Source of the DNA: Rhizobium sp. G21
Lineage (GTDB): Bacteria > Pseudomonadota > Alphaproteobacteria > Rhizobiales > Rhizobiaceae
Reading direction: 5' to 3'
Assembly (NCBI RefSeq): GCF_014158035.1
Contig: NZ_JACFXW010000001.1
Coordinates: 2,892,001-2,956,000, forward strand
Length of the DNA: 64,000 nt
Below, piece after piece: positions 1 through 64,000 of the stretch. The notes beneath the pieces were generated by a model. It did not search any database and had not been told where the DNA came from. It saw only the letters and a program-made list of their open reading frames with translations. Numbering within the stretch: position 1 is the first letter of the stretch; the number at the start of each line of letters is the position of its first letter. Made by a program: the position numbers and the translations under genes.

Positions 1-747
1 CAACATCACATGGGCGTTGTCGTCGAGCGCGCGGCCCGGCACGAAAGTGTGGACATCGGCGGCGAGTTCCTCGAGTTCGAGGCCGGAGACGAAGCAGCCG
101 AGATTATAGGCGTGCGTGCCGATATCGCCGGTCGAGCCGCCGGCGCCGGACTGTTTGGGATCGGTGCGCCAGGCGGCCTGTTTCTGGCCGGTCTGTTCGA
201 TCGGCTCGGCCAGCCAGTCCTGCGGATATTCCATCTGCACCAGCCTGATGTCACCCAGCTCGCCCGACTTCACCATCTCCCGCGCATGGCGGATCATGGG
301 ATAGCCGGTGTAATTGTGGGTGAGGATGAACAACGCATCCGATTCCTGGGCGACCTTGAGCAGCTTCTTGGCGTCGGCGAGGTTGGAGGTGAGCGGCTTG
401 TCGCAGATCACATGGATGCCGCGGCGCAGGAATTCCTTGGCGGCCGGATAGTGCATGTGGTTGGGCGTGACGATCGACACGGCCTCAATGCCGTTCTTGA
501 TCTTGGCTTCGCGGATCGCCATCGAGCGGAAGTCGTCATAGATCCGGTCCGAGGCGAGGCCGAGTTCGGCGCCCGACTGACGGGACTTTTCCGGGGTCGA
601 GGACAGAGCGCCCGCCACCAGTTCGTAGTGGTCGTCGATGCGGGCGGCGATGCGATGCACCGCGCCGATAAAGGCGCCCGAGCCGCCGCCGACCATGCCG
701 AGGCGAATGCGGGCTTCGCGCTTTTCCGTGCTTCCTTCGATAGCCAT
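1..747 (-). CDS. Gfo/Idh/MocA family NAD(P)-dependent oxidoreductase, 3' end outside window
   Basis: The reading frame opens at ATG 747 behind a good ribosome site (GGGAGGAA) and runs off the left edge, leaving about 249 residues. Near the N-terminus it has a Rossmann motif, GMVGGGSGAFIG, then the family's VTPNHMHYPAAKEFL stretch, CDKPLTSN (the conserved E/D-K-P lysine) and GGSTGDIGTHAYNL, which lies at the start of the substrate domain. Members oxidise or reduce a sugar or cyclitol hydroxyl using NAD(P). The gene lies downstream of, and on the same strand as, the sugar isomerase and the ABC transporter, with an oppositely oriented acetyltransferase between. I infer a role in catabolism of whatever sugar that transporter imports. 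The substrate cannot be read from the sequence. Confidence 0.9.
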   Translation of the reverse strand, partial: MAIEGSTEKREARIRLGMVGGGSGAFIGAVHRIAARIDDHYELVAGALSSTPEKSRQSGAELGLASDRIYDDFRSMAIREAKIKNGIEAVSIVTPNHMHYPAAKEFLRRGIHVICDKPLTSNLADAKKLLKVAQESDALFILTHNYTGYPMIRHAREMVKSGELGDIRLVQMEYPQDWLAEPIEQTGQKQAAWRTDPKQSGAGGSTGDIGTHAYNLGCFVSGLELEELAADVHTFVPGRALDDNAHVML

Positions 748-895
748 GAATATTCCTCCCTGAGGCTCAGTTGTGATTAGGGTGTCCATCGCGCGGCTTG
801 CGCTGCCAGCAGGGCATGGTTTAGAGCCGAGACTATGGGCCTCGGCCCGTTTTGCCGGGTTTCGGCGCCGCAGACAAACAGTCAAGGCCTTTGCG

Positions 896-1534
896 ATGGC
901 GTTTCCAGATCCAGATCTCATTTATCCCATCACGCTTGCGGATGGGACGGTTTATCGCGAAACGATGTTTCTCAAGAATGCGGTCAATCATCCCCGCATC
1001 GAGGCCGGCGACTATAGTTATTTCAGCCATTCCCGGCCCATCGAGGAAACGGCGAGCCTGCTTGCGCCGTATCTTTATCCGGTCAGCCGGGAGAAGCTGG
1101 TCATCGGCAAATTCACGCAGATCGCGCGCGGCGCCTATTTCATCACCAGTTCCGCCAATCATCCGATGAACGGGGTCACCACTTATCCCTTCCGCATCTT
1201 CAGCCAGGAGACGATCGACGGTTACTCGGACCTTCCGACGCGCGACACGATCGTCGGTCATGACGTATGGATCGGCCACAATGCGACGATCATGCCGGGC
1301 GTGACGATCGGTCATGGTGCGATCATCGCCGCCGAATCCGTCGTCTCCCGCGACGCGCCGCCTTATGCGGTGGTCGGCGGAAATCCCGCGCGGATCATCC
1401 GGTTGCGTTTCGAACCCCATATCGTCGACACACTCCTCGACATCGCCTGGTGGGATTGGGAAATCGGAAAGATCGAGCGCCATCTGACGGCGCTCGAAGC
1501 TGGCGATATCGCGGCGCTGTCGGCTGCGGATTAA
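896..1534 (+). CDS. CatB/Vat-type hexapeptide-repeat O-acetyltransferase
   Basis: This 212-residue protein shows the left-handed beta-helix signature of xenobiotic/sugar acetyltransferases: GKFTQIARGAYFI, SSANHPMNGVTTYPF (the family catalytic-loop histidine lies in NHPM), VGHDVWIGHNATIMPGVTIG and AVVGGNPARIIR. Such enzymes transfer acetyl from acetyl-CoA to a hydroxyl of an antibiotic or sugar. The frame is open upstream to about 773, but the start is placed at ATG 896, because MAFPDPDLIYPITL matches where the family begins and the upstream residues are low-complexity and Arg-rich. It is a lone + strand gene inside a minus-strand sugar locus. Its last four bases overlap the end of the convergent isomerase gene. 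The acceptor substrate is unknown. Confidence 0.85.
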   Translation: MAFPDPDLIYPITLADGTVYRETMFLKNAVNHPRIEAGDYSYFSHSRPIEETASLLAPYLYPVSREKLVIGKFTQIARGAYFITSSANHPMNGVTTYPFRIFSQETIDGYSDLPTRDTIVGHDVWIGHNATIMPGVTIGHGAIIAAESVVSRDAPPYAVVGGNPARIIRLRFEPHIVDTLLDIAWWDWEIGKIERHLTALEAGDIAALSAAD

Positions 1535-2583
1535 AGGCCGAGCATGCGGCGGTTGGCGGCGTCATCCGTGCCGGCGTCGGCGAAATCGTCGAACGCCTTT
1601 TCGGTGACGCGGATGATGTGGGCCTTGACGAATTCCGCGCCTTCGCGGGCGCCGTCTTCGGGGTGCTTCAGCGCGCATTCCCATTCGACCACGGCCCAGC
1701 CGGCGAAATCATTGGCGGCCATCTTGGAGAAGATCGCGCCGAAATCGACCTGGCCGTCGCCCAGCGAGCGGAAGCGGCCGGCGCGGTTCACCCAGCCCTG
1801 ATAGCCGCCATAGACGCCCTGGCGACCGGTCGGATTGAACTCCGCGTCCTTGACGTGGAACATCTTGATCCGGTCTTTGTAGATGTCGATATTGTCGAGA
1901 TAATCCAGGCATTGCAGCACGTAATGCGAGGGATCGTAGAGCATGTTGGCGCGGGTGTGGTTCTTCACGCGCTCCAGGAACATCTCGAAGGTGATTCCGT
2001 CATGCAGGTCTTCGCCGGGATGGATCTCGTAGCAGACATCGACGCCCTGCTCGTCGGCGTAATCGAGGATCGGCGTCCAGCGGCGGGCGAGTTCGTCGAA
2101 GGCGGTCTCGACGAGACCCGCCGGGCGCTGCGGCCAAGGATAGATGAAGGGCCAGGCGAGCGCACCGGAAAAGGTGGCGTGGGCGTCGAGCCCGAGATTG
2201 CGCGAGGCTTTGAGCGCCAGCTTGACCTGCTCGACCGCCCATTCCTGCCGCGCCTTGGGATTGCCGCGCACTTCCGGCGCCGCAAAGCCGTCGAAGGCTT
2301 CGTCATAGGCCGGATGGACAGCGACGAGCTGGCCTTGCAAATGAGTGGAGAGTTCAGTGACTTCGACGCCGTTTTCGCGCGCGACGCCCGCGAATTCGTC
2401 GCAGTAATCCTTGGATTCGGCGGCCTTCTTGAGGTCGATCAGACGGCTGTCCCAGGACGGGACCTGCACGCCCTTGTAACCGATGTCGGCGGCCCATTTG
2501 GTGATGGTCTTCCACGAATTGAACGGGGCGGCGTCGCCCGCGAATTGCGCCAGGAACAGCGCGGGACCCTTGATCGTCTTCAT
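1531..2583 (-). CDS. Sugar phosphate isomerase/epimerase (xylose isomerase-like TIM barrel)
   Basis: A 350-residue protein of the AP-endonuclease-2/xylose-isomerase-like barrel family. Metal-site segments are visible: VCYEIHPGEDLHDG (Glu and His), NMLYDPSHYVLQCLDY (Asp and His), KMFHVKDAEF (His and Asp) and AVVEWECALKHPEDG (Glu). Family members interconvert ketoses or dehydro-inositols. Position next to a Gfo/Idh/MocA dehydrogenase and a ribose-type ABC transporter is a common catabolic arrangement. ATG 2583 follows a GGGAGGAA ribosome site. A terminator separates it from the upstream transporter genes, so it may be transcribed from its own promoter in the 2584-2700 spacer. Reaction and substrate are not determinable here. 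Confidence 0.88.
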   Translation of the reverse strand: MKTIKGPALFLAQFAGDAAPFNSWKTITKWAADIGYKGVQVPSWDSRLIDLKKAAESKDYCDEFAGVARENGVEVTELSTHLQGQLVAVHPAYDEAFDGFAAPEVRGNPKARQEWAVEQVKLALKASRNLGLDAHATFSGALAWPFIYPWPQRPAGLVETAFDELARRWTPILDYADEQGVDVCYEIHPGEDLHDGITFEMFLERVKNHTRANMLYDPSHYVLQCLDYLDNIDIYKDRIKMFHVKDAEFNPTGRQGVYGGYQGWVNRAGRFRSLGDGQVDFGAIFSKMAANDFAGWAVVEWECALKHPEDGAREGAEFVKAHIIRVTEKAFDDFADAGTDDAANRRMLGL

Positions 2584-2596
2584 GATTCCTCCCTGG

Positions 2597-2627
2597 AACG
2601 TTCTCCTGCAACGTTTCCGTTAACGTT
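2597..2627. promoter_or_regulatory. Three AACGTT repeats upstream of the isomerase gene
   Basis: AACGTT, a perfect 6-bp palindrome, occurs at 2597-2602, 2610-2615 and 2622-2627, with 12-13 bp periodicity, immediately 5' of the isomerase start (14 bp from the ATG). The regular spacing suggests a regulator-binding array or operator cluster. No regulator is identified, and a chance cluster remains possible. Confidence 0.35.
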
Positions 2628-2703
2628 TATAGGGTTTGATTTGCCGACACAACCGGGCAAACGGGTTTAAACGGACTGAAAATTAAAAGCGCTTGCGACA
2701 CAG

Positions 2704-2730
2704 AAAAACGCCCCGCCCAAAGGCGAGGCG
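2704..2730 (-). terminator. Rho-independent terminator after the sugar-binding protein gene
   Basis: On the minus strand a 9-bp stem (one U-G pair; arms 2722-2730 and 2709-2717) with a 4-nt loop is followed by five T. It lies 20 bases past the stop of the binding-protein gene. It would end transcription of the ATPase-permease-binding protein operon before the isomerase gene. Confidence 0.8.
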
Positions 2731-2749
2731 CAATGCGCTTCCGTTCCGA

Positions 2750-3694
2750 TCAGAACGGCGAGTCGGGGAAGTAGTAGTTCTTGGCGTTGTCCTTGGTGAT
2801 CAAGGTGGCGTCCAGCGTATAGGTGCCATGCACCGGGACCTGGTCGTAGATGGCGGCGGCGGTCAGTTCCATCGCCGTGCCGACCATCGCCGGCGGATAC
2901 AGCACGTCGACCGGGATCATCTTGTCGCCGTCCATGACCTTCTTGATCATGTCCTTGGAGCCGGCGCCGGCCACGACATACTGGATGTCGGTGCGCTTGG
3001 CCTGTTCGATGGCCTGGAGCACGCCGACGGCCATGTCGTCGTCCTGGCACCAGACCACGTCGATCTTCGGATACTTGGTCAGGTAGTCCTGCATGACCTT
3101 GAAGGCGTCGTCGCGGTTCCAGTTGCCGAACTGGCGGTCGAGAATCTTGACGTTGGAGCCTTCGATACCCTTGTCGAAGCCGTCCTGGCGCTGCTGGTCG
3201 ATCGGGATCGGCAGGCCGCGGATGACCACCACCTGGGCGTCGGGCGTGTTGTCCTTGATATACTTGCCGGCGACTTCGCCGAGCGCCGGGTTGTTGCCGG
3301 CGACATAGAGGTCGCGGACGGTGTTGTCGTTGACCGAGGGGGCGCGGTCGACGATCGACACGAAGGTGCCCTTGCCCTTGATTTCCTTGATCGCGTTGAC
3401 GAGCGGATCGGGATCGGTCGGCAGGATGACCAGCGCGTCGATGCCCTGGGTTTCCAGGTCCTGCAGCGCATTGGCCTGGCTGGCCGGATCCGGCGAGGTC
3501 TTGACGATGACGTTGAGGCCCGGATGCTCCTTCATCAGGAGATCGGCGACGCGCTGGGCGTGGTAAACGACGCCGGCCGTCCAGCCGTGGTCGGCGGCGG
3601 GAATCGACACGCCGATGGTCTTGGTTTCCTGGGCGTGGGCGACGCCGAAGACGGTGGACATGGCCAGCGCCAGTCCGAACAGTTTCATACGCAT
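2750..3694 (-). CDS. Sugar ABC transporter substrate-binding protein (ribose-type periplasmic binding protein)
   Basis: The 314-residue protein starts with a clear signal peptide (MRMKLFGLALAMSTVFGVAHA, cleavage after AHA, written here in part) and has the two-lobed periplasmic binding protein type 1 fold: TIGVSIPAADHGWTAG at the N-lobe, GIDALVILPTDPDPL, then VWCQDDDMAVGVLQAIEQA in the C-lobe, typical of RbsB relatives. It captures a monosaccharide or cyclitol in the periplasm and hands it to the permease encoded upstream. It is the last gene of the ATPase-permease-binding protein operon, 65 bp after the permease and just before a terminator. The ligand is not predictable from the sequence. 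The operon is probably repressed by the divergent LacI regulator. Confidence 0.92.
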   Translation of the reverse strand: MRMKLFGLALAMSTVFGVAHAQETKTIGVSIPAADHGWTAGVVYHAQRVADLLMKEHPGLNVIVKTSPDPASQANALQDLETQGIDALVILPTDPDPLVNAIKEIKGKGTFVSIVDRAPSVNDNTVRDLYVAGNNPALGEVAGKYIKDNTPDAQVVVIRGLPIPIDQQRQDGFDKGIEGSNVKILDRQFGNWNRDDAFKVMQDYLTKYPKIDVVWCQDDDMAVGVLQAIEQAKRTDIQYVVAGAGSKDMIKKVMDGDKMIPVDVLYPPAMVGTAMELTAAAIYDQVPVHGTYTLDATLITKDNAKNYYFPDSPF

Positions 3695-3759
3695 GTTTCT
3701 CTCTCCCTAGAGGTTTTGCGGGGTCGGTCCTCCAACCGGGCGACCCCCGACCCGGCGTG

Positions 3760-4764
3760 TCAGCCCTTGCGCGCCAGCGAACGCTGGACGAGCATGGCGA
3801 TGATGATGATCGCGCCCTGAATGGCCCCGATCAGATATTCGCTGATGAAGTTGGACAGCAGCATGATGTTGCCGACCAATTCCAGGATGAAGGCGCCGCA
3901 GATCGTGCCCCAGACGCGGCCCGCGCCTCCCTTGAGGGCAGTGCCGCCGACCACGACGGCGGTGATGGCCTGCAGTTCCCAGAGAATGCCCGTGGTGGCC
4001 GAGGTCGAGCCGAGGCGCGGCACATAGAGCAGCACCGCGATGGCGACGCAGAGGCCTTGGATGACGAAGGCGATGGTGCGGACGCGATCCACCGCGACGC
4101 CGGAATAGCGGGCGACATCGCGGCTGGAGCCGACCGCCACCACATGCCGGCCATAGCGGGTGCGATAGAGAATGAAGGCGGCGATGGCGGTGACGACGAG
4201 AATGATCAGGATCGGCACGGGCAGGCCGAAGACGGAGCCGAAATAGACGGGACGATAGAGCTCCTGCTGCTCCGGCGAGCGCAGCGTGATGGCGCCGCCC
4301 TGCGAGAGCCAGGTGGTCAGCCCGCGGAAAATGCCCATGGTGCCCAAGGTCGCGATGAAGGGCTCGATCTTGCCGACGGTGGTGATCAGCCCGTTCAGCA
4401 GGCCGCAGGCGGCGCCGATGACGACGGTCAGCGCCGCGGCCGCGACCAGCATCAGGGCAGGATCGGCGATGACGCCGGAATTCATGAACAGGATCATCAG
4501 GCTGGCGACGAAGGCCACCATGGAGCCGACCGAGAGATCGAGATCGCCCGAGGAGATGACGAAGGTCGCGCCCACCGCGATGATGGCGATGAAGGCCGAG
4601 CGGGTGGCGACATTGGCGAGGTTGTTGATGCCGATGAAATTGGGATTGACCAGCGCCCCGACGATCAGGAGCAGCGCCAACGCCGCAAAGGGCGCGACGG
4701 CCCGCATGTCGATATCGCGCCAGCTCCGCGTCTTCCGCGTCGTCTCACCGCCATTGATGCTCAT
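3760..4764 (-). CDS. Sugar ABC transporter permease (RbsC-like)
   Basis: A 334-residue inner-membrane protein of the BPD_transp_2 class with about eight to ten hydrophobic segments. Recognisable elements are the N-terminal FAALALLLIVGALVNPNF segment, NLANVATRSAFIAIIAVGATFVI (first part of the conserved region) and DLSVGSMVAFVASLM, which carries the characteristic GDLDLSVGS motif, followed by VVVGGTALKGGAGRVWGT near the C-terminus, the family signature. The start is placed at ATG 4764, behind GGGGAGAGAG, rather than the in-frame ATG 15 codons upstream. It forms the membrane channel with the ATPase encoded 50 bp upstream. Confidence 0.92.
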   Translation of the reverse strand: MSINGGETTRKTRSWRDIDMRAVAPFAALALLLIVGALVNPNFIGINNLANVATRSAFIAIIAVGATFVISSGDLDLSVGSMVAFVASLMILFMNSGVIADPALMLVAAAALTVVIGAACGLLNGLITTVGKIEPFIATLGTMGIFRGLTTWLSQGGAITLRSPEQQELYRPVYFGSVFGLPVPILIILVVTAIAAFILYRTRYGRHVVAVGSSRDVARYSGVAVDRVRTIAFVIQGLCVAIAVLLYVPRLGSTSATTGILWELQAITAVVVGGTALKGGAGRVWGTICGAFILELVGNIMLLSNFISEYLIGAIQGAIIIIAMLVQRSLARKG

Positions 4765-4814
4765 GTCCACGTCTCTCTCCCCGTTCGGATCTTGTCGTCC
4801 GAGCCCCACGCTCG

Positions 4815-6341
4815 TCAGCTGGCCAGCTTTTCTTTCAGCCCCGCCGCATAGCGCATGATTTCCTGTTCGCTGATTTCCTCGCCCTCGAGCATGCCGACGA
4901 TGCGGCCCTCACGCATGACGGCGACGCGGGTGCAGAGGCCGATCACTTCAGGCATCTCGGAGGAGACGACGATGATCGACTTGCCCTCGCGGGCGAGCGC
5001 GGCGATGAAATGATAGATCTGCTGCTTGGTGCCGACATCGATACCGCGCGTCGGCTCGTCGATGATGACGATCTCGGGCTCGGTCTCCATGACCTTCGCC
5101 AGAAGCAGCTTCTGCTGGTTTCCGCCCGACATGCGGCCGGCCACGACATTGCCGTCGCGCACGCGGATGTCGAAGCGGCGGCGGGCCCGCTCCATGGCGG
5201 TGGTCTCGCTCTTGGGATCGAGATAGACCGTCTTCAAATGGCGGTCGAGATTCTGCAGCGTCAGATTGACCGTCATGCCTTCGCCGAGCAGCAGGCCCTT
5301 GCCCTTGCGATCCTTGGTCATATAGGCGAGGCCGTGCGCATTGGCGGCGCGGATATCGCCCGAGGGCATGGCCTGGCCGCGAATTTCGACATCGCCCGAC
5401 AGACGCGGGCGCAGGCCCGCCACGGCTTCCATCATCTCGCTGCGGCCCGAGCCGATCAGGCCGGAAAAGCCGAGGATTTCGCCCTTGCGCAGCTCGAAGC
5501 TCGCGCCGCGGACATAGCCCGTCGTCAGATTCCGCACCGACAGCACGATCTCTTCATCGACGTCGGGCTCGCGCTTGGCGGGATAGAGGCTCGACAATTC
5601 GCGGCCGACCATCAATTGCGCGATCGCCTCGCCGTCCATCATTGAGGTCGGAGCCGTCTTGATCCACTGGCCGTCGCGCAGCACGGTGACGCGGTCGGTC
5701 AGCTCCATGACTTCATTGAGCTTGTGGGAGACGAAGACGAAGCTGGTGCCCTTGTCGCGCAGCTTGCGCACCTGATCGAACAGGATCAGCGTTTCCTCGC
5801 GCGAGAGAACGGCGGTCGGCTCGTCCATGAACACGACGCGGGCGTCGCGGCTGATCGCCTTGGCGATCTCGACCATCTGCTTGTCGGCGACCGCCAGCGA
5901 ACTGATCAGCGCGTTTTCATCGATATGCGAGCCGAGCTGGTCGAGCACGCGGCGGGTCTCGCGGCGCATGAATGCGCGGTCGAGTACGCCGAAACGGGTG
6001 ACTTCGCGGCCGAGATACAGACTTTCAGTGACGGTCAGATGTTCGGCGAGATTGAATTCCTGGTGGATGATGACGATGCCCAGCGCCTCGGCCGCGCCAT
6101 TTGGCGGCAATCTCACCGGTTTGCCGTCGAGGAGGATTTCGCCGGAGGTCGGCTGCTCGAAACCCGAGAGGATCTTCACCAGCGTGGACTTGCCGGCGCC
6201 GTTTTCGCCCATCAGCGCATGTATCTCGCCTTTGGCCAGGTCGAAATCGACGCTGAACAGCACCTGTACGCCATTGAAAGATTTGCTGATCCGGCGCGCA
6301 GCCAGAACAGGCTGTCGCTCACTCGCCTCAGGGGCCGTCAT
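4815..6341 (-). CDS. Sugar ABC transporter ATP-binding protein, duplicated ABC domains (RbsA/MglA-like)
   Basis: The 508-residue protein has two ABC domains, as in RbsA/MglA/XylG. Domain 1 shows Walker A GENGAGKSTLVKILSG and Walker B VVFMDEPTAVLS, with a degenerate signature (SLAVADKQMVEIAKAI). Domain 2 has the usual degenerate Walker A (GLIGSGRSEMMEAV), an intact signature MSGGNQQKLLLAK and Walker B IVIIDEPTRGIDVG. It energises import of the sugar bound by the periplasmic protein. It is the first gene of the transport operon. The double LacI-type operator lies 42-76 bp upstream of its ATG. Length and domain order are normal for the family. Confidence 0.95.
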   Translation of the reverse strand: MTAPEASERQPVLAARRISKSFNGVQVLFSVDFDLAKGEIHALMGENGAGKSTLVKILSGFEQPTSGEILLDGKPVRLPPNGAAEALGIVIIHQEFNLAEHLTVTESLYLGREVTRFGVLDRAFMRRETRRVLDQLGSHIDENALISSLAVADKQMVEIAKAISRDARVVFMDEPTAVLSREETLILFDQVRKLRDKGTSFVFVSHKLNEVMELTDRVTVLRDGQWIKTAPTSMMDGEAIAQLMVGRELSSLYPAKREPDVDEEIVLSVRNLTTGYVRGASFELRKGEILGFSGLIGSGRSEMMEAVAGLRPRLSGDVEIRGQAMPSGDIRAANAHGLAYMTKDRKGKGLLLGEGMTVNLTLQNLDRHLKTVYLDPKSETTAMERARRRFDIRVRDGNVVAGRMSGGNQQKLLLAKVMETEPEIVIIDEPTRGIDVGTKQQIYHFIAALAREGKSIIVVSSEMPEVIGLCTRVAVMREGRIVGMLEGEEISEQEIMRYAAGLKEKLAS

Positions 6342-6382
6342 GGTCTTCCTCCCTCACGGTCTTCCCACCGTGTTGGCCATTG

Positions 6383-6417
6383 TGTAAACCTTTACAGGAG
6401 TGATGTAAAGGTTTACA
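6383..6417. promoter_or_regulatory. Paired LacI-family operators in the divergent sugar-locus promoter
   Basis: TGTAAACCTTTACA (6383-6396) and its exact reverse complement TGTAAAGGTTTACA (6404-6417) form a perfect inverted repeat. Each half is itself a TGTAAA-N2-TTTACA palindrome. The centres are 21 bp apart, two helical turns. They lie between the divergent ATPase gene and the lacI-type gene, so the local regulator probably binds both sites and controls both directions. Confidence 0.75.
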
Positions 6418-6508
6418 TTCACGTCATTCGAATTTTCAGCGGCGGATCGTTTGACCTTGCCGAGAGTCTGTGTAGTTTGCAGCCGTAACGGCGGAACCGA
6501 GGACGCGC

Positions 6509-7538
6509 GTGTCGAAATCCACCCCCGCAACAATTGAAGATGTCGCCCGTCTCGCGGAAGTTTCCATCGCGACGGTGTCGCGCGCCATTCATACGCCGGA
6601 AAAGGTGGCGAAGGAAACCCGCCTCAAGGTGACGCAGGCGATCGCCATCACCGGCTACACCACCAACGCCATGGCCCGCAGCCTGAGGCTCGGCCGCTCC
6701 AACATGATTTTGGTGGTGGCGCCCGATATCGGCGACCCCAATTTTTCCAATATTCTGGTGGGACTGGAAAACGAGGCGCGCTCGCATGGCTACGGCGTGC
6801 TGATCGGCCATACGCAGAACGATCCGCAGCGCGGGCTGGAATATCTGAAGTTTCTCAATTCCAACCAGGCGGCCGGGATGATCCTGTTCACCGGCATTCT
6901 CCCCTTCGGCCACCAGACCATGACCGCGCGGCTGCCGCCCAGCGTCGGCGTGTTCGAGCCGGTCTATAATGGCGGCATTCCCTATGTCGGCGTCGACGAC
7001 GCCGCAGGCGCGCGCAAGGCGATCGACCTGTTGATCGCCGAAGGCCATCGCCGCATCGCCTTCATCGGCGAATCCCGCACCAGGCTCGCGCATGCCCGCC
7101 GCAAGGCCGGCTATGAGGACGGCCTCAGCGCCGCACGGCTTGAGCTCGATCCGCGGCTGGTGATGCCCGGCGACGGCACGATCGAAAGCGGCCGCCTCGC
7201 CGTTGAACAACTGTTCATGCGCGACACGCTGCCCTCGGCCTTCATGTGCGTCAACGACCAAACGGCGATCGGAGTAATGCTGGCGCTGACCGCGCGCGGT
7301 TATTCCATCCCCGGCGACTTCTCCGTCACCGGCTTCGACGACGTGCCGCAGGCGAGCTTCATGAACCCGACGCTCACCACGATCCGCCAGCCGCGCACCG
7401 CGATCGGCAAACAGGCGATGGCGCTGCTGTTCAAACTCCTGCAGGACGAAAAGCCCGAGGAAACCGAGATTTTGCTCGCGCCGGATCTGGTGGTGCGGAA
7501 TTCGGTGGGGGGCTCCGCGCGCGCTGCCGAAGCGCTGA
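6509..7538 (+). CDS. LacI-family transcriptional regulator of the sugar ABC locus (1-base frameshift near the end)
   Basis: An N-terminal LacI helix-turn-helix (TIEDVARLAEVSIATVSRAI) and hinge are followed by a periplasmic-binding-like effector domain (VAPDIGDPNFSNILVGLE; TGFDDVPQASFMNPTLTTIRQP). It is divergent from the transport operon and faces the paired TGTAAA-type operators, so it is most likely the local repressor. As read, the frame overruns into the next gene to 7603 with a non-family tail. Removing one G from the six-G run at 7507-7512 gives the normal LacI ending RNSVGAPRALPKR and a TGA at 7536-7538, three bases before the next ATG. The end given here is the corrected one, about 342 residues. 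Confidence 0.9.
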
Positions 7539-7541
7539 CGC

Positions 7542-7901
7542 ATGGGCATCGGCGCCGTCACCCTCTATGTGCGCGATGTCGAGCGGACGGCAGCCTTCTA
7601 TGAAACCTATTTTCCATTCCGCGCGCTCCGGCTTGAGGGCGACCGGATCGTCGAGCTTATCGCCCAGGATGGCGGCGCCAATCTGCTTATTCACGCGGCC
7701 GGCAAAGCCCAGAAAATGGGCCAGGTTCTGGTGAAGCTGGTCTTCGATGTCGAGGATGTCGAAGGCTTCTGCCGCGACTGCGCCGCCAAGGGCCTGGTGT
7801 TCGGGCCGCTGCACAGAGCGGATGGCTATGTGTTCGCCAATGCGAAAGATCCGGATGGCAATCCGATTGTGGTGTCGGGCCGGGTGTTTGTGCGGCGGTG
7901 A
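7542..7901 (+). CDS. VOC-family (glyoxalase/dioxygenase-like) protein
   Basis: This 119-residue protein has the beta-alpha-beta-beta-beta pattern of the vicinal-oxygen-chelate fold. It begins with VTLYVRDVERTAAFYETYF and ends with the typical FANAKDPDGNPIVV strand. VOC proteins are metal-dependent lyases, isomerases or dioxygenases, or bind small toxic ligands. It follows the lacI gene by only three bases after correction of the frameshift there, so the two are likely cotranscribed. That hints at a link to the sugar locus, but no specific reaction can be assigned. Confidence 0.85.
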   Translation: MGIGAVTLYVRDVERTAAFYETYFPFRALRLEGDRIVELIAQDGGANLLIHAAGKAQKMGQVLVKLVFDVEDVEGFCRDCAAKGLVFGPLHRADGYVFANAKDPDGNPIVVSGRVFVRR

Positions 7902-7935
7902 GGGGGCGAGGTCCGCCGTAGGATTTCGGCGCTGT

Positions 7936-8229
7936 TCAATATCCAGCTTCTCTTTGATGGCGGAAGGCCAGCACATAGACCGCGTCTTCGGCCGTGTCAT
8001 TGTGATAAAGCGCCACGTAGCCGGAATCTCCGAACGGGATCACCAACTCGCGCAGTTCTGGATGCTCCGGTAAGGGGCGGCCGATGTCCGGAGTCGTTTC
8101 CAAAAGCAAAAATTGCCGCGCTATAGCCTGACCGGCCCGTTTGGCGGCTTCCGGAGCTTTTCCGGACAGAAACCGCCGGCAGCGAGCCAGCCCAAGAGCC
8201 GCGCCTTCCGTGACGATTACTCGTGGCAC
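7936..8229 (-). CDS. RelE/ParE-family toxin of a type II toxin-antitoxin pair
   Basis: A 97-residue protein with the ParE layout: an N-terminal strand and two helices (MPRVIVTEGAALGLARCRRFL; listed in part), RPLPEHPELRELVIPFGDSGY, then YVALYHNDTAEDAVYVLAFRHQREAGY. The last block, with R-x-L/V-x-hydrophobic strands and an FRHQREAGY tail, is typical of ParE. Toxins of this family act on gyrase (ParE) or ribosome-bound mRNA (RelE); which applies cannot be told. The start overlaps the 3' end of the antitoxin gene by 13 bp, the usual coupled arrangement. Confidence 0.88.
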   Translation of the reverse strand: MPRVIVTEGAALGLARCRRFLSGKAPEAAKRAGQAIARQFLLLETTPDIGRPLPEHPELRELVIPFGDSGYVALYHNDTAEDAVYVLAFRHQREAGY

Positions 8230-8489
8230 TCCGGCATCGCCTTTTCGTCGTCGGCGCCCCAGGTGGACAGCCAGGTTCTGACTTCCTGGCCGGTCAAGTG
8301 CCGGCCCGTTTCCTGATAGGCCGACCAGGACGCCAAGGCCTCCCGCTTGAAGCTCTCCTGGGCCTCCTCGCGGTCCACATATTGCTTGATCGCTTCGAGC
8401 ATGATCCAGTGCGCCGAACGCTGACGCTGGCTGGCAAGCTGCTGAACGCGGCTCTTCAGGTCGTCGTCGATCTTGAGGGATGTCGCCAT
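8217..8489 (-). CDS. Ribbon-helix-helix antitoxin
   Basis: The 90-residue protein begins with a ribbon-helix-helix DNA-binding segment (SLKIDDDLKSRVQQLASQR, then SAHWIMLEAIKQYVDREEA), as in CopG/ParD antitoxins. A C-terminal tail follows that would wrap around the toxin. It is the upstream gene of the pair and would neutralise the toxin and repress its own promoter. Two short palindromes lie 20-40 bp upstream of its ATG and are plausible binding sites. Confidence 0.88.
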   Translation of the reverse strand: MATSLKIDDDLKSRVQQLASQRQRSAHWIMLEAIKQYVDREEAQESFKREALASWSAYQETGRHLTGQEVRTWLSTWGADDEKAMPECHE

Positions 8490-8509
8490 GGTGCTTGGTT
8501 CCTATGACT

Positions 8510-8529
8510 GGGTATTACCCGGTGACACC
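8510..8529. promoter_or_regulatory. Palindromes upstream of the antitoxin gene (candidate autoregulatory operator)
   Basis: GGGTATTACCC (8510-8520) and GGTGACACC (8521-8529) are two abutting perfect palindromes with single-base centres, 21-40 bp upstream of the antitoxin start. Ribbon-helix-helix antitoxins bind short palindromes of this sort. The assignment is inferred from position only. Confidence 0.45.
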
Positions 8530-8603
8530 TTAGGCTACCTTCGCCGAACTGTCCATGCGCAGGGGTGGCGCTGAAGGCGCTGCGAGAATTGCAGGCGCCA
8601 AAG

Positions 8604-9122
8604 TCAGGCGGGTTTGACCTTGGCGGCGAGGATGCGCCTGAGGTCGTCGACCTGGGCAGCCGTCAGCGCCCGCTTGGGCAGCATGTTGAACAGGCGCGGC
8701 CCCTGAAACAGCAGGAAAACCCTGTCATTGTCCGCCCATTTCAGAAAATCGCTCCAGGGAATGGTCACGCCGCCCTGCTGGTTTGTCAGGGTCACGTTTT
8801 CTTCCGTCCAGGCGACCATCGTCTCGTAGCGCAGCGTCTTCTGCGCCGCATATGATTTCCGCGCCGCCGCCCGCGCCACATAGAAATACTGAAAAAACGG
8901 CAGGACGAAGCCGATGGCCATCATGATGTAGAAGGGCGTGAATGCGGATCGCCTTGACTCCGGCGCAAACAGCGAGAGGACGAAGATGGCGAGAATGATG
9001 AGATAGCCTGCAAGCCGCCCGCGTGAGGTGAAGGTTTTGACCGTGAACAGCTTGTTGGCGGCGATGTAGTCATCGGCGGTCAAGGTGAGGGTGGTGGTGC
9101 GGGTGGGGTCGGGGTCGGTCAT
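8604..9122 (-). CDS. YcxB-like membrane protein
   Basis: A 172-residue protein with two adjacent transmembrane helices (LAGYLIILAIFVLSLFA and TPFYIMMAIGFVLPFFQYFY), followed by a soluble C-terminal domain holding the YcxB-type stretch YETMVAWTEENVTLTNQQGG and IPWSDFLKWADNDRVFLLF. The family is widespread, and its function is unknown. ATG 9122 (MTDPDPTR) is chosen over the in-frame start 14 codons upstream because the upstream residues are Pro/Leu/Arg-rich and unlike the family. It stands alone between the toxin-antitoxin pair and the AT-rich island. Confidence 0.75.
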   Translation of the reverse strand: MTDPDPTRTTTLTLTADDYIAANKLFTVKTFTSRGRLAGYLIILAIFVLSLFAPESRRSAFTPFYIMMAIGFVLPFFQYFYVARAAARKSYAAQKTLRYETMVAWTEENVTLTNQQGGVTIPWSDFLKWADNDRVFLLFQGPRLFNMLPKRALTAAQVDDLRRILAAKVKPA

Positions 9123-9468
9123 TGGCTTGAGTCTAGGCTCTTTAAGGGGCGGGAGAGGAAGCATATCCCGGCGGGCGATGTCGTGAAGAAATTGGAAGGT
9201 ACTAGCGCTGCGGACAGCTCTTCAGGTTAGGTGGCTATTGCCTGTTGTCGTTTCCTAGAGTGTCATAAGCAATATCGCATTTTTTGAGGTCCCGCAAAAA
9301 TGCCATTTATCAGCTTTGGTTACGTGTGCGGGTGCCTTTTTACAAAATATCGCTGTCTGTTGTTGTCTTGGTCTTCGCGGGCCAACACTTAACTTGCGTG
9401 CTGCGGGTTGTTGTGAATGAATGTTTTGGAGTGCAAATTGATGTAGCCACCAAATTTCTGATAGGTAG
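9123..9468. other. Noncoding stretch upstream of the reverse transcriptase, with one hairpin and a weak overlapping ORF
   Basis: No recognised gene is present. The composition drops in GC from about 9180 on, marking the left side of the island. A hairpin at 9277-9303 (arms GCATTTTTTG and CAAAAATGC, one T bulged) is the only clear secondary structure. A 62-codon frame opening with TTG at 9284 ends in the ATGA that also starts the reverse transcriptase. It has no recognisable domain and no convincing ribosome site. Defence reverse transcriptases are often preceded by a structured noncoding RNA, so this is where one would be expected, but none is recognised. Confidence 0.4.
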
Positions 9469-11177
9469 ATGACGCTTGCTCAAACAATTCTGAGGTCGCT
9501 ACTCGGGAAAGGGTACTTCCCAAGGAACTTCCGCCGGTTTTTACAACCTCAGATTTTGGAGAGCACGCAGAGGAAATTTTGGGCGATTGGCTGGCGTCGG
9601 AGTTGTATACGCAGAAAACAGCTAAAGATTTCCCAAAGATTAACGGAAAGATCCCGCGAGGCCGGGCAGGGTTCAAAAGGCTAGTATACGCCGATCCGGA
9701 GATAATTTCTAAGCCTAAAAAATTTTATGAGCGACGCAACATTCACATTACACACCCTATTCCACAGGCGCTTCTTACAAACGAAATCGCTCACAATTGG
9801 AGAAATCTCCAAAAATCCTAACTCTTCGAAAATATTCTAAAGACGAAATAATAGTATCTGATACTTATGATCGATCGATAAAGGGAATTAACTTTTTATT
9901 GCATCGCGCAAAGAAAGAATACATCGAATCTACAGCTGATTGGCTGGTGAAAACCGATATTTCTCGTTTTTATCCTTCCATTTATACTCACTCCATTCCA
10001 TGGGCGGCTTATGGAAAAGAAAAGGTAAAATCATCAATTAAAATGTATGAAGGCAGTTTTGCTGATCGACTGGACGTGCTTGTACGCGCCTGCAACAGAA
10101 ATCAGACAGTGGGTTTACCTATAGGTCCAGAGACATCCCGTATTTTGGCGGAAATTATATCTTCTCGGATAGATTTTCAGTTTTCATCGGACTTGCCAAA
10201 ACTTCGTGTCGATGCAGTTGACCGTTTGCAAGACGACTGGATGGTAGGAGCAGGTTCGCTTGAGGAGGCAGAAAAGATACTGTCGGTTATCAGCGCATGC
10301 TATCGCGATTATGGCCTGGAGATTAACGGTACCAAAACCTCAATCACACATATTCTTGGGTCGCGATTAGAAAGCTGGAGATCGGAGATTTCTGCGTTTC
10401 TATCGCACAGGTCTGGAGGGTTGTATGGGTCCAGGATGCAAGAGTTCTTGTCTCTCTGCTTCAGGTTGCAGCTTGCGTCTCCCGGCGAACCCGTCATGAA
10501 CTATGCGCTTGGGATCATTGAAGGTCGAAAATATGCTCGTAGCGATGTCCAAGCCCTCGAGTCCTTCTTATTAAAAGCCGCGGCGGTTTCTCCAGCATCT
10601 ATGGACCGCATATGCCGCATTATCATTAATATTGAATATCAGATGGGGGTTATCCAGGGACCGCTTGGTGAGTAGATTTTTGGCGCTAGCTGAGAGGCAC
10701 TTTAGTACGGGAGCGCTTTTTGAAGCTATTTGGCTGATATACACAATCCGAGGGCTGAAGAAACCTGTTAGGTCAACGCGCATTGTTGAGCTAGTTGAAC
10801 ATACTAATTCAAGTGTTTTGCGGCTTTTGTTGATGGATATGGGCGACAAAGGTATCTTTCAGAACAAAATTCCTGCTGAAAATTGGGCTCAAGAAGCATC
10901 TCACGATCGCGTACTTTCCGACTGGAGTTGGCTTTACGCTTACGAGGCGATTCGTAAGGGGTGGATGCCTGATCCACATAACCTTTTGCAAAAGCCTTTC
11001 TTCAAGGCAATGCATGACAGAGATGTGGTATTCTACGACCCAGAGAAGAATGTTAGGAGCTCCTGGTCCTTAAGGCGAGATATGGCCTCCGAGCGTGCCC
11101 GACAAACTACGGAGGTAGTCGAGCTACTAAATTCTTTACGAGGAGCCGTGGATTTTGATCAGTGGGAAAATTACTGA
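9469..11177 (+). CDS. Reverse transcriptase of the unknown-group/defence-associated type (three frame interruptions)
   Basis: Joined across three indels this gives about 569 residues. The N-terminal motif is GYFPRELPPVFTTSDF. RT motif A is KTDISRFYPSIYTHSIPW (about 9950-10003), motif B NQTVGLPIGPETS (about 10100-10140), catalytic motif C RLQDDWMVG (Asp-Asp at 10232-10237) and motif D GLEINGTKTS. An alpha-helical C-terminal part of about 180 residues follows (FLALAERHFSTGALFEAIWL). It resembles the non-mobile unknown-group RTs that include the DRT and Abi phage-defence enzymes. It lacks the maturase and endonuclease domains of group II introns. Motif C is LQDD where most RTs have YxDD. Frame breaks: one base missing near 9524, one A missing in the A-run 9811-9815 and one extra G in 10645-10649. 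All are in short homopolymers, so they may be sequence errors. Base composition is far more AT-rich than the neighbours, indicating horizontal acquisition. Confidence 0.85.
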
Positions 11178-11300
11178 ACTTATCCATTCGATCTATTCTC
11201 AAGTTATCGCGCGCTATAATACCCCTGCCATGTGGGTACCTCGGGATGTCTCAAATTTTCGAGCAGGCACCTCTAATCAAACATAATTGAGCTGACCAAA

Positions 11301-11325
11301 AGTAGGAAGCGGCGTCACCGCCGCC
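11301..11325 (-). terminator. Possible terminator after xylA
   Basis: On the minus strand a GCGGCG/CGCCGC stem (11309-11314 with 11319-11324) and a 4-nt loop lies just beyond the xylA stop and is followed by a T-rich stretch (CTACTTTTGG). The T-tract is not immediate, so this is only a plausible terminator. Confidence 0.4.
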
Positions 11326-11342
11326 TCCCTTTGTCTCCCGCC

Positions 11343-12655
11343 TCAAACGTAGCGGTTGACCACGTTTTCCAGCAATTCCTGCTTGCCGGATTTCGGCTGC
11401 GGGTTGATGTCCTCGGCTTCGACGCGGGCGGCGATGGTTTCGAGGCTTTCGGAGGCCAGCATTTTCTGGTTTTCGGGCTTGGCCCAGCCGGCGTAGCGGG
11501 CGTCGAGCGGGGGGCGGAGAGCGCCTTTTCCTCGATCATGGCGGCGGCGGCGGCCTTCAGGCCGCGGGCGCAGCAATCGATGCCGCCGATATGGCCGATC
11601 AGCAGGTCTTCGGCGTCGAGCGACTGGCGGCGCAGTTTGGCGTCGAAATTGGTGCCGCCCGAGGTGAAGCCGCCGCCCTGCAGGACCTGGTAATAGGCCA
11701 GCGCCATTTCCGGAACATTGTTGGGGAACTGGTCGGTGTCCCAGCCGGACTGGTAGTCGTTGCGGTTCATGTCGATCGAGCCGAAGATGCCGAGCGCATT
11801 GGCGAGCGCCAGTTCATGCTCAAACGTGTGGCCGGCGAGGATGGCGTGGCCCTGCTCGATATTGACCTTCACTTCCTTCTCGAGACCGTAAGCCTTGAGG
11901 AAGCCGTAGACGGTGGCGACGTCGTAATCATACTGGTGCTTGGAGGGCTCCTGCGGCTTGGGCTCGATCAGGATCGCGCCCTTGAAGCCGATCTTGTGCT
12001 TGTATTCCACCACCATGTTGAGGAAGCGGCCCATCTGGTCCAGCTCCTTCTTGAGGTCGGTGTTGAGCAGCGTTTCATAGCCTTCGCGGCCGCCCCAGAG
12101 CACGTAGTTCTCGCCATTGAGCTTGTGGGTGGCGTCCATGCAGGTCTTCACGGTCGCGGCGGCGAAGGCGAAGACATCAGGATCGGGATTGGTGGCCGCG
12201 CCCGACATATAGCGGCGATGCGAGAATAGGTTTGCGGTGCCCCAGAGCAGCTTGACGCCGGTTTCGGCCTGCTTTCCGGCGAAGTAGTCGACGATCTCGT
12301 TGAGATTTTTGGTGTTCTCGGCGAAATTCTGGCCTTCCGGGCGCACATCGGCGTCGTGGAAGCAGTAATAGGGCGTGCCGAGCAGCTGGAAGAATTCGAA
12401 GGCGACGTCTGCTTTGAGTTTTGCCGCTTCCATGGTGTTTTCAAACCAGGGGCGCTCGAACGTGTTGCCGCCGAACGGGTCGGTGCCCGGCCAGACGAAA
12501 GTGTGCCAATAGGCGATGGCGAAGCGGAGGTGATCCTCCATGCGCTTGCCAAGCACGATTTCGTCGGGGTTGTAATGGCGATAGGCCAACGGATTGCTGC
12601 TGCCTTCGCCTTCAAATTTGATCTTTTCGATCGTGCCGAAAAAGCCGGTTCCCAT
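11343..12655 (-). CDS. xylA: Xylose isomerase (1-base frameshift near C-terminus)
   Basis: Converts D-xylose to D-xylulose in the cytoplasm. The 437-residue corrected length is normal for the long-type enzyme. Visible family segments include [14 protein letters not shown], the active-site region [12 protein letters not shown] (seen as [12 protein letters not shown]), [30 protein letters not shown] and the [20 protein letters not shown] metal-site stretch. As read, the frame leaves the family sequence after EEKALSAP. Adding one base to the G-run at 11509-11514 (a C-run on the coding strand) restores [17 protein letters not shown] and the normal end [11 protein letters not shown] at 11343. It is last in the xylR-xylB-xylA operon. 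Confidence 0.95.
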
Positions 12656-12723
12656 AGTGTTTGCTCCTTGGTTTGGTGTTCGTGGTGGTATTCTGGCGGC
12701 TGTGATGATCAGCCGCCGAGGTC

Positions 12724-14178
12724 TCAGGCGTTCAGCGCTGCGATCGCCGGATAGACGGCGCGGTAGCGCTGGTAGGCGGTCTCGAACGCGTCGCGAAGAT
12801 CCGCTTCCGGCTCGATGCTGGCTTCGGTCGCGGGCGCGGTGCAGACGGCGACGGGGTCGGCGCCGGTGGCGGCGATGAGGCCGAGGCGAGCGGCGCCGAA
12901 AGCGGCTCCGAAATCGCCGTCGGCGGGAATGTCGATGGGGGTGTCGAGCGCGGTGGCGATGGCCTTCAGCCAGTAGGTCGAGCGCGAGCCGCCGCCGATG
13001 GCGGTCATGCGCGGCACGGATGCGCCGGCGGATTTCAGCGCTTCGAGATTGTCGCGGAAGGCGAAGGCGACGCCTTCGAGCACGGCTTGCGTGAGCGTCG
13101 CGCGGTCTGATTCATGGCCGAGACCGGTGAAGACGCCACGGATTTTCGCATCATTGTGCGGCGTACGCTCGCCCGAGAGATAGGGCAGGAAGGTGACGGA
13201 GCCGGGGGCGTTGAGCGTGTCGCCCAGTTCCGCCGTCAGTTCGCCTGCCGATTTGCCGGTCACGCCGGAATGCCAGTTGAGCGCATCGGTGGCCGACAGG
13301 ATCACGCCCATCTGGTGCCAGGTGTCGGGCAGCGCGTGGCAGAAAGCGTGCACGGCGCTTTCCGGATTGGGCAGATAGCTGGCGTTTGCGGCAAACAGCA
13401 CGCCCGATGTGCCGAGCGAGACGAAGGCATTGCCTTCCTTGACGGTGCCCATGCCGCAGGCCGAGGCGGCATTGTCGCCCGCGCCGCCGGCGATCACCAC
13501 GCCTGCGCCCATGCCCCATCTGGCGGCCAGCTCGCTGCGCAGCTCGCCGGCTCTATCCGTGCCTTCGACGAGGCGCGGCATCTGGCTTTCGTCGAGATCG
13601 GTGGCGGCGAGCAGATCCGACGACCAGGCGCGCTTGCCGGTGTCGAGCCAGCTGGTGCCGGCGGAATCCGACATTTCCGAGATATGCTCGCCGGACAGCC
13701 AGAGGCGCAGATAATCCTTGGGCAGCAGCACCTTGCGGATTTTGGCGAACAGCTCGGGTTCGTTGTTCTTCACCCAGGCGAGTTTCGGCGCGGTGAAACC
13801 CGGAAACACGATGTTGCCGGTCAGCGCCCGGAAGCGCGGATCGGCGTCCAGCGCTGCGGCTTCCTTGTAGGAGCGCGTGTCGTTCCAGAGGATGCAGGGG
13901 CGCAGCACCTGGTCTGCGGCGTCGAGCAGGGTCGCGCCATGCATCTGGCCGGAGAGGCCGATGCCCTTGACGGCGGCGAGTTCAGCCGGATGGGCCGCCT
14001 TTAGCGCGTCGAGCGCCTCTTCCGTAGCGCGGATCCAGTCGGACGGCTCCTGTTCGGACCAGCCGGAATGCGGCCGCGAGACGGTGAGATGGCCATTGGC
14101 CGAGCCGATGATGTTCTGATCGGCGTCCATCAGCATGGCTTTGACGCCGGATGTGCCGAGATCGAGACCGAGATACAT
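12724..14178 (-). CDS. xylB: Xylulokinase
   Basis: Phosphorylates D-xylulose to xylulose-5-phosphate, feeding the pentose phosphate pathway. The 484-residue FGGY-family kinase has the N-terminal phosphate loop [17 protein letters not shown], a substrate-binding [12 protein letters not shown] segment, the second-domain [16 protein letters not shown] and the C-terminal ATP-site [17 protein letters not shown]. Length and motif order are normal. It lies 19 bp downstream of the regulator gene and 68 bp upstream of xylA on the same strand, so the three are likely one transcript. Confidence 0.96.
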
Positions 14179-14197
14179 TGTTGTCCTCCCTTGCCCT

Positions 14198-15220
14198 TCA
14201 GGGCAGATTGTCTTTCAGGAATATGTCGATGCGTATGCGCTCCTGCGCCGCGATCACCGGCAGGCCGTCGGCCCGGGCCTTGAGAACGCGGATGGCGGAG
14301 CGGATTTCGTGGCCGGGATCCTGGTTGAGGATCGCGTCGATCAGCCCGTCCTCCAGCGCCTTGCGGGTCAGCGGGCTGAGTTCATGGGCAATCGCCAGCG
14401 GACGCTCGCCCGTCGTCTGCGACAGCGAGGCGACGAGGCCGCGATTGCCGGCGCCGAGATTGTAGACGCCGATCAGATCGGGATGATCGCGGAAGGCGGA
14501 TGTCAGCAGAGATTTGACCCGGGCCGGATCGTCCTGGCTCTCCATGACATCCAACAGTCGGACGTCGGGCGCGATCTGGCCGAGACGTTCGGCAAAGCCG
14601 GCGAGGCGGTCGCGATGGTCGCCGAGCCGGAGCGAACCGGCGATGACTGCTACAGCGCCTGTGCGGCCGCCGAGGAAACGGCCCATCAGCGAGCCCGCGG
14701 TGCGGCCGGCGGCGAGATTGTCGATGCCGGTAAAATGGTCGCGGCCGGAGGCGGCGAGATCGGAGACCAGCGTGACCACGGCGACGCCCGCGTCGCGCAG
14801 CCGCTCCATGCGCGACTGGATCGCCGGCGCGTCGATCGCCACCACGGCGACGCCAGCGGGCGGATTGGCGATCAGCGCGTCGAGCGCTTGGGCGAGGCCA
14901 GCTTCGTCGAAGGCGGGCACGGCGATCAAGGTGATGTCGGTGCGCTCCAGCGCCCCGCGCAGCCGGGCGGCGGCGACTTCGTCGCGCAGGGCTTGCATGA
15001 AGGAATTGTCGCTTTCGGGAATGACGAAGGCCAGCGCATAGGTGCGGCTTTTGGCGAGATTGGCGGCGGCGACATCGCGCACGAAGCCGATGCGATCGAT
15101 GGCCGCTTCGACGCGTTCACGGGTGGCGGCGCGCACGCCGGGGCGCCGGTTGAGCACGCGGTCGACCGTGGCGAGACTGACGCCCGCTTCCCTTGCAATG
15201 TCATGAACCGTCGGTTTCAT
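14198..15220 (-). CDS. LacI-family regulator of the xylose operon
   Basis: The 340-residue protein has a LacI helix-turn-helix (TVHDIAREAGVSLATVDRVL) and a periplasmic-binding-like effector domain (YALAFVIPESDNSFMQALRD). The sequence SLATVDRVLNRRPGV, with VDRV in place of the commoner VSRV, is characteristic of a LacI subgroup found with sugar genes in rhizobia. The start is ATG 15220 (MKPTVHD). Being first in the xylR-xylB-xylA transcript, it would autoregulate together with the catabolic genes in response to xylose or a derivative. No convincing operator palindrome was found in its short 5' spacer. Confidence 0.85.
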   Translation of the reverse strand: MKPTVHDIAREAGVSLATVDRVLNRRPGVRAATRERVEAAIDRIGFVRDVAAANLAKSRTYALAFVIPESDNSFMQALRDEVAAARLRGALERTDITLIAVPAFDEAGLAQALDALIANPPAGVAVVAIDAPAIQSRMERLRDAGVAVVTLVSDLAASGRDHFTGIDNLAAGRTAGSLMGRFLGGRTGAVAVIAGSLRLGDHRDRLAGFAERLGQIAPDVRLLDVMESQDDPARVKSLLTSAFRDHPDLIGVYNLGAGNRGLVASLSQTTGERPLAIAHELSPLTRKALEDGLIDAILNQDPGHEIRSAIRVLKARADGLPVIAAQERIRIDIFLKDNLP

Positions 15221-15290
15221 GCCCGCATTCCTCCCGGATGGGGTCATAGCGAAGATTATGAGGTACGTAAATCAGAAATTTCGCGCGGCA

Positions 15291-15324
15291 AAGAAAAAGC
15301 CGGCGGGACAGGATCGCCGGCTTT
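15291..15324 (-). terminator. Rho-independent terminator after the DUF1993 gene
   Basis: A perfect 10-bp stem AAAGCCGGCG/CGCCGGCTTT (15296-15305 with 15315-15324), with a 9-nt loop, is followed on the minus strand by a run of T. It lies 25 bp beyond the stop of the DUF1993 gene and upstream of the xylose operon, separating the two units. Confidence 0.85.
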
Positions 15325-15348
15325 CGAAATTCGGATTTGCTGATGCGT

Positions 15349-15852
15349 TCAAGCGCCCAGGAAATCGCTCTTGCCGATCTTCACGTCATTCTTGCGGACG
15401 ATGTCGTAGGCGGTGGCGACATGGAAGTAGAAATTCGGCAGGCCGAACTGCAGGAGATAGGAGGCTCCGGTGAAGGACATCGTCGCCCAGGGAAATTTCA
15501 CCTCGAACTCGACCCCGGTGCGGGCGTTGACGGCGTCGGCGTCCACGGCCTCGAACAGAGCTTTGGCCTTCTCGATGCGGGCCTGGAGCTCAGCGAAGCT
15601 GGTTTCGGTGTCGGGCAGGGACGGCACGTCCTGGCCGGTGACGCGGTAGAGCATGGATTTGGTGTGATCGGTGGCGATCTGGACCTGGCGCGTCAGGTCG
15701 AACATGTCGGCCGCCAAGCGGTCGCCGAGGATCGTCTGTTCCGCGAGGCCGTGCTCCCGGCAATGGACGGAAGCTTTGGCGAGAACGGTGGAAAGACCCT
15801 TGAGGCGGGGCAGGACTGAGCCCGCGGCGACGGCGTGGAGCGTAAGGGTCAT
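15349..15852 (-). CDS. DUF1993 family protein
   Basis: A 167-residue protein matching the DUF1993 family (a DinB/YfiT-like four-helix fold): an N-terminal helix ending LKGLSTVLAKASVHCREHG, then MFDLTRQVQIATDHTKSMLYR, SFAELQARIEKAKALFEAVD, and the C-terminal SYLLQFGLPNFYFHVATAYDIVR containing the conserved PNFYFH. The family is frequent in alphaproteobacteria and has no known reaction. The start is ATG 15852. It forms a single-gene unit with its own terminator. Confidence 0.88.
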   Translation of the reverse strand: MTLTLHAVAAGSVLPRLKGLSTVLAKASVHCREHGLAEQTILGDRLAADMFDLTRQVQIATDHTKSMLYRVTGQDVPSLPDTETSFAELQARIEKAKALFEAVDADAVNARTGVEFEVKFPWATMSFTGASYLLQFGLPNFYFHVATAYDIVRKNDVKIGKSDFLGA

Positions 15853-15980
15853 GATGTGTTCCTGTTTTGCAAATTGTGGCGCGCCGCACATCGGCGGCGT
15901 CGGCGCTTGCAAGCGCAGGCTTTAGCGCGATTTGACCGGAGTGCAAGTCGTTTGCGCGGGCTGACCATGGCAACGTGTCG

Positions 15981-17045
15981 TCAGCCCTGCAGCGACGCTA
16001 TCAGGAAGGTGAAACCGAACAGGATGATGATCACGGCGCCCATGAGTTCGATGCCATGGCCGAGCTTGCCGCCGACGCCGGAGCCGGCATAGCGGAGAGC
16101 GGCGTCCTTGGCGGTGACGGCGAGCGTGGCGAGGATCGACACGGTGATCGCCGTGCCGATCGACATGGCCAGCACCGACAGCGCGCCGCCGAGATAGAGT
16201 CCATTGAGGAAAGAGAAGGTCAGCACGATCAGCGCGCCGGAGCAGGGGCGAAGCCCGACCGCCATGATCGCGGTCCAGGCGTCGGCGATGGAGAAGCGAT
16301 CGCCGCGCACGGTGTCCACCGAAGGGGCGTGGGCGTGGCCGCAGACCGAACAGACGTCGCCGGCCGCATGGGCGTGACCTTTGAGGCCGGGGCCATGGCT
16401 GTGATCGTGATCGAAACCTTCGCGAAAGCTGACATTGTGCGGCGTCGAAAAGGCCGGGATGACGGCCAGACCGGGTTCGGTCATGGCTGCCGTCAGGCTC
16501 TTGAGCTTGCGGTAGAGCAGCATGACGCCGAAACCCATGATGATGGCGAAGGAGGCGACCTCCAGCCATTTGGCGACGTCGGTCATGGTGATGAAAGTGC
16601 CGCGCAGCACGAGGAAGCCCGCCCCGGTCACCAGGATCGCTACGGCGCCCTGCACGAAGGCGGAAAGAAACGAGATCATGACGCCGCGCTTCAACTCGGT
16701 CTCGTTGGCGATCATATAGGAGGAAATGACCGCCTTGCCGTGGCCGGGACCCGCGGCGTGGAAGACGCCATAGATGAAGGAGACGCCCACCAGCCACAGC
16801 ACTTGCCAGTTGTCCTGGCGCATCGCCTTCAGCGCCTCGGTCAGCGCGCGATAGAATTGCTGTTGCTCCGCATTGATGAACAGGACGACCGGCTCCAGCC
16901 ATGGCAGATAGCGCATCATGAATTCCGAGGGCGGCCCCGCGCCCGGTTCGGCGTTGCCGAGTCCCAGCGAGGAGGCGAGCGCCAGCGACGGCGCGAGCGC
17001 GGCCAAGGCGAACAGAAGAGCGCCGCCGAGTGTTCTGCGGTTCAT
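15981..17045 (-). CDS. NicO/RcnA-type nickel/cobalt (or zinc) transporter
   Basis: The 354-residue membrane protein has an N-terminal signal-like segment (LLFALAALAPSLALA) and several helices. Its NicO signature is GVFHAAGPGHGKAVIS, with the conserved HAxGPGHGK metal motif. A cytoplasmic loop is rich in His and Cys (FDHDHSHGPGLKGHAHA, VCSVCGHAHA), followed by GLRPCSGALIVLTF. Such proteins move Ni/Co, and in alphaproteobacteria the pair with DUF1007 has been linked to metal homeostasis more broadly. Its ATG overlaps the stop of the upstream DUF1007 gene in an ATGA, so the two are translationally coupled. The metal cannot be assigned from the sequence. Confidence 0.88.
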   Translation of the reverse strand: MNRRTLGGALLFALAALAPSLALASSLGLGNAEPGAGPPSEFMMRYLPWLEPVVLFINAEQQQFYRALTEALKAMRQDNWQVLWLVGVSFIYGVFHAAGPGHGKAVISSYMIANETELKRGVMISFLSAFVQGAVAILVTGAGFLVLRGTFITMTDVAKWLEVASFAIIMGFGVMLLYRKLKSLTAAMTEPGLAVIPAFSTPHNVSFREGFDHDHSHGPGLKGHAHAAGDVCSVCGHAHAPSVDTVRGDRFSIADAWTAIMAVGLRPCSGALIVLTFSFLNGLYLGGALSVLAMSIGTAITVSILATLAVTAKDAALRYAGSGVGGKLGHGIELMGAVIIILFGFTFLIASLQG

Positions 17046-17679
17046 GAGCATTGAATTTCCATCCGCGTCGCAAACAGTTTCGACATGTCGGTGCCGGTCG
17101 GATCGTTGAAGAAGGCATCCGTCAGCGTCGACTTGTTCTCGGCGATGACTTCGTCTGGATCGGGTCTGATCACTGCGCCCTTGCACTGCTTGAAGTCGCC
17201 CATCATCACCACGTCCTTATCGAGGGGAAGTCGATGGAGGTGTAGAGCGTGGGATCATAGACGCCGAAGGTCAGCTTGCCCTTGAGCGCAATCGGCTGGG
17301 CCGGCTTGACGGCGAAGAACATCAGCAACTGGCCGGCCTTGTAGTCGACATGAATCATGTCGGGTTTGGCGACCTTGATGAGGCGGCCATTGTCGGTGAT
17401 GGTGGTGTAGTAGTCGAACTCTTCCAATGACGCCAGGACGGTCTTGCCGACTTCGGCGAGTTCGCCGGGATCGAGCTCGAGATTGGCGTTCTTGTCGAAA
17501 TCCATCAGCACGGAGGACGAGAAGACTTCGTCGAATCGCCAGATATTATGGAGTTCCTGGATATGGCCGTCGCCGCCGGCGACGATCTCGAGCCGGGCGT
17601 CGGCAAACACATGTGGATGCGTCCATGCCGCCGACGGCGCGGCAAACAGCAATGCGGCAAGCGCGAGGTCTTTCCTCAT
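17042..17679 (-). CDS. DUF1007 periplasmic protein, partner of the NicO transporter (1-base frameshift)
   Basis: The protein begins with a signal peptide (KDLALAALLFAAPSAAWT) followed by the family's HPHVFADARLEIV and SVLMDFDKNANLELDPGEL. As read, the frame stops early at 17206. Restoring one base near 17221 (a C on the + strand) continues it through DKDVVMMGDFKQCKGAV and NDPTGTDMSKLFATRMEIQ to a TGA overlapping the ATG of the NicO gene, about 212 residues. That continuation is family-like and ends exactly at a coupled start, which is strong evidence for a sequence error or a recent single indel. It probably assists metal transport in the periplasm; the mechanism is unknown. Confidence 0.85.
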
Positions 17680-17755
17680 GGATCTCCAGTCCCTTCCGAT
17701 CGACGGCAGATCGCCGAAAATTGCGTCGAAATTCCGACAGAGGGGCCATAACGCC

Positions 17756-18649
17756 TCAGCCGTTCTTCTTGAACCAGCCATGCAGATAGTCGACGAAGCG
17801 CCGGACCTTGGCGGGCAGATAGCGGCGATGCGGATAGATGGCGTAGATGCCGCCGCCCTTCAGTTCATAGTCATCGAGAATGGTGACCAGAGCCCCGCAA
17901 TCGGCCTTGGGCTGGGCGATGAAATTCGGAATCATCGCGACGCCGAGACCTGCAATGGCCGCCCGCGTCGTGGCGATCGGCGAATTGACCTCGATCGGAC
18001 CGGAGACGGAAATGGAGTGTGTGGTCCCGTCGGTGGTTTCGAAACGCCAGACATTGTAATTGCGATTGTTGGTGTCGACGATGCATGGAATGCCGGCGAG
18101 ATCGCTGGGATGACGGACCTCGCCATATTTTTCGAGCAGCTTCGGCGAGATGAAGAATTTCATGCCGAAATCGCAGAGCTTGCGCGCGATCATCCCGGAG
18201 TCTTCGAGCCGGGTGATGCGGATCGCCACGTCGAAGCCTTCCTCGATCAAGTCGACGAAGCGGTCCTCGGCGACGATGTCGAGCACGATGTCTGGATGCT
18301 CGGCGGAAAAATCGATGAGACATTGGCCGATATTGGCGTCGACGAAACTGCGCGGCACCGAGATGCGGATGCGGCCCTTGAGATCGGTCGCGCCCTCGCG
18401 GACGAGATCGGCGAGATTGTCGATTTCCTTCAGGATTTCAGACGCCTGGCGATAATAGGTGTGGCCGGCCTCCGTCAGTGAGAATTGACGCGTGGTGCGG
18501 TTGAGCAGCAGCGCTCCGAGCTCGTCCTCCAACTCCTTCACATATTTCGAAAGCAGCGCCTTGGAGCGCCCGAGCTTGCGCGCGGCGGCCGAGTAACCCT
18601 CCGCGTCGACAACGTCGATGAAGGCGCGCATCCGCGTCAGCGTATCCAT
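17756..18649 (-). CDS. LysR-family transcriptional regulator
   Basis: A 297-residue LysR protein: winged helix-turn-helix at the N-terminus (AFIDVVDAEGYSAAARKLG and LLSKYVKELEDELGALLLN) and a LysR substrate-binding domain of the CrgA/AaeR-like branch (RIRISVPRSFVDANIGQCL, GFDVAIRITRLEDSGMIARK). The start is ATG 18649 (MDTLTRM). Such regulators sense small aromatic or organic acids and often control a divergent gene. Here the divergent side is the long leader of the ornithine decarboxylase gene, about 600 bp away, so no target is obvious. Confidence 0.88.
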   Translation of the reverse strand: MDTLTRMRAFIDVVDAEGYSAAARKLGRSKALLSKYVKELEDELGALLLNRTTRQFSLTEAGHTYYRQASEILKEIDNLADLVREGATDLKGRIRISVPRSFVDANIGQCLIDFSAEHPDIVLDIVAEDRFVDLIEEGFDVAIRITRLEDSGMIARKLCDFGMKFFISPKLLEKYGEVRHPSDLAGIPCIVDTNNRNYNVWRFETTDGTTHSISVSGPIEVNSPIATTRAAIAGLGVAMIPNFIAQPKADCGALVTILDDYELKGGGIYAIYPHRRYLPAKVRRFVDYLHGWFKKNG

Positions 18650-18759
18650 AGGGCCCCGATTCATAAAAATGTAAGAAAAGACTTGAACACCAGCGTCTTA
18701 CCACGGCGAAAAAAAAATCAAAAAGGGGCCAAAAAATTCTTGATTATGACAGCGAACAT

Positions 18760-19249
18760 GCCTATCTCCGCCCTTGCCCAAAGTCGCACGTGCCTGTGGG
18801 TGTCCGCCGACCCTCGAACTGGGAGTGATCCCTAAGGTGAGGTTATCGGTAAGGTACCTGGACCTAACCGCTCCAGTCGCTATTCCGGCCAACCGGGAAA
18901 TGCGAGGACATCTTGAAGCAACGACGGTGCGGGCCTTTCTGGTGTCTGCCGGCTTTCCATCAGCCGGGGTTACTGAAGAGGCACACCTTCATTGCCGGAA
19001 GTGCGGTCGGGTTCATCCCTCCAATCCAAGGCAGACAAGACGATCCGACGCTGTGAGGCGTTAGGTCATCATTGCATCGCATATTCAGTTTATAGGTCCG
19101 GTGTCTCCATCTGCTGGCCCTGTTTGCTGCGTAGCTTTGTCTCATGTCGACCGGTTCATCCGGTGAATGCCACTTGTCCAGTCCGTGGCCGGTTCAGTCC
19201 GGTTCCGGCGACGGATCAATCTACTCTGGATTTTGGAAGGACACCCGCC
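18760..19249 (+). ncRNA. Structured 5' leader of the ornithine decarboxylase gene (candidate speF RNA motif)
   Basis: About 500 bp upstream of the decarboxylase carries no recognisable protein but several hairpins, for example CCGGCT/AGCCGG at 18949-18954 with 18962-18967, and a cluster of ACCGGT/CCGGT-type inverted repeats at about 19148-19235. A conserved RNA, the speF motif, has been described upstream of ornithine decarboxylase genes in alphaproteobacteria. Position, length and structure match that description, but I cannot align it to the covariance model here. It would couple decarboxylase expression to polyamine or ornithine levels. The boundaries are approximate. Confidence 0.55.
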
Positions 19250-20383
19250 ATGACCACTCAGCGCATCCGCGATTTCCTCGCCACCCGACGTCCTGATGGA
19301 CCGTGCCTCGTCGTGGACCTCGACGTCGTCAAGGACAATTTCAAGGCCTTCCGTCACGCTTTGCCGGACAGCCAGATCTATTATGCCGTCAAGGCCAACC
19401 CGGCCCCCGAAATCCTCAAGCTGCTCGCCGATCTCGGCTCCAATTTCGATTGCGCCTCGGTGGCCGAAATCGAAATGGCGCTGAACGCCGGCGCGACGCC
19501 TGCCCGCATCTCGTTCGGCAACACCATCAAGAAGGAGCGCGACGTCGCTCGCGCGCATGCGCTCGGCGTCAGCCTTTTCGCCGTCGATTGCCATGAGGAA
19601 GTCGAGAAGATCGCCCGCGCCGCTCCCGGCGCCCGCGTGTTCTGCCGCGTTCTCACCGATGGCGAAGGCGCCGAATGGCCGCTCAGCCGCAAGTTCGGCT
19701 GCGTGCCGCAGATGGCGGTCGACGTGCTCGTCTACGCCCATCAGCTCGGCCTCGTCTCGCATGGCGTGTCCTTCCATGTCGGTTCGCAGATGACCAAGCT
19801 CGACGCTTGGGATTCGGCTCTCGCCGACGCCAAGCGCGTGTTCGTGTCGCTCGCCAAGCGCGGCATCGAACTCAAGATGGTCAATATGGGCGGCGGTTTT
19901 CCGACCAAGTATCTCAAGGACATCCCGACGTCGGAGGCCTATGGGCGCGCGATCTTCGCCTCTCTCAAGAAGCATTTCGGCAATCACATTCCGGAGACCA
20001 TCATCGAGCCCGGCCGCGGCATGGTGGGCAATGCCGGCGTGATCAAGACGGAAGTCGTGCTGATCTCCAAGAAGTCCGACAATGACGAACATCGCTGGGT
20101 GTTTCTCGACATCGGCAAGTTCGGTGGTCTGGCCGAGACCATGGACGAGGCGATCCGTTACCCGATCCGCACCACCCGCGATGCGGACGCGATGGAGCCT
20201 TGCGTGCTCGCCGGCCCGACCTGCGATTCCGCCGACGTGATGTATGAGAAGAACATGTATCCGCTGCCGGTCTCGCTGACCATCGGCGACGAGGTTCTGA
20301 TCGAAGGCACGGGCGCCTACACCACCACCTATTCGGCGGTGGCGTTCAACGGGTTCGAGCCGCTCAAGGCCTATGTGATCTGA
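19250..20383 (+). CDS. odc: Ornithine decarboxylase, fold type III PLP enzyme
   Basis: Decarboxylates ornithine to putrescine, the first step of polyamine synthesis. The 377-residue protein is of the alanine-racemase-like (eukaryotic-type) class: PLP lysine in QIYYAVKANPAPEIL (Lys48), PLP phosphate loop VNMGGGFPTKY and EPGRGMVGNAG, and catalytic cysteine in LAGPTCDSADVMYE (Cys325), followed by the GAYTTTYSAVAFNGFEPL dimer segment. ATG 19250 is chosen because the family starts there. The frame is open upstream, but that sequence lies in the leader RNA. Lysine could also be a substrate in some members. A GNAT acetyltransferase gene follows. Confidence 0.94.
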   Translation: MTTQRIRDFLATRRPDGPCLVVDLDVVKDNFKAFRHALPDSQIYYAVKANPAPEILKLLADLGSNFDCASVAEIEMALNAGATPARISFGNTIKKERDVARAHALGVSLFAVDCHEEVEKIARAAPGARVFCRVLTDGEGAEWPLSRKFGCVPQMAVDVLVYAHQLGLVSHGVSFHVGSQMTKLDAWDSALADAKRVFVSLAKRGIELKMVNMGGGFPTKYLKDIPTSEAYGRAIFASLKKHFGNHIPETIIEPGRGMVGNAGVIKTEVVLISKKSDNDEHRWVFLDIGKFGGLAETMDEAIRYPIRTTRDADAMEPCVLAGPTCDSADVMYEKNMYPLPVSLTIGDEVLIEGTGAYTTTYSAVAFNGFEPLKAYVI

Positions 20384-20412
20384 TCCGGGGCGTCCGGATC
20401 GACATATGCGAA

Positions 20413-20440
20413 CGCCCCGGATGATCCGGGGCGCGCGTTT
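20413..20440 (+). terminator. Hairpin after the ornithine decarboxylase gene
   Basis: CGCCCCGG (20413-20420) pairs with CCGGGGCG (20426-20433) around a 5-nt loop, followed by CGCGTTTC. A competing longer hairpin uses CCGGGGCGT at 20385-20393 with 20412-20420. The T-tract is short, so it may be a weak terminator or attenuator between the decarboxylase and the acetyltransferase. Confidence 0.5.
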
Positions 20441-20492
20441 CACACTTCAACATCACCGCCGCTGATAACGGTATTGGGCACGGGAGGCCGAG

Positions 20493-21092
20493 ATGGCCGC
20501 TGTACTTGACACTGTGCGGGCGCTGTTTGCGCCCAAGTCTTCTCTGTCTTTCCGTATCGACCGGGAAAATCCTGGCGACGTGGTCGCGCGCGAGCGCCTG
20601 CTCGATCTCGCCATGGGGCCGGATCGGCGCAAAAAATCGTCCGAGGCGCTGCGCCGCAATCGCGTGCCGGCCGAAGGCTTGGCGCTGGTGGCGCGCGACG
20701 AGGACGATCATGTCATCGGCACCGTGCGGCTGTGGAACGTCCAGGCGGGCGTGACGCCCGCCGGCGGCTCCGTGCCGGCGCTTCTGCTCGGCCCGCTCGC
20801 GGTGTCCGCCGATCATGAGGGCAAAGGCATCGGCGGCGCGCTGATGCGGGCGGCGATTGTCGAAGCCAAATCCCTCGGTCACGGGGCGATCCTGCTCGTG
20901 GGCGACGCGCCTTATTACGAGCGCTTCGGCTTTTGCGCAGGCAAGACCCAGACGCTGATGATGCCGGGCCCGTTTGCCCGTGATCGCTTCCTGGCGCTGG
21001 AACTCAAGGACGGCTGGCTGGACGGCGCGGTCGGCATGCTGGTGGCCACAGGCCGCAAGCTGGTCGAGCCGGGTCTCAAGAAGGCCGCCTGA
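20493..21092 (+). CDS. GNAT-family N-acetyltransferase
   Basis: A 199-residue protein with the GNAT core: GLALVARDEDDHVIGTVRLW (strands 2-3), LLLGPLAVSADHEGKGIGGA with the acetyl-CoA pyrophosphate loop (HEGKGIGGALM, i.e. the Q/RxxGxG/A equivalent), and VGDAPYYERFGF, the C-terminal Tyr motif. It acetylates an amine from acetyl-CoA. It lies just downstream of ornithine decarboxylase on the same strand, an arrangement seen elsewhere in alphaproteobacteria, and a polyamine-related substrate is an inference only. Confidence 0.88.
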   Translation: MAAVLDTVRALFAPKSSLSFRIDRENPGDVVARERLLDLAMGPDRRKKSSEALRRNRVPAEGLALVARDEDDHVIGTVRLWNVQAGVTPAGGSVPALLLGPLAVSADHEGKGIGGALMRAAIVEAKSLGHGAILLVGDAPYYERFGFCAGKTQTLMMPGPFARDRFLALELKDGWLDGAVGMLVATGRKLVEPGLKKAA

Positions 21093-21128
21093 AGTTGATC
21101 GTCGAGCCGCCTGATATGGCGGCTCTTT

Positions 21129-21548
21129 TCATGCGCAGAGCAAAGCGCGGTCGGCGAGCAACCGATAATCGCCCGCCAGTTCGGATCCCGCGCCGTTGTC
21201 GACATGGCGAGACGCCGCGCCGCAGCGCGTGCGCTCTGCGAAGCGCTTGCGCCAGATATCGTCGCCGACATGGATGAGGCCGCCGAAACCGTCGAACTGG
21301 TCGGCGGTGATGTCGACCACGACATTGTCCTGCTCCAGCCAAGCGTGCTGATTGTCGGCGGAGCGGCCGATGACCAGCGTGAAATCCCCCAACCCCTGAT
21401 CCTCGAGGAATTTGCCGAGCAGCACGGAGGCGTCGCCGCAGGAGCCCCAGGGGAACAGGCGAAATCCTGCCGACAGGCGGCTCTTCTCGGTCGTTTCAAT
21501 GGCGAGGCGGAAGCGGGTGGCCGCTTCTCGGATGGCGTCTTTGCTCAT
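21129..21548 (-). CDS. Small protein with a transglutaminase/cysteine-protease-like Cys-His-Asp pattern
   Basis: A 139-residue protein of unknown function. Three blocks resemble the catalytic triad of the transglutaminase-like or papain-like fold: FPWGSCGDASVLLGKFL (Cys at the start of a helix), SADNQHAWLEQDNVVVD (His) and VDITADQFDGFGG (Asp). The length is at the small end for such folds. The start is ATG 21548 (MSKDAIREAATRF). It lies between the GNAT gene (convergent) and the MerR-XRE-cupin regulator (same strand, about 110 bp). No operon or substrate can be inferred. Confidence 0.6.
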   Translation of the reverse strand: MSKDAIREAATRFRLAIETTEKSRLSAGFRLFPWGSCGDASVLLGKFLEDQGLGDFTLVIGRSADNQHAWLEQDNVVVDITADQFDGFGGLIHVGDDIWRKRFAERTRCGAASRHVDNGAGSELAGDYRLLADRALLCA

Positions 21549-21659
21549 GGCGCGCCCTGACGGTGACTGACGCCGAAACCCTACGCCGCATGGAAAAGTC
21601 CGCAATCGGAATCATCGAACATGGTTTCCGGGTGAAATTTCCGAAACGCGGCCGGAATG

Positions 21660-22478
21660 TCAGAACGTCGGCGGCGTGTTCACCCAGATCAGCACCGTCT
21701 CGCCGTCGAAGGCGTTGCGCCAGGAATGAGGGCGCCGGCTTTCGAAATAGAAGCTGTCGCCAGGGCCGAGCTCGAAGAACTGGTCGCCGTCGAGAATGAT
21801 CTCCAGGCTGCCGGCCAGCACATGCAGGAACTCCTCGCCGGGATGCTGATAGGCGCCTTCGCTGGAGGCGCCCGGCGCCAGCACGAAGCGATGGCACTCC
21901 ATCTGGTTCTTGCCTTCCGACAGGATCTGCACGGTGACTCCGGTGGAGGAGGGCGGCCAGGTCGACCATTCGCCGCTGCGGATCAGCGATTCGCCTGCAT
22001 GGCGATCTTCCTGCCCCGAAAGCACGGCGAGCGTGGTGCCGAAATGGGCGACCAGCTCATGCAGCGCCTTGAAGGACAGGCCTTGCGATGTTCGTTCGAA
22101 GGTGGAGAGCGTCGACGTCGCAAGGCCGATGGCTTGCGCGACCGCATCCAGCGTCTTGCCGGCCTCGCGCCTCAGCCTGCGGATCTTCCTGCCGATCGGG
22201 ATTTCGCCGATATCGCCGTCGTCTGTCGCGTCGTCCTCGGAAGCGTCCTGTTCTTGTTCCGCTTTCAGATTTTCGCGAATGGCGGCCGGATTCAGGCCTT
22301 TCTCGTGCCGCAGCCAGCTGATGCTCTTGAGGCGTTCGACATGGCCCGCGTCATAGAGCCGCTGGCCCGAATCGGTGCGGATCGGCTCAATCAGCCCCTG
22401 GCTCTCCCAGAGCCGAAGCGTGGAGGCCGACACCCCGGCCATGCGGGCCGCCTCGGCGATTTTGTAGCGTATCTCCAT
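21660..22478 (-). CDS. MerR-XRE-cupin fusion regulator
   Basis: The 272-residue protein joins three domains: a MerR-type winged helix (IAEAARMAGVSASTLRLWES, then GLIEPIRTDSGQRLYDAGHV), an XRE helix-turn-helix (IRRLRREAGKTLDAVAQAIG, TSTLSTFERTSQGLSF) and a C-terminal cupin (MECHRFVLAPGASSEGAYQH, PGEEFLHVLAGSLEIIL, PGDSFYFESRRPHSWRN). The cupin carries His and Glu residues that could bind metal or ligand. XRE-cupin proteins commonly control amine and amino-acid catabolism (PuuR type). It is divergent from gabT with about 150 bp between starts, so regulation of gabTD is likely. The start is ATG 22478. Confidence 0.9.
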   Translation of the reverse strand: MEIRYKIAEAARMAGVSASTLRLWESQGLIEPIRTDSGQRLYDAGHVERLKSISWLRHEKGLNPAAIRENLKAEQEQDASEDDATDDGDIGEIPIGRKIRRLRREAGKTLDAVAQAIGLATSTLSTFERTSQGLSFKALHELVAHFGTTLAVLSGQEDRHAGESLIRSGEWSTWPPSSTGVTVQILSEGKNQMECHRFVLAPGASSEGAYQHPGEEFLHVLAGSLEIILDGDQFFELGPGDSFYFESRRPHSWRNAFDGETVLIWVNTPPTF

Positions 22479-22628
22479 CCTCGTCCGATCCGGTCTGGGG
22501 CGATTTACGTCGCGACAATTCTTACGGACCATATTGCAAGTCTACAGAAAAAATGCAAGAAATCTTCCGGAGTGGTCGCGGAGAGTTCCGCGGCTCGATC
22601 AGGTCACTCGAACATCCAGGGGTTTCCC

Positions 22629-23909
22629 ATGTTGAATACGGATATCGCCGCCCGCAGAACCGACGCGATCTCGCGCGGCGTCGGCGTCACCACGCAGATC
22701 TATGCCGACAAGGCCGAGAATGCCGAAGTCTGGGATGTCGAGGGTCGCCGCTATATCGATTTCGCCGCCGGCATTGCAGTGGTCAACACCGGCCACCGCC
22801 ATCCCAAGGTGATCGCGGCGGTGAAGGATCAGCTCGACCACTTCACCCATACCTGCCATCAGGTCATTCCTTACGAAAACTATGTCACGCTCGCCGAGCG
22901 GCTGAACGACGCCGTGCCTGGCAATTTCAAGAAGAAGACGATCTTCGTGACCACCGGCGCCGAAGCGGTTGAAAACGCCATCAAGATCGCGCGGGCCGCT
23001 ACCAACCGTTCCGCCGTCATCGCCTTCACCGGCGCCTTCCATGGCCGCACCTTCATGGGCATGACGCTGACCGGCAAGGTCGTTCCCTACAAGACCGGCT
23101 TCGGCGCGATGATGCCCGACGTCTTCCACGTGCCGTTTCCGGTGGAGCTGCATGGCCAGACGATCGAGGATTCGCTGTCGGTGCTCGACAAGCTGTTCAA
23201 GGCCGATGTCGATCCGGCCCGCGTCGCCGCCTTCATCGTCGAGCCGGTGCAGGGCGAGGGCGGCTTCTATGAAGTGCCGCGCGCCTTCATGATCAAGCTG
23301 CGCGAACTGGCCGACAAGCACGGCATCCTGCTGATCGCCGACGAAGTGCAGACTGGCTTCGCCCGCACCGGCAAGCTGTTCGCCATGGAGCATTACGGCG
23401 TCGTTCCCGACATCACCACCATGGCCAAGGGCCTGGGCGGCGGCTTCCCGATCGCCGCCGTCACCGGCCGCGCCGACATCATGGACGCGCCCGGCCCCGG
23501 CGGCCTCGGCGGCACCTATGGCGGAAATCCGATCGGCATCGCCGCCGGCAACGCCGTGCTCGATGTCATCGAAGAGGAAAAGCTCTGCGACCGCGCCGAA
23601 CAGCTGGGCGCCCGCCTGAAGCAGCGCCTGCAGTCGCTGATCGAGGCCGTGCCGCAGATCGCCGACATCCGCGGCCCGGGCTTCATGAACGCCGTCGAGT
23701 TCAACATTCCCGGAACCAAGACGCCGGACGCCGACTTCACCAACAAGGTGCGGGTGCGGGCGCTGGAAAAGGGTCTGATCCTGCTCACCTGCGGCGTTTA
23801 TGGCAACGTCATCCGTTTCCTGTCTCCGCTCACCATTCAGGACGACGTCTTCGCCGAGGCGCTCGACATTCTCGAAACCACGCTGCGCGAATGCGCCAAG
23901 GAGGCCTGA
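22629..23909 (+). CDS. gabT: 4-aminobutyrate aminotransferase
   Basis: Class III PLP aminotransferase of 426 residues converting 4-aminobutyrate plus 2-oxoglutarate to succinate semialdehyde plus glutamate. Family landmarks: FAAGIAVVNTGHRHPKVIAA, TGAEAVENAIKIARAAT (PLP phosphate site), AFTGAFHGRTFMGMTLTGK, VEPVQGEGGFYEVPRAFM, LIADEVQTGFARTGKLF and the Schiff-base lysine in TTMAKGLGGGFPIAA. ATG 22629 is used. The frame is open far upstream, but that region is antisense to the regulator gene. It is followed by gabD two bases downstream, so the two enzymes form the GABA shunt operon. 5-aminovalerate is a possible second substrate. Confidence 0.95.
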   Translation: MLNTDIAARRTDAISRGVGVTTQIYADKAENAEVWDVEGRRYIDFAAGIAVVNTGHRHPKVIAAVKDQLDHFTHTCHQVIPYENYVTLAERLNDAVPGNFKKKTIFVTTGAEAVENAIKIARAATNRSAVIAFTGAFHGRTFMGMTLTGKVVPYKTGFGAMMPDVFHVPFPVELHGQTIEDSLSVLDKLFKADVDPARVAAFIVEPVQGEGGFYEVPRAFMIKLRELADKHGILLIADEVQTGFARTGKLFAMEHYGVVPDITTMAKGLGGGFPIAAVTGRADIMDAPGPGGLGGTYGGNPIGIAAGNAVLDVIEEEKLCDRAEQLGARLKQRLQSLIEAVPQIADIRGPGFMNAVEFNIPGTKTPDADFTNKVRVRALEKGLILLTCGVYGNVIRFLSPLTIQDDVFAEALDILETTLRECAKEA

Positions 23910-23911
23910 TC

Positions 23912-25390
23912 ATGGCGATCTCCGACACCTTCAAGTCCAAGCTGAAAGATCCCAGCCTGATCGTCGACAAGGCGCTGGTGGCAGGCTCCTGGGTCGACAA
24001 GAGCGACAGCGGCAAGACCTTCGACGTGACCAATCCGGCCACCGGCGAAGTGATCGCAACCCTGCCGGACATGGGCCGCGCCGAAACCGCGCGCGCCATC
24101 GACGCCGCCTACAAGGCCCAGAAGGCCTGGGCGGCCAAGACCGGCAAGGAGCGCGCCGGCGTGCTGCGCAAGCTGTTCGACCTGATGGTCGCCAACGCCG
24201 ACGATCTGGCCATCATCCTGACGACCGAAATGGGCAAGCCCGTCGCGGAGGCCAAGGGCGAAATCCTGTACGGCGCATCCTATGTCGAATGGTTCGGCGA
24301 AGAGGCCAAGCGCGTCTATGGCGACACGATCCCCGGCCATCAGCCCGACAAGCGCATCATCGTCATCAAGCAGCCGGTCGGCGTCGTCGCCGCGATCACG
24401 CCCTGGAACTTTCCCAACGCCATGCTGGCGCGCAAGATGGCGCCGGCGCTGGCCGCAGGCTGCGCCATGGTTTCCAAGCCCGCGGGCGAAACGCCGCTGT
24501 CGGCGCTGGCGCTTGCTTTGCTCGCCGAGCGAGCCGGCCTTCCCGCCGGCCTGTTCAGCGTCATCCTGTCGTCGGACTCCGCGCCGATCGGCAAGGAAAT
24601 GTGCGAAAACGACAAGATCCGCAAACTGACCTTCACCGGTTCGACCAATGTCGGCAAGATCCTGATGCGCCAAGGCGCAGACCAGATCCTCAAGCTCGGC
24701 CTGGAGCTCGGCGGCAATGCGCCGTTCATCGTGTTCGACGACGCCGATCTCGATGCGGCTGTCGAAGGCGCGATGGTGTCGAAGTATCGCAACAACGGCC
24801 AGACCTGCGTCTGCGCCAATCGCCTCTATGTGCAGGCAGGCGTCTATGACGCCTTTGCCGAGAAGCTGGCGGCCAAGGTGGCGCAGATGAAGGTGGGCGA
24901 CGGCTTCGAAGCCGGCGTCAATGCAGGCCCGCTGATTTCGGCCAAGGCCTTGGACAAGGTCGAGGAGCATATCGGCGACGCGCTCTCCAAGGGCGCGCAG
25001 GTGGCTGCCGGCGGCAAGCGCGACGAGAAGGGCGGCCTGTTCTTCCAACCGACCATCCTGACCGGCGTGACCAGCGAGATGAAGGTGGCCCGCGAAGAGA
25101 CTTTCGGTCCCGTCGCTCCGCTGTTCAAGTTCGAGACGGAGGAAGAGGTCATCGAGATGGCCAACAACACCGAATTCGGCCTCGCCTCCTACTTCTACTC
25201 GAAAGACCTCTCCAAGGTGTTCCGGGTGGCGGAAGCGCTGGAATATGGCATGGTCGGTGTCAATACTGGTCTGATCTCCAGCGAAATGGCGCCGTTCGGC
25301 GGCATCAAGCAGTCCGGCCAGGGTCGCGAGGGCTCGAAATACGGCATCGAGGATTATCTCGAGATCAAGTATCTCTGCCTGAGCGTGTGA
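23912..25390 (+). CDS. gabD: Succinate-semialdehyde dehydrogenase
   Basis: The 492-residue aldehyde dehydrogenase oxidises succinate semialdehyde to succinate with NAD(P). It shows the ALDH substrate/cofactor motifs AITPWNFPNAMLARKMAPAL, FTGSTNVGKILM, catalytic glutamate in LELGGNAPFIVFDDAD and catalytic cysteine in NNGQTCVCANRLYVQ. The C-terminal MAPFGGIKQSGQGREGSKYG is typical of GabD. ATG 23912 directly follows the gabT stop (GAGG ribosome site inside gabT). A strong hairpin terminator closes the operon. Together gabTD degrade GABA into the TCA cycle. Confidence 0.95.
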   Translation: MAISDTFKSKLKDPSLIVDKALVAGSWVDKSDSGKTFDVTNPATGEVIATLPDMGRAETARAIDAAYKAQKAWAAKTGKERAGVLRKLFDLMVANADDLAIILTTEMGKPVAEAKGEILYGASYVEWFGEEAKRVYGDTIPGHQPDKRIIVIKQPVGVVAAITPWNFPNAMLARKMAPALAAGCAMVSKPAGETPLSALALALLAERAGLPAGLFSVILSSDSAPIGKEMCENDKIRKLTFTGSTNVGKILMRQGADQILKLGLELGGNAPFIVFDDADLDAAVEGAMVSKYRNNGQTCVCANRLYVQAGVYDAFAEKLAAKVAQMKVGDGFEAGVNAGPLISAKALDKVEEHIGDALSKGAQVAAGGKRDEKGGLFFQPTILTGVTSEMKVAREETFGPVAPLFKFETEEEVIEMANNTEFGLASYFYSKDLSKVFRVAEALEYGMVGVNTGLISSEMAPFGGIKQSGQGREGSKYGIEDYLEIKYLCLSV

Positions 25391-25412
25391 GACGCGCCAC
25401 GCCTGAAATCAG

Positions 25413-25440
25413 AGAAGCCCGGCATGTCCGGGCTTCTTGC
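25413..25440 (+). terminator. Rho-independent terminator after gabD
   Basis: A perfect 10-bp stem, AGAAGCCCGG (25413-25422) with CCGGGCTTCT (25428-25437), loop CATGT, lies 23 bp after the gabD stop and is followed by TGCTGTT. Confidence 0.8.
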
Positions 25441-25548
25441 TGTTCAGGATTTGCGAACGAGTTGTCGAGAGTTTCGCGTCTATCGTGAACATAACCCAAA
25501 GACTATGTTTGTCGTGACACTCATGCATCACGTGGCCCAGAGGCAATC

Positions 25549-26362
25549 ATGGCATCGCTCAGCAACGCTTTTTCCAATCTGTCCTCGACGCCGCGCATGC
25601 CGGCGCTGTTCGTCGGGCACGGCAGCCCGATGAATGCGATCCTCGACAATGACTACAGCCGCAGCTGGCGCAAGATCGGCGAGAGCCTGCCGACGCCGAA
25701 AGCCATTCTCTGCGTGTCCGCCCACTGGATGACGCGGGGGACGACGCTGGTGCATATCGGCCGCAATCCCAAGACCATCCACGATTTCGGCGGTTTTCCG
25801 CCGGAACTGTTCGCGCAGCAATACAATGCTCCGGGCGCGCCGGATTTCGCTCAAGCGACGATCGACCTCCTGCAGGAAAGCCATGCGGAAGGCGACGATC
25901 GCTGGGGGCTCGATCACGGCGCCTGGTCGGTGCTGATCCAGATGTTCCCGAAGGCGGATATCCCGGTCTTCCAGCTGTCGCTCGATCTTTCGAAGGGGCT
26001 GGAGGACCATTTCAAGCAAGCTCGCCTCCGAACTGCGGGCCCTGCGCGAGAAAGGTGTCTTGATCATCGGCAGCGGCAACATCGTCCACAATCTCCGGGC
26101 GCTGAACTTCGATGGCCAGGTGTTCGACTGGGCGGTGGAGTTCGACCGCTATATGGCCGACGCCATCGAGACGCGCGACATCGGCAGGGTGTTGAACGCG
26201 GGGTCGATAGGCCGGGCGGCGGCGCTCGCGCATCCCACCGTCGAGCATTTCCTGCCGATCCTCTATCCGCTGGCGGTGATGGACAAGGCGGACGATCTGG
26301 CCTTCTTCAACGACACGATCGATCTCGGCTCGATCTCGATGCGGAGTTTCGTGCTCTCCTGA
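25549..26362 (+). CDS. ygiD: LigB/YgiD-type extradiol dioxygenase (4-bp duplication frameshift)
   Basis: Corrected length is about 269 residues. It has the class III extradiol dioxygenase pattern of 4,5-DOPA dioxygenase: FVGHGSPMNAI (metal His), CVSAHWMTRG, IHDFGGFPPELF, GLDHGAWSVLI, then, after the shift, IIGSGNIVHNLRALNF and HPTVEHFLPILYPLAV. Such enzymes use non-haem iron or zinc to open catechol-type rings. The frame breaks after DHFK at a tandem AAGCAAGC (26014-26021). Removing one AAGC unit restores LASELRALREKGVLII. A 4-bp duplication is a typical real slippage mutation, unlike the single-base homopolymer indels elsewhere, so this gene may be truly disrupted. Its stop abuts the convergent DUF1810 stop. 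Confidence 0.85.
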
Positions 26363-26815
26363 TCAGGCGTTGGCCTCGGGCGTCCAATCGAGGAGCGCGA
26401 GCGTCCTGTCGTCGCGCTGGCCGCCGCACAACTCTGCGAGCGCGCGGGAGAAGAGCGAACCACTGTCGCCTGCAGCCAACTCGAACAGCGTCATGGAAGA
26501 TCGGAATTTCATGTCGTCCGGCGCGCCGAAAATCTCGTGGAGGCTCTTGTCCGAATGGGCAAGCGTCGCCTTGGTCGCCTCGATCAGCCGCGGTCCGAGC
26601 ATGGGATGGCGGAGATAGGCCTTGGCTTCTTCCACCGAGACGAGGGCATAGAGCTGTGCAGTCGGCGACATGCCCAAACCTGCGAGCTGGGGGAAGACGA
26701 ACCACATCCAGTGACTCTGCTTCCGCCCGGCCCGCAACTCATCGAGGGCGCGGGGCCAACTCGACGACTGCGCCTCGACGAAACGATCGAGATGGAAACT
26801 GAGATTGTCCGACAT
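26363..26815 (-). CDS. DUF1810 family protein
   Basis: A 150-residue protein matching DUF1810: N-terminal FHLDRFVEAQSSSWPRALDE, the signature QSHWMWFVFPQLAGLGMSPT, then YLRHPMLGPRLIEATKATL and FGAPDDMKFRSSMTLFELA. The family is a calpastatin-like domain of unknown role. Length is normal. It ends convergently against the dioxygenase gene with no spacer. About 180 bp without recognisable features separates its start from the next gene. Confidence 0.9.
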   Translation of the reverse strand: MSDNLSFHLDRFVEAQSSSWPRALDELRAGRKQSHWMWFVFPQLAGLGMSPTAQLYALVSVEEAKAYLRHPMLGPRLIEATKATLAHSDKSLHEIFGAPDDMKFRSSMTLFELAAGDSGSLFSRALAELCGGQRDDRTLALLDWTPEANA

Positions 26816-27000
26816 CGTCCGGCTCCGCAGGATGTGGCGATCCGTTCAGGTCGCGGAGGGAAAACGGGCAAGGCGCGGCAAAGTTTCCCCAAAGCGCGAG
26901 CGCCGTAAATTTAAGGCGAGTTTGTTAAGCGTTCCGAAACGTCGCCACCTTATCGTCCGGTAACCATTCCTGTTTTGCGTATTGGCCCGGAGTATTGCGT

Positions 27001-28688
27001 GTGAAGATCGGCCTGCCAAAGATCCGCTTCTCTAAGAAGCTGGCGATCATATCCGCTGGCATGCTGGCGCTTCTGGGCGGCACCGGGGCCGCCGCGCTCT
27101 ATGTCGGCAAGGACGAAATTCTCGGGCCGCCGAAGCCCAACACCACCGGCGGCGAATGCCAGACGATCCAGACCATGGTGCTGAAGACTCCGGGCAAGCG
27201 GCTGTGGATGCGCAAATATGTGAAGATGGCCTCCGCCGACGCCGACATGCGCATCAAGACCGCGCTGCGCGTGGCGGGGCTGCTCGCCAAGACCAACAAG
27301 GTGGACTTGATCCAGGTGTCGATCCTCGACGATCGCGGGCCCGACAAGCGCGCCTTCATGCGCGGCCGCGCCATCGGCGCCGAGGTGGTGATCGCGCTCG
27401 AGCCGCGTTACGTGCCCGAGATGAAGCAGCCGTTCATCGCGCGCTATTATGACGGCCTGCCGGCCGAAGACGGACGCTTCTATGGCGAGCGGGTCGATCT
27501 CGACGCCGAGGAAGTGAAGATCTTCATGGCGGCGATGAAGGACGAACCGGACAAGAAGGATTGCGCCGACATTCCGAAGCCGGAACCGGCGGAAGGCGAA
27601 AAGCCGGCGCATGGGGCCGCCAAGCCCGAGCATGGCGCGCCGACGGTGTCGGAAGGTCATGCCGCGCCCGCCGCCGAAGGCCACGGCGAAGCGCCGGCCG
27701 AGGGCCACGGCGAAAAGACCGCAGAGGGCCATGGCGAAACGCCGGCCGGCGGCGAGGACGTGAAAGCCGAAAGCCATGGCGAAGCGCCCGTCGCGGAGCC
27801 GTCGATGATGGATTCGGTGCTGGGCATGGTCGGTCTGGGCGGCGGCGAGGACAAGCCCGCCGAGGGGCATGACGCGTCCCAGAAATCCGAGGACCATTCG
27901 GCTCCGGCCGAAGAAGGACATGCCGCGCCCGCCGCCGAAGGCCATGGCGAGGAAAAGCCTGTCGCCGAAGGCCATGGCGAAACGCCAGCCAGTGGCGAGG
28001 AAGCCAAGTCAGAGGTCATGGTGAAGCGCCTGCCCAAGAGCCGTCGATGATGGACTCTGTGATGGGCATGGTCGGCCTGGGCGGCGGCGCGGAAAAACAG
28101 GCCGAGGGCCATGACGCCTCCAAGAACACAGAGGGCGAAACCGCGCCCGGCGAGCAAGCTCATGAAACCGCCTCCGCCGCGCCGGAGCCGTCCATGATGG
28201 ATTCCATGCTGGGCATGGTGGGTCTCGACGGCGAAGAAAAACCCCCGAAAGATCATGCTCCGGCAAAGGCCGAGGGCGAACACGTTCCCGCCGAAAAGCC
28301 GTCCGACGCGGCCGAGGGCGATCACGCCGAGCCAGCCGAGGATCACGGCGCGGCCAGCGAACATGACGCCGCTGTGGATCAACCTGCTCAGGCGCATGCG
28401 GCGCCGGCGGAAGACGCCAAAGCCGGAGATCATGCCGCAGCCGAAGGTCATGACGCCGCGCCCGGCGAAGCACATGCCGCTCCAGCCGAAGACCACGCTG
28501 TGCCTGTGGAAGATCATTCTGCATCCGAGGGCCATGCCGCGCCGGTGGAGGAACATGGAGCCGCCGGCGAAGCGGACGCCGCGCCGAAGCCGGAGGAACA
28601 TGGCCAGGCGGACCCTGCCGCGCATGATGCGGCGCCTGCCGAAGACCACGCCACCGCCGAGAGCCAGCCGGCCGAAACCGCGCATTGA
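27001..28688 (+). CDS. Membrane-anchored protein with a His/Glu/Ala/Pro-rich repetitive region (1-base frameshift)
   Basis: I do not recognise the family. The N-terminus has one hydrophobic helix (LAIISAGMLALLGGTGAAAL), then a folded region of about 160 residues (TPGKRLWMRKYVKMASADAD, DLIQVSILDDRGPDKRAFM). From about residue 195 to the end it is low-complexity, with EGHGEAPA-type units rich in His. The block EPSMMDSVLGMVGLGG recurs three times (about 27.8, 28.05 and 28.2 kb). As read, the frame ends at 28050; restoring one A near 28013 continues it as SESHGEAP and so on to 28688, about 562 residues. GTG 27001 is chosen as start (GGAG 8 bases upstream). An extracytoplasmic, possibly metal-binding role is an inference from composition. 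Confidence 0.7.
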
Positions 28689-28713
28689 GCGCAGAGACCA
28701 AGACATAGAAAAA

Positions 28714-28746
28714 GACCCCGGACGGCTTCGTCGCGGGGGCTTTTGT
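28714..28746 (+). terminator. Terminator after the His-rich protein gene
   Basis: ACCCCG at 28715-28720 pairs with the CGGGG at 28734-28738 through an imperfect stem closing over GGCTTCG, followed by GCTTTTGTTT. It lies 26 bp past the stop and between convergent genes, so it may serve lysS from the other side as well. Confidence 0.6.
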
Positions 28747-28762
28747 TTCGGGCTATCCGTGC

Positions 28763-30259
28763 TCAGTCTGCCTTGTTGCGGCGGGCCGGGAAGAGGATCA
28801 CGTCGCGGATCGACGGCGCATTGGTGAGCAGCATGATCAGACGGTCGACGCCGATGCCCAGGCCGCCGGCGGGCGGCATGCCCTGGTCGATGGCGTCGAG
28901 GAACTCGTCGTCGAGCTGCTTGTCCTTCTCGCCGCGGGCATGGGCCTGCTCGAGCTGCTCAACCATGCGCTTGCGCTGCTCTTCCGGATCATTGAGTTCC
29001 GAGAAGGCGTTGCCGACTTCCCAGGCGTTGCAATAGGTCTCGAAGCGTTCGACCAGACGCGGCTCGCCCGGCACTTCCTTGGCAAACGGCGAGATGTCCT
29101 TGGGGAAATGCGTCACATGGCTCGGCTGGATCAGCGTGCCTTCGACCTTTTCCTCGAAGATGAAGGCGAGGCATTCGCCCCAGGTCCAGTCTTTCTCGAC
29201 CTCGAAACCGGCGGCCTTGGCGGCTGCGCGGGCTTCCTCATCGGTCTTGATCGACAGGAAATCGATGCCGGTGGCGTCCTTGACGGCCTCGGGCATCGGC
29301 ACGCGCTTGAACGGACCCTTGAAGGAGATCTGCTTGTCGCCGAAGGTGACTTCGGGCGTGCCGTGAATGGACACGGCCAGGCCTTCGAACAGCCGTTCGA
29401 CGAGGCCCATAATGTCCTCGTAATCGGCATAGGCCCAGTAGCATTCCATCATGGTGAATTCGGGATTGTGCCGGGTGGAGACGCCTTCATTGCGGAAGTT
29501 GCGGTTGATCTCGAACACCTTGTCGGACAGGCCCGAGACCAGCGTGCGCTTGAGGTACAGTTCCGGCGCGATGCGCAGATACATGTCCATCTTCAGCGTG
29601 TTGTGGAAGGTCTTGAACGGATCGGCGGTGGCGCCGCCATAGATGGTCTGCAGCATCGGCGTTTCGACTTCGAGAAAGCCTTCGCCTTCCATGAAGCGGC
29701 GGATGCCGGAGACGATCTTCGAGCGCTGCTGGAAACGGAGCTTGGAATCCTCATTGGTGAGGATGTCGAGATGGCGCTTGCGGTAACGCAGCTCGATATC
29801 GGCCAGACCATGATACTTCTCCGGCATCGGCAGGAGCGTCTTGGTCAGCATGGTGATTTCATGGGCGTTGATGGTCAGTTCGCCGCGCTTGGTGCGACGG
29901 ACCTGGCCCTTGACGCCGATGATGTCGCCGAGGTCGATCATCGGCAGCAGCGCGCGGGCTTCTTCCGGCGTTGTGTCCTTGTGGGAGAAGATCTGGATCT
30001 TGCCCGAGGCGTCATGGATGTCCATGAACATGCCGGAGTTGCGCGAGGAATAGACGCGGCCGGCGACCGTGACGATGTCTTCCGATTCCTGGTCCGGCTC
30101 GAGACCGGCATATTTCTCGGCGAATTCCGCATTGGTGAGCGTGCGGTGGAAATGCGCCGGATAGACGTCGCCGATGGTCTTGCGCAGTTGGTCGAGCTTC
30201 TGGCGGCGGACTTCGGTGGGGTCGGAGGAAAGCGCGGTTTCGGTCTTCTGTTCGGTCAT
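28763..30259 (-). CDS. lysS: Lysyl-tRNA synthetase, class II
   Basis: Charges tRNA-Lys with lysine. The 498-residue protein has the anticodon-binding OB domain at the N-terminus ([20 protein letters not shown], then [20 protein letters not shown]), class II motif 1 ([20 protein letters not shown]), motif 2 ([35 protein letters not shown]) and motif 3 ([20 protein letters not shown]). ATG 30259 ([12 protein letters not shown]) is used. The frame is open upstream because gltX is frameshifted into it, but that is not a real fusion. It sits downstream of gltX, with a palindromic repeat element in the spacer. Confidence 0.96.
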
Positions 30260-30316
30260 CGTATTGGCCTTTTGCGGCTGTGTTCGTTTTGGTTCGCCGA
30301 TGCGGCTGTCTCTGCC

Positions 30317-30418
30317 AACCCTCCCCCTTGTGGGGAGGGTCGGAGCGAAGCGACGGGGAGGGGAGGCGTCTTGCTCAGGGCGAAGACCCTCCCCAACCCC
30401 TCCCCACAAGGGGAGGGG
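30317..30418. repeat. Palindromic intergenic repeat between gltX and lysS
   Basis: Two G/C-rich hairpins, CCCTCCCCCTTGTGGGGAGGG (about 30319-30339; quoted in words as a CCCTCCCC/GGGGAGGG stem) and a CCCCTCCC/GGGAGGGG stem with CACAA-type loop at 30397-30418, flank a short A/G-rich spacer. The CCCCTCCCC-ACAA-GGGGAGGGG unit occurs again at 61.4-61.6 kb, so this is a dispersed element of the genome. Confidence 0.75.
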
Positions 30419-30423
30419 CTTCC

Positions 30424-32025
<1,602 letters not shown>

Positions 32026-32061
32026 TTAGGCCATATTCAGCCCATGTCGTCAAGGAAAAGC

Positions 32062-32757
32062 TCATTCGCCGGGCTTGGCGGCATAGGCTCCCAGGAAGAG
32101 GCGCAAGGCTTCGCGGACATTCCGGGCGATGCGCTCGGGCGAGGGCGGTTCCGGCATCTCGTTGAACAGGCGCGATCGAAAAATGCCCGCCATGCAGAGT
32201 TCGGCATATTGGCGGGCGGCCAATTCGGGATCTTCGATGTTGCGGAGCGTGCCGAGTTCGAGCTGCTTCTGGATATATAGGGTGAGCAGCATCGGGCCGC
32301 CGCCGGGGCCGGTGGTGTAGAAGCGCTTGGCGAGATCCGGCATGCGGTCGAGCACGCCGATGACCATGCGCATGGCGGGTATCACCCGCTCGGAACAGAT
32401 ATGCTCCGTCAGGCCGACGCCGAACTGGCGCAGCGTTTCGTCGAGCGGCAGGCCGCTTTCCAGCACCTGGCGGAGCATGCTCATGATGCGGCTTTTCTGC
32501 CGGTCGATCATCGCCGCAAAGAGATCTTCCTTGTTGGCGAAATAGACGTAGAGCGTGCCTTTGGACACGCCGGCGGCGCGGGTGATGTCGTTCATGCTGG
32601 CGGCGTCATAGCCGAGCTGCATGAAAACCTGCTGGGCTCCATCGAGGATCTGTTCCCGCTTGGCGGGATCTTCCCCCGCTGCGGGCCGCCGTCCCGGACC
32701 ACACAGGCTGAGCTGCTGCGGTTCCTCCACCGGGGCGCGGCTTTCCTTGTTCGCCAT
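32062..32757 (-). CDS. TetR-family repressor of the efflux operon
   Basis: A 231-residue TetR protein. The DNA-binding domain is ILDGAQQVFMQLGYDAASMN then ITRAAGVSKGTLYVYFANKE (helix-turn-helix). The remaining helices form a TetR_C-type ligand domain (VIPAMRMVIGVLDRMPDLAK). It is divergent from the HlyD/EmrB efflux genes, and two related palindromes with GAACCG half-sites lie between, so it should repress both directions and release on binding a drug-like ligand. ATG 32757 (MANKES), behind GGGAAAAGG, is preferred to the in-frame ATG four codons upstream. Confidence 0.9.
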   Translation of the reverse strand: MANKESRAPVEEPQQLSLCGPGRRPAAGEDPAKREQILDGAQQVFMQLGYDAASMNDITRAAGVSKGTLYVYFANKEDLFAAMIDRQKSRIMSMLRQVLESGLPLDETLRQFGVGLTEHICSERVIPAMRMVIGVLDRMPDLAKRFYTTGPGGGPMLLTLYIQKQLELGTLRNIEDPELAARQYAELCMAGIFRSRLFNEMPEPPSPERIARNVREALRLFLGAYAAKPGE

Positions 32758-32782
32758 GCCTTTTCCCATTTGTTCATTTTAT

Positions 32783-32800
32783 TCGAACCGCGTGGTTCGA
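32783..32800. promoter_or_regulatory. TetR-type operator 1
   Basis: TCGAACCGCGTGGTTCGA is an 18-bp palindrome with one mismatched pair, located 26 bp from the TetR gene start. The half-site TCGAACC shares its GAACC core with the second palindrome at 32843-32859. Confidence 0.6.
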
Positions 32801-32842
32801 TTGATGTTGCTATGGAACAAAAAAGGGACTATGTCAATTTCA

Positions 32843-32859
32843 AACCGAACCGTTCGGTT
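32843..32859. promoter_or_regulatory. TetR-type operator 2
   Basis: AACCGAACCGTTCGGTT is a 17-bp palindrome with perfect 7-bp arms, 35 bp upstream of the preferred HlyD start. It resembles the first palindrome and lies 60 bp from it, as expected for one site per divergent promoter. It overlaps the alternative upstream HlyD start at 32831, which argues for the downstream start. Confidence 0.6.
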
Positions 32860-32893
32860 CGATCAGATCGCCGCCCAAAGAATCGAGTTCGTC

Positions 32894-34084
32894 ATGGCCA
32901 ATCCGACCAGCAGCGCCAAAGTCCGTCCCGTGGACGAAGAGTTCAAAGCCGAGCCCGCAGCAGAGGCTCCGCGCGCGCCCGCAGCGCCCGTCCAGGCCGC
33001 CGACGCGCCGCCGCAGAAGCCCAGGTCGAAGGGCGGGGTCAAGAAAGTTGTGCTGTCCATGCTGCTGCTGGCCGGTCTCGCCGGCGGGGCCTATTACGGC
33101 CACGAATGGTGGATCGATGGACGGTTCATGGTGTCGACCGACGACGCCTATATCGGAGGCGACATCACCAACATCGCCTCCAAAGTGTCCGGCTACGTCG
33201 CCCGTGTCGACGTCATCGCCAATCAGAGGGTGAACAAGGGCGATCCGCTGGTCACCCTCGATTCCGGTGACTATCGCATCGCCGTTGAACAGGCGGACGC
33301 AGCGATCGCGACGCAGAAGCTGGCGCTGCATCGTTTCGATGCGCAGATCGAAGCGGCTCGCGCCTCCCTGTCCCAAGCCGAGGCCTCGAAGACGGCCTTG
33401 CAGGCGACGTTGCGCGGCGCCGAGATCACCGAACAGCGCGCCAGCAAACTCGCGGCCAACAATGCCGGCACGGTCGCCGATCTCGACAACGCCCAGGTTG
33501 CGCTCGATCAGGCCAAGGCCAATCTGGTGGGCGCGGATTCCGCCATCGCCTCGGCCAAGGCCAATATCGCCGTCGTCACCGCGCAGAAGGCGGAAGCCGA
33601 AAGCCAGATCCGCACTCTCGAATTGTCGAAGGACAAGGCAGCCCGCGATCTCGGCTTCACCGTGATCAAGGCGCCCTTCGACGGCGTCGCCGGCAACATC
33701 GCCGTGCAGGACGGCGATTTCATCTCGGCGGGTCAGAAGCTCGCCGCTCTGGTTCCGGTCACCGAGCTTTACGTCGACGCCAATTTCAAGGAAACGCAGT
33801 TGGCCGGCATCCACCCGGGCGCCGATGTGACGCTCGAAGTCGACGCGCTCGGCGGCGAGACGCTGCATGGCGAGGTTGTGTCGATTTCCCCCGCCTCCGG
33901 CTCGGTGTTCTCGCTGCTGCCGCCCGAAAATGCGACCGGCAATTTCACCAAGGTGATTCAGCGCGTGCCGGTTCGCATTCGGCTGCCGAAGGACGCTCTT
34001 GAGAGCGGCCATCTGCGGGCGGGTCTCAGCGTCGTCGCCGAAGTCGACAGCCGCACCGGCGATCCGGCTCGGCACCTGAAATAA
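32894..34084 (+). CDS. HlyD/EmrA-type membrane fusion protein of a multidrug efflux pump
   Basis: A periplasmic adaptor of 396 residues linking an inner-membrane MFS pump to an outer-membrane channel. It has an N-terminal cytoplasmic Ala/Pro-rich stretch, one transmembrane helix (VVLSMLLLAGLAGGAYYG), the barrel-sandwich half-motif TDDAYIGGDITNIASKVSGY, a coiled-coil hairpin (ADAAIATQKLALHRFDAQIE onward to QIRTLELSKDKAARD), and DLGFTVIKAPFDGVAGNIAV closing the lipoyl domain. The start is placed at ATG 32894 (MANPTSSAK); ATG 32831 in the same frame is possible but falls across the operator. Followed by the pump gene after 60 bp. Confidence 0.92.
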   Translation: MANPTSSAKVRPVDEEFKAEPAAEAPRAPAAPVQAADAPPQKPRSKGGVKKVVLSMLLLAGLAGGAYYGHEWWIDGRFMVSTDDAYIGGDITNIASKVSGYVARVDVIANQRVNKGDPLVTLDSGDYRIAVEQADAAIATQKLALHRFDAQIEAARASLSQAEASKTALQATLRGAEITEQRASKLAANNAGTVADLDNAQVALDQAKANLVGADSAIASAKANIAVVTAQKAEAESQIRTLELSKDKAARDLGFTVIKAPFDGVAGNIAVQDGDFISAGQKLAALVPVTELYVDANFKETQLAGIHPGADVTLEVDALGGETLHGEVVSISPASGSVFSLLPPENATGNFTKVIQRVPVRIRLPKDALESGHLRAGLSVVAEVDSRTGDPARHLK

Positions 34085-34144
34085 GCGCAATTCCCGCAGT
34101 CTGGTTCAAAGCGTCGCGCCCGGGCGACGGACAGGAGGCCCGCC

Positions 34145-35722
34145 ATGGCGGCCACGACAAGCAGCATGGCGGGAGCGCCTGCCCAACAGATGGATACGCG
34201 GCGGCTGATCGCCTTCTTCGCCATGGTCTTCGGCATGTTCATGTCGATCCTGGACATCCAGATCGTCTCGGCGTCTCTCTCGGAAATTCAGGCCGGGCTG
34301 AGCGCCAGCAACGACGAGATCGCCTGGGTGCAGACCTCCTATCTGATCGCGGAAGTGATCATGATCCCGCTGTCCGGCACCTTGGCGCGGGTGTTGTCGA
34401 CGCGAGTGCTGTTCTCCGTGTCCGCGGCAGGTTTTACCATCGCTTCGGCGCTGGCCGCCACCGCCTCCAATATCGACCAGATGATCGTCTATCGCGCGAT
34501 CCAGGGCTTCATCGGCGGCGGCATGATTCCCTCGGTGTTCGCCGCGGCCTTCACCATCTTCCCGCCGTCCAAACGCGCGGTCGTCTCGCCAATCATCGGT
34601 CTGGTGGCGACGCTCGCGCCGACGATCGGGCCGACGGTGGGCGGCTATCTCACCAGCATCTTTTCCTGGCACTGGCTGTTCCTGGTCAATGTCATCCCGG
34701 GCGTCATCGTGGCGATCACCACCTGGATGTTCATCGATTTCGACAAGCCCGATCATTCGCTGATGAAGAAATTCGACTGGACCGGCCTCGCCGCCATGGC
34801 GGTGTTTCTCGGATCGATGGAATATGTTCTCGAGGAAGGAAACGCCAAGGGCTGGTTCGACGACGAGCACATCATCATGGGCACGGTCGCTCTGGCCGCC
34901 GGCGCGCTGGTGTTTTTCTGGAGGGCCTTCACCGCGCCGTTCCCGATCGTCGATCTCAAGGCCTTCAAGGACCGGAATTTCGCCTTCGGCTCGATGTTCT
35001 CCTTCATCATGGGCATCGGGCTCTATGGTCTGACCTATCTCTACCCGCAATATCTCGGTCATATCAGGGGATATGACTCGCTGATGATCGGCGAGACGAT
35101 GTTCGTGTCGGGTCTGGCGATGTTCTGCACCGCGCCGATCGCCGGCATCATGTCCAGCAAGCTCGATCCGCGCGTGATGATGATGGTCGGTTTCGGCGGG
35201 TTTGCGCTGTCCAACTACATGATGGCGCATCTGACGGCGGATTGGGATTTTTATGAGCTGCTCGTGCCGCAGATCCTGCGCGGCTTCTCGCTGATGTTCG
35301 CCATGGTGCCGATCAACAACGTCGCCTTGGGAACCCTGCCGCCGAACCGCATCGCCAATGCGTCGGGGCTCTACAACCTCACCCGCAATCTCGGCGGCGC
35401 GGTGGGGCTCGCGGTCATCAATACGCTGATCACACAGCAGAACAAGGTCCACTACGGGCAACTGGCCGAACATGTGAACCCGGCCAATCCCGAGGCCGTG
35501 TCGATGATCGCCAATCTCACCGCCAAATATGACGGGGCCGGCATGGACGGCTCGGCGATCGCCGTTCAGAAGGTGGTGGGCATGGTCAACCAGCAGGCCT
35601 ATGTGATGTCCTTCATCGACATCTTCATGCTGTTGGCGCTGTTGTTCTCCGCACTCGTGGTGCTGGCGATGACGCTGAAGAAGCCGCGCGCCGCTCCGGC
35701 CGCCGGCGGCGGCGGGCATTGA
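34145..35722 (+). CDS. EmrB/QacA (DHA2) family drug-proton antiporter
   Basis: The 525-residue inner-membrane protein has about 14 hydrophobic segments, as in DHA2 transporters. Motif D1-like SILDIQIVSASLSEIQAGL lies in helix 1, SYLIAEVIMIPLSGTLARVL (motif A region) follows, then the motif C-like region AGTIGPTVGGYL (LAPTIGPTVGGYLTSIFSW). It would export lipophilic toxicants using the proton gradient, working with the HlyD adaptor upstream. No outer-membrane channel gene is nearby, so a shared TolC-type protein would be needed. Controlled by the divergent TetR repressor. Confidence 0.93.
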   Translation: MAATTSSMAGAPAQQMDTRRLIAFFAMVFGMFMSILDIQIVSASLSEIQAGLSASNDEIAWVQTSYLIAEVIMIPLSGTLARVLSTRVLFSVSAAGFTIASALAATASNIDQMIVYRAIQGFIGGGMIPSVFAAAFTIFPPSKRAVVSPIIGLVATLAPTIGPTVGGYLTSIFSWHWLFLVNVIPGVIVAITTWMFIDFDKPDHSLMKKFDWTGLAAMAVFLGSMEYVLEEGNAKGWFDDEHIIMGTVALAAGALVFFWRAFTAPFPIVDLKAFKDRNFAFGSMFSFIMGIGLYGLTYLYPQYLGHIRGYDSLMIGETMFVSGLAMFCTAPIAGIMSSKLDPRVMMMVGFGGFALSNYMMAHLTADWDFYELLVPQILRGFSLMFAMVPINNVALGTLPPNRIANASGLYNLTRNLGGAVGLAVINTLITQQNKVHYGQLAEHVNPANPEAVSMIANLTAKYDGAGMDGSAIAVQKVVGMVNQQAYVMSFIDIFMLLALLFSALVVLAMTLKKPRAAPAAGGGGH

Positions 35723-35736
35723 CGCTCTTCGGGCGC

Positions 35737-36141
35737 TCAGCCTATGCCGTTGAGCGCCAGGACTGCGTTTTCGGGCTCGAGGCTTTCATATTCGACGCCG
35801 TCGCCGAAGCCGAGCGTCAGGATCGCCTCGCCGCCGTCATTGGTCAGCGCCACGGTGCCGTCGCCATTGTCGGTCCAGTTACGGGCCGTGGCGAGGCCGG
35901 GCCAAACCTGCTCGCAATCGGCGCTCGCCTGAACCTGTCTCGAGCGGGAACTGAGCAGTTTGCCGCGGGTGACGATGCAGACGGCTCCATTTTCCATGTT
36001 GGAGACGGTGAACTCCTTGTTGTCCGGCCTGGCGACCGATGCGGATGTCACGGGGTCGATCCTGGCCGCGCCCTCCTGGGCCGGCAGATAGACATATCCC
36101 GCAGCGATGATGGCCGCTGTGACCGCGAACATGCGAAGCAT
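35737..36141 (-). CDS. AprI/Inh-like secreted or periplasmic protein
   Basis: A 134-residue protein with a short hydrophobic N-terminal segment (LRMFAVTAAIIAAGYVYL) that could act as a signal or anchor. The rest resembles the AprI/Inh metalloprotease-inhibitor beta-barrel (also in Omp19-type proteins): NMENGAVCIVTRGKLL, SADCEQVWPGLATARNW (second Cys plus W) and GDGTVALTNDGGEAILTLGF. Two cysteines at the family positions could form the usual disulphide. The role as a protease inhibitor is inferred from fold likeness. Convergent with the efflux pump gene, 14 bp apart. Confidence 0.65.
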   Translation of the reverse strand: MLRMFAVTAAIIAAGYVYLPAQEGAARIDPVTSASVARPDNKEFTVSNMENGAVCIVTRGKLLSSRSRQVQASADCEQVWPGLATARNWTDNGDGTVALTNDGGEAILTLGFGDGVEYESLEPENAVLALNGIG

Positions 36142-36244
36142 GGCTTGCTCCTTCTTCCGACGAAATTTTAGAAATTCCGCAGACGAGAATGCGCGGCAAA
36201 CCTTACCCGAGCGTTAACGATTAATATTTATGGTGAATCAAGCC

Positions 36245-37198
36245 TTAATCGAGCAGGGCCCGGCATTCCGGAACCGGCGTGACAGGGGCTTTGTCACCAA
36301 GGAAGGCGATGAGATTGTCGGCGACGAGGTCGGCCATGGCGTTGCGGGTGATCACCGAAGCCGAGGCGACATGCGGCAAGAGCGAGACGTTGTCGAACTC
36401 CAGGAGTTCGACTGGAACGTTCGGCTCGTCGTCGAACACGTCGAGGCCGGCGCCGGCGATCTCCTTGGCTCGCAGCGCTTCGATCAGATCTTGTTCGCTG
36501 ACGGTCCAGCCGCGGCCGACATTGATCAGCACGCCGTCGGGGCCGAGCGCTCGCAAAATCTGCCGGTTGATGGTGCGATGCGTGTCCGGCGTCTTCGGCA
36601 CGATGGCGATCAGCGTGTCCACGGTTTCGGCCAGCGCTTCCAAAGTGGGAAGGTAGTCGTAGGAAACGCCAGGCTTGGGGCTGCGGGTGTGGTAGCTGAT
36701 CTTGACGTTGAAGGGCTCCAGCCTCCTGGCGATCTGCTGGCCGATGCGTCCGAGGCCATAGAGGCCGACATGGCGGCCGCGCAAGGACAATGGCGAAAGG
36801 CGGAACGCGCCTTCTTTCACCCAGCGGCCGGCGCGGAGATAATTCTCCGCCTGCGGCAGGAGACGGATCGTGTTGATCAGAAGACCGATCGTGGTGTCGG
36901 CCACCTCTTCGTCCAGCACTTCGGGCGTATTGGACACCATCACGCCCTTGCCGGCGCCATAGGCGGCGTCGACGCCGTCATAGCCGACGCCGAAATTGGC
37001 GACCATCTTCAGATTGGGCAGGGCGTCGAACAGCGGCGGCTTGAAATCGTTGAAGGTGGTCGCGCCGGAGACGGTTTCCGCCATTTCGGGCGTCACGTCT
37101 TCCGGCCGCGCGCTCGGCAGCTCGAGGAGACGAAAATGCGGCGCGAGCCGTTCGCGGAAACGGGGATGGGCGCGGCCGACCATCAGCACGGTTTTCAT
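36245..37198 (-). CDS. D-2-hydroxyacid dehydrogenase (glyoxylate/hydroxypyruvate reductase-like)
   Basis: The 317-residue NAD(P)-dependent enzyme has the D-isomer-specific 2-hydroxyacid dehydrogenase pattern: VANFGVGYDGVDAAYGAGKG, the Rossmann motif RHVGLYGLGRIGQQIARRL, the catalytic-domain segments LINVGRGWTVSEQDLIEALR (Arg), AGAGLDVFDDEPNVPVELL (Glu) and LLPHVASASVITRNAM (His). The start is ATG 37198 (MKTVLMVG). It reduces a 2-keto acid such as glyoxylate, hydroxypyruvate or 2-ketogluconate. It lies 11 bp after a LacI-family gene on the same strand, so it is probably part of a sugar-acid pathway under that regulator. Confidence 0.92.
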   Translation of the reverse strand: MKTVLMVGRAHPRFRERLAPHFRLLELPSARPEDVTPEMAETVSGATTFNDFKPPLFDALPNLKMVANFGVGYDGVDAAYGAGKGVMVSNTPEVLDEEVADTTIGLLINTIRLLPQAENYLRAGRWVKEGAFRLSPLSLRGRHVGLYGLGRIGQQIARRLEPFNVKISYHTRSPKPGVSYDYLPTLEALAETVDTLIAIVPKTPDTHRTINRQILRALGPDGVLINVGRGWTVSEQDLIEALRAKEIAGAGLDVFDDEPNVPVELLEFDNVSLLPHVASASVITRNAMADLVADNLIAFLGDKAPVTPVPECRALLD

Positions 37199-37209
37199 GA
37201 GCGTCACCT

Positions 37210-38232
37210 TTATTTGCGAGGTTTCATCGGCCCCGTTGACTGACGGATGCGCATTTCGGGCTTGATCAGATGCAGTCCGTCCGGCTCGTGGCTGCCGGCG
37301 AGACGATCGAGAAGGGCGCGGGCGGCCAGTCGTCCGACTTCGGACTGGCCGTTCCACACGGTGGTCAGCGCGGGCGTGGCGATCGAGGCCTCTTCGAGGT
37401 CGTCATAGCCGGTCACGGAAATGTCGACCCCGGAAATCAGACCGGCGCGAGCGACGCCGTTCATCAGGCCGATGGCGACGAGATCGTTCCAGCAGACGGC
37501 GGCGGTCGGCTTGAGCGGATGAGAGAGAAAATTCACCGCCGCCTCGAAACCGCCCTGCCGGGTGCGGGGACCGGGAATGCGCAACTCCGGAAGCACGGCG
37601 ATATCGGCCTTGCGCAGGGCATTGACATAGCCCTGGTAGCGATCGCGGCCGGTCGAGGTCTGGTCGGTGCCGCCGACCATGGCGATGACGCGGTGGCCGA
37701 GCGAAATGAGATGGTTGGTGGCGAGCGAAATGCCGTAGCTGTCGTCGCCGCGGAAGGCGGGCAGATTGACGTCCTCGATCGTGCGGGCCACCAGAATGAC
37801 CGGCATGCCGTTTTCCTCGGCCAGTTCGAGATCGATCTTCGGCGTGCCGATGGCGGGCGACATGATGATGCCGTCGCCGCCGAGCTGCAGCATGGTTTCG
37901 ATGAAATTCCGCTGTTTCTCGACGGAATCGTAGTGATTTGACAGAATGAAGGTGTGCTGGCTGCGGTCGAGTTCGCTTTCGATCGCCTTGAGGATTTCGG
38001 CGTAGAACGGGTTCATGATGTCATGAACGATTACCCCGATGATGCCGGAGCGGGACGTGCGCAAGCTGGCGGCGCGTCTGTTGTAGATGTAGCCGAGCGC
38101 GCGCGCCTGATCCTTGATCTTCTCGCGCGTCGAAGCGGCGACCAGCGGACTGTCGCGCAGCGCCAGCGACACGGTGGCGGTCGATACGCCGAGCGTCTCG
38201 GCGATCGTCGACAGTTTTATCTTCTGAGCCAT
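37210..38232 (-). CDS. LacI-family regulator cotranscribed with the hydroxyacid dehydrogenase
   Basis: A 340-residue LacI protein: helix-turn-helix LSTIAETLGVSTATVSLALR, hinge RRAASLRTSRSGIIGVIVHD and an effector domain with MNPFYAEILKAIESELDRSQ and the C-terminal SVTGYDDLEEASIATPALTT. The start is ATG 38232 (MAQKIKLS). It is the first gene of a two-gene unit with the dehydrogenase, and an imperfect 16-bp palindrome with a central CG lies 67-82 bp upstream, a plausible autoregulatory operator. The inducer is unknown; a sugar acid is likely given its partner. Confidence 0.9.
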   Translation of the reverse strand: MAQKIKLSTIAETLGVSTATVSLALRDSPLVAASTREKIKDQARALGYIYNRRAASLRTSRSGIIGVIVHDIMNPFYAEILKAIESELDRSQHTFILSNHYDSVEKQRNFIETMLQLGGDGIIMSPAIGTPKIDLELAEENGMPVILVARTIEDVNLPAFRGDDSYGISLATNHLISLGHRVIAMVGGTDQTSTGRDRYQGYVNALRKADIAVLPELRIPGPRTRQGGFEAAVNFLSHPLKPTAAVCWNDLVAIGLMNGVARAGLISGVDISVTGYDDLEEASIATPALTTVWNGQSEVGRLAARALLDRLAGSHEPDGLHLIKPEMRIRQSTGPMKPRK

Positions 38233-38298
38233 GCGTCCTCCCAGGAGGTCGGCCGCCCGAACGCGCCGCCAGACGCGCATGCAGGGCTGCATAATCCT

Positions 38299-38314
38299 CC
38301 TAAATCGTTTGAGG
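38299..38314. promoter_or_regulatory. Candidate LacI-type operator upstream of the LacI/dehydrogenase unit
   Basis: CCTAAATCGTTTGAGG has 6 of 8 symmetric pairs and a central CG, as LacI-family operators do. It lies 67 bp upstream of the regulator start. Assignment is by position and symmetry only. Confidence 0.45.
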
Positions 38315-38364
38315 TATCACATAGCCGACGCGCCGCAAGGTCGACGACGGAGAAAAGCGAAGCA

Positions 38365-38880
38365 TTATTCACCGAAACCGTCGCCCTTGTCGTTTTCCTG
38401 GCCGAGATTGCCGTTGATCTTTCTGAGAAGCTTGCAGAATTGGCGGATTTCCTTGTCGCTGAAGCCGGTCAGGGCGAAGGCTTCGGTCGCCTTGACCGCA
38501 TAGGAAATCGCGCCGACTTGCCTGCGTCCGAGATCGGTCAACGCTGCGCGCATCTGCCGGCCGTCGCTCTCGTCGGCGACCCGCTTGATGAAGCCTTGCG
38601 CTTCCATGCGCGACAGCGTGCGCGTCATGGTCGGCGGTTTGACGCCGAGTTCGGCGGCGATCGCGCCCGCGGTCATCGTTTCCTGCGACGACAGCGCCAG
38701 GATCACGCCGTCCTGGCCGGCATAGAGGCCGCTCGCGGACAGCGAACGCGTCAGGAAGGTGCGCATGGAGCGGGCGGCTTTGGTGAGTTCGGGCTGTAGC
38801 GTCCCCGGCTCGTATTTCTCCTTGGGCTTATCCTTGTCTTCGGACTTATCCTTCTTGGCCTGTTTGTCCTTCTTGGCCAT
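38365..38880 (-). CDS. MarR-family transcriptional regulator with a charged N-terminal extension
   Basis: The 171-residue protein has a Lys/Asp/Glu-rich N-terminal tail of about 25 residues (AKKDKQAKKDKSEDKDKPK), then a MarR winged helix: LYAGQDGVILALSSQETMTA, GAIAAELGVKPPTMTRTLSR (recognition helix), MEAQGFIKRVADESDGRQM (wing) and the C-terminal dimer helices. The polar tail is unusual for MarR. It is divergent from the creatininase-like gene, whose start lies about 70 bp away, so it may control it. No ligand can be assigned. Confidence 0.88.
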   Translation of the reverse strand: MAKKDKQAKKDKSEDKDKPKEKYEPGTLQPELTKAARSMRTFLTRSLSASGLYAGQDGVILALSSQETMTAGAIAAELGVKPPTMTRTLSRMEAQGFIKRVADESDGRQMRAALTDLGRRQVGAISYAVKATEAFALTGFSDKEIRQFCKLLRKINGNLGQENDKGDGFGE

Positions 38881-38952
38881 GCCCCGCCCCGCCCTAGGAT
38901 TTTCTGCTTTCCGTCTGTATGACGTATGGCGATTGGCAAAGGCAAGGAAAAG

Positions 38953-39735
38953 ATGAGCAATATGCCGGGACCGCCGCCCGGCGGCTGGAGCGACCGCATC
39001 GCCATCCTGCCGCTCGGGGCGCATGAATATCACGGGCCGCATCTGCCGCTTCAGACGGATGCGGTGATCGTGGAAGGGATGGCTGCGCGTCTCGAGGCGG
39101 CGCTCGGAGCGCGCGACGTGATCCTGCTGCCGGTGGAGCCGGTCGGCTACTCGCCGGAGCATCTCGATCGGCCGGGGACACGAAGCCTCGGCTACCAGGA
39201 GGCCATCGAACGCTGGCTCGGCATGGCCGCGACGCTGCGCGGGCAGGGCGTGGGACGCCTGATGCTGCTCAATGCGCATGGCGGCAATTCGCCTCTTCTG
39301 TCGATCGTCGCCATGGAGGCGCGCCTGCGTTTCGGCATGCTCTGCATCGCCACCAGCTGGACGCGCTTCGGCATACCGGCCGCCATCGTCCCACCGGAGA
39401 GGAAGGCCTTCGACATTCATGGCGGCGAGATTGAGACATCGGTGATGCTGGCGCTCAGGCCCGATCTGGTCGAACGCGAGAAATGCACGAACTTTGCGTC
39501 CCGCCAGGCGGATTTCGCGCGGAATTTTACCCATTTACGCGCTTACGGGCCGCATGCCTTCGGATGGATGATGCGCGATCTCAACGATGAGGGCGCGGCC
39601 GGCGATGCGCGACTGGCCACCAGTGAGAAAGGCGAGGCGCTTTTGACCCATGCCGTCTCGGGGCTCGTGGAGCTGGTGGACGACATGGCGAGGTTCGACC
39701 TCAACTTGTTCTCGCCGGGCGGACGAGGCGGCTGA
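38953..39735 (+). CDS. Creatininase-family amidohydrolase
   Basis: The 260-residue protein matches the creatininase/mycofactocin MftE-type fold: ILPLGAHEYHGPHLPLQTDA (metal ligands Glu-His-x-x-His and Asp), LLLNAHGGNSPLLSIVA (written MLLNAHGGNSPLL; second metal His) and FDIHGGEIETSVMLALRPDL (His and Glu). Members hydrolyse cyclic amides such as creatinine or formamidopyrimidines, and some serve in cofactor synthesis. ATG 38953 (MSNMPGP) is chosen over an upstream in-frame ATG at 38926 with a Lys-rich start. The stop lies inside a 21-bp palindrome at 39724-39744. Divergent from the MarR gene. Confidence 0.88.
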   Translation: MSNMPGPPPGGWSDRIAILPLGAHEYHGPHLPLQTDAVIVEGMAARLEAALGARDVILLPVEPVGYSPEHLDRPGTRSLGYQEAIERWLGMAATLRGQGVGRLMLLNAHGGNSPLLSIVAMEARLRFGMLCIATSWTRFGIPAAIVPPERKAFDIHGGEIETSVMLALRPDLVEREKCTNFASRQADFARNFTHLRAYGPHAFGWMMRDLNDEGAAGDARLATSEKGEALLTHAVSGLVELVDDMARFDLNLFSPGGRGG

Positions 39736-39753
39736 GCCGCCTCGATCCGGACC

Positions 39754-41646
39754 TCAAGCGGCGCGGCGGACCGCTCGGGTGGTGGACGCGCTCAGGCGGA
39801 ATCGCTCCAGCAATTCATGCAGATGGCGGCTCTGTTCGGAGAGCGACATGCTGGCTGCGGTGGTTTCCTCGACCATGGCGGCGTTCTGCTGGGTCATCTG
39901 GTCCATGTGATTGACCGAGCTGTTGATTTCCTGCAGCGCAGAGGCCTGTTCCTGTGTCGCCTTGGAGATGGTCTCGATGTGGTCGTTGACGCGGTTCACC
40001 AGGCCTTCGATCTCCACAAGCGCCTCGCCTGTCGAGCGGACCAAGCCGACGCCGGTGGAGACTTCCGTCTCCGACTGGTTGATCAGCGCCTTGATTTCCT
40101 TGGCGGCGTTGGCGGAGCGTTGGGCGAGTTCGCGCACCTCCTGCGCCACGACCGCGAAACCCTTGCCGGCGTCGCCGGCGCGAGCGGCTTCGACGCCGGC
40201 GTTCAGAGCGAGCAGGTTGGTCTGGAAGGCGATCTCGTCGATGACGCCGATGATCTGGCTGATCTTTCCGGAGGATTCCTCGATGCGGCTCATCGCCGAG
40301 ACGGCGTCGCGGACGATCGCGCCCGATTTGCCGGCGCTCTGTTTGGTTTCCACCATCATCGAGGTCACTTCATGGGCGCGCTGCGAGGTGCTGCGCACGG
40401 TGGCGGTGATCTCGTCGAGGGCTGCTGCTGCTTCTTCCAGCGAAGCGGCCTGCTGCTCGGTGCGGCGGGAGAGATCGTTGGCGGCGGCGCTCAGTTCGCG
40501 GGTGTTGTCGTTGATGGTCGAGCCGGAGAGGCGGATGCGTTCGATCGTCGAGGCGAGCGTCTCCATGGTCGCGTTAACATTGTTCTGCAATTCGGCGAAG
40601 GCGCCGCGGAACTCGCCCTGCATGGTCTGGGTGAGGTCGGCATCCGCCAGCGCGCCGATCACCCGGCGCATCGCGCCGACGCCCTTGTCGACCGTGCCGA
40701 CCAGTTCGTTGACGCTCGAGGCGAAGCGATTGAGGTCGGGATTGTCGTAATCCTTGGAAATACGCAGCGAGAAATCGCCGTTGACCGCGGCGGCGACCAC
40801 GCCGCTGATCGTGTTCTGCAGCTCGGCGCTCTTGGCGTGCAGCGCCTGTTCCTGCGCTTCCAGCTGCCGCATGGCGATGCTGTTCTTGCGGAAGATCTCC
40901 ATGGCGCGGGCCATTTCGCCGATTTCGTCCTGGCGGGCCGTGCTGTCGACTTCGCCGGAGAGATCGCCGCCGGCAAGCCGGCTCATCGCGCCGGTCAGCG
41001 CCTTGATCGGCTTGGAGATGCCGTTGCGGGCAATGTAGGAGCTGACGCCGCCGCCGATGATCACGCAGAAGGCGGCGACGCCGATCTGGATCCAGATGGC
41101 GAGATCGGCTTCAGCGAGCGCGTCGGCGCGGGCCGTCGCCAGGCTTTCGCCGGAGGATTTGCTGTAGATCTTGACGGCGGCGGTGACGGCTTTCTGCGCG
41201 TCGAGCGCCTTGCCGAGCGCAGCCTTCAGGCTCTCGGCGTCGCCGCCGTCCTGAGCCGTCTTCACCATGGCGCGGATCTGATCAAAATAGGCCAGCAGCG
41301 CGGCCTCTACGTCGCCTAGCATCTTCTTCTCTTCGGCGTTCGCCACCTGTTCGATCTTCGGAAGCCGCTCCAGCATTTCGCCGGCGCGCTTTTCCGTCTC
41401 GGCGGCGAAGTCCACGGCCTTTTCGGGAGCTGCGGCCAATTGATAGGTCATGCGGCTGATGGCGATGATGTCGACGCGAAGATCCATCGCTTCGCGAGCC
41501 ATTTCCTCGCGGGCGCCCACCGAGGCCAGCGTGCCGCCGATGTCGCGCATGCCCAGGATGCCGACGCCGGCGATTGCGAGGGAGGCGACGGCCATGAAGA
41601 TCATCACGAGGCCAATTTTCATCTGGATCGGCAGATTTTGCAGCAT
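39754..41646 (-). CDS. Methyl-accepting chemotaxis protein
   Basis: The 630-residue receptor has an N-terminal transmembrane helix ([20 protein letters not shown]), a periplasmic four-helix-bundle-type sensor of about 160 residues, a second transmembrane helix ([20 protein letters not shown]), HAMP segments ([20 protein letters not shown]) and a cytoplasmic signalling domain with the conserved hairpin [20 protein letters not shown] and [20 protein letters not shown]. It signals to CheA/CheW, which are not encoded nearby. No CheR-docking pentapeptide is seen at the C-terminus. The ligand is unknown. The start is ATG 41646. Confidence 0.95.
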
Positions 41647-41878
41647 AGGGGTCCTCTTCCTCCGAGGCTGGGGCAGGGTCCCGTCCGTTGTGCGGCGCAA
41701 AAGTGAATATAAAGTAATATAAATCACATGAGAATTTAGGCAAAAATTGACAGGTCGCGCCGCGGGCCTCATCCAGGCGCAGCTACGAAAAAGAGCGGCG
41801 GCAGGGATTTGCGCTCGCCCGGCATCTCTCCTATATAGAGCGCCGACGATATATTATTACATTCCGCGAGGAAGTCCC

Positions 41879-42997
41879 ATGACCGAAGCCCAGACCGCCA
41901 AGCCCATCCCCGTCACCGTGCTCACCGGTTATCTCGGCGCCGGCAAGACGACGCTGCTCAACCGTATTCTCACCGAAAACCACGGCAAGCGCTACGCCGT
42001 CATCGTCAACGAATTCGGCGAGATCGGCATCGACAACGACCTGATCGTCGAGTCGGACGAAGAAATCTACGAAATGAACAATGGCTGCATCTGCTGCACG
42101 GTGCGCGGCGACCTGATCCGCGTGGTGGAAGGCCTGATGCGCCGTCCCGGCCGTTTCGACGCGATCATCGTCGAGACCACGGGGCTCGCCGATCCGGTGC
42201 CGGTGGCGCAAACCTTCTTCATGGACGAAGATGTGCGCTCCAAGACCCAGCTCGACGCCGTCGTGGCGCTCGTGGACGCCAAGCATCTGCCGCTGCGCCT
42301 GAAAGACAGCCGCGAAGCCGAAGACCAGCTGGCCTTCGCTGATGTCGTGCTGCTCAACAAGACCGATCTCGTCACGCCCGAAGAGCTCGCCAATATCGAG
42401 GCGGTGATCCGCGTCATCAATCCCTCGGCCCGGATCTATCGCACCGAACGCTCCAATGTCGATCTGTCCAAGATCCTCGATCAGGGCGCTTTCGACCTGG
42501 AACGGGCGCTCGAAAACGATCCGCATTTCCTGGAGCACGGCCATGAGGACCATGTCTGCGGTCCGGATTGCGATCACGACCACGGACATGACCACCATCA
42601 TCACGACCATGACCATGACCATGATCACCACCATCACCATGATCACGGCCACGACCATGGACACGACCATCACCATCATGCGCCGTCCGCCATCCATGAT
42701 GTGACGGTGCAGTCGATCTCGCTGCGCGGCGGCGAGATGAATCCGAAGAAGTTCTTTCCCTGGATCGAAAAGATCACCCAGGTGCAGGGTCCGAACATTC
42801 TGCGCCTCAAGGGCATCATCGCATTCGATCAGGACGACGAGCGCTATGTGGTGCAGGGCGTGCACATGATCATCGAGGGCAATCACCAGCGCGCCTGGAA
42901 GGACGGCGAAAAGCGCGAAAGCCGTCTCGTCTTCATCGGCCGCGAACTCGACCGCAAGAAGATCGAGGAAAGCTTCAAGGCCTGTGAGGCCGCCTGA
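41879..42997 (+). CDS. CobW/COG0523 family zinc-chaperone GTPase
   Basis: The 372-residue G3E GTPase has Walker [18 protein letters not shown], the metal-binding CxCC motif in [34 protein letters not shown], the guanine motif NKTD ([10 protein letters not shown]), and a C-terminal CobW_C domain ([20 protein letters not shown]). Between them is an extreme His/Asp run (42566-42677) suited to storing zinc or another metal. Family members deliver zinc to target enzymes, often under Zur control. No clear Zur box was seen in the 230-bp 5' region. The start is ATG 41879 behind GAGGAAG. The stop overlaps the WD40 gene start by one base (TGATG). Confidence 0.93.
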
Positions 42998-43986
42998 TGC
43001 CCACAGTTGCGCCGCTCGATCTGGAAGGCCACGTCTACGGGGCCTTCTTCCTTGGCGATACGCCTTTTTTCGCCGCGTCTTCAGGTGAAATCCACCGTCT
43101 CGAGAATGGCCATAAGGTCTCCGAGGCTCATCATGGCCTGTTGACCGCCGTCGTCGATCCCGCCACAAAATCGCTGATTACCGGCGGTGAAGACGGCAAG
43201 GTGCAGCGCATCGCAGCCGACGGGTCGGTGACGCAGGTGGCCGAAGCGCCGCGTAAATGGATCAACGCCGTGGCGGCTGGCCCGTCCGGCGCGGTCGGTT
43301 TTGCGCATGGCAAGACGGCGGTGGTGATCACTTCCGACGGCAAGAGTCGGGAGTTCACCGAACAGCGGACCATCGAGCATCTGGCGTTTGCGCCGAAGGG
43401 CCTGCGCATCGGCGTTGCCCGCTATAATGGCGTCACGCTGCATTGGGCGGGCACCAATGGCGCGCCGGTCGATCTGGAATGGAAGGGCGCACACACCTTC
43501 GTGACCTTTTCGCCCGATGGCCGCTTCCTCGTCACAGCCATGCAGGAAAGCGCGCTGCATGGCTGGAAGCTCGACGTCAAGCCGAACGAAGAGACCCGCC
43601 ATATGCGCATGAGCGGCTATCCCGGCAAGGTGAAGTCGCTGTCCTGGTCGCCCAAGGGCAAATGGCTTGCTTCATCAGGCGCGCCGGCGGCAATCGTCTG
43701 GCCGTTCTCGTCCAAGGACGGGCCTATGGGCAAGGCGCCGCTGGAGCTCGGCACGCGCGCCAATATCATGGTGACCTCGGTGGCCTTCCATCCCAACGAG
43801 GAGGTTTTGGCCATCGGTTTCATCGACGGCATGATCCTCGGCGTGCGCCTGGCCGATGAAAAGGAAGCGCTGCTGCGCCGTCCGGGCAAGGGCGGCATTT
43901 CCGGCATGAGCTGGTCGCAAAGCGGCAAGCTGCTGGCTTTCTCGTCGGACGCCGGCGATTGCGGCGTGGTCGACATCTCGGTCTGA
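42997..43986 (+). CDS. WD40 repeat protein coupled to the CobW-type chaperone
   Basis: The 329-residue protein has about six to seven WD40-like blades, for example GLLTAVVDPATKSLITGGED, HTFVTFSPDGRFLVTAMQES, VKSLSWSPKGKWLASSGAPA and VTSVAFHPNEEVLAIGFIDG. It lacks a signal peptide, so it is cytoplasmic. It is translationally coupled to the CobW-type gene (one-base TGATG overlap), an arrangement seen in other alphaproteobacteria, so it is likely a scaffold or client-binding partner in metal delivery. That role is inferred from the coupling. Confidence 0.85.
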   Translation: MPTVAPLDLEGHVYGAFFLGDTPFFAASSGEIHRLENGHKVSEAHHGLLTAVVDPATKSLITGGEDGKVQRIAADGSVTQVAEAPRKWINAVAAGPSGAVGFAHGKTAVVITSDGKSREFTEQRTIEHLAFAPKGLRIGVARYNGVTLHWAGTNGAPVDLEWKGAHTFVTFSPDGRFLVTAMQESALHGWKLDVKPNEETRHMRMSGYPGKVKSLSWSPKGKWLASSGAPAAIVWPFSSKDGPMGKAPLELGTRANIMVTSVAFHPNEEVLAIGFIDGMILGVRLADEKEALLRRPGKGGISGMSWSQSGKLLAFSSDAGDCGVVDISV

Positions 43987-43991
43987 GCCTG

Positions 43992-44411
43992 ATGACCGTG
44001 CCGGCCGAATATGCCCATGCAGACAGGGATTTCGAGCGCTTCATGACCGCGCTTCTCGATCTCACCACTCTGGAAACGCGTCACCGCGCCTATGCGGTGA
44101 CGCGCGCCGTGCTGCATGTGTTTCGGGCGCATCTGTCGGTTCATGACGCGCTGGTTTTCGCCGATGCTCTGCCCGCAGTGCTTCGAGCGATCTTCGTCGA
44201 GAATTGGCGTCCGCCGGCAGAGGTCCCGCCGTTTCCAGACCGCGCGGCGCTGGCGCGCGAAGTCCGCGCCAACAGACGCGACCACAACCTCGCCGATGAC
44301 GACAGTATCCGTTTGGTCGCCCGCGCATTGCGCGCCAGTCTGGATCAAATCACTCTTGATCGCGCGCTTTCACGGCTGCCCCATCAGGCGCGAGACTATT
44401 GGGCTGCTTAA
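43992..44411 (+). CDS. DUF2267 family protein
   Basis: A 139-residue helical protein of the DUF2267 type: FERFMTALLDLTTLETRHRA, AYAVTRAVLHVFRAHLSVHD, ADALPAVLRAIFVENWRPPA and a C-terminal helix RAALAREVRANRRDHNLADD. The family has tandem repeats of a small helical unit and no known function. The start is ATG 43992, five bases after the WD40 stop, so it belongs to the same transcript as the CobW and WD40 genes. Confidence 0.78.
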   Translation: MTVPAEYAHADRDFERFMTALLDLTTLETRHRAYAVTRAVLHVFRAHLSVHDALVFADALPAVLRAIFVENWRPPAEVPPFPDRAALAREVRANRRDHNLADDDSIRLVARALRASLDQITLDRALSRLPHQARDYWAA

Positions 44412-44571
44412 CCATTGGCCCGTAAATCATGCGGCTTCGGCCTTTTCCCTGTACATTTGCCCTCAATCAGCCTATGAACGCGCCAATTCCGATTTGCGGC
44501 GCAGCAAATGGCGTCGCGCGACTTCCAGGGCTTTGGGCCCGCCGGTCGCAACAGCATCCGAAAGACATGGA

Positions 44572-46593
44572 ATGACAGATATACAAGCTCTTGAGCCGGC
44601 GCTCGCCGTCGCGCTCGAAAAACGCGGCTATTCCGAACTGACCCCTGTGCAGAAAGCCGTGCTCGCGCCCGAACTCGAAGGCCGCGATGCGCTGGTCTCG
44701 GCGCAGACCGGCTCCGGCAAGACGGTGGCCTTCGGCCTGGCGCTCGCCCCGACGCTCTTGGCCGGCAAGGCTCGTTTCGACCGCGCCGACGCGCCTTTCG
44801 CGCTGGCGATCGCGCCGACCCGTGAACTTGCGCTGCAGGTCGCCCGCGAACTCGAATGGCTTTACGCAGAGGCCGGCGCGCAGATCGCCACCTGCGTCGG
44901 CGGCATGGACATGCGCAACGAACGGCGCGCGCTCGATCGTGGCGCCCATATCGTGGTCGGCACGCCCGGCCGTCTGCGCGACCACATCACCCGCAATTCG
45001 CTCGATCTTTCGGCCATCCGCGCCGTGGTGCTCGACGAAGCCGACGAGATGCTCGACCTCGGTTTCCGCGAAGATTTGGAGTTCATTCTCGAATCCTCGC
45101 CCGAAGAACGTCGGACGCTGATGTTTTCGGCGACCGTGTCCAAGCCGATCGCCAAGCTGGCCGAAAGCTATCAGCGCGACGCGATCCGCATCGCCACCGC
45201 CTCCGAACAGAAGCAGCATGTCGATATCGACTATCGCGCGCTGGTCTGCGCTCCGGCTGATCGCGACAACGCCATCGTCAACGTGCTGCGCTATTACGAA
45301 GCGCCGAACGCCATCGTGTTCTGCAACACCCGCGCCGCCGTCAATCACCTGACGGCGCGGCTGCACAATCGCGGCTTCACCGTGGTGGCGCTGTCGGGCG
45401 AACTCAGCCAGAACGAACGCAGCCACGCATTGCAATCGATGCGCGACGGGCGCGCCCGCGTCTGCATCGCAACGGATGTCGCCGCCCGCGGCATCGACCT
45501 GCCCAATCTCGAACTGGTCATTCACGCCGATCTGCCGACCAATCCGGAAACGCTGCTGCACCGTTCAGGCCGCACCGGTCGCGCCGGCCGCAAGGGCGTG
45601 AGCGCAGTCATCGTGCCGACCAGCGCCCGCCGCAAAGCCGAGCGCGTGCTGCAGGCCGCCACCGTTCGCGCCACCTGGGCTTCGCCGCCCTCGGCCGACG
45701 AGGTGAACGCCCGCGACGACGAGCGGCTGATGGCCGACGACATGCTGACGCGGATCGCCGACGAGGACGAGATCGACATCGGCGCACGCCTGATCGAGAC
45801 GCATGGCGCGGCCCAGGTGGCCGCCGCCTTCCTCAGGCTCTATCGCGCCGGCCGCTCCGCGCCGGAAGAATTGGTCGATATCGGCCAGGTGTTCGACGGC
45901 GGCGCCAATCGCCGTCCGCCGCGTGACGGCGATCGGCCGGCTGGACGCGAAGACCCGGCGCCGCGCCGCCGCGAGGATTTCGGCCCCAGCGCCTGGGTGT
46001 CGCTGTCGGTCGGCCGTAAGCAGAACGCCGAGCCGCGCTGGCTCATTCCCGTCCTTTGCCGCAACGGCGACATCACCCGCCACGACATCGGCGCGATCAA
46101 GATGCAGCAGGACGAAACCTTCGTGCAGATCTCCAACGACAGCCTCGAGCATTTCCTCGCGGCGATCGGTCCCAACAAGACGCTCGAGCGCGGCATGCGC
46201 CTGAGGCTCGTCGAGGGCGAACCGGATTTGCGTCCGACGCGCAGCGCGCCTCGTTTCGATGGCGATCGCAAGCCGCAGGGCGAGCGCAAGTCCTATGGCG
46301 ACCGCAAGCCGCAGGAGCGCGGCGATGAGCGTCCCCGCAGCGACGATCGCAACACCTCCTGGGAAAAGCCGCAGCGCGAAAAGCCGGCCGGTCGCCGCGC
46401 CGATGCGACAGCCGATGATTTCGGCGGCGCGCCGAAGAAGAAGTTCGGCCGGAAGCCGGAATATGCCGGCGATCGCTCCGCCTATCAGGATCGGCCGCCG
46501 GCCGACCGCCCGGGCAAGGATTGGGGCAAGCCGTCCAAGCCTGCTCGCGCCGGCGATGAAAAGCCCAAGCGCAAGAAGAAAAGCAACGGCTGA
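44572..46593 (+). CDS. DEAD-box RNA helicase with basic, disordered C-terminus
   Basis: The 673-residue ATP-dependent RNA helicase has a Q motif (GYSELTPVQKAVL), Walker A AQTGSGKTVAFGLA, PTRELALQVA, DEAD in VVLDEADEMLDLGF, SAT in LMFSATVSKPIAKL, RGID in ARGIDLPNLELVIHADL and HRSGRTGRAGRKG. A DbpA-type RNA-binding domain follows (AWVSLSVGRKQNAEPRWLIP), then a highly charged tail with repeated GDRKPQGERKSYGDRKPQ units, suited to binding RNA nonspecifically. Likely functions are ribosome assembly and cold adaptation, as for CsdA. ATG 44572 is used. A strong terminator follows. Confidence 0.95.
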   Translation: MTDIQALEPALAVALEKRGYSELTPVQKAVLAPELEGRDALVSAQTGSGKTVAFGLALAPTLLAGKARFDRADAPFALAIAPTRELALQVARELEWLYAEAGAQIATCVGGMDMRNERRALDRGAHIVVGTPGRLRDHITRNSLDLSAIRAVVLDEADEMLDLGFREDLEFILESSPEERRTLMFSATVSKPIAKLAESYQRDAIRIATASEQKQHVDIDYRALVCAPADRDNAIVNVLRYYEAPNAIVFCNTRAAVNHLTARLHNRGFTVVALSGELSQNERSHALQSMRDGRARVCIATDVAARGIDLPNLELVIHADLPTNPETLLHRSGRTGRAGRKGVSAVIVPTSARRKAERVLQAATVRATWASPPSADEVNARDDERLMADDMLTRIADEDEIDIGARLIETHGAAQVAAAFLRLYRAGRSAPEELVDIGQVFDGGANRRPPRDGDRPAGREDPAPRRREDFGPSAWVSLSVGRKQNAEPRWLIPVLCRNGDITRHDIGAIKMQQDETFVQISNDSLEHFLAAIGPNKTLERGMRLRLVEGEPDLRPTRSAPRFDGDRKPQGERKSYGDRKPQERGDERPRSDDRNTSWEKPQREKPAGRRADATADDFGGAPKKKFGRKPEYAGDRSAYQDRPPADRPGKDWGKPSKPARAGDEKPKRKKKSNG

Positions 46594-46619
46594 CGCCTGA
46601 TTGCCTGACGTCTATTCGA

Positions 46620-46653
46620 CGCGCTCCCTCATGCGGGGAGCGCGTTTTGCTTT
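46620..46653 (+). terminator. Rho-independent terminator after the DEAD-box helicase gene
   Basis: CGCGCTCCC (46620-46628) pairs perfectly with GGGAGCGCG (46636-46644) around a 7-nt loop and is followed by TTTTGCTTT. It ends 3 bp before the stop of the convergent gene. Confidence 0.88.
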
Positions 46654-46655
46654 GG

Positions 46656-47092
46656 TCAGGCCAGTTGAAGATGCGGCGCGCCGTCCGACGTCTTCTCCAC
46701 CGTCCTACCATCCGGTCCCAGCGTGCAGACGACGCGTTTTCGAAAAACATCGAAACTTTCGAACTTCGACACATTGACCGGTTCGTCGAAATCGAAGGCG
46801 ACCCTGACGACGTCGTCCGATCCGTTCATCCGCTGCAGCGACACGACCCTGCCCCGAAACGGTTTGCCGAGATAGAGGCCGGAGGCGTGGTCGCCGACCT
46901 GCAGGCGCGGCGGCGGCCTATTGCCGAGCCGGGCGTGCAGCGTGTTCCAGTCGCGAAAGCCGTATTGGGCGGCGATCAGTTCCAGTGATTTCGAATGGGT
47001 GACGGGGAACCCTGGCTGGCCAGCGCGTCGCGCAGGCGGCGGGCCTGGGCCTTGATGTCCTCCATAGAGGGTAGGCGGGATGTCTCGCTCAT
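46656..47092 (-). CDS. Glyoxalase-superfamily-annotated small protein (1-base frameshift)
   Basis: Corrected length is about 145 residues. The N-terminal block MEDIKAQARRLRDALASQG, then the post-shift THSKSLELIAAQYGFRDWNT and LGNRPPPRLQVGDHASGLYL, matches a small conserved alphaproteobacterial protein commonly annotated as a glyoxalase superfamily protein. The C-terminal half is a beta-rich domain (GKPFRGRVVSLQRMNGSDDV, AFDFDEPVNVSKFESFDVFR). As read, the frame stops after the first 38 codons; one base restored in the run near 47004-47012 joins the parts. Function is unknown. The start is ATG 47092. Confidence 0.7.
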
Positions 47093-47314
47093 GGCGGTCC
47101 TCATGGCGGCGTTTCCTGACTGCTTGGGACCCGCATTGCCAAGGCGAAACGCCTCATTGGGAACGATGAAAGAGATCGCGCCGGAAACTTCACCATGTCT
47201 TGAGATTGCGGGCGGCAGGGGTTTCCATCCCTTGACGTCCCGCTAAGCGCTTTTGCGGTGAAAGTCAAATCCTCGGCAATCCGCCTCCTGCGGAATAGCT
47301 CGGGCCTGCCCCGA

Positions 47315-48334
47315 TCAGGCCGCAGGCGGCGGACAGGTGGATTCGCGCAAGACGAGTTCCACCGGCCAGATCTCGTGATGGTTCGTCACGTCGCGGCCGG
47401 CGAGCATCTGCAGGATGATGTCGCCAATTCTGACGCCGGCTTCCCGCATCGAGGACCGTGTGGTCGATACAGTCGGCACCATATTGTCGGCGTTGATATA
47501 GTTGAACACGTCGTCATGGGCGATCAGCGACAGGTCGCGACCGAGTTGAAGGCCGGCGGACCGCACTGCGCGCATGACGCCGAGCGCGCTCATCATCGAA
47601 CCGGCCAGCACCGCCGTCGGCGGCTCTGGCAGCGCGAGGAAATCCTGCATGGCGCGATAGCCGATATCGTCGGTGAACAGGCCGTTGACCACCAGCATGT
47701 CCGGCGCCTGCAGGCCGCGTTCCTTCATGGCGCGGCGGTAGCCCTGTTCGCGATGTTCGGCGAAGACGTCCCCCTTGGCGCCGTTGATCAGGCCGATGCG
47801 CTTGTGGCCGATATCGAGCAGATAGCCGGTCGCCCGATACATGGCGCCGAGATTGTCGATGTCGAGCCAGGGATAGCCGCCGTCCTCGTCGCCACGTCCA
47901 TGGACGATGAAGGGCATGTTGAGCTCTTTGAGAAACTGCATGCGTTCGTCGTCCAGCGTCGGCGTGTGGAGAATGACCGCATCGACGCGCTTGGAGGCGG
48001 CGAGCCGTCGATAGGCGGCAAGCTCGGCCTGCCGGTCCTCGACGACGGTGATCAGGATGTCGATCTGACGGGTTTCGAGCCGGCTGCCGAGTCCGGCCAT
48101 GAATTCGGTGGTGTTCGGGTCGAAGCCGAGGCCTTCGCGCATGACGATGCCGACAGCGCCTGCCCGGCCCGTGGCGAGGCCCGCCGCCGAGCGATTGGGG
48201 TGATAGCCGAGCTCCTGGGCCAGCCGAAGGATCCTCTCGCGCGTTTCGAGCTTGACTTCGGGATAACCTGAAAGCGCGCGGCTGACGGTGGTCTGGCTCA
48301 TGCCGATGGATTTGGCGAACTCTTTCAAGTTCAT
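47315..48334 (-). CDS. aglR: LacI-family repressor of the alpha-glucoside operon
   Basis: The 339-residue protein has a LacI helix-turn-helix at the very N-terminus (MNLKEFAKSIGMSQTTVSRA), hinge YHPNRSAAGLATGRAGAVGI and an effector domain (GLGSRLETRQIDILITVVED; RDLSLIAHDDVFNYINADNM). It is divergent from aglEFGK, the position of AglR in Sinorhizobium meliloti, where it represses alpha-glucoside uptake. Two matching 16-bp palindromes with a GCGC core lie in the divergent region, one near each gene. The inducer is probably an alpha-glucoside such as sucrose, maltose or trehalose. Confidence 0.9.
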   Translation of the reverse strand: MNLKEFAKSIGMSQTTVSRALSGYPEVKLETRERILRLAQELGYHPNRSAAGLATGRAGAVGIVMREGLGFDPNTTEFMAGLGSRLETRQIDILITVVEDRQAELAAYRRLAASKRVDAVILHTPTLDDERMQFLKELNMPFIVHGRGDEDGGYPWLDIDNLGAMYRATGYLLDIGHKRIGLINGAKGDVFAEHREQGYRRAMKERGLQAPDMLVVNGLFTDDIGYRAMQDFLALPEPPTAVLAGSMMSALGVMRAVRSAGLQLGRDLSLIAHDDVFNYINADNMVPTVSTTRSSMREAGVRIGDIILQMLAGRDVTNHHEIWPVELVLRESTCPPPAA

Positions 48335-48440
48335 GGTGGCCTCCTCGGATTGCCGGCGCCGGGTTCACACCGCGCATGGCGACCCTCAATCGCCATGTCG
48401 GCGCCGCACTTTCAAAAATCCTACGACAGGCGCTTGATAA

Positions 48441-48456
48441 TTGAAAGCGCCATCAA
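48441..48456. promoter_or_regulatory. AglR-type operator near aglR
   Basis: TTGAAAGCGCCATCAA shares the pattern TT-N-AAAGCGC-N-N-TCAA with the site near aglE. Six of eight pairs are symmetric. It lies 107 bp upstream of aglR. Confidence 0.6.
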
Positions 48457-48615
48457 TTGTTTTTTATCCGTGTTGTCAAAGCAGCTTTCCGGCAGCGAGG
48501 AGGGCAGTCGTCCGAATAAATCGGACTATTTCCTCCTGTTGTTGATATAAAACACTTATTGCCGGTATGACGTCCTATGATCGCCCATCGCGCGTAAAAT
48601 CTTGCCGCTGCGCCC

Positions 48616-48646
48616 TTGACACTCAACCCTTAAAGACGCTTTAATC
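48616..48646 (+). promoter_or_regulatory. Candidate promoter of aglEFGK
   Basis: A perfect -35 hexamer TTGACA (48616-48621) is followed after 19 bp by TTTAAT (48641-48646). The imperfect palindrome TTAAAGACGCTTTAA (48630-48644) overlaps the -10, and the GCGC operator lies just downstream, so repression by AglR is expected here. Confidence 0.55.
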
Positions 48647-48647
48647 A

Positions 48648-48663
48648 TTTAAAGCGCTTTCAA
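48648..48663. promoter_or_regulatory. AglR-type operator near aglE
   Basis: TTTAAAGCGCTTTCAA has 7 of 8 symmetric pairs and the 10-bp perfect core AAAGCGCTTT (48651-48660). It sits immediately downstream of the candidate -10 and about 104 bp upstream of the aglE start. Confidence 0.7.
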
Positions 48664-48766
48664 TATCTGGGCTCCAGATGTTCGAAAGAGTGAGGATGAA
48701 CGCTTGCAGGGGGACGGCAGGCGAAGGCCGCGCCCTTAATTTATCCGATCCAGGGAGGATTGCCGA

Positions 48767-50128
48767 ATGAAGAAGATCTTTTTGATGTCCGTGGCCGCTA
48801 TGGCCCTGATGGCCAGCGCCGCGAGCGCCGCCGATCTCAAGTTCAAGCCGGGTGAAGACAAGCGCTTCAACTGGGCGAGCTTCGAGGAATTCAAGGCCGC
48901 GCATGGCGACGTGAAGGGCCAGACGCTGACGATTTTCGGACCGTGGCGCGGTGAAGACGAGACGCTGGTCAAGTCGATGCTCGCCTATTTCGAGGACGCG
49001 ACCGGAGCGACCGTCAACTATTCCTCCTCTGAAAACTACGAGCAGCAGATCGTCATCGACACGCAGGCCGGCAGCCCGCCGAATATCGCGGTTCTGCCGC
49101 AGCCGGGTCTTCTCGCCGACCTCGCCTCCAAGGGCTTTCTGGTCGATCTCGGCGGCGACGCCGCCAAGTGGATGACCGAGAATTACGCCGCCGGCGATTC
49201 CTGGGTCAAGCTCGGCAGCTACAAGGGCAAGGACGGCGCAGACCATTTCTACGCCTTCCCCTACAAGGCCGACCTGAAGTCGCTGGTCTGGTATTCGCCG
49301 GACAATTTCGAGGACGCGGGCTATGAAGTGCCCAAGACCATGGAAGAGCTGAAGGCGCTGACCGAGAAGATCGCCGCCGACGGCCACAAGCCCTGGTGCA
49401 TCGGGCTAGGTTCCGGCGGGGCCACCGGCTGGCCGGCGACCGACTGGGTCGAAGACATGATGCTGCGCACGCAGAAACCCGAGGTCTACGACCAGTGGGT
49501 CACCAACCAGATTCCGTTCAACGATCCGGCCGTGGTCGGCGCGATCGATGAATTCGGCTGGTTCGCCCGCAACGACGCCTATGTCGACGGCGGCGCCAAG
49601 GCCGTGGCTTCCACCGATTTCCGCGACAGCCCGAAGGGCATGTTCTCCTCGCCGCCCAAGTGCTACCTGCACCGCCAGGCGTCGTTCATTCCGTCCTTCT
49701 TCCCGGAAGGCACGAAGCTCGGCCAGGATGCGGATTTCTTCTACCTGCCGCCCTACGCCTCCAAGCCCGATCTCGGCAACCCGGTGCTCGGCGCCGGCAC
49801 GCTGGTGGCGATCACCAAGGATTCGCCTGTCGCTCGCGCCTTCATCGCCTGGCTGCAGACGCCGATCGCCCATGAAGTGTGGATGGCGCAATCGGGCTTC
49901 CTGACGCCGTTCAAGAAGGTCAATCCGGACGCCTATTCGAACGAACCTTCGAAAAAGATGGGTGAAATCCTGACCAACGCCACGACCTTTCGCTTCGACG
50001 GTTCCGACCTGATGCCGGGCAAGATCGGCGCCGGCGCCTTCTGGACCGGCATGGTGGACTACGCCGGCGGCAAGTCGGCCGAAGATGTCGGCGGGGAAAT
50101 CCAGAAAGCCTGGGACGCGCTGAAGTAA
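48767..50128 (+). CDS. aglE: Alpha-glucoside ABC transporter substrate-binding protein
   Basis: The 453-residue periplasmic protein begins with a signal peptide (KKIFLMSVAAMALMASAASA) and belongs to the extracellular solute-binding protein family 1: LTIFGPWRGEDETLVKSMLA, NYEQQIVIDTQAGSPPNIAV, LKSLVWYSPDNFEDAGYEVP, CYLHRQASFIPSFFPEG and PVLGAGTLVAITKDSPVARA. It is like AglE of Sinorhizobium, which binds sucrose, maltose and trehalose. It has a strong ribosome site (GGGAGGA). It is first in aglEFGK, divergent from aglR. Confidence 0.94.
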   Translation: MKKIFLMSVAAMALMASAASAADLKFKPGEDKRFNWASFEEFKAAHGDVKGQTLTIFGPWRGEDETLVKSMLAYFEDATGATVNYSSSENYEQQIVIDTQAGSPPNIAVLPQPGLLADLASKGFLVDLGGDAAKWMTENYAAGDSWVKLGSYKGKDGADHFYAFPYKADLKSLVWYSPDNFEDAGYEVPKTMEELKALTEKIAADGHKPWCIGLGSGGATGWPATDWVEDMMLRTQKPEVYDQWVTNQIPFNDPAVVGAIDEFGWFARNDAYVDGGAKAVASTDFRDSPKGMFSSPPKCYLHRQASFIPSFFPEGTKLGQDADFFYLPPYASKPDLGNPVLGAGTLVAITKDSPVARAFIAWLQTPIAHEVWMAQSGFLTPFKKVNPDAYSNEPSKKMGEILTNATTFRFDGSDLMPGKIGAGAFWTGMVDYAGGKSAEDVGGEIQKAWDALK

Positions 50129-50233
50129 ATCTTCCGGTCGGCAAAATCGGAGTGAGGCTGCAGCTTTCGCGGCCTCACCACATCTTCTTCAGAACAGAAG
50201 TCATATCGCGATCTTCAGGGGAGGGGCTCAGCG

Positions 50234-51243
50234 ATGGAGCAGTTGCTTTACGCCATAGTGACGATGATCGCGGGGGTGGCGGGCTGCGCCGCCTATTTCT
50301 TCCTGTCGAATTTCCTGCTCGATCTCGCGCTGCCGTCGCGGGGATCAATGCCGCGGCGGCGGCCCGCAATATGCGCCGCGCCGCCTTGATCAGACCCTGG
50401 CTGTTTCTGGGGCCTGCGCTGATCGCGCTGACGCTCTATCTGATCTACCCCGTCATCGAATCCGTCCGGCTGTCCTTCCATGGCAAGGACGGCCAGCAAT
50501 TCGTCGGTTTGTACAATTACATCTGGATGTTTGGCGATACGCAGTTCCGCGAATCGATCTTCAACAATTTCCTCTGGCTGCTTGTGGTGCCGGCGCTGGC
50601 CACGTTCTTCGGCCTGGTGATCGCGGTGCTGACCGACCGCATCTGGTGGGGCAACATCGCCAAGTCGCTGATCTTCATGCCGATGGCGATCTCCTTCGTC
50701 GGCGCGGCGGTGATCTGGAAATTCGTCTATGACTATCGCGACGCCGGCTCCGAGCAGATCGGCATTCTCAACGCCTTCATCGTGTGGCTCGGTTTTCAGC
50801 CGCAGGCCTGGATCACCATTCCTTTCTGGAACAACTTCTTCCTGATGGCGATCCTGATCTGGATCCAGACCGGCTTCGCCATGGTCATCCTGTCGGCGGC
50901 GCTGCGCGGCATTCCCGACGAAACGATCGAGGCGGCGGTGATCGACGGCGCCAACGGTTTCCAGATCTTCTTCAAGATCATGGTGCCGCAGATATGGGGC
51001 ACCATCGCGGTGGTCTGGACCACCATCACCATTCTCGTGCTGAAGGTGTTCGACATCGTGCTCGCCATGACCAACGGTCAGTGGCAGACGCAGGTGCTCG
51101 CCAATCTCATGTTCGACTGGATGTTCCGCGGCGGCGGCGATTTCGGCCGCGGCGCGGCGATCGCCATCGTCATCATGGCGCTGGTCATCCCGATCATGAT
51201 CTGGAATATCCGCAATGCGCGGGCCGAGATGGAGGGCCGCTGA
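50234..51243 (+). CDS. aglF: Alpha-glucoside ABC transporter permease (1-base frameshift near N-terminus)
   Basis: Corrected length is about 336 residues. The native N-terminus MEQLLYAIVTMIAGVAGCAA begins at ATG 50234 and leaves frame at the G-run 50340-50343. One added G joins it to GINAAAAARNMRRAALIRPW and the main body. Inner-membrane helices follow (LFLGPALIALTLYLIYPVIE), with the MalF-type EAA loop in AVIDGANGFQIFFKIMVPQI. The unshifted upstream frame shows no start or ribosome site of its own. It pairs with AglG to form the channel. Its stop overlaps the aglG start (TGATG). Confidence 0.92.
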
Positions 51244-52388
51244 TGTATGCGAGCAAGAAATCCCCGCTGATCTGGGTCGTTCATCTCTCGGTCCTGCTCA
51301 TCGTCGCATTATGGACGCTGCCGACTGCGGGCCTGTTCATCTCGTCGTTCCGCGACAAGAACCAGTTGGCCGTATCGGGCTGGTGGACGGCGTTGTCGAC
51401 TTCGCGCCAGAATATCGTCTATCGCGCGCCCTCGCCGGAAGAGCAGGTCGAACGCGACGGCGCCTTCGTCATCACAGGCAATGCGCTGGAAGAGCGCGGC
51501 GGCACGGTGGTCGCCTGGGGCGTGAGCACGCAGCAGCCCGAAGCCTATAAGCCCGGCGACAGCGCCGAGTTGCGTGACGGCTCCAAGATGTCGGTGAAGG
51601 ATGACGGCTCCTTCGAGATCGTCTCGCCCACCCGTATGGAAGGGTCGCGCGGTCAGCGTTTCGTCGTGGTCAGCGAGACGCCGCCGCGGTTTACGCTCGA
51701 CAATTACCGCGAAGTGCTGACCTCCGCCGGCATCGGCTCGTCCTTCATCAATTCGCTGACGGTGGCGATCCCCTCGACGGTCATCCCGATCCTCGTGGCG
51801 GCCTTCGCGGCCTATGCGCTGGCTTGGATGAAGTTTCCCGGCCGCTCGATCCTCGTTGCCGTGGTGGTGGGCTTGCTGGTGGTGCCGCTGCAGATGTCGC
51901 TCATCCCACTGCTCAAATTCTATAACGGCGTCGGCGCTTTCTTCGGCGTGCCGTCCAAGACCTATCTCGGCATCTGGCTCGCCCATATGGGGTTCGGCCT
52001 GCCGCTCGCCGTTTATCTGCTGCGCAACTATATGGCCGGCCTGCCCAAGGAAATCATGGAATCCGCCCGCGTCGACGGCGCCTCGGACTTCGAGATCTTC
52101 GTCAAGATCGTGCTGCCGCTGTCTTTCCCGGCGCTCGCCTCCTTTTCGATCTTCCAATTCCTCTGGACCTGGAACGATCTTCTGGTCGCCATGGTGTTTC
52201 TGGGCACCGGCAATGACGAACTGGTGCTGACGGGCCGGCTGGTCAACCTGCTCGGTTCGCGCGGCGGCAATTGGGAAATCCTCACCGCCTCGGCCTTCAT
52301 CACCATCATCGTGCCGCTTCTGGTGTTCTTCACCCTGCAGCGCTTCCTGGTGCGCGGCCTGCTCGCCGGTTCGGTGAAGGGCGGCTGA
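51243..52388 (+). CDS. aglG: Alpha-glucoside ABC transporter permease
   Basis: The 381-residue MalG-type permease has a first helix ([20 protein letters not shown]), a large periplasmic insert of about 130 residues between helix 1 and the core ([18 protein letters not shown]-like, here [19 protein letters not shown]), then core helices and the EAA loop [20 protein letters not shown]. The long periplasmic segment is typical of AglG and absent from most MalG proteins. It is translationally coupled to aglF and lies 52 bp upstream of aglK. Confidence 0.94.
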
Positions 52389-52440
52389 CGATGACGAGCG
52401 CAGTGAAAATGAAAAAAGAACAGTTCGAGGGAGCAAGCGC

Positions 52441-53445
52441 ATGAACGGGGTGGTTCTCAAGGATGTCAAGAAATCCTATGGCGCGGTGAAAGTGATCCAC
52501 GGCGTCGACCTCGAGATCAGCAAGGGCGAGTTCATCGTCTTCGTCGGTCCCTCGGGCTGCGGAAAATCGACGCTGCTGCGCATGATCGCCGGTCTCGAAG
52601 AAATCAGCTCCGGCGAGATGTTCATCGACGGGGAACTGGTCAACGACGTGCCGCCGTCCAAGCGCGGCATCGCCATGGTCTTCCAGTCCTATGCGCTCTA
52701 TCCGCATATGACCGTCTACGACAACATGGCCTTCGGCATGCGCATCGCCAAGGCTTCGCAGGCCGAGATCGACAAACGGGTGCGCGGCGCGGCCGACATC
52801 CTGCAACTCACGCCCTATCTCGACCGCCTGCCCAGGGCGCTGTCCGGCGGCCAGCGCCAGCGCGTCGCCATCGGCCGCGCAATCGTGCGCAATCCCAAGG
52901 TCTTCCTGTTCGACGAGCCGCTGTCGAATCTGGATGCCGCGCTGCGCGTCGCCACCCGCATCGAGATCGCCAAGCTTCATGAAAGCATGTCGGATGCGAT
53001 CATGATCTATGTGACGCATGACCAGGTCGAGGCGATGACGCTGGCCGACCGCATCGTCGTGCTCTCTGCCGGCAAGATCGAGCAAGTCGGCACGCCGCTG
53101 GAGCTATATGAAAATCCGCAGTCGCTGTTCGTCGCCGGCTTCATCGGTTCGCCCAAGATGAACCTGCTCGGCGGCAAGCTCGCGGAACCCTATGGCTGCA
53201 GGACGATCGGCGTGCGCCCCGAACATCTCGATGTCGTCGAGAGCGGCGGTCAATGGAGCGGCAAGGTGATCCATACCGAAAAGCTCGGCGCGGATTCCTA
53301 TCTCTATCTGGAGATCGGCGCGGAAGAACCGCTCACCGTGCGCGAAAACGGCACCACCCGCTACAACACCGGCGACACGGTGTCGGTGAAGGCGCAGGAG
53401 GGCAAGATGCACCGCTTCGGCGCCGACGGTCGGCCAGTCGCCTGA
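52441..53445 (+). CDS. aglK: Alpha-glucoside ABC transporter ATP-binding protein
   Basis: The 334-residue ATPase of the MalK/UgpC type has Walker [20 protein letters not shown]-loop [20 protein letters not shown], signature [16 protein letters not shown], Walker [18 protein letters not shown]-loop [16 protein letters not shown], and a C-terminal OB/TOBE regulatory domain ([20 protein letters not shown]). It energises AglEFG. In the reference S. meliloti operon an alpha-glucosidase gene, aglA, lies between aglG and aglK; here only 52 bp separate them. Confidence 0.95.
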
Positions 53446-53530
53446 CGCCGGTCGCTTTGCCCGGATTGACTGTTTCGGGCGCTTGCGCCACATCCTTGCA
53501 CAGGATCGCGCCCTGGGGCGCGACACTGTC

Positions 53531-54709
53531 ATGGAGCCCCGCATGCCCGCCTTCAATCCTCTCGTCGCCCGTCTGTCGCCGCCGCCCATCCCCTCCGTGC
53601 TTGCCTGGGCGCAAGCCTATGACGGCGCGCGCGGCCCGAAGATCGATCTGAGCCAGGCGGTGCCGGGCTATCCGCCGCACCCAGATATGTTGACCTGGCT
53701 TGCGGAGGCCGCAGGCTCGGCGGCCTATACCGGTTATGGGGCGATCGAGGGCGAGGATGCGTTGCGGCAGGCCTATGCCGCCCATGTCACTGGGCTCTAT
53801 GGCGTCGATGTGACGGCTGAGAATGTCCATATCACCTCGGGCGCCAATCAGGCTTTCCTCTGCGCCGCCATGGCGGTGGCAGGTCCCGGCGATGCGATCG
53901 CCCTGACGCGGCCTTTCTATTTCAACATGGAAACAACGCTCGCTATGCTGGGCATCGGCGTTAGGACGGTGGCCTGCCGGCAGGAGAACGGTTTCCTGCC
54001 CGATCCCGCCGATGTCGAAGTAATGCTGCAGAGCGGCGTGAAGGCGTTTGCAGTGGTGAGCCCCAACAATCCCACCGGCGCCGTCTATCCCGCCGATCTG
54101 CTCGCCGAGATCTTCGCGCTTTGCCGCAAGTATGACGCCTGGCTTATTCTGGATGAGACCTATCGCGATTTCATCGATGGCGAGGCCGCGCCGCATGGGC
54201 TGATGTCGATCGAGAACTGGCAGGATGGGCTGATCCTCACCTATAGTTTTTCGAAATCCTATTGCATTCCCGGCCATCGGCTGGGCGCCGTGATGGGTGG
54301 GCCTGCACTGGTCGATCAGGTCGCCAAGGTGATGGACAATCTGCAGATCTGCGCGCCGCGCGCCGCCCAGGCCGCGCTCGCGAAGGCCATTCCGGCGCTG
54401 GCCGATTGGCGCAGGGACAATAAGGCGGAGATTTCGCGGCGCGTGACAGCTTTGAAGACGGTCATGCGGGCCTTGCCGGACTGGTCGCTCGACGCGATCG
54501 GAGCTTATTTCGCCTATATCCGTCATCCCTTTGCCGGTCAGCCCTCCGAGCGCGTTGCGGAGAAACTGGCGCGGGAGGCGGGCGTCGTCTGCCTGCCGGG
54601 GCTCTATTTCGGCGAAGGGCAGGACAATCACCTGCGCTTCGCTTTCGCCAATGCCGACGCCCAGACGATTGGGCTGTTGACCGAGCGGCTCAAGGACTTC
54701 CGGCTCTGA
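53531..54709 (+). CDS. PLP-dependent class I/II aminotransferase
   Basis: The 392-residue fold type I aminotransferase has the PLP ring region TSGANQAFLCAAMAVAGPGD, VVSPNNPTGAVYPADLLAEI (Asn-Pro motif), YDAWLILDETYRDFIDGEAA (PLP Asp and Tyr) and the Schiff-base lysine in LTYSFSKSYCIPGHRLGAVM, with the C-terminal carboxylate-binding Arg in DNHLRFAFANADAQTIG. The substrate is unknown. ATG 53531 (MEPRMPAFN) is chosen; an in-frame ATG lies four codons later. It lies next to, but convergent with, the MttB-family gene. Confidence 0.9.
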   Translation: MEPRMPAFNPLVARLSPPPIPSVLAWAQAYDGARGPKIDLSQAVPGYPPHPDMLTWLAEAAGSAAYTGYGAIEGEDALRQAYAAHVTGLYGVDVTAENVHITSGANQAFLCAAMAVAGPGDAIALTRPFYFNMETTLAMLGIGVRTVACRQENGFLPDPADVEVMLQSGVKAFAVVSPNNPTGAVYPADLLAEIFALCRKYDAWLILDETYRDFIDGEAAPHGLMSIENWQDGLILTYSFSKSYCIPGHRLGAVMGGPALVDQVAKVMDNLQICAPRAAQAALAKAIPALADWRRDNKAEISRRVTALKTVMRALPDWSLDAIGAYFAYIRHPFAGQPSERVAEKLAREAGVVCLPGLYFGEGQDNHLRFAFANADAQTIGLLTERLKDFRL

Positions 54710-54739
54710 AACCGGAAGCCTTGGCTTACCTAACCTCGC

Positions 54740-56285
54740 TCAGCAATAGATCTGCCAGCGTTCGCGAATGGCCTGATCGGCGATCGGGTCGATGAGGCTC
54801 GGGGCGGCGTCGCGCAGGATGCGGTTCTTGCGCTCGATCGCCTTTTGCACGAGGTCGGGACGGCCGAGCTCCACCCATTCCTTCGGGCTCGAACGGTTGG
54901 CGACGGCGGGATAGACATATTCGGTCTGCATCACCTGCAGCGTCTGTTCATGGCCGAGATAATGGCCGGGGCCTTCCAGGCAGACCGATTTCATCGTGTC
55001 GATCGAGACGGAATCCTCAGTCACATCGATGCCGCGCACGCAACGCTGCACCTGGCCGAGCATGTCGTCGCCCAGCACCAGCGACTCCAGGCAGAAGCCG
55101 AGCAGCGAGGCATGCATGCCGACCGATTCATAGACCATGTTGAGCCCCGAGAGACCGGCGAGCACATTGAGAATGCCCTGTTCCCAGCCCGCCTGCATGT
55201 CCGGCAGCTTGGAATCCGACATGCCGCCGGCAGCGCCGCCCGGCAGGCCGTAGAAATGGTGCATCTGGGCGCAGCCGGCCGACAGCAGCCCCTGTTCGCC
55301 CGAGCCGCCCGACATCGCGCCGGTGCGCAGATCCGACACGAAAGGCCAGGTGCCGAAAATGGCGGGATGGCCCGGCGCCATGGCGTTGACATAGACCACG
55401 CCCGCCAGGCATTCCGCCACCGCCTGCACGATGGCCGTGGCGAGCGGCGCGGGCGCCGTGGCGCCGGCCTGGCCGGCCGACAGCAGCAGGATGGGCATGC
55501 CCTCGCGGATGCAATGCTCCATGGTCTGGCAGCTTTCGGTGGCGAATTTCATCGGCGGCACGACGAAGCAGTTGGAGTTCGACACGAAAGGCCTGGCGCG
55601 CCACTGATCCTCGCCGCCGGCGATCATATGCAGCATCTCGAAGCCGTCGGCCACATGGGACGGGTCGGAGAAGCTGGTGCCGACATGCTTGCTGGTGCCG
55701 GCGCAGCAGGCATAGAGCGTGTTCATGTCCATCAGGAGATTGTCGGTGACGTCACGACAGACCATGGCGCGCTGAAAGAAATGGATATTGTCAAGGTGGT
55801 GGACGAGTTTCGAGGCGTCGATCAGATCCTTGGCGGTGGATTCGCGATATTCGCGCTTTTCGACATCCACGACATGCACCGCCGCCCCGGCAGTGCCGAA
55901 ATAGGTGCGCGTGCCGGAAAGCTGCATGTCGAATTTCGGATCGCGGCCGCAGAGCGTGATGTCGCGGGCGGCGAGCGCCAGCATGTCCTCGACCAGCGCG
56001 CGCGGGAAAGCGCAGGCGGCCATCGTCGCCCAGCACCGCGCCGGCCCGGGTCATGACCTCGACGCCCGTCTCCGGCGCCTGCGACAGGCCGATGACTTCA
56101 AGCGCCTCGAGCGCCGCTTCATGGATGCGTTTGACGCCGGCGTCGGTCAGCGGCTTGTATTGCCCGCCCGACAGGCCGGGACGGATCGGCCGGAGATTGT
56201 CGGCAAGAGGGGCCGCGCGTTGAGCGACGCGCGCGGCGCGGCCTCCGGCTCTTCGCGATGCGGATACGGTGCAGACATCATCCAT
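54740..56285 (-). CDS. MttB-family corrinoid methyltransferase, non-pyrrolysine type (1-base frameshift)
   Basis: Corrected length is about 514 residues. Family landmarks: PGLSGGQYKPLTDAGVKRIH near the N-terminus, CGRDPKFDMQLSGTRTYFGT, FSDPSHVADGFEMLHMIAGG, MPILLLSAGQAGATAPAPLA, and the C-terminal VCLEGPGHYLGHEQTLQVMQ. Related proteins demethylate glycine betaine, proline betaine or carnitine; no in-frame amber codon is present, so this is a non-pyrrolysine homologue, not a true trimethylamine methyltransferase. The N-terminal 90 residues are in another frame; one base removed at 56004-56009 joins GRLRFPRALVEDML. The start is ATG 56285. A quaternary-amine role fits the carnitine operon nearby. 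Confidence 0.88.
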
Positions 56286-56513
56286 GAAAACCTCCCTTGC
56301 GCCTGAACGGCGCGCTCCCATGCCGGGGATTCCACCGCGAACGCGGCAAACGCGCAATCAAAGGAAAAAGCGCCAATGCGGTGGTCAAATTTGTGCATGA
56401 ACGGAAAATCTGGCTTTATACAAAAATTCGACGGCGTCTCAGAAGGTTTATTCTTTGGTTGCCGCATAAGGCGAGCGACGTAAGATTTCCGGCAACAGCA
56501 GGAGAACATCTAT

Positions 56514-57419
56514 ATGCGCTACGCCTTTATCGGCCTCGGTCATCTCGGCCGCAATCTCGCCTCGTCCCTTCTTCGCGCCGGCTTCACTGTCGTCGTCAAC
56601 GATATAGACCCCAAATGCGCCCAGACGCTCATCGCCGATGGCGCCGAATGGGCCGCGACGCCCGAAGAGGCGGCGCGCAAGAGCGATGCGGTGATCACCT
56701 GCCTGCCGTCGCCGAAAGTGTCGGAACTGGTGCTGACCGGCGAGACCGGAATCCTCAAGGGCGCGCGACCGGGCCAGACCTGGATCGAAATGAGCACGCT
56801 GAGCTCCGAGGATGTCGAGCGGCTGTCGGCGGTCGCGGCGAAATCGGGCGTCCGGATGATGGAAAGCCCCGTGACCGGCGGCGTGCACAAGGCGGCAAGC
56901 GGCGAAATCACCGTCATCGCCGGCGGCGACAAGGATCTCTTCGATCTGCATCGCCCGGCGCTTGAGGCCATGGGCGGCGATATTTTCCATGCTGGTCCGC
57001 TCGGCAAGGCGGCGGTGATCAAGGTGATCACCAATATGCTCGCCTTCATCCATCTCATCGCCACGGGCGAAGCGTTGATGCTGGCGAAGCGCGGCGGCAT
57101 CGATCTCACCGACGCTTTCAACATCATCAAGGCGTCCTCGGGCAACAGCTTCGTGCACGAGACCGAGGGCCAGGTCATCCTGAACGGCAGCTACAACATC
57201 AATTTCACCATGGATCTCGCCATCAAGGATCTCGGTTTCGCGCTGGGCTTCGGCAAGGAATTCGGCGTGCCGCTCGATCTCGCCAGCCACGCCATGCAGA
57301 CCTTCATCCGCGCCAAATCCCTCTATGGCGGTCAGGCCTGGTCGTCGCAGGTGGTCAAGCTGCTGGAAGACGCCACCGGCACGGATCTCCGCGCGCCAGG
57401 CTTTCCAGAGGAGCTCTGA
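56514..57419 (+). CDS. 3-hydroxyisobutyrate dehydrogenase-family NAD(P)-dependent oxidoreductase
   Basis: The 301-residue beta-hydroxyacid dehydrogenase has an N-terminal Rossmann motif AFIGLGHLGRNLASSLLRAG, the substrate-binding VTGGVHKAASGEITVIAGGD (family G-G/x-x-x-G), and the catalytic lysine in GPLGKAAVIKVITNMLAFI. It oxidises a 3-hydroxy acid to a semialdehyde or keto acid. It is divergent from the MttB-family gene and followed 8 bp later by a LysR gene on the same strand. The acid is not identified; a product of quaternary-amine breakdown is possible. Confidence 0.9.
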   Translation: MRYAFIGLGHLGRNLASSLLRAGFTVVVNDIDPKCAQTLIADGAEWAATPEEAARKSDAVITCLPSPKVSELVLTGETGILKGARPGQTWIEMSTLSSEDVERLSAVAAKSGVRMMESPVTGGVHKAASGEITVIAGGDKDLFDLHRPALEAMGGDIFHAGPLGKAAVIKVITNMLAFIHLIATGEALMLAKRGGIDLTDAFNIIKASSGNSFVHETEGQVILNGSYNINFTMDLAIKDLGFALGFGKEFGVPLDLASHAMQTFIRAKSLYGGQAWSSQVVKLLEDATGTDLRAPGFPEEL

Positions 57420-57427
57420 TCCTCGGT

Positions 57428-58405
57428 ATGAGCTTGCAAAAGCGGCGCGTGCGGATAGAACAGGACGAACCCAAGCCGCGCGTGCCTCTCATGTCCGAAC
57501 AGTCTCCTTTCGTCGGTTACCAGCTTCCGCCGCTCGCCTGGCTTCGCGCCTTCGAGGCGGCGGCGCGGCATGAGAGTTTCACGCTGGCCGCCACCGAGCT
57601 GAGCCTCACCCAGGCGGCCGTTTCCCATCAGGTGCGGTCGCTGGAAAAACATCTCGGCGTCACCCTGTTCGAACGGCTGCCGCGCAGCCTTCGCCTGACG
57701 GAAAAGGGCGCCGCCTATCTGCCGCCGCTGCGCAACAGCTTCGATGAACTGGCGGCGGCGACCGCCGGGCTTTTTGGCCCTGTTGGTAAGAGAAATCTTA
57801 CTCTGAGGGTGCCGATTTCCTTCATGGCGCTGTGGCTGGCGCCGCGGCTGCCGAAATTCGTGGCGCAGTGGCCGGATATTTCCCTGCGCATATCCACCGT
57901 GGTCTGGGCGCCGGCGGCGAGCGACGATGTCGCCGATGTCGATATCCGCTTCGGTGACGGCCGCTGGCCGGGGCTGAAAGCCTCGCTGTTGATGCGGCAG
58001 CCGGCGATCGTGGTTGCCGCGCCGAACCTGATTCAGGGGAATGACGACGCCGAACGCATGCGGGCGCTGCTCGATGCGCCGTCGCTCATCCATGTGACGG
58101 GCTATGAAAATCTCTGGCAGCGCTTCCTGAAGCTGATCGGCGTGTCGCTGCCGGCGTCGGCCGGCATCAATGTCGATACGACGATCTCGGCGCTGGAAAT
58201 GGCCGCCGCCGGTCTCGGGCCCGCGCTGATCCAGTCCGATCTCGCCGAGCCCTTCCTGAAGAGCGGCCGGCTGGCGCGGGCGCTGGACGCCAGCATTGCG
58301 CTGGACGAAGCGCATTACATCGTGCAACCTGAAAGCCAGCGCCGGGTGCGGCCTGAAGCCATGCTGTTTCGCGACTGGCTCGCCAAGGAAGCCGCCGGCG
58401 GCTGA
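57428..58405 (+). CDS. LysR-family transcriptional regulator (GcvA-like)
   Basis: The protein has a winged helix-turn-helix (LAWLRAFEAAARHESFTLAA, TELSLTQAAVSHQVRSLEKH, LGVTLFERLPRSLRLTEKGA) and a GcvA/AmpR-type effector domain (NLTLRVPISFMALWLAPRLP, ADVDIRFGDGRWPGLKASLL). Length is 325 residues from ATG 57428, or 304 from ATG 57491 (MSEQSPF), which fits the family better. It directly follows the dehydrogenase gene. It is a candidate regulator of the flanking methyltransferase, dehydrogenase and carnitine genes. The effector is unknown. Confidence 0.88.
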   Translation: MSLQKRRVRIEQDEPKPRVPLMSEQSPFVGYQLPPLAWLRAFEAAARHESFTLAATELSLTQAAVSHQVRSLEKHLGVTLFERLPRSLRLTEKGAAYLPPLRNSFDELAAATAGLFGPVGKRNLTLRVPISFMALWLAPRLPKFVAQWPDISLRISTVVWAPAASDDVADVDIRFGDGRWPGLKASLLMRQPAIVVAAPNLIQGNDDAERMRALLDAPSLIHVTGYENLWQRFLKLIGVSLPASAGINVDTTISALEMAAAGLGPALIQSDLAEPFLKSGRLARALDASIALDEAHYIVQPESQRRVRPEAMLFRDWLAKEAAGG

Positions 58406-58438
58406 CGCGAGACGCGTCGAATGCCGCCGACGTCTTGA

Positions 58439-59227
58439 TCAGCGGCCCTTCCAGACCGGATCACGCTTTTCGGTAAAGGCGCGGGCGCCTTCGAGATTGT
58501 CTTCACTGCCGCCGTAGAGCACATCCACCGTCTTCAGCTGGCGGCGGGTGATCTTGTTCATCGTGTCCTGGAATTTTGAGCCTTCCGCCTCGCGCACCAC
58601 TTCCTTGATGGCGGCGTAGACCAGCGGCGGGCCGCTTTCGAGCAGGCGGGCGAGCTCCCAGGCGCGCTCCATCAGCCTGTCAGCGGCGAGGATCTCGTTG
58701 ACGAAGCCCCAGCGATGGGCCTCCTGCGCATCCAGCCAGCGGCCGGTGAACAGCATATCCATGGCGATGTGATAGGGAATGCGCTTGGGCAGCTTGATGG
58801 AGGCGGCGTCGGCCACTGTGCCGGAGCGGATTTCGGGCAAAGCGAAGGTCGCGTGCTCGGCCGCCAGAATCATGTCTGTCGACAGCGCGATTTCGAGGCC
58901 GCCGCCGCAGCAGATGCCGTTGATCGCGGCAATGATCGGCTTGTTGAGATCGCGCAATTCCTGCATGCCGCCGAAGCCGCCGACGCCGTAATCGCCATCC
59001 ACCGCATCGCCGGCGGCGGCGGCCTTGAGATCCCAGCCCGGGCAGAAGAATTTCGGACCGGAGCCGGTGATGATGGCGACGCGCAGGCTCTCGTCATCGC
59101 GGAAATCCTGGAAGATCTTGCCCATGATGCGGGAGGTGATCAGGTCGATGGCGTTGGCCTTGGGCCGGTCGATGGTGACTTCCAGAATGCCGCCCTCGCG
59201 GCGGGTTTTTATGGGGGTGTCGGTCAT
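58439..59227 (-). CDS. Enoyl-CoA hydratase/carnitinyl-CoA dehydratase-like crotonase
   Basis: The 262-residue crotonase-fold enzyme has the oxyanion-hole segments AIITGSGPKFFCPGWDLKAA and GICCGGGLEIALSTDMILAA, the substrate stretch ATFALPEIRSGTVADAASIK (Glu of LPE) and the C-terminal GSEDNLEGARAFTEKRDPVW. The sequence is of the CaiD type, which hydrates crotonobetainyl-CoA to carnitinyl-CoA or the reverse. ATG 59227 (MTDTPIKTRR) is used. It is the last gene of the four-gene operon with a carnitine dehydrogenase, acyl-CoA dehydrogenase and CoA ligase, so the substrate is probably a betainyl thioester. Confidence 0.88.
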   Translation of the reverse strand: MTDTPIKTRREGGILEVTIDRPKANAIDLITSRIMGKIFQDFRDDESLRVAIITGSGPKFFCPGWDLKAAAAGDAVDGDYGVGGFGGMQELRDLNKPIIAAINGICCGGGLEIALSTDMILAAEHATFALPEIRSGTVADAASIKLPKRIPYHIAMDMLFTGRWLDAQEAHRWGFVNEILAADRLMERAWELARLLESGPPLVYAAIKEVVREAEGSKFQDTMNKITRRQLKTVDVLYGGSEDNLEGARAFTEKRDPVWKGR

Positions 59228-59270
59228 GCGGGTCTCCCGGTTGTTGTCTTGCATGTTCGTCGATGAGACC

Positions 59271-59351
59271 GTCATGCTCGGGCTTGTCCCGAGCATCTGC
59301 TGAGCCAAACCGTAAGCTGCGGCAGATCCTCGGGACAAGCCCGAGGATGAC
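59271..59351. repeat. Palindromic repeat 5' of the CaiD-like gene
   Basis: Left arm 59271-59300 and right arm 59322-59351 form an inverted repeat with nearly perfect pairing (core CTCGGGCTTGTCCCGAG in the left arm). Each arm is itself a palindrome, so a double hairpin or long stem is possible. It fills the spacer between the CoA ligase and CaiD-like genes. Confidence 0.85.
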
Positions 59352-59364
59352 GACCTTGAGCCTT

Positions 59365-61424
59365 TTACTCTCTTACGCTCACCAGCGCATCCGCTGCGAC
59401 CACGCCCTCGGGCAGGGCCATCAGCGGGTTGATGTCCAGTTCCTCGATCGTTGCCGAATGTGCGATGACGAATTCGGCGGCGGCGGCGATGGCGTTGATG
59501 AGGGCGGGCATGTCAGCCTTGGCCTGGCCGCGATAGCCGTTGAGAAGCTTGGCGATCTTGAGGCCTTGCAATGCGCGCTCGATCTCTTCCTTCGTCGTCG
59601 GCAGGGTCAGCACGGCGCTGTCCTCGATCAATTCCACCAGGATGCCGCCGGCGCCCACCGTCAGCACCGGGCCGACCACTGCGTCACGCATGGCGCCGAT
59701 GATCAGTTCGGCTGCCGGTTTGCCGGCCATCGCTTCCACCAGATAGCCCTGCGCCACCGATAGCATTGCATGGGCTGCGGCCAGCACTTCGGCTTCGGAA
59801 CGGAGATTGAGCTTGACCGCGCCGGCCTCGGTCTTGTGCGCCACGCCCGAGCCCTTGAGCGCCACGGGAAAGCCGATCTCGGCTGCGGCCTTCGCTGCGG
59901 CTTCGGGGGTGGCTGCGAACTGGCCCTTGGGGACCGGCAGGCCGAAGGGGGCGAGCGCCTGTTTGGACTGATACTCGGTCAGGGTTTGCGGTTCGCTGTC
60001 GCTGACGCTCGCCCGCAGCAGCGGCAGCGGGGCAGGGCGCGACCACGCGCGGTGGATGCGATGGGCGATGTCCACCGCAGCCAAGGCCTCGTTGATGCCA
60101 TAGAAGGCGCCGACGCCTTCCTGCATCAGCCTGACAGCCACATCCTCCGGCAGGTTCTCGCCCATCGAGGCGACGATGCCGGCATGGGCGCCGGTCGCCT
60201 GTTTGGCTGCGATGACCGCATCCACTGTTGTCATCCAGTCGGCCGGGTCGCAGCGGTCGGCGCGGGGGAAATCGAGCACGATGAGGTTGAGCGCATAATC
60301 GCCCTGCATCATGGTCGAGAAGGCGGTCGTCTGCTTGTCGCAATTGCCCCAGACGAAGGTGTGGTAATCGAGCGGATTGGAGAGCGTGACCATCTGGCCC
60401 AGCGTCTCGCGCAACACCGGAAGCTGTTCGGGCTTCAAATCACGGAAGACGATGTCGCGGTTTTCGCCAGCGTCGGCCACCAGCGAGGCCTCGCCGCCCG
60501 AGCAGCTCATCGAGGAGACGGTGTTGTCCGCCAGCGGCCCGAAGAGATGCAGGAGTTTCAGGGTTTCCAGAAGCTCCGGCAGCGTCTCGACCCGGCCGAT
60601 GCCGAGCCGGTCGAGCACGGCTGACGACACTTTGTCATTCCCTGCGAGCGAGGCGGTGTGCGACACGGTCGCCTTCTGCGCCGCTTCCGACTTGCCGACC
60701 TTCAGCGCGATCACCGGCTTTTTCAGCTCGCGGGCGCGGCGGCCGAGCAGTTCCAGCATCTCGATATCGTCAAAGCCTTCGATATGCAGTCCGACGGCGG
60801 TGACGCGGGGATCTTCCAGCGCGGCGACGGCCAGAGCCGACAGCCCCGTCTGGGCCTGATTGCCCGCCGTCATCAGATAGGCCAGCGGCAGGCCGCGCGC
60901 CTGCATGGAAATGTTGCAGGCGATGTTGGAGCTCTGCGTCAGCACCGCGACGCCGCGTTCAGTTCGCACCATGCCATGCTGGTCGGGCCAGAGCAGCGCG
61001 CCGTCGAGCATGTTGATGAAACCGTAGCAATTGGGGCCGACCACGGCCATGTCGCCGGCGGCCTCCACCAGTTGCGCCTGTAGCTCATGTCCATCGGGCA
61101 GTTCCTTGACCGCTTCGGAAAAGCCCGAGGCGTAGCAGATTGCGCCGCCCGCGCCCCGGTCGCGTAATTGCCGCATGATTTCGATCGTGAGCGTGCGGTT
61201 GACGCCGACGAAGGCGGCGTCGGGGGCGGCCGGAAGGTCTGCGACCGAGCGGTAGCAGCGATAGCCATGCACCTCGTCTTTGGTGGGGTGCACGGGCCAG
61301 ATCTCGCCCTGATAGCCCATTTTCTTGCATTGCTCGACCACACGGCCCGCCTCCTTGCCGCCGAACACGGCGATGGATTTCGGGCGGATCAGGCGGGAGA
61401 GGGAATCGGGGAGAGGGATTTCAT
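59365..61424 (-). CDS. Acyl-CoA synthetase of the ADP-forming (acetyl-CoA synthetase) type (1-base frameshift at start)
   Basis: Corrected length is about 686 residues: an N-terminal CoA-binding domain (LIRPKSIAVFGGKEAGRVVE, QGEIWPVHPTKDEVHGYRCY), a succinyl-CoA-ligase-like flavodoxin domain (VGPNCYGFINMLDGALLWPD) and a C-terminal ATP-grasp domain (YQSKQALAPFGLPVPKGQFA, FPVALKGSGVAHKTEAGAVK). It joins CoA to a carboxylate, here probably a carnitine-derived betaine. The natural start is ATG 61424 (GGAG six bases upstream), giving MKIPLPDSLSRLIRPK if one A is restored to the T-run (A on the coding strand) 61419-61421. As read, the start codon is out of frame. It lies in the carnitine operon. 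Confidence 0.88.
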
Positions 61425-61443
61425 GGCATGCTCCATAGATTAG

Positions 61444-61603
61444 GACCCCGCCCCGAAACCCCTCCCCACAAGGGGAGGGGCCAACCCGGAGCAGTCGCCT
61501 CGCTGTCAAGCTGCGCTTCTGGTCGCTGAAACGGCAAGCGGGGCGGAACGAGTGCGGCAGATTAAGCCCCTCCCCCTTGTGGGGAGGGGTTTGGGGCGGG
61601 GTC
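61444..61603. repeat. 160-bp inverted-repeat element between the acyl-CoA dehydrogenase and CoA ligase genes
   Basis: Terminal arms of about 37 bp (61444-61480 and 61567-61603) are near-perfect inverted repeats of each other. They begin GACCCCGCCCC and contain the CCCCTCCCC-ACAA-GGGG unit also found between gltX and lysS. An 86-bp nonrepeated middle lies between. This is MITE-like or a rhizobial intergenic mosaic element. Confidence 0.85.
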
Positions 61604-61626
61604 TTTATGGAGCCCGCCATAAGACC

Positions 61627-62787
61627 TTAAGCCCCGAACGGCCTGAGCAGATCGCGGCTAATGATATGCCGCTGGATCTCGGATGTGCCGTCCCAGATGC
61701 GTTCGACGCGGGCGTCGCGCCAGAAGCGGGCCAGCGGCAGGTCGTCCATCAGGCCCATGCCGCCATAGATCTGGATCGCCTGGTCGGTGACGCGGGCGAG
61801 CATTTCGGATGCGTAGAGCTTGGCGGAGGCGATCTCGCGGTTGGACGGTTTGCCCTGGTCGAGCAGCCAGGCGCCGTGCAAAGTCAGAAAATCGGCGGCG
61901 TCGATCTCGGTGATCATGTCGGCGAGCTTGAAGGAGACGCCCTGATTGGCGCCGATCGGCTTGCCGAACTGCTTGCGCTCGGCTGCATAGGGCACGCAGT
62001 AATCGAACGCGCGGCGGGCGCGGCCGACGCAATTGGCGGCCACCGTGAGCCGCGTGCCGTAAAGCCAGTCGTTTGCGAGATCGAAGCCCTTGTGGACTTC
62101 GCCCAGAATCTGGGCTGAGGACAGGCGGCAATCGTCGAAATTGAGGATGCAGTTCTTGTAGCCGCGATGGGAGACGGAATTATAGCCCTCGCGGATCTCG
62201 AAGCCCGGCGTGCCGCGATCGACCAGGAAACAGGTGATCAGCTTCTTGGGGCCGCGCGGCGTTTCTTCCTCGCCGGTGGCGATGAAGACGATGACGAAAT
62301 CGGCGATATTGGCATGGCTGATGAAATGCTTGGTGCCGTTGACGATCCAGTCGTCGCCATCGGGTTTGGCGAAGCATTTCATGCCGCGCACGTCGGAGCC
62401 TGCGCCCGGTTCGGTCATGGCGAGCGCGTCGAATTTTTCGCCCTTGGTGGCGGGGATCAGATAACGTTCGCGCTGGTCGGCGTTGCAGCCCATGAGAATG
62501 CCGGAGGGACGGCCGAAGAAGACGGTGAGCGCCATCGAGGCGCGGCCGAGTTCGCGTTCGACCAGGGCGAAGGTCAGGTGATCCAGCCCTGCGCCGCCCA
62601 CATCTTCGGGCATGTTGCAGCCGAAGAAGCCGAGTTCCTTGACCTTCCGGGCGATCTCCTGGCCCATTTCCGGCGGCACGAAGCCTTGCTTTTCGACCTG
62701 GTCTTCAAGGGGATAGAGCTCGGTTTCGACAAAGCTCCTGACCGTGTTGACGATCATGTCCTGTTCTTCGGTCAGTCCAAAATTCAT
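61627..62787 (-). CDS. Acyl-CoA dehydrogenase (crotonobetainyl-CoA reductase-like)
   Basis: The 386-residue FAD enzyme has TEEQDMIVNTVRSFVETELY, the flavin-contact AMTEPGAGSDVRGMKCFAKP, WIVNGTKHFISHANIADFVI, and the C-terminal QIYGGMGLMDDLPLARFWRD and RIWDGTSEIQRHIISRDLLR. It is close in pattern to CaiA, which acts on gamma-butyrobetainyl-CoA/crotonobetainyl-CoA. ATG 62787 (MNFGLTEEQ), behind AGGAGGAAA, is chosen; the in-frame upstream sequence lies in a palindromic repeat. It belongs to the carnitine operon. Confidence 0.92.
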   Translation of the reverse strand: MNFGLTEEQDMIVNTVRSFVETELYPLEDQVEKQGFVPPEMGQEIARKVKELGFFGCNMPEDVGGAGLDHLTFALVERELGRASMALTVFFGRPSGILMGCNADQRERYLIPATKGEKFDALAMTEPGAGSDVRGMKCFAKPDGDDWIVNGTKHFISHANIADFVIVFIATGEEETPRGPKKLITCFLVDRGTPGFEIREGYNSVSHRGYKNCILNFDDCRLSSAQILGEVHKGFDLANDWLYGTRLTVAANCVGRARRAFDYCVPYAAERKQFGKPIGANQGVSFKLADMITEIDAADFLTLHGAWLLDQGKPSNREIASAKLYASEMLARVTDQAIQIYGGMGLMDDLPLARFWRDARVERIWDGTSEIQRHIISRDLLRPFGA

Positions 62788-62819
62788 GGTGTTTCCTCCT
62801 TGTATGGAGGGCGCCGCGC

Positions 62820-62969
62820 ACCCCCTCTGTCCTGCCGGACATCTCCCCTCAAGGGGGAGAGTGGATTCCATTTTCCCGCTCGCCCAGCCGAGAGGCCAAT
62901 TGGTTGGCGCTGTCGGCGCTCCATCCAATCTCCCCCTTTAGGGGAGATGCCCGGCAGGGCAGAGGGGGT
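62820..62969. repeat. 150-bp inverted-repeat element between the carnitine dehydrogenase and acyl-CoA dehydrogenase genes
   Basis: Left arm 62820-62860 and right arm 62929-62969 are about 41 bp each and largely complementary (ACCCCCTCTG...AAGGGGGAGA against TCTCCCCCTT...AGAGGGGGT). The middle is about 68 bp. The arms differ from the 61.4-kb element. It fills the spacer 3' of the dehydrogenase gene and 5' of the acyl-CoA dehydrogenase ribosome site. Confidence 0.85.
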
Positions 62970-62985
62970 AATTCTTGCTCTTCCG

Positions 62986-64000
62986 TTACTTCTTCTGCCC
63001 GACAGACCGCCCCGCACCCTCGGGCAGCGGCAGCTTGGCATGCGCATCGATCAGCGGCTGCAGCTTCTCCATCACTTCCGGCAGCGGCGGCACGGACTTG
63101 CTCTCGCTCGATGACACATGCAGCATCAGATGTTCGCAGGTCGCCACCATCGTGTCGTCGGAGACGCGATAAAGGGACATAAAGGTATGCAGCTTCTTGC
63201 CGTCACAGGGCAGGATTTGCCCCTTGGTGTAAAGGCTTTCACCCAGCTTGCATTCCGCCAGCAGTCGCACATGGTTTTCGACCGTGTAATAGCTGTGACC
63301 GGCCTCGACATAGGCCATATCCGCGCCGATCAGGCGCAACAGCGCATCGGCGGAATCGGCGAAGCACTGGGTGTAGCGGAACTCCGTCATATGGCCGTTG
63401 TAATCGACCCAGGAGGGCTGCACCTTGAGATCCAGCAGCCGGATCGGCTGGGAGAGATCGGGGGCGGCGGGCTTGGGCGCGTTCTTCCACAGATGCGCCT
63501 CGAACTCGGCGAGCAGCTTGCCGGAGCCCCAGCCCTGGCCGCCATTCGATCCCTTCAGCGTCTGCATGATGCCGACGAGATTTTCGTCGCGGATGCGTTC
63601 CAGCTCGCGGAAGCCGTAAGCGCCGGATTGCGCATCCGACTGGCTGGCGATCTTGTCGACCAGTTCGTCGGTCAGGTCCACCACATCCATCAGCTTGGTC
63701 CAGGGCCAGGACAGGCAGGGGCCGAACTGGGCGATGAAATGGCGCATGCCGGCTTCGCCGCCAGCGATGCGGTAGGTTTCGAACATGCCCATCTGCGCCC
63801 AGCGCATGCCGAAGGAATAGCGGATCACGTCGTCGAGCGTTTCTGTGTCGCAGATGTCGTCCTGGATCAGCCACAGGCCCTCGCGCCAGACGGCTTCGAG
63901 CAGGCGGTCGCCGACAAAGGCTTCGATTTCCTTCTTGAGGATCACGCCTTTCATGCCGATCGGCGCGAGCTTGGCCTTGGCTTCTTCCAGCACCGCCGGA
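62986..64000 (-). CDS. lcdH: Carnitine 3-dehydrogenase fused to a thioesterase, 5' end outside window
   Basis: About 337 residues are visible; the start is beyond the right edge. The visible N-terminal part is the C-terminal helical domain of the 3-hydroxyacyl-CoA dehydrogenase superfamily (GDRLLEAVWREGLWLIQDDI, YSFGMRWAQMGMFETYRIAG). After a linker (KNAPKPAAPDLSQPIRLLDL) comes a hotdog thioesterase (QPSWVDYNGHMTEFRYTQCF, HSYYTVENHVRLLAECKLGE). This dehydrogenase-thioesterase fusion is known from L-carnitine dehydrogenases of rhizobia and relatives, where the thioesterase acts on betainyl-CoA. It would oxidise L-carnitine to 3-dehydrocarnitine. It is first of the visible operon lcdH, acyl-CoA dehydrogenase, CoA ligase, CaiD-like. 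Confidence 0.88.
   Translation of the reverse strand, partial: PAVLEEAKAKLAPIGMKGVILKKEIEAFVGDRLLEAVWREGLWLIQDDICDTETLDDVIRYSFGMRWAQMGMFETYRIAGGEAGMRHFIAQFGPCLSWPWTKLMDVVDLTDELVDKIASQSDAQSGAYGFRELERIRDENLVGIMQTLKGSNGGQGWGSGKLLAEFEAHLWKNAPKPAAPDLSQPIRLLDLKVQPSWVDYNGHMTEFRYTQCFADSADALLRLIGADMAYVEAGHSYYTVENHVRLLAECKLGESLYTKGQILPCDGKKLHTFMSLYRVSDDTMVATCEHLMLHVSSSESKSVPPLPEVMEKLQPLIDAHAKLPLPEGAGRSVGQKK

Follow-up and report, generated by a model that had tools for sequence, protein, structure and literature searches.

A membrane-anchored protein family of the Rhizobiaceae with a variable tail of short hydrophobic blocks and a possible link to divalent-metal uptake

The stretch analysed here (the window) comprises 64,000 nucleotides of the genome of Rhizobium sp. 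G21, and the gene under study lies on its forward strand, as do all of its features described below. The first readable part of the gene extends from a GTG start at 27001 to 28014, and the order along the protein is a basic N-terminal tail, a hydrophobic stretch, a folded domain and a long tail. One AlphaFold2 model places a single membrane helix at residues 12-41 (27034-27123), which is interrupted at residues 26-29 in the other AlphaFold2 model (63 sequences). Judging from its basic residues, the N-terminus would lie on the inner side. The alpha/beta domain outside the membrane (27148-27570, approximately residues 50-190) was delimited by the models, the alignment and a fold search and carries the motif DxxGPxxRxxxRGxAIGAxV. 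It leads into a linker of His, Ala, Glu, Pro and Gly (27580-27795), disordered by sequence and model and containing 24-base repeats, and then into a hydrophobic block, EPSMMDSVLGMVGLGG, recognised by sequence comparison (block 1, 27796-27843). Matches to relatives in frames 1 and 3 overlap at 28002-28014, about where the frame changes. Two further blocks, EPSMMDSVMGMVGLGG (block 2, 28038-28085) and EPSMMDSMLGMVGLDG (block 3, 28185-28232), are read in frame 3, and a His-rich C-terminal tail with His as its final residue runs to the stop codon (28233-28688). The membrane helix, together with a conserved Cys at either end of the outer domain, supports the placement of this product in the envelope, as proposed in a first-pass annotation of this DNA.

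That annotation had also treated 27001-28688 as a single gene, a reading that does not hold: a one-base frame break near 28002-28014 divides it, frame 1 meeting a stop at 28050 and similarity resuming in frame 3 from about 28002. Two near relatives, L040 and L041, whose domains are 96% identical, are uninterrupted over 511 and 598 codons. Elsewhere in the window, gltX (30427-31926, reverse strand) shows two frame switches relative to intact relatives, which suggests indel errors in the assembly, and an extradiol dioxygenase gene that we take to be DODA-like (25549-26362, forward strand) shows one at about 26020. The source genome is listed at five contigs and 86% completeness. Since both of these genes are also broken, the near relatives read through and the genome has this status, an assembly error is the simplest cause of the break and the likely one, the alternative being a true mutation. 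The window sequence was analysed as given, with the frame left as it stands.

The first-pass annotation had recognised no family in the folded domain, and a profile search bears this out, the protein of the window reaching no curated cut-off; matches above cut-off were likewise absent for the domain in Pfam, NCBIfam, PHROGs, PADLOC and the PDB sequences. The AlphaFold2 prediction from 63 sequences has a mean pLDDT of 81, and that of the domain, linker and first block (42 sequences) a mean of 72. Twenty-two columns, including those of the motif above, are invariant in the 63 sequences. The best match among solved folds is PDB 4lg3 (Z 12.0, rmsd 3.2 over 122 residues; Foldseek E 6.1e-5), a Desulfovibrio piger protein titled as a DUF487 family protein, which we take, by this title, to be a member of DUF4875; when a DUF4875 protein was used as a sequence query, 4lg3 was not retrieved. 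Sub-threshold matches to Pfam DUF4875 (PF16175) occur in 10 of 63 members, the best at E 2.6e-5. Seven of 17 relatives scanned singly (seven of ten and none of seven), a set that does not include the member with the best E, also match, at 12.1-19.6 bits; none of the 17 attains the Pfam gathering score of 25 bits. The domain of the window has no DUF4875 match, and among 190 genomes of the class PF16175 exceeds its cut-off in two, neither of them the window's own. Remote kinship with DUF4875, not membership, is the likely relation. 4lg3 resembles the family of the window in the fold of the outer domain; the two DUF4875 proteins examined have no long repeat tail such as that of the window protein.

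The outer domain was found in 17 of 61 near genomes and, across the Rhizobiaceae, in 82 of 297 genomes and 27 of 109 genera, with one match in each genome; the 82 include a weak match, G072 (E 6.2e-4, with an internal stop). An order-wide search, which scored up to eight candidates per genome, matched 10 of 397 genomes, nine of them in this same family and one spurious. The latter, G487, is the sole match outside the Rhizobiaceae and was rejected, as it runs antisense to a formate-dehydrogenase-like gene. The best 80 of 113 relatives in a genome-contig search all carry the titles of Rhizobiaceae genera or of 'Rhizobiales bacterium'. A convergent LysS gene lies near the gene in at least 70 of these 80 named loci and in the window, and GltX in at least 67 of 80 and in the window; neighbours were named with a simple gene caller, which makes the counts lower bounds. 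LysS adjoins the gene or is one gene removed in six of six distant genomes, in one of which (L159) the domain was missed by the gene caller and placed from the family search. The recurrence of this setting, with LysS kept in the distant genomes too, indicates that the gene is an old resident of the locus.

A tblastn search of plasmids returned 10 records, five of which are replicons of 3.5-4.6 Mb. The one viewed among these, Sinorhizobium meliloti Ak57, has the usual chromosomal setting, and its ortholog is annotated as a hypothetical protein (UIJ94619.1). The other five are plasmids of 85-211 kb and carry a short, tail-less relative. In X9 and A. pusense the match is confined to the later part of the relative. 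The ortholog in S. meliloti 1021 is presumably SMc03174, judging by the gene order beside SMc03175 and by the locus numbering. SMc03175 is a nucleoside hydrolase (PMC3272708). A literature search returned nothing on the family, on its fold relatives or on SMc03174.

When the upstream regions of 80 loci and of the window (81 in all) are aligned by best match, a conserved promoter-like element emerges, TTAAnnnTTCCGAAACGTC at 26925-26943 in the window, with the general form TTAAAnnTTCCGAAACG followed at a fixed distance by TAnnnT (26925-26956 in the window, and the 80 loci). Positions T1, A4, T8, T9, A14 and A15 are each identical in 81 of 81 sequences. In the window the distal part reads TATCGT (26951-26956), a -10-like element whose columns fall outside the aligned part, with A at position 28 in 70 of 81 sequences and T at position 32 in 72 of 81. 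The exact pattern has a single match in the genome of the window, at this gene; with one mismatch allowed there are two, equal to the reversed control (two). A consensus promoter scan did not detect the element, terminator-like sites are within chance (4 against 2.4 plus or minus 1.7), and Rfam gave no match in 26000-29500. The CtrA consensus of S. meliloti is TAA-N7-TTAAC (PMC3616915), and a CtrA promoter of the form TTAA-N7-TTAA(C) was considered and rejected: the first TTAA and the N7 spacing are kept, the second half being mostly GAAA, TCAA or TAAA. The resemblance of the element to a CtrA box is thus limited to one half. No SMc031 tag occurs in the main text of PMC4433202.

The tail is rich in Ala, Glu, Gly, Pro and His, with 12 His in the 144 residues of 27580-28011 and 19 in the 213 residues of 28047-28688. 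One relative containing N (L107) was dropped from the tail counts, leaving 79, of which 78 are complete, L042 being cut. Among the 78, His makes up 1.6-13.2% of the tail, and the terminal residue is His in 70. The first-pass annotation had taken this His density as a sign of metal or pH sensing, and the blocks as short amphipathic or membrane-touching helices. The 31 His across the two tail pieces and the presence of metal importers near the gene in some relatives are in keeping with such a sensor; profile searches found no signalling domain, however, tail His is not universal and the helical moments given below are weak, so that we regard this reading as very unlikely. In one distant genus, three members (L017, L133 and L134) keep their blocks in a post-domain tail devoid of His, the fourth (L132) has three His and keeps its blocks, and elsewhere L137 keeps one block in a tail without His. 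The persistence of blocks in relatives without tail His means that block and His are separable. An involvement of metal in general is indirectly supported by the neighbouring sitABCD and Nramp genes (below), though not by the His on their own. Identity within the linkers of 17 hand-picked close pairs is 178 of 201 for His against 1817 of 2268 for other residues, conservation being higher for His in 11 pairs and lower in six.

The four members of the distant genus (L017, L132, L133 and L134) also carry basic repeats of LFGFLKRKKK type ahead of the membrane helix, which would be the cytoplasmic side if the orientation holds, and acidic blocks of MVGLG type after it. Similar short hydrophobic motifs of opposite charge would then stand on either side of the membrane in this genus.

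Like the His-rich loops of metal-binding periplasmic proteins such as ZnuA, the tail of the window protein is flexible, acidic and dense in His, and lies outside the membrane. Unlike those loops, it is anchored and long and bears hydrophobic blocks, and some members of the family have no tail His.

The block itself is 16 residues long. The first-pass annotation had described a hydrophobic block occurring three times, and all three are present, the first copy (27796-27843) exactly as it was written there and the other two with one and two changes. When the residues of each tail piece were shuffled 10000 times, the densest hydrophobic 12-mer (7 of 12 residues) was reached once for one piece and nine times for the other, and three near-copies within a tail rich in His, Ala, Glu and Pro are well beyond shuffled expectation. 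Blocks 1 and 2 sit within a longer repeated stretch (174 bases, 75% identical, spacing 242); the same spacing is 261 bases in the intact L041, and blocks 2 and 3 of the window are separated by 147 bases. A degenerate DNA pattern, written in the form of the window's own genus and not matching the diverged blocks of other genera, had seven matches in 41 genomes, all of them within this gene and in three genomes, against none for the reversed pattern. Twenty-six hand-picked copies conform to G-Phi-Phi-small/D-S-Phi-x-G/A/S-M-V/I, and the block is conserved from the genus of the window (MMDSVLGMVGLGG) out to distant genera, as in L042 (FLDSVLGMIGLGG) and L133 (MIDNVLAFVGLGG and FFDGLLQMVGLGSDE).

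Comparison of near relatives reveals that block number varies, with three in the window, three in L041 and two in L040. Under a rule of five big hydrophobic residues in 12, which also scores some other hydrophobic stretches (for example one each in L090, L094, L101 and L102), 34 of 79 relatives have no block, 20 have one, 20 have two and five have three. Drift of low-complexity sequence and repeat slippage behind a useful domain, leaving a tail of no selected function, could account for a tail length of 20 to 399 residues among the 78 complete relatives and for the 24-base repeats of the linker. We consider this quite improbable, as the blocks remain recognisable across the family, the codons of the window's copies differ mostly at silent sites (synonymous against non-synonymous differences of 3 to 1, 4 to 2 and 6 to 3 between copies) and, on a quick tree (63 rows, of which 61 were labelled), just two changes are needed to account for the absence of blocks.

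Structure prediction places a helix in the block at residues 269-276, at a pLDDT of about 59, with the linker below 50, in support of the earlier description of a short helix between disordered linkers. The further description of the block as amphipathic is weakened, as helical moments seldom exceed those of shuffles: 1 of 26 hand-picked block sequences has p<0.05, the mean profile was equalled by 1213 of 20000 shuffles, and on another scale 2 of 10 sequences have p<0.05. None of the window's own three copies has a hydrophobic moment significantly above shuffles. Strong amphipathicity was rejected on these comparisons, and the block is not convincingly amphipathic. Amphipathic membrane-targeting helices share with it a short predicted helix flanked by disorder and a hydrophobic side, here G-Phi-Phi-x-S-Phi; the block differs from them in that its other face is Gly, Ser, Ala and Asp, not strongly charged, and in its moments.

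These properties would also suit an envelope scaffold, with the blocks acting as hydrophobic stickers or as pegs that touch the membrane, the tail as a spacer, the whole spacing or clustering something at the inner membrane and His serving only as a solvent-friendly linker residue. Consistent with such a scaffold are the persistence of blocks in L017, L133, L134 and L137, the higher conservation of block than of linker positions in the 17 hand-picked close pairs (358 of 404 against 1995 of 2469 identical) and the differing unit number among the near relatives. The Sinorhizobium/Ensifer group, in which the domain is kept and the tail is short and His-poor, and the Shinella/Mycoplana group have no blocks, however, and the recurrent neighbours are metal importers. 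A pure scaffold is somewhat unlikely in itself, and nearly as likely as the role in metal uptake to which those neighbours point.

Genes for SitA and SitC/D were found in 29 of 80 named loci and for SitB in 26, SitA lying upstream on the other strand. The SitB that was checked exceeds the NCBIfam cut-off for a manganese/iron importer, and the SitA and SitC/D that were checked exceed none. By genome, at least 28 of 82, spread over 12 of 27 genera, have SitA on the opposite strand no more than 2 kb away; among the matches listed, 54 of 82 have no adjacent sit, the window's own genome included, in which some 620 kb separate the gene from the best sitA match. Across the Rhizobiaceae, SitA-like genes are common (208 of 297 genomes). 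Beyond gltX, 63 of 80 loci have a gene of the TerC family, sub-threshold in a profile check, which we take to be a class of Mn exporter. The protein itself matches no transporter family. Tail His has a median of 9.4% at sit loci (n=29) against 5.9% at the others (n=49; raw p 3e-6), a difference that comes down to three independent pairs on the tree and is then no longer significant.

An inverted-repeat box of TTGCAA type, TTGCAAATCATTCGCAA, lies between sitA and the gene in 29 of 29 sit loci (for example L044, 7771-8000) and in none of 50 loci without sit, in a search on either strand with up to three mismatches. We assume it to be a Mur box. Its absence from the window and from all 50 loci without sit led us to reject it as the driver of this gene; it may serve sitA. 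With the box confined to sit loci, the promoter of the gene itself bears no sign of metal control.

In four of the five smaller plasmids an Nramp importer is the next gene, or the next but one, to the short relative. These four Rhizobiaceae plasmids (L148, L149, L151 and L154) have in common part of an island, which holds the short relative and the importer throughout, along with varying sets of genes for a copper ATPase, a PCu(A)C chaperone, a cell wall hydrolase, DUF882, an L,D-transpeptidase, a transglutaminase-like peptidase, lspA and lnt. The gene table, which is incomplete, shows no Nramp gene in the relevant stretch of the fifth plasmid, where insertion sequences occur. The presence of copper and cell-wall genes means that the islands do not single out Mn. 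The hydrolase, DUF882, transpeptidase and peptidase genes would also suit a regulator of cell-wall enzymes, its outer domain binding a periplasmic hydrolase or transpeptidase in the manner of an immunity protein or inhibitor. The second fold match of the domain is indeed an immunity protein (9jdi_C, of a type VI secretion system; Z 7.6), well under 4lg3, although a Z below 8 may reflect merely a common arrangement; moreover, no cell-wall gene occurs among those recurrent chromosomal neighbours that were identified, which are only a part of them. We judge such a regulator unlikely.

SitABCD and Nramp importers are thus genome neighbours of the family in two independent settings, and because two unrelated types of metal importer adjoin the same domain, divalent-metal uptake is the best single guess at its role. 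An accessory of this uptake, with the tail tethering it to the membrane or to a partner, is the reading that we tentatively prefer. In its favour are the anatomy, the conservation of the block out to distant genera, the sit adjacency, the TerC gene beyond gltX, the plasmid Nramp genes, the higher tail His at sit loci and a slightly higher conservation of linker His than of other linker residues. Against it stand the majority of genomes in which, among the matches listed, no sit gene is adjacent, the commonness of SitA-like genes, the loss of significance of the His difference on the tree, the lack of any sign of metal control at the promoter, the tails in which His is missing, the 34 of 79 relatives without a block, the limitation of the linker His advantage to 11 of 17 pairs, and the plasmids, whose islands do not single out Mn and of which the fifth shows no Nramp gene in its listed stretch.

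In the preferred reading, this Rhizobiaceae protein is anchored in the inner membrane by one helix and presents an outer alpha/beta domain and a disordered tail, whose short hydrophobic motifs are probably helical and vary in number. At this membrane the domain would assist in the import of a divalent metal, probably Mn2+. Hydrophobic contacts of the blocks with the membrane surface or with a partner may keep the tail lying along the envelope, and in His-bearing lineages the His units may hold metal ions loosely and raise the local supply. The tail would then be a variable tether, with the His units a bonus in some lineages. A more specific version, in which the membrane-anchored domain works with SitABCD and Nramp as a tethered periplasmic metal antenna, its acidic and His-containing tail pinned by the hydrophobic motif and its reach tuned by copy number, appears to us rather improbable. 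What the sequence shows is the anatomy and the family, with its conserved blocks, its promoter element at a fixed place and its neighbours; the roles given here to the domain, the blocks and the His units are inferred.

The tail provides an example of a hydrophobic motif of 12 residues that recurs within a disordered part of an envelope protein, variable in number and independent of His content, and its copies form a ready-made collection in which to ask what motifs of this kind do. Divalent-metal uptake matters for symbiosis and oxidative stress, and with the present results a conserved but unnamed family of the Rhizobiaceae, found in one copy per genome in Sinorhizobium, Shinella, Neorhizobium and others, gains a testable link to that process.
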